Assembly: GCA_028278335.1 (NCBI GenBank)
Contig: JANQEN010000006.1
Coordinates: 1 to 32,498 of the forward strand
Direction of reading: 5' to 3'
Length of the DNA stretch: 32,498 nt
DNA from: Chitinivibrionales bacterium
Lineage (GTDB): Bacteria > Fibrobacterota > Chitinivibrionia > Chitinivibrionales > JANQEN01
Part shown: piece by piece, positions 1-32,498 of the stretch
Layout: every line of letters begins with the position of its first letter
Position numbering within the stretch: the stretch's first letter is position 1
The notes under the pieces: model-generated
The model's input: only the letters and a program-made list of their open reading frames with translations
Told to the model about the DNA's origin: nothing
The model's database searches: none
Position numbers and translations under genes: made by a program

Positions 1-150
1 GAAGTGCAAGATTATGATTTAGTAAGACTTGAAGGTTTTGAAGGGCATATCTACAAGGTGATATGGCCGAAAAGCCTGAAAGTCTTAATGAGCATAGGAA
101 TATGCTTCTGCGCTGCTTCCTATTTCATAATCTGGGTTAATGATAAAAGG
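1..150. repeat. Left arm of a 150-bp inverted repeat
   Basis: This stretch matches the reverse complement of 2092-2241 over about 150 bases with scattered mismatches, by eye roughly 85 percent identical. The match may continue left of the window edge. The arms enclose the beta-propeller gene at 710-1975. Both arms read as similar peptides in one frame (EGFEGHIYKVIWPKSLKVL here, ESFEGHIYNVIWPKSLKVL in the other arm), so they could be fragments of a decayed gene. I see no ribosome binding site, so I do not call a gene. Confidence 0.75.
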
Positions 151-249
151 CTACTAACTTCTTTGCTAGATACTAATAATATACAAAAAATTATTATTAT
201 CACCGGGAAAAACAAAAGGAAGTACAACATTACCATTAATTTGTTTTAG

Positions 250-709
250 TCTTACAGGTTAATAATTTTATGTAATCCATTTACCTGGCCCTTCGATCAA
301 GGCTTGTCTGTTTTAGCTTTTCAGACTATTAAATGATGGGCAGGGGCGTAGCTAAAGATCCAGGTGGATAGGCTGCTATAAAAAGTTGTATTATGGAGGG
401 TTGAGCGGATAGCGAAAACCGACAAAATGTTACTTTTGATTTGACTAAAGAATATTACATGATAAAGCTAAAACTAGTCTTATACTTGCCAATAATTATT
501 TGTATTTCCTGTATATAAAAAAAGGCAATATTAGCGACTCTTTTTATTCAAACGTTAATAACTATTGTTGGGTTAGAATAAAATTAAAAAAAGAAACGAT
601 GGCAAGATAAAAAAGCTTTACAAAGTAGTCACTATATTACACCGGCCAAAAGCCTTATAAACAAAATATTGCCATGATCGTGCTTTTGGGCGGTCTGTTG
701 TTTTTGATA
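250..709. other. Gene-free stretch
   Basis: I see no supported coding region. An 8-bp inverted pair (CCAAAAGC and GCTTTTGG, within about 645-690) lies just downstream of the minus-strand gene ending at 710. It has no following T-run, so it is at most a weak terminator. Confidence 0.5.
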
Positions 710-1975
710 TTATCGCAGGTGAACCATTTTTTGAGTAACCTGGCCATTTGAATAGACGGTCCTTTGCAATAGAATGCTGTTAAGCATTTTATAATGCCTA
801 AACCTATTCTCAAGTAGATCAATCTTTTGGCCACGCATATTAAAATATTCTTTACGTAGAACAATACCAGGTTGAAAGCCTTTTTTTCCCTTTGTTCGAT
901 AGGGTGAATATTTTATGGCTATATTGTTTCCCGTAACCGTGCACAGAAGGCCACCTTTTTTCGTACCAGCAAAAACCCTATTGCTGCAATGCCACAGAGG
1001 GCCATATCCATTTTTTAATACCTTATTTCCCGTATCCACTGCTGCAACCCATGTACCCTGCTCAGTAAATTCCCACAATGTATCCTTAGTGCACACATAG
1101 CCATGGTTAGATGCCACAAAGCGAATACACTCAGCAGAAGCACCATCATAGGAATTCAATGCCACAGTGTCCACATCCCAAGTTTTCCCCGCATCAGATG
1201 TTTTGTGAACCTTTCCGCAAATATATCGATACATGTACCCCGAAGTATCAGCAACTTCTGACGCAATATACCAGTGAGTTTCACTGAACAAATGCATCTG
1301 TCTGATCATTGCCCAGTATGGGGCAGGTTGGCTGATATCGGGAATAGAACCTACTTTTTTCCATGTGCTACCATTGTTGTCACTTTTATAAATATCTTTG
1401 CCATACTCGTCAGAAGCAATATAATTCGAACCGCCTAGATAATTCAGATCACGAGGAAATATTGGAATCAGTTTCTCCTCCCAAGTACGCCCACCATCAA
1501 CTGTGCGAACACGATAGGATTTAGTTTGAGTCTGAATATCACGATTGTAATACCATCCAGTATCTGGAGAAGTAAAAAACAAATTTGCCTTATACGGTTT
1601 AGCAAATTGGGTTTTTCTGTGATAGATAGTATCCCATGTTGTACCTGCATCATGAGTAAAGTAGATAAAATGACTATATTTTTCGGTTATTATATAACAA
1701 TCTTTACCAGAAGGAACAAACATATCATTAATATCTTTAAGATTGAAAGGGATAGTGATCTCATTCCAGGTGTTTCCCGTATCTGTGGAACGATAAACCT
1801 TGCCATCACTTACCTGGGCACACCAAAGTGTATCAACAGAATTTGATTTAACTATTACATCCTGCCATTTTTGAGTATCAGGGATTACCTGGCGCCATTG
1901 TGATTGTGAAAAGGAGATAGTCACAACTGCAAATAAAAGCAGTGAAACTCTAATGCTATAGATATAAAAGTTCAT
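710..1975 (-). CDS. Exported Asp-box (BNR/YCF48-like) beta-propeller protein
   Basis: The 421-residue product starts with a signal peptide (hydrophobic segment about residues 8-22, likely cleavage after SFS or SFSQ). Five Asp-box motifs of the S/T-x-D-x-G-x-T-W type lie at about residues 63-70, 107-114, 158-165, 197-205 and 259-266. Such motifs mark sialidase-type or YCF48/photosystem-assembly-like propellers, and they do not by themselves show enzymatic activity. The C-terminal part (about 360-421) contains FNMRGQKI, resembling the short beta-rich tails of type IX-exported proteins, although the tail is degenerate. The start has good signal-peptide logic and a GGGGAGGA ribosome binding site at about 1983-1990. 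It stands alone on the minus strand between inverted repeat arms. Its substrate or partner is unknown. Confidence 0.8.
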   Translation of the reverse strand: MNFYIYSIRVSLLLFAVVTISFSQSQWRQVIPDTQKWQDVIVKSNSVDTLWCAQVSDGKVYRSTDTGNTWNEITIPFNLKDINDMFVPSGKDCYIITEKYSHFIYFTHDAGTTWDTIYHRKTQFAKPYKANLFFTSPDTGWYYNRDIQTQTKSYRVRTVDGGRTWEEKLIPIFPRDLNYLGGSNYIASDEYGKDIYKSDNNGSTWKKVGSIPDISQPAPYWAMIRQMHLFSETHWYIASEVADTSGYMYRYICGKVHKTSDAGKTWDVDTVALNSYDGASAECIRFVASNHGYVCTKDTLWEFTEQGTWVAAVDTGNKVLKNGYGPLWHCSNRVFAGTKKGGLLCTVTGNNIAIKYSPYRTKGKKGFQPGIVLRKEYFNMRGQKIDLLENRFRHYKMLNSILLQRTVYSNGQVTQKMVHLR

Positions 1976-2091
1976 CCAAATCCTCCCCAGGATTGATTAA
2001 GTGATTAATAAATTTATGAGATTGATAACACTGGATTGATTAAAATAGTGATTTTAAACCTTTAAATCAAGCAAAATGCCTACCTGGAATT

Positions 2092-2241
2092 TAATATTTC
2101 ATTATCCCAGATTATGCAATAGAAAGTAGCACAGAAACGCAATTCTATACCCATTAAGACTTTCAGGCTTTTCGGCCATATCACATTGTAGATATGCCCT
2201 TCAAAACTTTCAAATCTTATTAAATCATAATCTTGCACTTC
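2092..2241. repeat. Right arm of a 150-bp inverted repeat
   Basis: This is the reverse-complement partner of 1-150, best conserved at GAAGGGCATATCTACAA and GATATGGCCGAAAAGCCTGA (read on the minus strand). It lies upstream of the beta-propeller gene and directly before the dispersed repeat at 2301. I see no transposase between the arms. Confidence 0.75.
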
Positions 2242-2300
2242 TGCATCTACCCTACTGCATAATCTGGGCTAAACAAAAGCATCTCTGGGCGCAGGCAAGA

Positions 2301-2613
2301 AGCGACCCTACGATTATAAGAAGTGTGGAGTTGAGAGTGCCTAAAGTGAGCAAAAATGTAAAAAAGTCTCTATAATATTTTCGACATTTGACTTTAGGCT
2401 TTCGACTATCGTTTAATCTTTTGCGCCAGGGATGAGAAAGGTGCACAGCAGTGTTTTTGCGCAGCAAAAATACCGGAGCGATAGCGGAGCCTGGAGCAAG
2501 CCCGGTTCGAGGCGAAAGCCGAGAAGGCGCCCATATTAAATGTATCAATCATATAATCTAAGTGTGTTGAAATACCTAAAAGCAATTTAATATAGAGGGG
2601 ATCTCTCCCACCC
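2301..2613 (+). repeat. Dispersed repeat, copy A
   Basis: This about 310-bp element is a near copy of 15546-15836 in the same orientation. It has a head (ATAAGAAGTGTGGAGTTGAG, then GCCTAAAGTGAGC), the joint ATCTTTTGCGCCAGGGATGA, a GC-rich module with GCGATAGCGGAGCCTGGAGC, and an AT-rich tail ending in CTCCCACCC. Copy A carries about 22 extra bases (2383-2405) that copy B lacks. Minus-strand reading frames over it are by-products of the repeat, not genes. Confidence 0.85.
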
Positions 2614-2639
2614 AAAAATTTCTTTTAATTCACCATAAA

Positions 2640-2674
2640 AAATCCTATTCATTGCAAAGCAACAAATAGGATTT
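2640..2674 (-). terminator. Intrinsic terminator of the DNRLRE selenoprotein candidate
   Basis: On the minus strand the perfect 10-bp stem AAATCCTATT / AATAGGATTT is followed by a run of T. It lies about 65 bases past the stop at 2738. A second small hairpin built from two ACCGGT palindromes (2681-2702) lies between the gene and this terminator. Confidence 0.8.
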
Positions 2675-2737
2675 CCGTGTACCGGTGAAATAACATTTAC
2701 CGGTTTTATTAATTTTATGCGCTTTACCGGTCTGAAT

Positions 2738-3640
2738 TTATTTATGTATCATTGCTTTCATTGTTGTTATAGTTTTTCCTCTTTTTAATGTAACAAAATG
2801 GATTCCAGAATTCAGATTAGTTGACAATGTTTTCCATTGTTGTACAGCAATACCAGAAGACCTATACACTGTTTTTCCCAAGGCATTTGTTACTGAAACC
2901 GCATAATGATCCTTCAGAGGAATAGAGAGTGCAATGTGTCCATCGGTTATTTTCATTTGAATGCCATTCGTACCGATAGTTTTAGATTGCACTATTGGTG
3001 TTGGCTCCTTATACTCAATAGTGAGTTTCGGTCTCTTTGTTGCATCACTTGCCTCGGAGGACACATACACTAAATTTTTTTCATGAGTAGATTGATTAAA
3101 AGGAATTTTAATCATGAATCCATGATTTTCTGCACTATTATCGATGAATTCTTTTATTGCTTTTGATACATCAAATTCTTCCCAGGAGTTTTCTGATGAA
3201 GAAGAATTTTTAACCAACGCTGGCTTTTCTATGGAATTATTTATATCCCAATCAACGCTGGATTCATTCCAACTAGCAGTAATTTTATAACAGTCTTTTG
3301 ACGTTCCAAATTTTTTAACAAACATTCCCAAAGTTGCTTTTACGATTTCTCCATTAACTGAAATCCCATCTAAATCAAATTTCACAGCTACTTGAGACTG
3401 ACCAGTCTCGGGAGTACCTCCTCATCAACCACCAGAGCAGTACGAGCTTGATAATTTTAATTCAGATTCATCACCTGATGGTTTGTTCCAATTAATTGCA
3501 TTTCCCGAAAATAAATAGGAGTCTTCACAACCGGTATAACCGTCACTGCCGTTTTGTAGTATAATCTTCTTATTTTGTGCAAAGACTATACTTATTCCTA
3601 CAAATAGCATTATGAGGAATAACATTTTAATTTTTTTCAT
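2738..3640 (-). CDS. Exported DNRLRE-domain protein with tandem in-frame UGA (candidate Sec72-Sec73)
   Basis: Read through two adjacent TGA codons (3425-3427 and 3422-3424), one frame encodes 300 residues. Residues 1-22 are a signal peptide ending VFAQ. The body matches DNRLRE (CBM96-like) surface beta-sandwich domains: GYTGCEDSYL near 34-43, VKFDLDG near 86-92, ASWNES, FDVSKAI and KRPKLTIEY. The last 70 or so residues look like a type IX-style sorting domain (VSVTNALGKTVYRSSG). Before and after the TGA pair the frame, domain homology and codon use continue unbroken. The pair sits in the loop CSGG-xx-GGTPETG, with Cys38 and Cys68 nearby. Trp is written TGG elsewhere in this gene. A perfect hairpin with a GGTC loop follows 18 nt after the second TGA. 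Selenocysteine fits best; Trp or Gly recoding, or decay, are alternatives. Conventional callers would split this into a 71-residue and a 215-residue piece. Confidence 0.75.
3394..3421 (-). promoter_or_regulatory. Candidate bacterial SECIS hairpin after the tandem TGA
   Basis: Reading the minus strand from just after the second TGA, an 18-nt stretch ends in the 5' arm GAGACT (3409-3404). Then come the loop GGTC (3403-3400) and the 3' arm AGTCTC (3399-3394), a perfect 6-bp stem. Bacterial SECIS elements lie inside the coding region just past UGA, with a short apical loop having G in the first two positions. Distances are 18 nt from the second and 21 nt from the first TGA. The same GGUC loop at 18 nt is what I recall for E. 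coli fdhF. One hairpin would have to serve both UGA codons. Confidence 0.7.
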
Positions 3641-4943
3641 AAAAAACCTTTCATTATGAAAGCTTTAAGTGGTTAGTTTGCAGGTAAATAATTTATAAAA
3701 AATTATCTATTCTTAAGGTACTATCCACCTCCTTTCATTTTAATCTAATATTCCATAAAAGAAGAGCCATTTTTAATCTCCTGTATTATAAATGGCTCCT
3801 ATCAATAGATGATTTTAAACAAGTTAATTCATTCAATATGTCTAGCTGTAACGCTATACCAGCATAACAGAGAAGCAAGTACTTTAAATAGCGCAGGTCG
3901 AACATTAGGAATACCACGATTTCCCTTATGAGAATTATTGAAAAACTGCAGGTTAACTACCTCGAAAGAGCGATAACCTCAATTATGTAATGCTAAATAG
4001 CTCATAGAAATTTAGTGACAATTAGGTAAATAGCAATGCAACTATGTATCTATTAAATTAATATATTTAAACTGGAATGTTGGATATTTTTATCAATCTA
4101 TTCATTTTTTTATAGGTTCTTCTTATTAATCTTCTCCCATTTTCCCTAATAGCCGAATTTACTGTGCTTTGATTGTTAGTGATCGATATAGCATTATTGT
4201 GTTAATAATTATTTGGGCCTTACCCTGCTTTGCAGGGTCGCCGTGGTTCCAGGCTACCTTCCAGTCGGTCCTCACTTCGTTCGGACTGGCCTCCGGCCAC
4301 CTTCCACCTGGCTAAGGCAAAAGATTAAAAGATTGCCAAAAGTCTAAAACCAAATGTCGAAAAAGTATCATAGGATTTATTTAACTTTAACTTACTTTAG
4401 GCACTTTAAACTCCACACTCTTTTTCTCCGCAGGAACACTGCTTGTCTACACATCTTCAATTCATATATGCAAAATATTATGTAGTGTGCCAACCGTGAG
4501 GGAGCGGAGTATATACCACTCTTGGGATAATCATAATCACAACAAATCCCAAGCCCTGGAAAGACGAAAAAAACTAAACCTTTGCATGGCGCTTTCAAAA
4601 AATGTCTGAATCAGGATGGTCACGATAAAAGGATACACAGGATAACAATAATGTATAGCAACTACAATTTCTGTATATCTTGCCAATCCTTCAATCCGGT
4701 AAATTCTGATTCTGACAATGGATTATTTGAAACCTGACCATAACACCAACCCTTGGAGGGGAAACATTGTATACGCAGGCAGACAGTTCTCTCCTTGTTT
4801 TAAAATTTTGGAAAATATATTAGTATTAAAATTTAGGAAGATATGTATATTATTAAATATCACAATGACCAACCCAAACTTTATTAGCATTTAAATAGAA
4901 AGTATTGTAGTTTTCAACTAAACTTTATAAAAAAGGAGGACAA
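3641..4943. other. 1.3-kb gene-free stretch between the two candidate selenoprotein genes
   Basis: The two selenoprotein candidates are divergent, so both promoters should lie here, but I cannot place them. The only structured element is the inverted dispersed repeat at 4212-4425. Around 4600-4645 there is a TCAGGATGGTCACGAT-type sequence resembling intergenic repeat remnants. I find no tRNA (in particular no tRNA-Sec) and no convincing gene. The small open frame at 4392-4598 has no ribosome binding site or recognisable content. Confidence 0.5.
4212..4425 (-). repeat. Dispersed repeat, inverted variant copy (D)
   Basis: On the minus strand this copy shares the head of copies A and B (GTGTGGAGTT, GTGCCTAAAGT, TTTTCGACATTTG, AATCTTTTGC). 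Its GC-rich module is different: ACCCTGC-TTT-GCAGGGT is a perfect hairpin and CCAGTC / GACTGG forms a second. So the family combines a constant head with exchangeable hairpin modules. Confidence 0.65.
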
Positions 4944-6023
4944 ATGTTGAATACATTAAAAACAACAGCATTGTTTTTAATATGCTCTGTCTTTATTGTA
5001 CAAGCAGTAACCTTAGTAGAATATGGTCACTGACTTACCTGAGGAACCCAGCAAGGCGTGACCTTGAAAATCGCCAATACTCTTAAAGAACTGGGTAAGA
5101 GTATTATTTTTCTTACACTTCATGACAAAGGAGGCTGAACCGGTCAAACAATATCTGAAGTTTCAGATAGCGGACAGGCTCATAGAGCAAAAGTATCATA
5201 TGGATTTGAAACAGGGGGTACCGCATATAATGGAATAGCTATACCTCAATATGGTTTTAATAAATCATATGTTGATATAGCGTATATTAAAAATAAGGGT
5301 GCAATCCAACAGCATGCAGATTTTGATTTAAAAATTACTGCAGTAAATGCAGCTAAAGACGTAGCAGATCTTAGTGTCACCATTAAGCCTAAGATTGCTA
5401 TACCAGACAGCGTGGTTATCCATGTGTTCCTTTATGAGTCATACGTAGACTATGGAGTCTACAATTTTCCAGGTACATTAGTCGAGAAATTTAATCACAA
5501 TGTCGTTAAAAGGATGCCTACCGGTTTTGATGGAACTCCTATTCCAGCACTTGCTGTGGGTCAAAATCATACGGTAAACGTTAAATTAAAAAGACACGCA
5601 ACCTATGATGTTGCTGACAGTATGAGAGTTGCAGTTGTACTTCAAAAAATTACCACCGTGATCCAGCAAGGTGCTGAAGTATTAAAAGCAAAAGAAGCAT
5701 TAGCTGCTGTTGACACTAAGGGGTCGCCATTTTTAAATACAATGATTATTGTAGGAAATTCAATAAAATTTCAAAGAAAGCAATACAAAAGCATCGCATT
5801 TAGAAATATAAAGGATAATGTTTACTCTTTTAATGTGCCTTTTAATAATTCAACAGTAGAACTGTTTACTGTATCTGGTAAGAAAATTAAATCTTTAAAA
5901 TTGTCTAACAAATCTATCGGTGAATCGGTGAATTTTAAAATTCCAAATTCAAAGGGTATGTATCTTCTTAACATAAGAGATAATAGAAACCAGGCAATCA
6001 ATTTAAAGATCCTAAATCATTAA
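4944..6023 (+). CDS. Exported Omp28-like thioredoxin-fold protein with three in-frame UGA (candidate Sec30-x-x-Sec33, Sec65)
   Basis: A strong ribosome binding site (AAGGAGG, 4933-4939) precedes ATG at 4944. A signal peptide follows, ending VQA at about residue 21. The frame runs 359 residues through TGA at 5031-5033, 5040-5042 and 5136-5138. LVEYGH-x-LT-x-GTQQG followed by SIIFLTLHDKGG matches the first beta-alpha-beta unit of Omp28-related thioredoxin-fold proteins, where the two x positions are the CxxC redox pair. FNHNVVKR (183-190) and EVLKAKEA (245-252) match the later Omp28 region. Residues about 270-359 form a type IX-like C-terminal domain (ELFTVSGKKI). The mature chain contains no Cys and no Trp. 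Hairpins follow the TGA codons. Inferred role: a cell-surface or periplasmic selenol/diselenide oxidoreductase. Conventional callers would report only the part from 5412. A terminator follows at 6050. Confidence 0.78.
5043..5066 (+). promoter_or_regulatory. Candidate SECIS hairpin for Sec30/Sec33
   Basis: After the second TGA, 14 nt lead up to the loop CGTGA (5057-5061), closed by the perfect 5-bp stem CAAGG (5052-5056) / CCTTG (5062-5066). The loop has G at position 2. Loop distance is 23 nt from the first TGA and 14 nt from the second, the latter slightly short of the usual 16-37 nt range. A competing fold pairs GGTCAC (5025-5030) with GTGACC (5058-5063) and encloses both TGA codons. Confidence 0.5.
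5139..5169 (+). promoter_or_regulatory. Candidate SECIS hairpin for Sec65
   Basis: The stem TATCTGA (5152-5158) / TCAGATA (5163-5169) is a perfect 7-bp match closing a 4-nt loop AGTT with G at position 2. The loop starts 20 nt after the TGA at 5136-5138, inside the usual bacterial SECIS distance. Confidence 0.65.
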
Positions 6024-6049
6024 GAGTAGAAATTCTAAATCTATATGTA

Positions 6050-6082
6050 AAGACCTCTGATTGTATTGGAGGTCTTTTTTTT
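6050..6082 (+). terminator. Intrinsic terminator after the Omp28-like gene
   Basis: A perfect 8-bp stem AAGACCTC / GAGGTCTT with an 11-nt loop is followed by an eight-T tract. It lies 27 bases past the TAA at 6021-6023. Its presence argues that transcription is meant to run to the end of the TGA-containing frame. Confidence 0.9.
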
Positions 6083-6092
6083 GATTTTGTAA

Positions 6093-6186
6093 CAATCTTT
6101 TGCGCCAGGGATATGCAGGGCAGCGAAAGCCGAGATAGCGCCCATGTTTAACCAAAAAGCAATTTTATACAGAGCCTCCCCCACCT
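6093..6186 (+). repeat. Dispersed repeat, internally deleted copy (C)
   Basis: This short copy keeps the joint CAATCTTTTGCGCCAGGGAT, the GCGAAAGCCGAGA-GCGCCCAT segment and the CCCCCACC end of copies A and B. It has lost most of the GC-rich middle. Confidence 0.7.
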
Positions 6187-6202
6187 ATAAAAAAACTCTA
6201 TA

Positions 6203-7387
6203 TCAGTTATTTTCAAAATTTACATATTCATCTACATATTGGTTAAATCCATCTCTTATGAGATTAAAAAAATCATAATTTTTTGACCAATCGGAACAGA
6301 TAGACTCCCCTATCAATTGACACATCTCTTTATTACAAAAGTTAAATGAGTGCTGTGAGAAAATATGATTCTTTGCTGTTAATCTACGAAACAAACGATC
6401 ATATTTACTTTCATTCTTGTTTACTCTGTGGATAGGATTAATTGATATATCAAATATTCGTTCAATAATCGCCAACATATCATCATAAGTGCGCGGTCGA
6501 GAATCAGAAATGGTATAGACTTTTGTATTTGATGTGCTGGTTAATTGGGAAAGTTTTAACATAGCCTTAGCGCAGAGGTCTACAGGAATTAAATGAGCAA
6601 GTGAGTTATTATTACACATTACTGAAAGTGATTTACCGGCCAGTCGAGAACGTAGTTTGTCGAATGCACCATAATATTCATATATTCCAAATACTGATGA
6701 GGTAAATCCTGTTTTGGAATCACCAATAATAATGGTAGGTCTAAAAATGGAATAGTCTAGGTCATCCTCAGAACATAACTCTAAAACTTTTTGTTCTGCA
6801 AGAGCTTTTGATTTGTCGTAACTATTAAAAAAACCTTTTTGGTTTTCATAAACACGCTCCCTGATGGGAGCACCATTTGTAAAATCTTTACCCCCAATAA
6901 AAGCAGTGGAGACATGGAAATATTTACATGAGGGATATTTTTTAACTAAGTTAATCAGATTTTCCGTACCGGTCACATTGGTTGCGTAGCTTTTTTCAAA
7001 ACTTTCTACATCATATTTCATATATGCAGCGCAGTTCCAAACCTCACACAGTGGAATAGTTTGAAGCCATTGCCGATCATTTTTCGATAATGCCAGCTCA
7101 GAATCTTTTATATCACACTCTATTGCTTTAATGGCGCAAAATTGGTGTTCATTCAACCTAAAAGCTGGATTGACCATTTCGTTGAATTTTTTAAGTTTTT
7201 CAATTCGGTGGGAGATGTTTTGCCCGTTACGTCTTGTTCCGCACAATACTACAGAATAACCGTTACAAACAAGGCCCCAAACTATATATTGGCCAAGAAA
7301 ACCTGAACCACCAGCAACCAATGCCCATTTCTTCGACTTCAAATGACCCCGCTTCAAATTAGTATTATTAGTGGTATTTATATTCAC
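6203..7387 (-). CDS. Extended SDR / thioester-reductase-like NAD(P)-dependent enzyme
   Basis: The 394-residue protein has a Rossmann glycine motif GGSGFLG at 26-32, the VWNCAA strand-end motif near 116-121 and the catalytic pair Y190-x-x-x-K194 (YDKSK). Length and layout fit the NAD-binding-4 / male-sterility / thioester-reductase type of extended SDR, which reduces acyl thioesters to aldehydes or alcohols, but sugar-nucleotide epimerases share the fold. The 20 or so N-terminal residues are Asn/Lys-rich and precede the fold. It is transcribed away from 7743 onward. With a second such enzyme (11345) and an acyl ligase (13890) nearby, an acyl-reduction pathway is plausible. The stop is TGA, read here as a true stop. 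Confidence 0.8.
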   Translation of the reverse strand: MNINTTNNTNLKRGHLKSKKWALVAGGSGFLGQYIVWGLVCNGYSVVLCGTRRNGQNISHRIEKLKKFNEMVNPAFRLNEHQFCAIKAIECDIKDSELALSKNDRQWLQTIPLCEVWNCAAYMKYDVESFEKSYATNVTGTENLINLVKKYPSCKYFHVSTAFIGGKDFTNGAPIRERVYENQKGFFNSYDKSKALAEQKVLELCSEDDLDYSIFRPTIIIGDSKTGFTSSVFGIYEYYGAFDKLRSRLAGKSLSVMCNNNSLAHLIPVDLCAKAMLKLSQLTSTSNTKVYTISDSRPRTYDDMLAIIERIFDISINPIHRVNKNESKYDRLFRRLTAKNHIFSQHSFNFCNKEMCQLIGESICSDWSKNYDFFNLIRDGFNQYVDEYVNFENN

Positions 7388-7742
7388 TTTGAACTATAGG
7401 TGAAAATATACGATGTAAAAATATCTTTTGCGACAACGGAAACGATGAAGAACTTACTGTGGTGGATATATGGTGTAACCAGGTTTACTCAATTATACCG
7501 CTTCTCAATAATCTTGTCCTATGTTGTGTGGCGGTATAACTGTTTCTATAAGAGTTTTGTCAAAAATCATGGGACAAAACTTTTGAGAAACAGTATAAGT
7601 GCGCTGCACCTTTTCTGGTTTTGTTTTAATATTCGAAATGCTAAGATTTTCATGAGATTGAATTATTTTATACTTATTGCCTTAATTGAGTTATGAAAAC
7701 CGACAAATTTGTATTCAACTGTATAATGGAAGGATACTGTAA
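7388..7742. other. Divergent intergenic region with a large hairpin
   Basis: This separates the minus-strand reductase from the plus-strand membrane protein and should carry both promoters. A 98-residue open frame starting with GTG at 7400 has no ribosome binding site and low-complexity hydrophobic content, so I do not call it. The main structure is the inverted repeat at 7540-7593. Confidence 0.5.
7540..7593. repeat. Imperfect 21-bp inverted repeat (hairpin)
   Basis: CTGTTTCTATAAGAGTTTTG... pairs with ...CAAAACTTTTGAGAAACAG around an 11-nt loop, with one bulge and one or two mismatches. No T-run follows. It may be an operator, an RNA structure or a small mobile-repeat remnant. Confidence 0.7.
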
Positions 7743-8339
7743 ATGATAGCCTTTGATTTATCCGTTAGTGTAGTAACTGCACAGGCGCTTGCTCTTGTTG
7801 CGGGAAAACAGTTAAAAAAGGAGAAATCTATCTTTTTCAATAAAAATTTGTTTCTCTCTTTTCTCTGGCAAGCGTGCATTTATACGCCCTCGGGAATCGC
7901 TATGTATTTTGGTTTTACTGCCTGGAACAGTGGCTACTTTTTTAACCCCTTCCCCGGCCCTGTAAATCAACCGGGAGATTTGGCTATCATAGTATGTTGG
8001 GCTGATGGGGCTCTCATTAATCTGTCATTTTTGGGAGCATTTATATTAGCACATAAATGGATAAAGGAAAACAAGGAAAAAGCTGTTTTCACCTTTTCCG
8101 GAATCGTGACAGTCTTACTATTTCTTTTCTGGGGCCTTGCTTACCAGAGAAATTTTACTACCACATCATATTCAGTTTTTCAACAATTACCCAAAGAGGG
8201 TATCAAATTTACCTGGGGTGGTACTTCATTTTGGGGAAGCCGGGTTTTCTGGTACATCGTACTGATGTTCTTTATTGATTATACGCCTCTGGGATTTCTT
8301 ATATATTGGTTTCGAAGGCAAAGCAAAAGGATAGCCTAG
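7743..8339 (+). CDS. Unknown multi-spanning membrane protein
   Basis: The 198-residue product has about four hydrophobic segments, roughly residues 40-60, 78-102, 113-135 and 168-190. It ends with a basic tail (YWFRRQSKRIA), suggesting a cytoplasmic C-terminus. A GGAAGGA site precedes the ATG by about 5 nt. Seven bases separate its stop from the SDR start at 8347, so the two are probably co-transcribed. I do not recognise the family. Context suggests it serves the lipid/acyl cluster. Confidence 0.65.
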   Translation: MIAFDLSVSVVTAQALALVAGKQLKKEKSIFFNKNLFLSFLWQACIYTPSGIAMYFGFTAWNSGYFFNPFPGPVNQPGDLAIIVCWADGALINLSFLGAFILAHKWIKENKEKAVFTFSGIVTVLLFLFWGLAYQRNFTTTSYSVFQQLPKEGIKFTWGGTSFWGSRVFWYIVLMFFIDYTPLGFLIYWFRRQSKRIA

Positions 8340-8346
8340 GTCACCA

Positions 8347-9162
8347 ATGAATTATTTCAAAAATAAAATTGCCCTTGTTACTGGTGGCGGTGCAGGAATT
8401 GGCCGTGCTTTATGCAAGGAGTTAGCTAAAAGAGGATGCTTTGTCATTGTCACTGATATAAATAGTTCACAGGCAGATCATGTAGCAAAAAGCATTATTG
8501 AGAATGGTGGTCAAGCAAAGTCACTTGCATTAGATATATCTAATTATAGAAATGTTCAAAAAGTCTTTCAAGCAATCATTGATGAGTTTGGTCGTCTTGA
8601 TATTCTGTTTAACAATGCGGCTGTAACAGTTATTGGCGAAGCGCAGGATATTACAGTCGGACATTGGGAACGAATTGTAGATATTAATATAAAGGGTACC
8701 TTTTATTGTACAACTGAATCATATGCTCTAATGGTCAAACAAGGATTTGGGCAAATTGTTAACCTATCTTCTGTAGTGGGACTAATTGGTTTCCCGACGA
8801 ATAGTTTTTATTCGGCAACGAAAGCTGGCATTATTACCCTGTCAAACAGTTTAAGGGTAGAAGGCTTTGACAAAGGGGTTAAAGTCAATGTTGCATGTCC
8901 TGGATATGTTAAAACAGATATATATAATACTTCTCCGGTGATTAATGCGGATAAAAACAAAGTATGGGAAAAGCCAATGTTTAAGATGATAAGCGCTCAT
9001 AAAGCGTCCCAAATAATTTTACACGGTATTGAAAGAAACAAACCAATCATTGTCTTTCCCTTTTATGCAAAACTTCTTTGGTGGCTTTGTCGAATAAATC
9101 CTTTTATATTTTTTTCCCTAGGGAAAAATATCGTGAAGGACTTTCAAGCGTTACGTAGTTAA
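8347..9162 (+). CDS. Classical short-chain dehydrogenase/reductase
   Basis: The 271-residue protein shows the full classical SDR set: TGGGAGIG cofactor motif at 12-19, acidic D37 after beta-2 (favouring NAD), NNAA at 89-92, Ser141/142, and Y155-x-x-x-K159 (YSATK). The C-terminal 40 residues are unusually hydrophobic and aromatic (AKLLWWLCRINPFIFFSLGK), as in membrane-associated lipid SDRs. It follows the membrane protein at 7743 by 7 bases. Substrate is unknown; a lipid alcohol or ketone is an inference from the cluster. Confidence 0.88.
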   Translation: MNYFKNKIALVTGGGAGIGRALCKELAKRGCFVIVTDINSSQADHVAKSIIENGGQAKSLALDISNYRNVQKVFQAIIDEFGRLDILFNNAAVTVIGEAQDITVGHWERIVDINIKGTFYCTTESYALMVKQGFGQIVNLSSVVGLIGFPTNSFYSATKAGIITLSNSLRVEGFDKGVKVNVACPGYVKTDIYNTSPVINADKNKVWEKPMFKMISAHKASQIILHGIERNKPIIVFPFYAKLLWWLCRINPFIFFSLGKNIVKDFQALRS

Positions 9163-9253
9163 GTGTAACTTGACTATGTAATAATGTATGAAATGACTGA
9201 TAATGTCTATCTCATCGAAGGAGTGAAAGAGAGTTGGGCTGGTGGTACAATTC

Positions 9254-9835
9254 TCAACTACTGGTAGTGTAAAAGGTGTGTGAAAACAAACGCCGTAAAC
9301 TAATTCCCATTGCTCCCCAGAAGGGTGCGAGCCAAATAGGTAAGCTAAAATATGCTGGGTGTTGATAATGGTAAAATAAAAAATTGATTAAAATCAGTTC
9401 TACAGTATGGTCAATTAATATTACTGAGCATACAATCCAGATGTCACCACTGGCTCTATCATATATAAGGCGATACAGTAAAAAACATAATAGAATTAGA
9501 GCAGCTATTTCACCCTGCGTTATAAATATCATTGGGATTACAAAAATTATTAGCAAGTATATAACTTCAATTACACCTTTAAAGAGGGTTATGGAAATTG
9601 CAGATTTGAAATGCCTATCAACGAGGTAAAAGATGATTCCCGTAATGCATAGGCAGAAGAAATAGACCACTGGTATCCACCCGGTAGCTGCTATTGTATT
9701 GCTTAATTTCCAAATCCCAGCCCATTCATGTGCCATTTCTCCAAAATAAGCAGCAATTGACCCAATCAATGACAGAGAGAAAAGTTTTAAAGGTGAAATC
9801 CCTTTAGTATACTTTGTTAACCTATTTTTTATCAT
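9254..9835 (-). CDS. Unknown integral membrane protein, tandem paralogue of the next gene
   Basis: The 193-residue product has about five membrane segments. It shares with its neighbour at 9855 the blocks E-x-x-H-x-WAGIW-x-L near residue 33, GDI followed by D-x-x-VE near 132-147, FY-x-YQ, and a C-terminal GISLRR. Conserved Glu, His and Asp in or near membrane segments could mark an active or binding site. It lies 19 bases downstream of its paralogue, probably in one transcript. The family is not recognised. Confidence 0.7.
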   Translation of the reverse strand: MIKNRLTKYTKGISPLKLFSLSLIGSIAAYFGEMAHEWAGIWKLSNTIAATGWIPVVYFFCLCITGIIFYLVDRHFKSAISITLFKGVIEVIYLLIIFVIPMIFITQGEIAALILLCFLLYRLIYDRASGDIWIVCSVILIDHTVELILINFLFYHYQHPAYFSLPIWLAPFWGAMGISLRRLFSHTFYTTSS

Positions 9836-9854
9836 CTTCTTTAAACGAATCTGT

Positions 9855-10436
9855 TTAACAATCTTTTTGCGTTGTGAATCGTAAAACTCTCCTTAAACTA
9901 ATTCCTATGCCTCCAAATAAAAATGGTGACCATAGGGGTAAAGGAGTATACTGAGCACATTGATAAGTGTAAAAAGAGTTAGCAATCAAGAGTCCCTCGA
10001 CAACATAGTCAACGATAATTGCTGTAAAAAACACTACAATATCGCCACGAATTCGATAGTTAATAAGACGAATTAAGATATAGACAAACAATGGGATGGC
10101 TGCTAACAATTCATTAGAAGGAAACATGGATGGCACCGAAAATGTCAGTGACATAATTACTATTTCTATAATAACATGTTTAGAAGATAGCTTTACAGGG
10201 AAAGAAATGTACCGGTTAATTTGGTAAAAAATAATCCCTAAAAAATTTAGGACAAAGAAATAGACGACTATAATCCACCAGGTTGTTGAAATTCTATCAG
10301 TGAGCTGCCATATGCCGGCCCATCTATGAATTAATTCGGCAAAGTATAAACAGATCGCACCAATTAGTGCAACTAAAAAAAGCCTATGAAACAGTATACC
10401 TCTAATCAATCCGATTTTTCTCATGTTAGCCACCAT
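9855..10436 (-). CDS. Unknown integral membrane protein, tandem paralogue of the previous gene
   Basis: Also 193 residues, with the same order of conserved blocks as the product of 9254 (ELIHRWAGIWQL near 34-45, GDIVVF, D-x-VVE, FYTYQ, GIGISLRR). It diverges in the loops, so the duplication is old. ATG at 10436 was chosen; a second Met at residue 5 is possible. It is divergent from 10725 across 288 bases. Function is unknown; context points to membrane lipid or envelope metabolism. Confidence 0.7.
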   Translation of the reverse strand: MVANMRKIGLIRGILFHRLFLVALIGAICLYFAELIHRWAGIWQLTDRISTTWWIIVVYFFVLNFLGIIFYQINRYISFPVKLSSKHVIIEIVIMSLTFSVPSMFPSNELLAAIPLFVYILIRLINYRIRGDIVVFFTAIIVDYVVEGLLIANSFYTYQCAQYTPLPLWSPFLFGGIGISLRRVLRFTTQKDC

Positions 10437-10724
10437 TATGCAAGTCTATTAGGTAAATTACATTTAATCTGGCCCAAGAAAAGCAACGCCTCTATAAAAA
10501 TAGGTTTATTACAGAGTACATGATAAGATTTAAAGATAAACAAAACCATTTAGATCAATCCTTTATAAAAAAAAGAATTTAATAAAATTTCTTTCTGGCA
10601 AAGCTTTTGAGGAAAAGGTATTCTGAATTTATTTTCAATATACGTTTCAATTAAATTAGAAAATTAATAGCTTTTTTCGCAGTAGTGTTAACAGTATCCT
10701 GTTGATAAAAATGGAGGTAGAAAA

Positions 10725-11216
10725 ATGGCTCAAAATCAATTAGCCTCAGATTCCATTAACAATCTGCTATGCTATAAATTGTTGCGAGCCACATTACTTT
10801 TTCTTGTATTTTTCGATATTATTCTTGGTGTTGTAGGAGTAGGTTTTCCTCAAGTTTTTATCATGGTCTTCAAGTTAAATACAGAAATTACAGGCGCAAT
10901 GTATCAAAGTGGCTTGGTTGAGCCAATTTTTATTCGAGGAGTAGGTATACTCTGGTTTCTAGCCGCCTATGTACAATTTTTAGCGTGGAAAGACCCTGCA
11001 AGCAGACCATTAGTAATTAATATTGCTTTAATTTTTCGTTTCTGCGGGGGCACATTTGAGCTGATCGAATCACTAATCTTATTACCTCTGGTTGGCTATT
11101 CCTATGTATGGGGGCATGTCACCTTAGCAATTTTCTATATAGGCGATTATTTACTTATAGCATTTATGATTTATCTATTAAAAAAATGTAACATACGGTG
11201 GTGGAAAATTTTTTAA
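10725..11216 (+). CDS. Unknown four-helix membrane protein
   Basis: The 163-residue protein starts after a strong GGAGG site (10712-10716). Hydrophobic segments lie at about residues 22-47, 67-88, 98-120 and 128-152. A short loop holds WKDPASRP and the tail is basic (KKCNIRWWKIF). It begins the plus-strand set 10725-15533. Just upstream, AACAG-TATC-CTGTT (about 10690-10703) is a small dyad that could be an operator. I do not recognise the family. Confidence 0.65.
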   Translation: MAQNQLASDSINNLLCYKLLRATLLFLVFFDIILGVVGVGFPQVFIMVFKLNTEITGAMYQSGLVEPIFIRGVGILWFLAAYVQFLAWKDPASRPLVINIALIFRFCGGTFELIESLILLPLVGYSYVWGHVTLAIFYIGDYLLIAFMIYLLKKCNIRWWKIF

Positions 11217-11344
11217 CTGTGCACTTTTTGGGGATCAGCACGTTGTTACCATAATTACAATTAGAAATTAGTAGTACACTCAAATTATTTTATAAACGTT
11301 ACATTAAAATGGAATAACATTTAACTTTCAAAGATATAGTTTAT

Positions 11345-12469
11345 ATGTCAATTTTTATTACTGGTGCAACAGGATATTTGGGCTCCTATATAACCGCTGT
11401 TTTGCTCAAAGAATATGATGATAGGGTAATCCTTCTCGTTCGATCAAATTCCATTGATGAAGCTCAAAGGAAATTGTGGAATTCCTTACAACCCCATATG
11501 GATTTCTCAGAATTTATCAATTACCTAGACACAAGAATAGATATTGTGTCAGGGAATATTTCAAAGGAGAAACTTGGACTTGGAAATAATTATGAATCTT
11601 GTATACATAAAACCAATTCAATAATACATTGTGCATCCATTCTGAACCGAAGATCACATAAGGCTTGCTTTAAAGTAAATCTAAAGGGAACATTAGAGGT
11701 CATTCGATTCGCACAGGCAATAATAGCACACCATCCTTTAAAACGTTTCAGTTACATATCAACAGTCAATGTTGCAGGAATACGAAAAAATGACCTTGTC
11801 TACGAGGACAGGTCCATAGATTGGGAGCGTGGTGATTATGATCCCTATTCAAGGACAAAAAAATTCTGCGAACATATGATTATGCAGCTCCTGCCTGATG
11901 CTTCAGTTGTCATATTCAGGCCATCTGCAATAATTGGCGATAGTCAAACATCTCGCACAACACAGTTTGACATGGTTAAGCCCTTTGTCTCACTTTCAAA
12001 TTTACCAATAATCCCCTTTAATGCACAATGGAAACTTGATATCATCCCGGCTGATTATACAGCACAGGCAATTGTCACAATACATCAAAGGGAAAAACCA
12101 AAATACTCTATCTATCACATAAGTTCCGGTACACACTCATTAACTTACCGAGAAATTGTTAAAGCAGCAAAAAAGGGAAAACTATTTACAATTGCCCTGT
12201 TTGCACCGTTTCTGGAAAAACCATGTACATGGATAATAAACCTTCTAAGTAGATTACCAAAAAAGACAGGTCTTTCTAGGCTTGCAACACACCTTAACGT
12301 TTTTATGCCCTATATAACTTATAATACTGTTTTTGATAATTCCCGAGTCAGGGAAGAAACAGGAATGGCTCCGGTTTCTTTTAAAAAATACTGCAGAAAC
12401 CTTTTTGATTTTTCTCAAAGTAGCAATTTTAAATATCCATACAAACCCTGGCCAGAAAAATCTCGTTAA
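11345..12469 (+). CDS. Extended SDR, thioester-reductase / fatty-acyl-reductase-like
   Basis: The 374-residue protein begins directly with the Rossmann motif TGATGYLGS (residues 6-14), followed by VILLVRS, typical of NAD-binding-4 / thioester-reductase (carboxylic acid reductase R-domain and fatty acyl reductase) enzymes. YSRTK supplies the catalytic Tyr/Lys pair and FRPSAIIGDSQT resembles the conserved post-Lys strand. There is no clear ribosome binding site before ATG 11345. It lies 11 bases before the next gene. It likely reduces an acyl thioester; the acyl ligase at 13890 could supply the substrate. Confidence 0.82.
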   Translation: MSIFITGATGYLGSYITAVLLKEYDDRVILLVRSNSIDEAQRKLWNSLQPHMDFSEFINYLDTRIDIVSGNISKEKLGLGNNYESCIHKTNSIIHCASILNRRSHKACFKVNLKGTLEVIRFAQAIIAHHPLKRFSYISTVNVAGIRKNDLVYEDRSIDWERGDYDPYSRTKKFCEHMIMQLLPDASVVIFRPSAIIGDSQTSRTTQFDMVKPFVSLSNLPIIPFNAQWKLDIIPADYTAQAIVTIHQREKPKYSIYHISSGTHSLTYREIVKAAKKGKLFTIALFAPFLEKPCTWIINLLSRLPKKTGLSRLATHLNVFMPYITYNTVFDNSRVREETGMAPVSFKKYCRNLFDFSQSSNFKYPYKPWPEKSR

Positions 12470-12480
12470 AAGGAAATGAG

Positions 12481-13893
12481 ATGGATAACATATTGCAACT
12501 CCTGGTAAATACTGGGATAAGCACGATAAAGGTCAAAAATAAACTCTTCTCCAATAGGAACAAGAGGTGGAAACCAGGTGAACCTCTGAAACTTCTTCTT
12601 CTTGGTTACTCTGGAGCAAGAAATACCGGTGCCGATATGCGTGTGCAGGAGATGATCCGACAATTTAAAGCAATATTCAAAGATAGTATTGATTTAGCAA
12701 TTACAACCATAGATACAAATTTAACAAAAGGGTATTTTCATTCATCAAAACAACTAACCATGCCGGTGGTTTTTCCTTTTTTTTTGCAGAAAACCTGTCC
12801 CCATTATCATGGGATTATTGCATGCGAAGGTTCTATGTTTAAATCCCAATTTGCAGATGCCCTATCAATCTACCTTGGTGGAGGCCTCGGGTATGCGAAT
12901 GCTGAAGACAAAGTGAGTATTGGCTACGGTGGCGAAGCCGGTGCAATGAATAGCTCCTTACGTCGATATGTAAAGAAACACTGTAAGAATTCCTTTATTA
13001 TAACACGGAATGAGGCGTCGAGAACAATTTTAAAAACACTGGATATCAAAACAACCTTGGGGACTGATACAGCCTGGACCTTTGAACCTTTGCCATTATC
13101 CGAAGGCAGAAAAATCATACAAGCTTCTGGATGGGATGGTAAAAAGAACATTATCGCAGCCTGTCCAATAAATCCTTTCTGGTGGCCGGTGAAACCTAGT
13201 ATGCGAAAACTTCTGGCAAAGAAACTTCTCAACCGGTATCACTTCGAGCACTACAAATCAGTTTATTTTCATGAATGGTCCGATGCTGACCAAGAAAAGT
13301 ATCAAACCTATATTGATGACTTTGCAAAGGCTGTTGACACATATGCCAAGGAGAATGACCTACACGTTATAGTAATAGGTATGGAGCAGTTAGACCGAAT
13401 CGCCTGTGGGGATTTTGCACATCGACTTTCCTCGCCCCACTCAATTTTTACTAGCGACAAATACACGATGTTTGAGCTTATCAGTATCATAAGAAATGCT
13501 TCGTTACTGATCAGTTCTCGTTATCATGCTATTGTTTCATCTATGCCTGCACTCATACCATCTGCTGGTATTACAATGGATGAAAGAATAATCAATATTA
13601 TGGAGGAACGGAAAGACCTCAACCTCTGCTTAAAGGTTGATGAAGATAACCTGTATGAAAAAATTTTAACCATATTAAATTCTATGACTAATGAGAGTAA
13701 TTTGATAAAAGAGCATATTGGCACAACATTAGTAAAACAATTAAGGCGAATGGGAGAGATGGGAGTTCACTTTACCGATGAGATTTGCCGCGTATACCCG
13801 GAATTTGAGAGACCTCAATTGGGAGAAAACTGGCAGGACTACCTACCGCCTTTTTCAAATAGTTTAAAAAAGGTGGTGGAAACCTACTCATGA
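12481..13893 (+). CDS. Polysaccharide pyruvyl transferase family protein
   Basis: The 470-residue protein has the family's N-terminal LLLLGYSGARNTGADMR (about 37-53) and a two-lobe glycosyltransferase-B-like layout. Near residue 175 are ITRNEAS and, later, LISSRYHAIVSSMPALIPS, the R/H-x-H-like signature region seen in PF04230 members. In known members the enzyme adds a pyruvyl ketal to sugars, but some members act differently. AAGGAAATGAG precedes ATG. Its TGA stop overlaps the next ATG in the sequence TCATGATT, so translation is coupled to the acyl ligase. Confidence 0.8.
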   Translation: MDNILQLLVNTGISTIKVKNKLFSNRNKRWKPGEPLKLLLLGYSGARNTGADMRVQEMIRQFKAIFKDSIDLAITTIDTNLTKGYFHSSKQLTMPVVFPFFLQKTCPHYHGIIACEGSMFKSQFADALSIYLGGGLGYANAEDKVSIGYGGEAGAMNSSLRRYVKKHCKNSFIITRNEASRTILKTLDIKTTLGTDTAWTFEPLPLSEGRKIIQASGWDGKKNIIAACPINPFWWPVKPSMRKLLAKKLLNRYHFEHYKSVYFHEWSDADQEKYQTYIDDFAKAVDTYAKENDLHVIVIGMEQLDRIACGDFAHRLSSPHSIFTSDKYTMFELISIIRNASLLISSRYHAIVSSMPALIPSAGITMDERIINIMEERKDLNLCLKVDEDNLYEKILTILNSMTNESNLIKEHIGTTLVKQLRRMGEMGVHFTDEICRVYPEFERPQLGENWQDYLPPFSNSLKKVVETYS

Positions 13894-15533
13894 TTTTTTT
13901 AGATACAATAATTAGCAACTTAAAGACAACGCCGGACAAAGTGATACTTAAAGAGGTTTATCATGATACCATTGAAGAAATAACCTCACAAAAACTTTTT
14001 CAGTTGATTCAATCTGCTGCATTTTCAATAGATAGGTCAGGGATTACACCTGGTGACAGAGTTGCATTAATTGCACCAAATTCAGCTCAGTATATTGCGG
14101 TGGACCTTGCCATTTTATTAACGGGTTCTATTTCAGTACCATTATACCACAGGCAGACCACAGATGAAAAAATTGATATTTTAAAGGATGCCGGAACAAC
14201 ACTTGTTATAGTTCAGAACGAAGAAAGTGTTGCTGAAATTAAAGACAAATGGGATGACGCGCCAAAAATAATTTCTTTTGCTTCCCTCTTTAGTAAAAAT
14301 GGTGTTGAGTACTCCTTTAAAAAAATCGACTCAACTAAACCGGCAATGATCATTTATACATCAGGAACCAGTGGGAAGTCCAAAGGTGTCTTACTATCAG
14401 GTGAGAATTTAGATTTTATGTTTCCCAGGCTTACGGGAATGATAGATAAATTTGGCTACTGGAAAAAGGACAAAAAAATTGAGGAGATAGTATTTCACTA
14501 TTTACCGCTCTGTTTTCTCCCTTCACGGCTTGCTGTGTTATCATATTTGTATCGGAATGTTGCAGTCTCACTTTGTATGGACATAAATAATCTTAAAGAG
14601 GCCTTAGGAAAGGTCAATCCGCACTGCTTTTTTTCTGTACCAATGATCCTTGACCGAATCAGAAGAGGAGTAGAAGAGAAAATTAGTCAAAGGACAAAAT
14701 TTATTTCATGGTTATTTGCAAAAGGATCTAAAGCATTTCAAAACATAACGAATGATGATGGCTCAATTTTAGATACTATTGTCTATGCCCTTGCAAATGC
14801 GATTCTATTCCGGAAAATAAAAAAGCTCATAGGAAGCAACTTAACGATTATTGTAAGCGGGTCTGCTCCCTTAAGCGCGGAAACACAGGAGTGGTTTCGC
14901 ATGATAGGCATTATGGTTTGTCAAGCCTATGGTATGACGGAAACAAGCGGTGTTGCCACATCAGATAATCCGCAAAGGGGTATTACAGCAGGCCATATTG
15001 GATATCCGCTCGAGGGCACAGAAGTAAAAATATCAAATGAAGGTGAACTTTTATTAAAGGGACCTCATATTTTCCAGGGTTATTGGAATAATCCTGATGA
15101 AACTAAGAAAGCAATAAAGGATGACTGGCTGCATACCGGTGATCTGGCGGAATGTGATGAAACTGGAAATTATAAAATTATCGGCAGGGCAAATAATTTG
15201 ATAGTCCTAAGCTCAGCCCATAATATCCCATCAGAACCACTTGAAAACATGCTTGTTGAGCATTATCCTCGCATAAAACAAACTATGCTTGTTGGTAATG
15301 GAAGACCTTACCTAATTGCGCTCATTACCGGTGATATAAAAGAAAAAGAATTCGATTCCTCTTTAAAAGAGCTTAATGAAAAGCTGCCTCATTACAAGCA
15401 AATCCGTAAATTCTTTGTATGTCCATATGAGTTTACTCCTGAGAATGGTTTATTAACAGCAAATCTAAAAATGAAAAGAAAGAAGATAGAAGAACATTTC
15501 CAATCTGAAGTTGAAAAGTTATACTCAGACTAA
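13890..15533 (+). CDS. AMP-dependent long-chain acyl-CoA/ACP synthetase (ANL superfamily)
   Basis: The 547-residue protein carries the adenylate-forming motifs in order: P-loop-like MIIYTSGTSGKSKG at 153-166, YGMTET at 347-352 and HTGD ending near 418. The hinge region reads GRANNLIVLSSAHN, where the usual GR-x-K-D/E is altered, and the C-terminal Lys region is NLKMKRKKI. Length fits FadD/long-chain ligases. It activates a carboxylic acid as an acyl-AMP and transfers it to CoA or a carrier. It is coupled by 4-base overlap to 12481. It is the last gene of the cluster; no clear terminator follows, only a dispersed repeat. Confidence 0.88.
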   Translation: MIFLDTIISNLKTTPDKVILKEVYHDTIEEITSQKLFQLIQSAAFSIDRSGITPGDRVALIAPNSAQYIAVDLAILLTGSISVPLYHRQTTDEKIDILKDAGTTLVIVQNEESVAEIKDKWDDAPKIISFASLFSKNGVEYSFKKIDSTKPAMIIYTSGTSGKSKGVLLSGENLDFMFPRLTGMIDKFGYWKKDKKIEEIVFHYLPLCFLPSRLAVLSYLYRNVAVSLCMDINNLKEALGKVNPHCFFSVPMILDRIRRGVEEKISQRTKFISWLFAKGSKAFQNITNDDGSILDTIVYALANAILFRKIKKLIGSNLTIIVSGSAPLSAETQEWFRMIGIMVCQAYGMTETSGVATSDNPQRGITAGHIGYPLEGTEVKISNEGELLLKGPHIFQGYWNNPDETKKAIKDDWLHTGDLAECDETGNYKIIGRANNLIVLSSAHNIPSEPLENMLVEHYPRIKQTMLVGNGRPYLIALITGDIKEKEFDSSLKELNEKLPHYKQIRKFFVCPYEFTPENGLLTANLKMKRKKIEEHFQSEVEKLYSD

Positions 15534-15545
15534 CATGTAGGTATT

Positions 15546-15836
15546 AGCGCCCCTAAGGTTATAAGAAGTGTGGAGTTGAGAGTGCCTAAAGTGAGCTAAA
15601 GTGTAAAAAGCCTCTAGAATATTTTCGACAATCTTTTAATCTTTTGCGTCAGGGATGAGAAAGGTGCGGAGCAGTGTTTTTGCGCAGCAAAAATACCAGA
15701 GCGATAGCGGAGCCTGGAGCCAGCCCGGTTCGAGGCGAAAGCCGAGAAGGCGCCCATATTAATTTTATCAATCAAATAATCCAAGATCGTTGGAATACCA
15801 AAAAACAATTTAATATAAAGGGGATCTCCCCCACCC
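15546..15836 (+). repeat. Dispersed repeat, copy B
   Basis: This is a close copy of 2301-2613 in the same orientation, 13 kb away. It starts AGCGCCCCTAAGG, then ATAAGAAGTGTGGAGTTGAG, and ends ATCTCCCCCACCC. It lies between the convergent ends of the acyl ligase and sdhB. Confidence 0.85.
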
Positions 15837-15865
15837 AATAAAATATTCAAATATAATAACTAAAA

Positions 15866-16582
15866 CTAAGACTCCTTATGCTTCTTAATACTCTTCTTTA
15901 ACGTGTTGATGTTCTTGGTAATTTTAATGCCCCGGGGACACACTTTTGTACAATTAAAGTGATTATCGCAGGCAGCAACACCATCGGGCGTGTCAAGTTC
16001 CTCAAGTCGTCCTGCAATACCAACATCACGGGTATCAAAGGCAAACCGGGCAGCTTGAGCAGATGCTGCTGGACCAACGAACTTCTTTTCTCCTGCTTCA
16101 ATAACTGGACAGGAAGAGTAGCAGGCGCTGCAAAGGATACACTTGGTTGGGTCCTCAAATTGTTCCCGTTCTTTTTGTGATTGACGATACTCCTCTTTGG
16201 GTGGTTTTTCCTTGGGCCGTAAGAAGGGGTCAATCTTGCGATAGTTGTCGAAAAAAACACCTTGATCTACAGCAAGATCACGTTGGATAGGCATAGAACG
16301 GAGGGGTTCAACCTCTATACGATCATTATCAACCTGTGCAACATCCTTTACTAACGTTTTACAGGCCAATCGCTCTTGACCATTGATAATCATTGCATCG
16401 GAGCCACAAACCCCATGAGCACAACTTTTTCGAAAGGTCAAGGAGCTATCCTGATTCTCCTTTATTGATACCAATACATCAAGCACCCGATCTGTGGGTT
16501 TGACATCAAGGCTAAATTCTTGTGTATAGGCCTGTGGTTTTTTCTCAGGATTATATCTTTTTATCGAAACGACAATGCGCAT
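15866..16582 (-). CDS. sdhB: Succinate dehydrogenase iron-sulfur subunit
   Basis: The 238-residue protein has the three cluster motifs of SdhB/FrdB. The [2Fe-2S] set is C54, C59, D62 and C74; Asp at the third ligand also occurs in E. coli SdhB. The [4Fe-4S] set is C148-x-x-C151-x-x-C154 with C158, then C205, C211 and C215 for the [3Fe-4S] and remaining ligand. It passes electrons from SdhA to a membrane quinone site. It is last in the pnt-fumC-sdhA-sdhB block, 31 bases after sdhA. No cytochrome b or anchor subunit follows; a dispersed repeat does. Confidence 0.95.
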   Translation of the reverse strand: MRIVVSIKRYNPEKKPQAYTQEFSLDVKPTDRVLDVLVSIKENQDSSLTFRKSCAHGVCGSDAMIINGQERLACKTLVKDVAQVDNDRIEVEPLRSMPIQRDLAVDQGVFFDNYRKIDPFLRPKEKPPKEEYRQSQKEREQFEDPTKCILCSACYSSCPVIEAGEKKFVGPAASAQAARFAFDTRDVGIAGRLEELDTPDGVAACDNHFNCTKVCPRGIKITKNINTLKKSIKKHKES

Positions 16583-16613
16583 GTAAATTCCTTTGTAAAT
16601 TGCTTTGATTCAA

Positions 16614-18359
16614 CTAATATTTTCTTGGCTTCGGTTCCCAAATTGAGGTGTCAACAGATTTGTACTCTAACCGTACCTCATCTTTATTAAGGGATGCATA
16701 GGTATGTTTAAGAAAGTTTGCATCATCTCGGTCAGGAAAATCCTCCCGAGCATGGGCTCCCCTACTTTCCTGTCGATTATGTGCAGACACTGCAGTTATC
16801 AGAGAAAGATCTAATAGATTTTTCAGCTCCATTGTGTCCATGAGTTCGGTGTTGTATTTGGCGTTTGCATCTGAAACAGAAAGGTCCTTTGCATCTTCCC
16901 GAAGCTCTTTAATAGTCTCAATAGCATCAGCCATATCGTTACCATTGCGAAAGATACCGACACCATCCATCATGGTGTCGCGCATTTTTTTACGCAACAC
17001 ATCCTGTTTAACGTTGCTTGAGGAATTACTAAGATCAATGATCCGCTTTTTGGCTCTATCATCGGCATTAACAGGAATTGGTTGATGCTGCGCTCCTGCG
17101 GCAAATGAGGCTACTGATGATCCTGCCCGTTTGCCAAAAACAATAAGATCAACGAGGCTATTAGTTCCCAAACGATTTGCTCCATGGACTGACACACAGG
17201 CGCATTCTCCAGCTGCATACAGTCCTTCTACAATTGTCCCTTTGGTATCACCGAAGACTTGACCATTTACGTCAGTAGGGATCCCTCCCATACCGTAATG
17301 GGCAGTGGGCTGAACTGGAATGGGTGTGGTTATGGGATCGATATCCTGATAGGTTCGACAGAACTCAGTAATATCGGGAAGTTTCTTCTCTAATACCTCT
17401 TTGCCAAGATGGGTGGTGTCTAAATGAACATAATCATCTCCCTGTGGCTTTTTAAGGATACCCTTACCATTAAGAATTTCTGTGGTAATTGCCCGGGCAA
17501 TCATATCTCGCGGTGCAAGATCTAATAGCGTTGGTGCATAGCGTTCCATAAATCGCTCGCCATCGCAATTGCGCAAAATACCACCTTCACCGCGTACTCC
17601 TTCGGTGATAAGAATACCCATACCACGGATTCCAGTAGGATGAAATTGAAAAAACTCCATATCCTCCAGGGGTAATCCCTGTTGAGCAAGCACTGCGGGC
17701 CCATCACCGGTATTGGCAAAGGCATTAGAGGTTATCCGAAACATTCGCCCAAACCCTCCAGTGGCAAGCAATACAGCTTTTGCATGAAAGGTGTGTAACT
17801 CACCGGTGGCAAGATCATAGGCAACAATTCCCTGACAGGTGTTACCATCGATAAGCACATCAAGTAGATGAAACTCATTAAAAAAGGCAACCTTATTTTT
17901 GATGCATTGCTGATAGAGTGTTTGAAGGATCATGTGACCAGTTCTGTCCGCAGCATAACAGGAGCGACGAACCGCTGCTTCACCAAAATTGCGGGTATGG
18001 CCGCCAAAGCGGCGCTGGTCAATCTTTCCCTCCTCTGTGCGATTAAAGGGCAGGCCATTGTGCTCAAGATCATAGACTGAGTCAACAGCTTCGTTGGCCA
18101 AAATCATTGCAGCCTGCTGATCAACCAGATAGTCTCCTCCTTTAACGGTGTCAAAGGCATGCCACTCTGGTTTATCCTCCTCAAGATTTCCCAAGGCTGC
18201 ACCAATTCCTCCTTGAGCAGCACCGGTGTGACTACGCACTGGAAAGAGCTTGGATACCACCGCAATGTTCTTTACTTTTTTATTTCTACTCGCCTCTAAG
18301 GCAGCATATAGGCCCGCGCCTCCCGCACCGACAACAACCACATCCAATTCATGTTTCAA
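16614..18359 (-). CDS. sdhA: Succinate dehydrogenase/fumarate reductase flavoprotein subunit
   Basis: The 581-residue protein shows the dinucleotide motif [10 protein letters not shown] near 11-20, SHTGAAQGG with the flavinylated His44, the substrate-loop HPTGI and the C-terminal catalytic/capping segment with [10 protein letters not shown] and [17 protein letters not shown]. It oxidises succinate to fumarate, or the reverse, using covalently bound FAD. The length equals that of proteobacterial SdhA (about 588). It sits 21 bases after fumC and 31 before sdhB, so product and substrate enzymes share a transcript. Confidence 0.95.
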
Positions 18360-18380
18360 AAAACAGTCCTTTCCAATGAG

Positions 18381-19841
18381 TTACTCCTTAGGCCCTAGCA
18401 TGTTTTCCGGTTTTACCATGCGGTCATACTCTGCTTCTGTCAATAATTTAAGGGTAACCGCAGCTTCTTTGAGACTGCACTTATCAGCAAAGGCTTTCTT
18501 TGCGATTTGTGCAGCCTTATCATAACCGATATAGGGATTAAGCGCGGTTACCAACATTAATGAATTGTCTCGATAGGCTTCGATAGCCTCTTTGTTTGCT
18601 TCAATGCCAGCAATACATTTGTTCTCAAAGCTTGTGCATCCATCGGCAAGCAAGGTAATTGATTGCAGCACATTATAAATGATGACTGGTTTGCAAACAT
18701 TAAGCTCAAAATTACCGGAGGCACCGGCTATACTGACCGTGGTGTCATTGCCAATAATCTGAGCTGCAATCATGAGGAGTGCCTCTGATTGAGTTGGATT
18801 CACTTTACCCGGCATAATTGAACTACCCGGTTCATTGGCTGGCAGGGCGATCTCTCCTATGCCACAGCGCGGTCCCGACCCTAACCAGCGAATGTCGTTG
18901 GCAATTTTTGTAAGTGATACAGCCACTGTTTTTAAAGCGCCACTGGTCTCTACCAGTGCATCATGGGCTGCTAATCCTTCAAACTTGTTTTCTGCTGAGG
19001 TAAAGGAGTATCCAGTGAGCGTGGCAATTTTTTTTACCACACTCTCTGCAAACTGAGGATGTGTATTAAGGCCAGTTCCCACTGCAGTGCCTCCTATAGC
19101 AAGTGGGTAAAGTCGCTTGAGGCATTGTTTAATACGGTCATAACTGTATTTCAATTGTGTTACATAACCAGAGAACTCCTGACCAAGAGTGAGTGGCACC
19201 GCATCCATCAGGTGCGTTCGACCAATCTTGACAATAGAGTCAAACTCTTTGCTCTTCTTATCAAAGGCCAGCTCTAAGCTTTTAAGAGCTGGTAATAGTT
19301 TTTCTTGAATAGCAACCACTGTTGCCATATGCATAACAGCTGGAAAGGTATCATTGGAGGATTGTGATTTATTCACATCATCGTTGGGATGTATTGGCTT
19401 TTTACTTCCCCGTTCTCCCCCGGCAATCTCTATTGCTCGATTGGCAATGACCTCATTCAGATTCATGTTGGTTTGGGTGCCGCTGCCAGTTTGCCACACT
19501 CGCAAGGGAAATTGATTTGCATGGTAGCCTGCAATAATCTCCTCTGCAGCTTGAACAATCAATGAAGTCTTTGTATTGTCAAGTAAGCCTAGCTCATTAT
19601 TAACCTCTGCTGCAGCTTTTTTAAGAATTGCATAGGCTATAATGAACTCATGGGAAAAGGTCTCGGTACCGATATTGAAATTTATTAAGGAACGTGCTGT
19701 TTGTGCACCATAATAGCTATCACCGGGCACGTTAATGGAGCCCATGGTATCCTTTTCTATTCGATCTTTCACTACACTTTGATCCTTCAACGTTAAGTTT
19801 GATGAAAGTATTATCTCATTGTTAACTCTCTTTAAACTCAC
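18381..19841 (-). CDS. fumC: Class II fumarate hydratase
   Basis: The 486-residue protein has the class II signature [10 protein letters not shown] at 339-348, the catalytic His210 in [16 protein letters not shown] at 161-168 and [10 protein letters not shown] at 118-127. It interconverts fumarate and malate without an iron-sulfur cluster, so it tolerates oxygen. An extra 25 residues precede the usual RIEKDTMG start; the frame overlaps pntB by 20 bases, supporting translational coupling, though a later start is possible. Aspartase shares the fold, but the sequence follows fumarase throughout. Confidence 0.93.
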
Positions 19842-21207
19842 TAACTAAACTTTGAATGGTTGCCTTGGCATCACCAAAGATCATGCGGGTGTTATCCTTA
19901 AAAAAGAGTGGATTTTCAATACCGGCAAAGCCTGGATTCATTGATCGTTTGAGTACAAATACCGTACTTGCTTCATCAACATTGATTATAGGCATACCAT
20001 AAATCGGACTTGATTCATCTTCCCGCGCTGCAGGGTTGACCACATCATTAGCGCCAATCACAATACAGACATCTACCGTACTCATAATAGGATTAACGTC
20101 ATCCATCTCAAAGAGTTGCTCATAGGGAACATTGGCTTCGGCAAGAAGTACATTCATATGTCCAGGCATACGTCCAGCTACCGGATGTATTGCATAGCGC
20201 ACTTCTGCACCATTTTCCTCAAGTAAATCGCCCAATTCACGAACTGTATGCTGCGCCTGAGCCACGGCCATGCCATAACCTGGGACAACAACCACATTTC
20301 GTGCAGCCTCCAATACGAGGTATGCATCACTGACTGATACTGCTTTAGCTTCTTTTTTCTCTCCGGGCCCACTTTTTTTAGTGGTTACCGCACCAAATCC
20401 GCCAAAGAGGACATTGGCTAAAGAGCGGTTCATCGCTTTACACATAACATTCGTTAAGATAATACCGCTGGCACCAACCAAGGCACCGGAAACAATAAGC
20501 ACATTATTACCAATGACAAACCCTGCAGCACAGGCTGCAAGGCCGGAGTAGCTATTTAACAGTGAGATCACCACCGGCATGTCAGCTCCACCAATAGCAA
20601 TCACCGAAAGAACCCCAAGGACAAGAGCCAATCCAATAATTTCATATATCGTGTTATATTTATATTGAACATTTCCGGTCACTACAAAGAAAACTCCCAA
20701 TCCAATCAATGCTAAAAGAATAAGTGTGTTTACAATCTGTTGACCTGGATAGAGTACTGGTTTTCCGGTTACCTTACCCGCCAGTTTACCATAGGCAATA
20801 CAACTTCCCGAGAAACAGACACCTCCAATAAGCACTGCAAGAAAAATGGGAATTGCAGTGGCAATTGGCGCTCCATTGTCTTGATGAAAGGCAATAAACC
20901 CAACAAGCACGCTTGCCAACCCACCAAAACCATTAAAGAGGGCTACCATCTCGGGCATGGCTGTCATTTGCACTTTAGTTGCAAAAAGAAGACCTATGGC
21001 AGAACCAATAGTTATTCCTATCAAAATCCATTTGTAATCAAGCTTACCAGCAAACAAGGTCACCACAATGGCAATGAGCATTCCAAAAAAAGAGACCAGA
21101 TTTCCCTGTCGCGCTGTGTCGGGCTTATTGAGCATCTTTAGTCCAAAGATAAAGAGCATTGCTGCAACGATATACCCAAAATCGATCAATTCTTTGCTCA
21201 GTATCAT
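19822..21207 (-). CDS. pntB: NAD(P) transhydrogenase subunit beta
   Basis: The 461-residue protein has an N-terminal block of eight or nine membrane helices (1 to about 270) and a C-terminal NADP(H)-binding dIII domain with [13 protein letters not shown] near 305-320 and [10 protein letters not shown]. It completes the proton-translocating transhydrogenase that makes NADPH from NADH. It starts in an ATGA overlap with pntAB (stop at 21204, start at 21207). Confidence 0.95.
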
Positions 21208-21488
21208 TGTTTGTTCTCACCTTTCTTCTTAAACATTGCAAGCATTCTGTTGGTTACCACATAACCACCAACAACATTTATCGTTGCAAAAATAACCGCA
21301 GCAGTGCCAATAATCGTGCTCAAGAGATCATTTTCTAAATGGTTGAGTGCTAAAAGCGCACCCACTATGGTGATACCAGAAATAGCATTACTCCCTGACA
21401 TAAGAGGAGTATGCAATTGTGACGGCACCTTTGTTATCAGTTCAATACCCAATAATATGGAAAGAAGAAATACAAAGATCAGCAACAT
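21204..21488 (-). CDS. pntAB: NAD(P) transhydrogenase alpha subunit, membrane part (PntAB)
   Basis: The 94-residue protein contains three membrane helices (about 2-18, 33-52 and 57-80) and the conserved THPLMSGSNAISGI-like segment, here HTPLMSGSNAISGITIVG. This corresponds to the C-terminal membrane region of fused PntA. The split arrangement pntAA-pntAB-pntB is common. It lies 10 bases after pntAA and ends in TGA overlapping the pntB ATG, which shows that TGA works as a stop here. Confidence 0.93.
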   Translation of the reverse strand: MLLIFVFLLSILLGIELITKVPSQLHTPLMSGSNAISGITIVGALLALNHLENDLLSTIIGTAAVIFATINVVGGYVVTNRMLAMFKKKGENKQ

Positions 21489-21498
21489 GAGAAACTCC

Positions 21499-22635
21499 TC
21501 ACTTTGAATAAAATTTCAATACTTGTTCATTGCAGATAACACCTTCATTGGTAAGAAGGCAACCTGTAACAATTTCGTCATCTATTGCCAAGGAGAATTG
21601 CTTCTCCTCTTTATTCCAGAATTCACTAATAAAATTGAACATGTTGGCTGAATACATTTGACTTGCATTTACCGATACTGTTGAGGGAAGATTGGATACA
21701 CCAATAATTATTTTCCCCTCAATTTCAACCTCTTTATCTACAGCTGACCCAGCGATATTTCCACCATTAGCAACAGCCATATCCACCAACACACTTCCCG
21801 GTTTCATCCCCTTGACCATCTCCTCGGTAACAATAAGAGGAGCTTTTTTGCCTGGTATTTGTGCTGTGGTAATAACGATATCCGCATTTGCACAGACCTT
21901 GGCCAATCCCTGTCGCTGTTTCTCTAACTGTTCTGGTGTCAATGCCTTGGCATAGCCGTCCTTGGTTTGACCGGTTTCACCGAGATCTATCTTTACAAAT
22001 CGGCCACCCAGTGATTGTACCTGCTCTGCTACCACCTCCCGTGTGTCAAAGGCCTCCACGCGAGCACCCAGTCGTTTTGCCGTCGCAATCGCTTGGAGTC
22101 CTGCAACACCAGCGCCAATAATAAAAACACGGGCCGGTGCAATAGTGCCTGCTGGTGTCATCATCATAGGAAGTATTTTCTGGATTCGCTGTGATGCAAT
22201 GATCACCATGGCATATCCAGCAAGGTTTGCCTGACTACTGAGCACATCCATTTTCTGTGCGCGGGTGATGCGGGGAATCATCTCAATGCTTATTGCTCTA
22301 ACGTTTCTTTCTGCACAATACTCAATCAACTCTTTATTATTGTAAGGGTCAAAAAAGCTTACTACAACACATCCCTCTTTGAGTTGATCAATCATCTCTC
22401 TATCCGGTGTACTGATACACAAGACTAAATCAGTCGTGCTCAAAACCTCCTGCCTTGAAGAATTTACCTGAGCACCAGCGTCTTGATACTGTTGATCTGC
22501 GACATCAATGCCTTTACCCAAACCTGACTCAACAACTACCTCTAAATTCAAGGCAATTAATTTCTTTATATGTTCAGGAGTAAGGACAGCTCTCTTCTCA
22601 AGATCGGTTACTTCATTGGGAACACCAATAATCAT
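21499..22635 (-). CDS. pntAA: NAD(P) transhydrogenase alpha subunit, NAD-binding part (PntAA)
   Basis: The 378-residue soluble dI subunit begins MIIGVPNE, as alanine-dehydrogenase/PntA proteins do. It has the NAD-binding GAGVAG at 174-179 with D197 after the second strand, RITRAQKMDVLSSQANLAGY (122-141), and the mobile-loop area GYAKALT. It hands hydride from NADH to PntB. First gene of the minus-strand operon. Stop is TGA, directly before pntAB's ribosome binding region GGAG. Confidence 0.95.
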   Translation of the reverse strand: MIIGVPNEVTDLEKRAVLTPEHIKKLIALNLEVVVESGLGKGIDVADQQYQDAGAQVNSSRQEVLSTTDLVLCISTPDREMIDQLKEGCVVVSFFDPYNNKELIEYCAERNVRAISIEMIPRITRAQKMDVLSSQANLAGYAMVIIASQRIQKILPMMMTPAGTIAPARVFIIGAGVAGLQAIATAKRLGARVEAFDTREVVAEQVQSLGGRFVKIDLGETGQTKDGYAKALTPEQLEKQRQGLAKVCANADIVITTAQIPGKKAPLIVTEEMVKGMKPGSVLVDMAVANGGNIAGSAVDKEVEIEGKIIIGVSNLPSTVSVNASQMYSANMFNFISEFWNKEEKQFSLAIDDEIVTGCLLTNEGVICNEQVLKFYSK

Positions 22636-22767
22636 AGACCAAATCCTTTTTATTCAAGGTAATCTCTAAAAAATCATTGCTGATTTATTAGATTTTACCT
22701 TAATGGTTGTATAACAATTGGAGCTATACAAATAGCAAATATCCTGCCACACATTTTTTTTGCTCTG

Positions 22768-22796
22768 TTGACCGGATTGATATTATAAATTAAATT
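22768..22796 (+). promoter_or_regulatory. Weak sigma-70-like promoter candidate
   Basis: TTGACC (22768-22773), a 17-nt spacer and TAAATT (22791-22796) lie in the 263-base divergent space between pntAA and the flavoprotein gene at 22899. The -10 box matches only four of six positions, so this is a suggestion only. Confidence 0.25.
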
Positions 22797-22898
22797 ATTA
22801 CCATACACTGTGTTATAGATTGACAGCGAATTATTTTCGATAATCAACCGTAAATACCGCACCCGTTGCTAGCATACAATTTATCGTAAGAATATCCC

Positions 22899-24599
22899 AT
22901 GGCTGATACACATCTGTTCGATTTGCAAAGAGACGTCCCCTGCATGTTCGCCTGTCCTGCTCAGACAAATGTTCCCGAGTATATAGGGGCAATTACCAAA
23001 GAGCAATTCGACCACTCCTATTTTATCAACCAAGCTAAAAATCTCTTTCCCGGATCCTTGGGCCGTGTTTGCACAAGACCTTGCGAGGATGCATGTAGGC
23101 ATGGCTATGAGGGGTATGGTGATCCTGTTTCCATATGTCGACTGAAACGAAGTGGTGATGATTATAAAAAAAAGAATCTCTCGCCAATAAAAAAAGAATC
23201 TAAAACAGGAAAAACAGTTGCCATTGTTGGTGCTGGGCCAACTGGTCTTGCTGCTGCCCGCGATCTGCTTTTGCTTGGTCATAAGGTTACTCTTTTTGAG
23301 GCTTCAGATCAATTGGGTGGTATGCTTTCCTTGGCTATTCCAGAATTTAGACTCCCCCGCTCTGTAATTGAGGATGACCTTGCCCATGTACTTGCTTTAG
23401 AACCGACCCTTCGTCTTAATACGACACTCGGTAAGGATATCACTTTGAATGCCCTGCTCAAAGATTTTGATGCGACACTATTAGCCTTGGGATGTCAAAA
23501 ACCAATACAGATGAGAATACCCGGTGAGTCTTTGGCTAATGTTTATCATGGCCTTGATTTTGTTATCGCTGTTAATCAGGGAAAAAAGCCAAATGTTGGG
23601 AATAGAGCGTTAGTCATTGGTGGTGGATATACTGCAGTAGATTGTGCACGAATGCTTCGAAGACTGGGTGTCGAAAAGGTCACCGTTGCCTATAGACGCA
23701 CACCTAAGGAGATCTCCATTGATAAGGAAGAGATTGATCATCTGGAGTTAGAAGAGGTGGAGATGAAGTATTTGACTACCGTGACTGCTTTAATCTCCGA
23801 TGATGATAATCGTTTAAACAAGGTTGAATTAGCAAGAACCAAATTACAGAGTAATAGAGTAACCATATTAGAAGAATCAAAATATCATAGGGAGTTTGAT
23901 TCGGTCTTTATCTGCATTGGTCAATCTCCGCAAAGTAAACCCTTTATAACACCCTCTTTTGCCAATTACTTTGATAAAGAGTGGCTTACGACTGATTCAA
24001 AGAGTGGCATGACAAAAAGAAAGGGACTTTTTGGTGCGGGAGATTACACCAATGGGACTCGTAGTATTATCGATGCTGTGGCAGATGGTCGAAAAGTAGC
24101 TCAGTCGATTAACTCATTCCTGAGAAAAGCGGCTCCACAGCCGCCGGTGGTATCAATCAGAGCAACAACAAACTCCAAACGGAAACGTTCCTACGACTTC
24201 ATTCCAAAAACAGTTGAACAAACAACGCCCTTTGACGGAAAAATCACTTTAAAAAAAGAGGTCAACAAGGGATTTACCACCAAGGAAAGTACTACAGAAA
24301 GCCTACGATGCTATCTGTGTAACCTTCACTATGAAATTAATATTGAAAACTGCATTTATTGCATGCGTTGTATTGATGAAGCACCCATTGATTGCATTAA
24401 GCAGATAAAATCACTGAGTGATTATAAGGAGGGCAAACAGACCTATGTGGAAGCAGAAACCTGGGACGAAATTGCAATGATATACATTGATAATAACAAG
24501 TGCGTACGGTGCGGGAAATGTTTGGATGTGTGCCCAACCCGATGCATTTCCGTATCGAAATACACCTTAGTTGATCCTCTCTTTGGAGAAAAGGCCTGA
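22899..24599 (+). CDS. GltD-like NAD(P)H:ferredoxin oxidoreductase with ferredoxin domains
   Basis: The 566-residue protein has three parts. The N-terminal Fe-S helical domain carries C15, C19, C58, C62, C66 and C80. An FAD/NAD(P) domain of the glutamate-synthase small-subunit type has GAGPTG at 111-116 and GGGYTAVDCARML for the second nucleotide. From about residue 470 a two-cluster ferredoxin holds C-x-x-C-x-x-C (CIYCMRC) and CVRCGKCLDVCP. Upstream of korAB, it most likely passes electrons between ferredoxin and NAD(P)H for the 2-oxoacid oxidoreductase. Its TGA stop overlaps the next ATG by one base. Confidence 0.88.
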   Translation: MADTHLFDLQRDVPCMFACPAQTNVPEYIGAITKEQFDHSYFINQAKNLFPGSLGRVCTRPCEDACRHGYEGYGDPVSICRLKRSGDDYKKKNLSPIKKESKTGKTVAIVGAGPTGLAAARDLLLLGHKVTLFEASDQLGGMLSLAIPEFRLPRSVIEDDLAHVLALEPTLRLNTTLGKDITLNALLKDFDATLLALGCQKPIQMRIPGESLANVYHGLDFVIAVNQGKKPNVGNRALVIGGGYTAVDCARMLRRLGVEKVTVAYRRTPKEISIDKEEIDHLELEEVEMKYLTTVTALISDDDNRLNKVELARTKLQSNRVTILEESKYHREFDSVFICIGQSPQSKPFITPSFANYFDKEWLTTDSKSGMTKRKGLFGAGDYTNGTRSIIDAVADGRKVAQSINSFLRKAAPQPPVVSIRATTNSKRKRSYDFIPKTVEQTTPFDGKITLKKEVNKGFTTKESTTESLRCYLCNLHYEINIENCIYCMRCIDEAPIDCIKQIKSLSDYKEGKQTYVEAETWDEIAMIYIDNNKCVRCGKCLDVCPTRCISVSKYTLVDPLFGEKA

Positions 24600-25609
24600 T
24601 GAAGAAGCAACGTATTGTAATAGTTGGTAGCGGTGCAGCAGGAAGCCATGCAGCTTTTAAAATTCGCTCCTATGCAAACGATGCGAACATCACGTTAATC
24701 AGTAAAGAACCCCACCATTGCTATTATAAATACAAGCTAACCAAGTATCTTAATGGCTCCTTAAAAAAGGAATTACTCTTTGACAGTCGACTTCAGAACT
24801 TTACCGAACAGGATATTACCCTTCGGCTTTCGCAGCGAGTTTCCAAAATAGACCGACAAAACAGATCTCTTTATCTGGCACACAAAGAGAAAATCTCCTA
24901 CGATAAGTTATTGATTGCGACCGGGGTAAAACCCTACGTACCTTCTGCGTACCATTCTTTTACTCAGCACTTTACCCTCTTTAACAACCTTGAAGATGTA
25001 GAGCTATTACTTGCCAATCAAAAAGCTCTTAAAAAGCCACTTATCCTTGCTGGTGGACTCACACCGGTCCAATTGGCTTTGGCCCTTGATTCCATGGGCT
25101 CCAAGGTTGATTATCTCATGTTTAAAAAGAGAACAAAGATTGTACTTGGTGAAGAACAATCTTTAGAAAAGACCGTGTCCATACTCAAGAATAGTGGAGT
25201 ACGGTACCTAGAGGATTGTGAAATCAAAGGTATTGTAAAAAAAGATCATGGTTATACTGTTACATACACTAATGGAAGTAGCAAGAGCTATTCAATCATT
25301 TTCTCACTTTTTGGCGTAGAATCAAATACTCGCTTAGCAGAAGAGTCGGGTATTGAGTGTGAAAAGGGCATCTTGGTTGATGAACATTTTAGAACCAATG
25401 ATAAATATATCTATGCTGCCGGCGATTGCGCTCAAATCTATAATCCTAAATTACGGGATTATTGGGTAAATTTTGGCTGGCCCAATGCTGTTGTTCAGGG
25501 TATGATTGCAGCAAAAAATATCTGTGGCATGAAGGTTGCCTATGATACAAATCAGGTAAATGTTTTTGATGTTAAGGGAGAAAGGATTCGCTTCCGTAAC
25601 TGGGAGTAG
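24599..25609 (+). CDS. FAD-dependent NAD(P)H oxidoreductase (NADH:rubredoxin-reductase-like)
   Basis: The 336-residue protein starts with FAD motif IVIVGSGAAGSHAA (6-19), has LLIATGVKPYVP near 104-115, an altered NAD-binding motif (LAGGLTPVQLALAL instead of GGGxxGxE) and the second FAD motif YIYAAGDCAQI. It resembles rubredoxin or ferredoxin reductases and the FAD part of nitrite reductase. The changed NAD motif makes the electron donor uncertain. Overlapping the previous stop by one base, it is part of the kor operon and may form a complex with the GltD-like protein. Confidence 0.82.
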   Translation: MKKQRIVIVGSGAAGSHAAFKIRSYANDANITLISKEPHHCYYKYKLTKYLNGSLKKELLFDSRLQNFTEQDITLRLSQRVSKIDRQNRSLYLAHKEKISYDKLLIATGVKPYVPSAYHSFTQHFTLFNNLEDVELLLANQKALKKPLILAGGLTPVQLALALDSMGSKVDYLMFKKRTKIVLGEEQSLEKTVSILKNSGVRYLEDCEIKGIVKKDHGYTVTYTNGSSKSYSIIFSLFGVESNTRLAEESGIECEKGILVDEHFRTNDKYIYAAGDCAQIYNPKLRDYWVNFGWPNAVVQGMIAAKNICGMKVAYDTNQVNVFDVKGERIRFRNWE

Positions 25610-25630
25610 GAAAATATAATAAATAGTTCT

Positions 25631-27385
25631 ATGGATATCACAATAAAATTTAGTGGAACAGCAGGACAGGGCATACAAACGATCGGCGATGTTCTAACCA
25701 ACACCGCCGCATCGACCGGTATTCATGTACTTAACTTCCGCAGTTACGGTGCCGAGATTCGAGCTCGTGGTAATAGTGATGCCACAGTTCGCCTTTCCAA
25801 CACACCAGTTTCATCCTTTACCGATGACATTGATGTTCTCGTCTCCACCCAACGAAATGCCTCTATTGTTTGGGCCTCAGCGGTTAAACAGGATAGTATT
25901 ATCATTTTTGATAACGATCCCAAACAGGTCTTTGACGAAAAGGATAGTTTTTTAGCTAAGCTCCCTCCGGGAGTGACGCTCTGCGGTGTACCCTTAACCC
26001 TCTTTTCTCAAGAAATTACCGGAGCATCAAAGGGTAAAAACATCGCTGCTTTGGGAGCACTCATCTATGTGCTTGACATCCCCCTAGAATCTTGTGAAGC
26101 GGAAATCGCCCGATTCTGGAAACGTAAAGGCGATTTGTTTGTAAAAAACAACTGTGCAATTTTAAGAAAAGCCTATGAGTATTGTCAAACTGAGTACCTT
26201 ACTGAATCATATAGAAAAAAGATTAAGGTCACTGGAAAAGGCTTTCCCGTACTTTCTGGAAACCAAGCGGTGGCCAAAGGAGCCCTTGCAGCAAAATGTT
26301 CGATCTATGCCGGGTATCCCATAACACCGGCAACTCCCATTTTTGAAATGCTGGCCAAAGAGTTGCCTGCACAAAAGGGCAAAGTAATCCAAACCGAAGA
26401 TGAGATATCAGCCATTAGCGTTGTCTTAGGCGCATCATTCACCGGAGCCCGCTCAATGACTGCAACCTCCGGTCCCGGATTCTCCCTGATGATAGAACAG
26501 ATTGGCCTATCCAGCATGGCAGAGGTGCCCTGTGTCATTGTTTGTGTTCAGCGTGGTGGTCCATCAACAGGTCTGCCAACAAAGACTGAGCAGAGTGATC
26601 TCAATATTGCACTCTATGGTGGTCATGGTGACACAACGCGGATTATTTTAGCTCCCACCAATGTGTCCGAATGCTATAGCTGCGCTATAAAAGCCTTTGA
26701 CTATGCTCAGCGGTATCAAATGCCTGTTATTCTTCTGTCGGACTTTTTTCTTGCCAATCGTCGTGAAACAATCCACGAAACCTTTAAGAAACCGAAAAAA
26801 ACCGATACACTAGTAAAACCAAAGTCAAGCACTCAAAAGAGCTTCAAACGCTTTAAAAATACCAAAAATGGTATTTCGCCAATGCCTATCCCCGGCACCG
26901 AAGGATTCTATTACACAACAACTGGTTTAGAGCACAATGAGTCAGGCACACCAGTGTACGATCCTGAAAATCATCTAGCTCAAACAGATAAGCGATTTAG
27001 AAAGCTAAAAACAGCTCTACAGGAAATAAATGATGCAGAAATAATTGGTGATCCAAAGGCAAAAATTGGGATAGTCAGCTGGGGTTCAACTACCGGCGCT
27101 GTATTAGAGGCCATGTCATTAGCGCAAAGCAAGGGCATCTCCATAAAGGTATTAAAGACTACCGTATTATGGCCACTTCCAGAAAACAGCATTAAAGAGC
27201 TGTTTTCTTCAGTTGAAAAAGTGCTTATTCCGGAAATGAACTACCAGGGGCAATTGGCCTCTTTGCTGACCTTTGTTGAGGCAGATAAAATTATCCGGTT
27301 TAATGTTATTAGTGGGATCCCCTTAACCTCCATTGACATTATGCAACAGATTGAAAAGGTGAATGATGTTTTACGAAAAGAATAA
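25631..27385 (+). CDS. korA: 2-oxoacid:ferredoxin oxidoreductase, fused gamma-alpha subunit
   Basis: The 584-residue protein fuses a gamma domain (1 to about 190, FSGTAGQGIQTIGDV at 7-21) with an alpha domain from about 205. The alpha domain holds YPITPAT at 229-235, SGPGFSLM near 280-287 and RGGPSTGLPTKTEQSDL at 308-324, the signature of the 2-oxoglutarate/2-oxoacid type. With KorB it decarboxylates 2-oxoglutarate (or a related 2-oxoacid) to the acyl-CoA, reducing ferredoxin. Neighbouring fumC and sdhAB favour 2-oxoglutarate. It overlaps korB by 23 bases. Confidence 0.9.
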   Translation: MDITIKFSGTAGQGIQTIGDVLTNTAASTGIHVLNFRSYGAEIRARGNSDATVRLSNTPVSSFTDDIDVLVSTQRNASIVWASAVKQDSIIIFDNDPKQVFDEKDSFLAKLPPGVTLCGVPLTLFSQEITGASKGKNIAALGALIYVLDIPLESCEAEIARFWKRKGDLFVKNNCAILRKAYEYCQTEYLTESYRKKIKVTGKGFPVLSGNQAVAKGALAAKCSIYAGYPITPATPIFEMLAKELPAQKGKVIQTEDEISAISVVLGASFTGARSMTATSGPGFSLMIEQIGLSSMAEVPCVIVCVQRGGPSTGLPTKTEQSDLNIALYGGHGDTTRIILAPTNVSECYSCAIKAFDYAQRYQMPVILLSDFFLANRRETIHETFKKPKKTDTLVKPKSSTQKSFKRFKNTKNGISPMPIPGTEGFYYTTTGLEHNESGTPVYDPENHLAQTDKRFRKLKTALQEINDAEIIGDPKAKIGIVSWGSTTGAVLEAMSLAQSKGISIKVLKTTVLWPLPENSIKELFSSVEKVLIPEMNYQGQLASLLTFVEADKIIRFNVISGIPLTSIDIMQQIEKVNDVLRKE

Positions 27386-28181
27386 AGATGTCAAAGCGAG
27401 TTTTGATACGGTAGTGCAACAGGGAGCCCTTAATTACCGTAGCAAAGAGATGCCCATTTGGTGTCCTGGCTGCGGAGATTTTGCCATAGCACAGGCATTA
27501 GTTGAAGCACTCAACGAGCTGGCAATCCCCCCCAAAGATGTGGCCATAGGTTCAGGCATTGGCTGCTCTGGACGTTTTCCTGTTTTCATCAAGTGTTATG
27601 GCTTTCATGGAGTACATGGTCGTGCTCTTCCATTGGCAACGGGAATGAAGTTGGGTAATGAGAAATTAACGGTTTTTGCTATGGGTGGTGATGGTGATGG
27701 TCTCTCAATTGGAGCCGGCCATTTTCCCCACGCTGCGCGAAGAAATATCAACATAAATTACTTTCTCTTTGACAATTCGATCTACGCATTAACTAAGGGA
27801 CAGACCTCACCCACAGCAGACACCGGAACTGTTTCAAAAACAACACCCTTTGGTAGCTTAGATAATCCTCTCAATCCAGTGCTTCTTTCGCTTAGTTATG
27901 GGTCAACCTTTGTTGCCAGGGCCTTTTCTGGATATCATCATGAGATGAAAAATCTTATGATAAAAGCAATACAACATGAAGGATTCTCCTTTCTCCACAT
28001 CTTAACCCCCTGTGTAGTATTTAATAAACAAAAGACCTACGAACTCTACTATGATCGCTGTAAGCCTTTACCAAAATCTCATAAAAAGTCCTCCTTTGAT
28101 CAGGCAATGAAGTGTGCCCAAAACCAAAAGACCCTTTACACAGGTGTATTTTACCAAAACTCAAGAGCCGCACTCCAATAA
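27363..28181 (+). CDS. korB: 2-oxoacid:ferredoxin oxidoreductase, beta subunit
   Basis: The 272-residue protein is the thiamine-diphosphate and [4Fe-4S] subunit. It has IWCPGCGDF (C34, C37), GSGIGCSGRF (C68) and the TPP-binding GGDGDG at 108-113. Length matches KorB rather than the longer pyruvate-type beta subunits. The ATG at 27363 lies inside korA; an internal start nearer the conserved YRSKEMPIW is possible. No separate delta ferredoxin gene follows; the ferredoxin domains of the gene at 22899 could take that role. Confidence 0.92.
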   Translation: MMFYEKNKDVKASFDTVVQQGALNYRSKEMPIWCPGCGDFAIAQALVEALNELAIPPKDVAIGSGIGCSGRFPVFIKCYGFHGVHGRALPLATGMKLGNEKLTVFAMGGDGDGLSIGAGHFPHAARRNININYFLFDNSIYALTKGQTSPTADTGTVSKTTPFGSLDNPLNPVLLSLSYGSTFVARAFSGYHHEMKNLMIKAIQHEGFSFLHILTPCVVFNKQKTYELYYDRCKPLPKSHKKSSFDQAMKCAQNQKTLYTGVFYQNSRAALQ

Positions 28182-28432
28182 AAGTCTTGTTCCATACATT
28201 CCTGTACATAATTAGTTATTTGTATACAATTTCAATGCACTTTTAGTTGGCTTGTCCTGCTTTAGCTCTTGAATTTTGCCTCTTCTGGTTCCTTTGCCAA
28301 TGTTAATTGATTTTGGCACAATAAATGCTTTTTAATTAGGCAGATAAGAAAACAATAATGTGTTTCATTATGAAAGGAGGTTGCCCAATTCATTAATGTA
28401 ATACTATAAATATATCCTTATGTGGAGTAAAG

Positions 28433-28553
28433 ACAGGTTTGTGCTAGAGTTATTTGTTTTATTACGCAGCCAATTTATTAATAGAAAACCCTCCTATTAA
28501 CAAATATCTGGAAATGACTGCATTCAGGAGCACAAACCTGTTTATTTTTTTCT
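28433..28553 (+). ncRNA. Structured RNA candidate ending in a U-tract, upstream of zupT
   Basis: In the 456-base space between korB and zupT, the outer stem ACAGGTTTGTGCT (28433-28445) pairs perfectly over 13 bp with AGCACAAACCTGT (28529-28541). The second arm is followed by TTATTTTTTTC. Inside, TATTTGTT (28451-28458) pairs with AACAAATA (28499-28506) and AATAG (28480-28484) with CTATT (28494-28498), giving a nested rod. It ends about 85 bases before zupT, so it could be a leader with attenuation, a small RNA or a large terminator. I cannot match it to a known riboswitch. Confidence 0.5.
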
Positions 28554-28637
28554 TTCTGTCCAACAAAAAGACTACTATTTTATAACTATTATAATAAGTA
28601 TACATTTCTCTTTAATTTACAAAGGACACAATTGAAC

Positions 28638-29441
28638 ATGGATACCTCTGCTGTATTACTAGCCTTTGGCCTTACCCTTTTTGCGGGTCTTTCAACCGGT
28701 GTTGGGAGTCTCATGGCCTTTTTTGCAAAAAAAACAAACACGAAATTTCTCTCAATTGCCCTTGGCTTCTCTGCGGGTGTTATGATCTATGTCTCTTTTG
28801 TAGAGATCTTTGTAAAGGCAAAGGATTCACTTATTGAGGTTTTAGGTGAATCAGCAGGAAACTGGGCAACGGTGGGTGCCTTTTTTGGTGGCATGTTCCT
28901 CATCGCGCTTATAGATAGATTCGTACCCACCTTTGGTAACCCCCATGAGGTCCATAAAGTGGAAGAGATGAGCTCTCCAGCCACAGACAAAAAGCTTTTA
29001 CGAATGGGACTTTTCACTGCTCTTGCCATTGCAATCCATAACTTCCCAGAGGGATTGGCCACCTTTACCGCAGCGATTAAAGAACCAGCATTAGGTATGT
29101 CCATTGCGCTGGCCATAGCAATTCATAATATCCCCGAGGGAATCGCTGTATCAGTCCCAATTTATTATGCTACAGGAGATAAGAAGAAGGCCTTTTGGTA
29201 CTCCTTTCTTTCCGGTGTTGCAGAGCCGGTAGGAGCATTGATTGGATTCTTTATTCTTTTACGTTTCTTTAATGACATGGTTTTTGGAATCCTTTTTGCC
29301 GGTGTTGCAGGGATCATGGTGTTTATCTCCCTTGATGAACTACTCCCTACAGCGCGGGAATATGGAGAATCGCATCTCTCTATATATGGTTTGATAGCGG
29401 GGATGATCGTGATGGCCCTCAGTCTTCTTCTGTTTATGTAA
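28638..29441 (+). CDS. zupT: ZIP-family divalent metal transporter ZupT
   Basis: The 267-residue inner-membrane protein has about eight helices and both ZIP metal motifs: HNFPEG with His134 and HNIPEG with His163. It probably imports zinc, with iron or manganese also possible. I chose ATG 28638; a TTG two codons upstream (28632) is nearer to the AAAGGA site. Monocistronic, with its own terminator. Confidence 0.92.
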
Positions 29442-29467
29442 AACAAGATCGCTCATTTTAGATAAAC

Positions 29468-29499
29468 AAAAAGGGGTACTCATAAGAGTGCCCCTTTTT
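29468..29499. terminator. Bidirectional intrinsic terminator
   Basis: AAAAAGGGG-T-ACTC / GAGT-G-CCCCTTTTT forms a long stem with ATAA loop and A/T tracts on both sides. It ends zupT on the plus strand and the convergent superoxide reductase gene on the minus strand. Confidence 0.9.
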
Positions 29500-29521
29500 A
29501 GTAATACAGCTCTATTTCTAC

Positions 29522-29962
29522 TTACAATTCAACGTCGGACATCCAATAACCATGGAGGTTACAAGATTCTACAATCGTGACCTTAGAGCCGGCTTCCTTT
29601 ATTTGAATTACCGCAGCAGGATAGGCATCAGGAGTTAAAAGCACACGGGTTACATATTTGCCATCAACATAACAGTCGAGAAATTGAATCATATGGCTCT
29701 CCTGCATGGGATGCAATGTTTCACCAACACGAACGGTAAGCTCAATGCAAGACCCTTCAGGAATAATACTGCTTTCTCTATTTACCTTAATTGTTGGTAC
29801 ATGCTTTACTGCTGCTTCAGATGCGTTCTCTTTAGCTTCAGTAAAGATTGAATCGTTTTGTTTGAAATTATCTTGTGCAGCAAAACAAACTGGACAATTC
29901 TCTGGTGCTTGGTTAAACTCTAAATGACCGCAAACAGAACAGATAAACAGGCTCATAGCCAC
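29522..29962 (-). CDS. Superoxide reductase with rubredoxin-like N-terminal domain
   Basis: The 146-residue protein has an N-terminal rubredoxin/rubrerythrin-like zinc-ribbon (C8-x-x-C11 and C23-x-x-C26) joined by an acidic linker to a desulfoferrodoxin/neelaredoxin domain. The Fe centre ligands are all present: H54 (KHVP), H84 (HPM), H90, C134 and H137 (CNLHG). Lys53 matches the usual active-site lysine, but the Glu normally before it is Val. It reduces superoxide to peroxide without making oxygen. It fits an oxygen-sensitive, ferredoxin-rich metabolism. Met3 is an alternative start. Confidence 0.9.
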   Translation of the reverse strand: MAMSLFICSVCGHLEFNQAPENCPVCFAAQDNFKQNDSIFTEAKENASEAAVKHVPTIKVNRESSIIPEGSCIELTVRVGETLHPMQESHMIQFLDCYVDGKYVTRVLLTPDAYPAAVIQIKEAGSKVTIVESCNLHGYWMSDVEL

Positions 29963-30033
29963 TCCTTATTGAAATTGGATTAAGAATTGAAAAGGATATT
30001 TTTAAACAATTGGATTTTGCACGTATCGATTAT

Positions 30034-30366
30034 CTATAGCTTTGATGTGTTGTTTTCCCCATTGTGCATAGCAGAAACCATCTGCTTTACATTTGCACGA
30101 CACTCAATAATATGATGCTCTGGTTTATCCACATCTCCCATCATGGATATCATGGTATTCTCATTAACATCTAAAAGAGCTACAATACTGATTACCTCCC
30201 GGTCATACTTATTGTTTCCAGCCAAGGTCAACAGATCCATGGTGGACCGTTTCTCTCCATATCTTTTTTTGGCCCACTTTGAGAGATCATCCTCTGGAAT
30301 TTGACAAAAGCAATGAGTTGGGTTAATAACATGGTCTTAGTGTGCGTTCTGTGTATGAGTTTCCAC
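30034..30366 (-). pseudogene. Small protein frame broken by an early TAA
   Basis: From GTG at 30366, preceded by AGAGGAA, the frame reads METHTQNAH, then TAA (30337-30339), then continues open for about 100 residues with protein-like content: HCFCQIPEDDLSKWAKKRYG and AGNNKYDREVISIVALLDVN, ending SKL at 30034. Only the part from ATG 30240 (68 residues) is a formally intact frame. The content looks coding but the family is not recognised. A CAA, AAA or GAA to TAA change would explain it. A sequencing error is also possible. Confidence 0.4.
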
Positions 30367-30402
30367 ATTTCCTCTCTTGGAGCCATAATTGTATTGAGAA
30401 TA

Positions 30403-30600
30403 TTAATCAATTAGTATGCCATCGGTCTTTTCAATTTCGTGAATGCCTTCACCAATGAAATGAGCAACCCCTGTGATACCAAGTCTGGTATGTCCATCTG
30501 AACTGTCCAAAAATTCCACTGGATTGGACACCTATTCCATACAGCACTGTCCAGAATTGATATCTTGAAAAGGAAAAACATATTATTTCAGTTATGGAAA
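30403..30600 (-). pseudogene. Remnant of a second small protein frame with an in-frame TAG
   Basis: Minus-strand frame: VFPFQDINSGQCCME, TAG (30532-30534), then VSNPVEFLDSSDGHTRLGIT, GVAHFIGEGIHEIEK and a stop at 30403-30405. The segment after the TAG reads like a real protein C-terminus but has no start. It lies directly upstream of the broken frame at 30366, suggesting a decayed two-gene unit. Family not recognised. Confidence 0.3.
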
Positions 30601-30690
30601 TCATGTAGTTAGGGAAAATCAAGAGTGGCATACTTTTTGACTATTACTATAGTGAAATTACAATATGTCATGAAACGAAGGGAGGACAAA

Positions 30691-31398
30691 ATGAAGGGTA
30701 CAACGTTATTAACTGCAATAGTCCTGGTTGTTTCTACATTGGCAGGTAGCACTATTAGAGATATTGAAACCATTGAATCAATTCTAGAGGTAAATCGGTT
30801 GAATTGGGACGTCTATGAACGGGTAACCGTACAAAACGGACGGGTGATCTCTTTAAACCTCAGTTCACCCAGTAGATATGCTAAGAAAATGGTCTTTCTG
30901 CCCAGGGACATTGGAAAACTATCGCATCTCCGTTTCTTATCACTTAACAATAATGATCTGGTTTCCTTACCCAAGGAGCTTTTTAATTTACGAGAATTGC
31001 GAACCTTAGAGATCAGTAACAATAATATCTTGGCCTTGCCAAGGGGTATTGAACGACTTCGCCATTTACAAACGCTTAATCTGAGTAACAACGGCATTCA
31101 TGAAGTACCCACTGGTTTAAGCAAAAGTAAATCCTTGGTTCGTTTGCGTCTCAACGGAAATGCCATAGGTAATCTGCCCATTGACATTGGGGATGTGGTT
31201 ACCTTAAAGGAGATTGACCTTACAGGCAATCAACTCTCTGAACTTCCCAGCAGTATCACGCGGCTCTCCTTGAAACGGTTTGACATTGTGGACAATGCAC
31301 TCTGTGGGATAAAGCCCCGTATGGATGCCTGGGTTAAGACACATAATGACAACTACCTAAGGAAACAATACTGCGTGATTCATTACAATGATGAGTAA
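30691..31398 (+). CDS. Exported leucine-rich-repeat protein
   Basis: I start at ATG 30691, 5 nt after GGGAGGA, rather than at upstream 30625, because this start gives a clean signal peptide (MKGTTLLTAIVLVVSTLAGS). The 235-residue product has about five LRR units of the bacterial LxxLxLxxNxLxxLPxxI type between about residues 70 and 200 (for example LRTLEISNNNILALP and LKEIDLTGNQLSELP). A capping region has two late cysteines. LRR proteins bind other proteins; the partner is unknown. It stands alone with a strong terminator. Confidence 0.85.
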   Translation: MKGTTLLTAIVLVVSTLAGSTIRDIETIESILEVNRLNWDVYERVTVQNGRVISLNLSSPSRYAKKMVFLPRDIGKLSHLRFLSLNNNDLVSLPKELFNLRELRTLEISNNNILALPRGIERLRHLQTLNLSNNGIHEVPTGLSKSKSLVRLRLNGNAIGNLPIDIGDVVTLKEIDLTGNQLSELPSSITRLSLKRFDIVDNALCGIKPRMDAWVKTHNDNYLRKQYCVIHYNDE

Positions 31399-31444
31399 AG
31401 CTTGATACGTTTAGCTTGGCAACTTGGTATCGAAGCTCCTTTTA

Positions 31445-31482
31445 AAGAATGAAAAGTTATCTAAGAATAACTTTTCATTCTT
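31445..31482 (+). terminator. Long terminator-like hairpin
   Basis: AAGAATGAAAAGTTAT pairs perfectly over 16 bp with ATAACTTTTCATTCTT around a 6-nt loop, 47 bases past the LRR gene stop. The trailing T-run is short, so it is an AT-rich terminator or a dyad. Confidence 0.65.
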
Positions 31483-31544
31483 ATATTTAGTAAATAGTTA
31501 TATTAGTATTACAGAGCAATAAACCTTTAAGCAAGGAGTGTGCG

Positions 31545-32270
31545 GTGGCAGTAAAGACAAAGAAGAAAGAGAAGAGTAAAAAAGTAAAAGAGTCGGACTT
31601 TAACTATAAATTAAAATCACCTCATGACACCGAATCGGATATTGTATACCCTCAGGATAGCAATTTGGAGAAATATCTGTTCAAATTGCCCTTTGGAACT
31701 AGTACCTTACTCCCCTACCTATCACCTAGAACAGTCTACCATCATTACACCGATCACCACCTAGGTTATTATAAAAAATTCCGTGCTTATATTGATGCCA
31801 ATGATAAGTATAAAGATTTAACCATAGAACAATTCTTACGCACTAAAGATTCTACTCCCGGATTTCAAGATGCGGTTATTAATGGCATTCTACTCCGTAA
31901 CCACAATTTTTATTGGCAATCACTCTCTCCCTATGGTGGGGTTAAGTCAGCTAAGGAGAGTGAGCTATCAAAGGACGTGGTTAAAACCTTTGGCTCTGTG
32001 GAAAGTTTTAAAAAGAAGTTCACTGCCAAAGCAATGAAGATTGGCATTGGTTGGATCTGGCTCTTTAACACAGACAAGGGATTGCAAATTATCCGGACCG
32101 ACTACTTGACCACTCCCCTTCCCTCCAGTTACCGTCCCCTCTTAACTATTGACGTTTGGGAACACTCCTATTATATCGATTATGGTAACAATCGATTCAA
32201 GTATGTGTCAAACTATATCAACCACATGGTTAACTGGGAATTTGCAGAAAAGAACTACGCAAAAAAGTAA
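31545..32270 (+). CDS. sodB: Fe/Mn superoxide dismutase
   Basis: The 241-residue protein carries the four metal ligands H67 (in HHYTDHH), H120 (NHNFYW), D203 and H207 (DVWEHSYYIDYGNN). It starts with GTG after AAGGAG (31533-31538). A Lys-rich N-terminal extension of about 40 residues (KTKKKEKSKK) precedes the usual start and is not a signal peptide. SNxxxxMVNW closes the fold. With the superoxide reductase 1.6 kb away it gives two different superoxide defences. Confidence 0.93.
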   Translation: MAVKTKKKEKSKKVKESDFNYKLKSPHDTESDIVYPQDSNLEKYLFKLPFGTSTLLPYLSPRTVYHHYTDHHLGYYKKFRAYIDANDKYKDLTIEQFLRTKDSTPGFQDAVINGILLRNHNFYWQSLSPYGGVKSAKESELSKDVVKTFGSVESFKKKFTAKAMKIGIGWIWLFNTDKGLQIIRTDYLTTPLPSSYRPLLTIDVWEHSYYIDYGNNRFKYVSNYINHMVNWEFAEKNYAKK

Positions 32271-32355
32271 TCTAATTGAGAAAATAACAGTATAAGATAT
32301 TCCAGAACACCTTAATTTACTTATAAGCGATTTTAATCCCCTTCAATCGCACCGT

Positions 32356-32425
32356 ATAGATATTTGGAGAAAGCGAAGATCTGTTCGAGCCCGCAGGGTG
32401 AGTTATCGAAGCGCCAAATATCTAT
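32356..32425. repeat. Inverted repeat in GC-rich edge element
   Basis: ATAGATATTTGG (32356-32367) and CCAAATATCTAT (32414-32425) are perfect 12-base inverse partners enclosing a GC-rich segment. This begins a repeat-like element that runs to the window edge. Confidence 0.65.
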
Positions 32426-32458
32426 GCGATAAGGGCGATTGCGGGGTGTGTTTCTTTG

Positions 32459-32490
32459 CATACTTTCTTTGCACAAGCAAAGAAAGTATG
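32459..32490. repeat. Perfect 14-bp hairpin in the edge element
   Basis: CATACTTTCTTTGC - ACAA - GCAAAGAAAGTATG is a perfect hairpin, 34 bases after the previous inverted repeat. The sequence resembles intergenic hairpin repeats common in bacterial genomes. The remaining bases of 32271-32498 hold no gene that I can see. Confidence 0.7.
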
Positions 32491-32498
32491 GCTGCTGT

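Follow-up and report, generated by a model that had tools for sequence, protein, structure and literature searches.

The window, as we call the whole stretch of DNA analysed (32,498 nucleotides), contains at 4944..6023 of the forward strand a gene which is one of two copies in its genome, and in which all three internal UGA codons (codons 30, 33 and 65) are likely to be read as selenocysteine (Sec), yielding a predicted exported, Omp28-type thioredoxin-fold oxidoreductase that would use selenium only. The frame comprises 359 codons from the ATG at 4944 to a TAA at 6021–6023, with in-frame TGA at 5031, 5040 and 5136 and no other internal stop; 359 random codons of the frame's own base composition would be free of TAA and TAG with p ~6e-10. 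Its sole Cys is residue 14, within the signal peptide, and the mature protein is Cys-free. On re-reading, both the uninterrupted three-TGA frame and the Cys-free mature protein claimed in the original prediction were confirmed, the latter with a signal peptide judged by eye. The window corresponds to contig C20 of a 6.33 Mb genome in 301 contigs (90.48% complete, 1.15% contamination).

The frame is preceded by a ribosome binding site, AAGGAGG, at 4933..4939 and opens with a hydrophobic leader, residues 1–21 (4944..5006), both recognised by eye. A thioredoxin-fold domain of approximately residues 22–118 (5007..5297) was delimited by alignment with paralogues and with a modelled Cys-containing relative, P0003. 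It is followed by a match to the Omp28 beta domain (residues 99–243; 5238..5672), by a type IX (Por) sorting domain (residues 296–356; 5829..6011) and, beyond the stop codon, by an intrinsic terminator of 13 pairs and a T run (6049..6077). Among these signals of an intact gene, all foreseen, the ribosome binding site, the leader and the terminator stood, and the sorting domain fell just under the cut-off of TIGR04183 (22.9 bits against 23). The second copy scores 26.4 bits with that profile, six of the 12 Omp28-like proteins of the genome exceed the cut-off, and SprA is encoded on C155 (396 bits, with neighbours, against a cut-off of 200); the window protein is probably secreted by the type IX route.

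The diverged second copy (C161, 24894–25976) shares 303 of 359 aligned residues (84%), and the duplicated unit, with 85.6% nucleotide identity, spans 4903..6083 in the window, from about 40 bases upstream of the ATG through the terminator. The copy keeps the reading frame and a TGA at all three places, and the 147 base differences are distributed as 33, 28 and 86 over the first, second and third codon positions, so that 4944..6023 is more than a chance frame. With TGA treated as a codon of its own, dN/dS was 0.22 for the whole gene, 0.20 before codon 30, 0.38 for codons 30–65 and 0.21 after codon 65. The lower synonymous rate of the pair around the TGAs (dS of 0.23 against 0.41) fits a constraint at the RNA level, though it derives from five changes. 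Conservation of the in-frame UGA and of the frame behind it in a homologue was seen in this one gene pair only.

A Pfam profile search detected 12 Omp28-like genes in the genome, ten of them over the cut-off; the window gene and its copy were under it, the window protein reaching 22.9 bits against the PF11551 gathering score of 34.9. We therefore regard the window protein, on its sequence, as Omp28-type and not as a member of PF11551: the predicted exported Omp28-type protein with a thioredoxin-fold relative was retained, and an Omp28 match over the cut-off was not obtained. All 12 genes carry a TGA at one common column, that of codon 33, within nine UxxC motifs, one UGNV and the two of the window kind. 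The nine UxxC genes are L001–L005, L007, L008, L034 and L035, the motif of L007 being a thioredoxin-like WUGPC; the UGNV gene (L006:1258-2367 on C244), with a putative Sec and no resolving Cys, is situated next to a selC-selB-selA set. The set amounts to a burst of probable selenoproteins at the surface. Across the phylum, Omp28 matches were found in six genomes, the present one and G001, G002, G004, G156 and G028; the two genes of G001 and that of G002 have UxxC, and the other three genomes have CxxC. In G002 (83% complete) selA was not found.

Wider relatives were collected with the G004 protein, and 51 of them, of 280–380 residues, were aligned from the 120 matches listed of 164; these are ordinary protein predictions, from which Sec-containing relatives are absent by construction, and the Cys counts are to be read accordingly. 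Among these matches the codon-33 column is Cys in all 46 relatives with a residue there and never Trp or Gly, whose occurrence at all three TGA columns had been named as a possible objection. The column of residue 36 is likewise Cys in the relatives aligned, and Gln in the window protein (5049..5051). The codon-30 column holds S in 42, A in five, G in one and a gap in three of the 51, and the codon-65 column S, N, T, D, A or L, with Cys in neither. Homologues with Cys, which had been expected at the three TGA columns, were thus found for codon 33 and not for codons 30 and 65; as no aligned relative has Cys at these two, their interpretation rests on one paralogue pair. A strict motif pattern, which found CxxC in 42 of 122 proteins (the 120 listed plus P0001 and P0002), was dropped as too narrow.

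Two RNA hairpins downstream of the TGAs are candidate SECIS elements. Hairpin 1 (5052..5066), predicted to serve codon 30 (5031..5033) and perhaps also codon 33 (5040..5042), has five pairs and a CGUGA loop, at distances of 23 nt to UGA 30 and 14 nt to UGA 33. Its sequence is CAAGG-CGTGA-CCTTG here and CGAGG-CGTGA-CCTCG in the C161 copy, one A-U pair having become G-C via two amino-acid changes, Q37R and L41S; by a calculation by hand, the chance that two random changes in 15 bases hit partners and re-pair is about 2%. Its z-scores in the two copies are ordinary in a 42-base context (-0.6 and -0.4) and modest alone (-2.0 and -2.3). Hairpin 2 (5152..5169; TATCTGA-AGTT-TCAGATA), predicted to serve codon 65 (5136..5138), has seven pairs and an AGUU loop 20 nt from the UGA, with z-scores of -3.1 and -3.7, and is identical in the C161 copy, whereas codons 66–69 all differ. 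The bSECIS model given in a review (PMC13188914) has a loop of 3–9 nt with a G in its first two places, a stem of at least 4 pairs and a distance of 16–37 nt from the UGA; the hairpins agree with it for codons 30 and 65, and codon 33, at 14 nt, is below the range. SECIS support across the UGAs of the 12 genes is uneven, since a hairpin reached by fewer than 5% of shuffles was present for only six of 16, and GG occurred within 21–26 nt in 11 of 16. No Rfam family matched at its gathering score, and the only match below it was a chance snoRNA.

The separate hairpins for the two TGA regions, together with the relatives' lack of Cys at columns 30 and 65, would also suit a different arrangement, in which Sec is inserted only at codon 33 (perhaps also at 30) and codon 65 is a slow site or a stop under regulation; most of the product would then end early, the full protein being made only when selenium is plentiful. 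We consider this unlikely: both copies have the TGA at codon 65, selection on the frame is equal on either side of it (the dN/dS values given above for the stretches before codon 30 and after codon 65), and hairpin 2 is the stabler and better placed of the two.

The original prediction put codons 30 and 33 precisely at the two Cys positions of CxxC. This was not borne out, and the sequences point to a shift of three residues, with codon 33 at the first Cys and Gln36 at the second. Placing U33 on the catalytic column gave the best score of 326 ungapped offsets for three of four paralogues, L008, L034 and L006 (26, 30 and 23, against -14, -6 and -31 with codons 30 and 33 on CxxC), and E26 and the subsequent strand then align without a gap. 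The originally proposed register, which would lengthen the helix by three residues, retains the U30-x-x-U33 spacing, which is that of CxxC, and a slightly better score for the fourth paralogue, L005 (-6 against -12), which we regard as undecided; being worse for the other three, it is improbable. In the U33 register the residue numbers of the window protein coincide with those of the Cys relative P0003 (E26, C33, C36). On these alignments codon 33 is taken as the catalytic-Cys column, codon 30 as an extra site three residues upstream of it and codon 65 as a new site in a loop. In the more distant comparisons the window protein scored 0.2 bits over its thioredoxin half against the profile of relatives, codon 33 was not among the nearly invariant columns of an alignment with 52 distant rows (A3), which is poor there, and in a domain-only alignment (A4) codon 33 was well placed and the remainder scattered.

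The AlphaFold model of P0003 (mean pLDDT 89.7) has a strand at residues 23–29, a helix at 34–49, a strand at 57–63, a loop and a helix at 76–84, that is, a strand-helix-strand arrangement in which the active-site residue sits where the helix begins. Through the shared numbering, U33 would take that position, U30 would come directly behind strand 23–29, and U65 would fall in the loop that follows strand 57–63. For the window protein, the model obtained (from A3) has a high-confidence sorting domain and a pLDDT below 50 for residues 10–123, and is uninformative for the thioredoxin half. Searched by sequence against solved structures, the window protein matched nothing, and P0003 had a single match, due to chance.

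The search for selA, selB, selD and selC, which had been proposed as a check, found two selA/selB/selC sets and two selD genes. Two tRNA-Sec, each bearing TCA in its anticodon loop, scored 66.7 and 61.3 bits against a cut-off of 47, in a search which also gave eight further matches under the cut-off and matches of some level in all 14 controls. Two each of selA, selB and selD exceeded their cut-offs, with identities within the pairs of 40%, 35% and 41%, respectively, and the selC-selA-selB sets are located at C244:31447-35026 and C6:8636-12088. The two selD genes (L027 and L028) each have one in-frame TGA. In the phylum, selA was over the cut-off in 15 of 167 genomes, and two selA genes only in the present one; eight bacteria with two tRNA-Sec are listed in one survey (PMC5330540). 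The selA on C244 is less similar to three compared relatives (36–39%) than that on C6 (49–51%), for which reason the C244 set looks like an acquired newcomer.

A dispersed repeat of approximately 140–170 bases occurs twice in the window (1–139 and 2096–2268), adjoins selA on C244, lies downstream of the C161 copy and is found further on C2, C228 and partly on C13; it was not found in the C6 stretch with selC-selA-selB. Tetranucleotide bias correlates at 0.81–0.92 among five contig stretches (0.76–0.82 for the first half of the window alone) and at 0.15–0.60 with stretches of other genomes. Given this correlation and the repeat common to the window, C244 and partly C13, foreign contigs are an unlikely source of the Sec sets.

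Sec at the in-frame TGAs is very likely, since the column which is TGA in the 12 genes is Cys in the relatives, the machinery is present and the C161 copy conserves the three UGAs; the proposed Sec decoding is supported by that machinery. Decay of the gene, or sequencing errors, with the TGAs as mutations, would go with its being an orphan sequence which has only sorting-domain matches beyond its genome, and was rejected as very improbable, in view of three TGAs shared with a copy at 147 base differences, the absence of TAA and TAG, a dN/dS of 0.22, the Sec machinery and the catalytic-column TGA of all 12 genes. A genome-wide reassignment of TGA to Trp or Gly is hardly credible and was also rejected: numerous in-frame TGAs occur within one family, but five of 25 frames in the window end in TGA, the codon-33 column is Cys in the relatives aligned and selA, selB, selC and selD are encoded in the genome.

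Further genes with in-frame TGA were noted. On the reverse strand of the window, 2738–3640 is a second probable selenoprotein gene, which encodes an exported CBM96/DNRLRE protein with adjacent in-frame TGA codons 72 and 73 (3427–3422; SYCSGGUUGG) and a proper start and leader upstream; the listed GTG start at 3385 leaves out the leader and the TGAs. In the corresponding region of its relative on C222 (L091), a single TGA follows a Cys (RESCUSYP); the two proteins agree at 80 of 210 aligned residues over the first 260 columns. On C148, a thioredoxin-like protein (L092) has an in-frame TGA in SITUPPFC, followed by a sorting tail. From these three genes, the selenium-rich surface of the organism probably extends past Omp28. 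A sorting-tail protein on C178 (L093) also has an in-frame TGA (DIFCUGSP).

Taking all three UGAs of the window gene as Sec codons, as the conservation and the machinery suggest, SelB and Sec-tRNA would read through them with hairpin 1 acting for codons 30 and 33 and hairpin 2 for codon 65. The signal peptide would direct export and, judging from the sorting domain, the type IX system with its SprA pore would bring the protein to the cell surface. Sec33, at the N-terminus of the helix and at the site of the relatives' catalytic Cys, would be the attacking selenol. As the normal resolving Cys is replaced by Gln36, the resolving role would fall either to Sec30, through a diselenide within the shifted UxxU, or to Sec65, in the loop next to it, so that a 30–33 or a 33–65 diselenide may form. 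Oxidised surface or extracellular targets might then be reduced or isomerised in what is probably an anaerobe, in a manner similar to HBP35, which uses CxxC. The chances seem about even that the wider picture holds in full, namely a three-Sec, Cys-free redox centre at the surface of an organism with two Sec systems, in which all 12 complete Omp28-like genes and other surface proteins have been turned into selenoproteins.

Searches for relatives returned few sequences. Among 5.8 billion proteins the window protein matched only the tail of its own C161 copy, and a protein search with the paralogue alignment A1 gave two proteins, from C161 and C2 of the present genome. A collection of genome contigs had no match to the window protein, and with alignment A2 it yielded one relative, from Lentimicrobiaceae. 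A search of 167 genomes of the phylum recovered the window gene and its copy and no other, apart from matches confined to the sorting domain in three more genomes; when the phylum was searched with a profile, at most 13 candidates being scored in each genome, most of the matches listed were C-terminal sorting domains. Four of these listed matches, in the own genome and outside the 12 genes, were read; three share only the sorting domain and the fourth, on C22 (L090), is an Omp28-like remnant with the end of the beta domain and a sorting tail, without the thioredoxin part in frame. In the open-licence literature searched, no mention was found of UxxU or of three Sec in an Omp28-type protein, nor of Omp28 and selenoprotein together; Omp28 with selenocysteine occurred there in one Helicobacter study.

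A thioredoxin-fold enzyme with several Sec and no Cys would offer a test of what selenium adds without a sulphur partner, a single hairpin for a pair of UGAs at a distance of nine bases would test how SelB copes with Sec codons so close together, and two Sec systems with a burst of probable selenoproteins at the surface are a natural case for asking why selenium is placed outside the cell.

Like Omp28 (PF11551; PDB 2r2c), the window protein has a predicted beta domain after the thioredoxin fold, at a score under the gathering threshold. HBP35 of Porphyromonas gingivalis (PDB 5y1a), which binds hemin, has CxxC and no selenium, unlike the window protein with its predicted Sec sites. The selenoprotein SelL has a UxxU motif. 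In the entries examined UxxU also occurs in Prx-like thiol:disulfide oxidoreductases, the mercuric-reductase-like metal-binding protein NF041115, the FmdB family and SELENOW of amphioxus and Ostreococcus; as predicted here, each of these has a redox motif with a pair of Sec separated by two residues, but they belong to other families and have at most two Sec in those entries. Omp28-related selenoproteins are a named NCBIfam family (NF045500; hypothetical protein GOS_C in the table of a review, PMC13188914, where one Sec in a UxxC motif is given), so that the family in itself is not new. NF045500 is likewise Omp28-type with Sec; eight of the 12 proteins of the present genome match it weakly (18.0–39.1 bits), none attains its cut-off of 200 bits, and the window protein and the C161 copy gave no match at E 0.1. 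One-Sec Omp28-related selenoproteins, and UxxU in other families, are thus already known. Whereas the NF045500 kind has one Sec in UxxC, three Sec are predicted in the window protein and its copy, and the resolving Cys is absent from both; as read from their sequences, the shifted UxxU and a third Sec without any mature Cys appear to be new and were seen in only these two genes, and, unlike in the other UxxU families, the second Sec of the window protein would occupy the first CxxC column of its own family.
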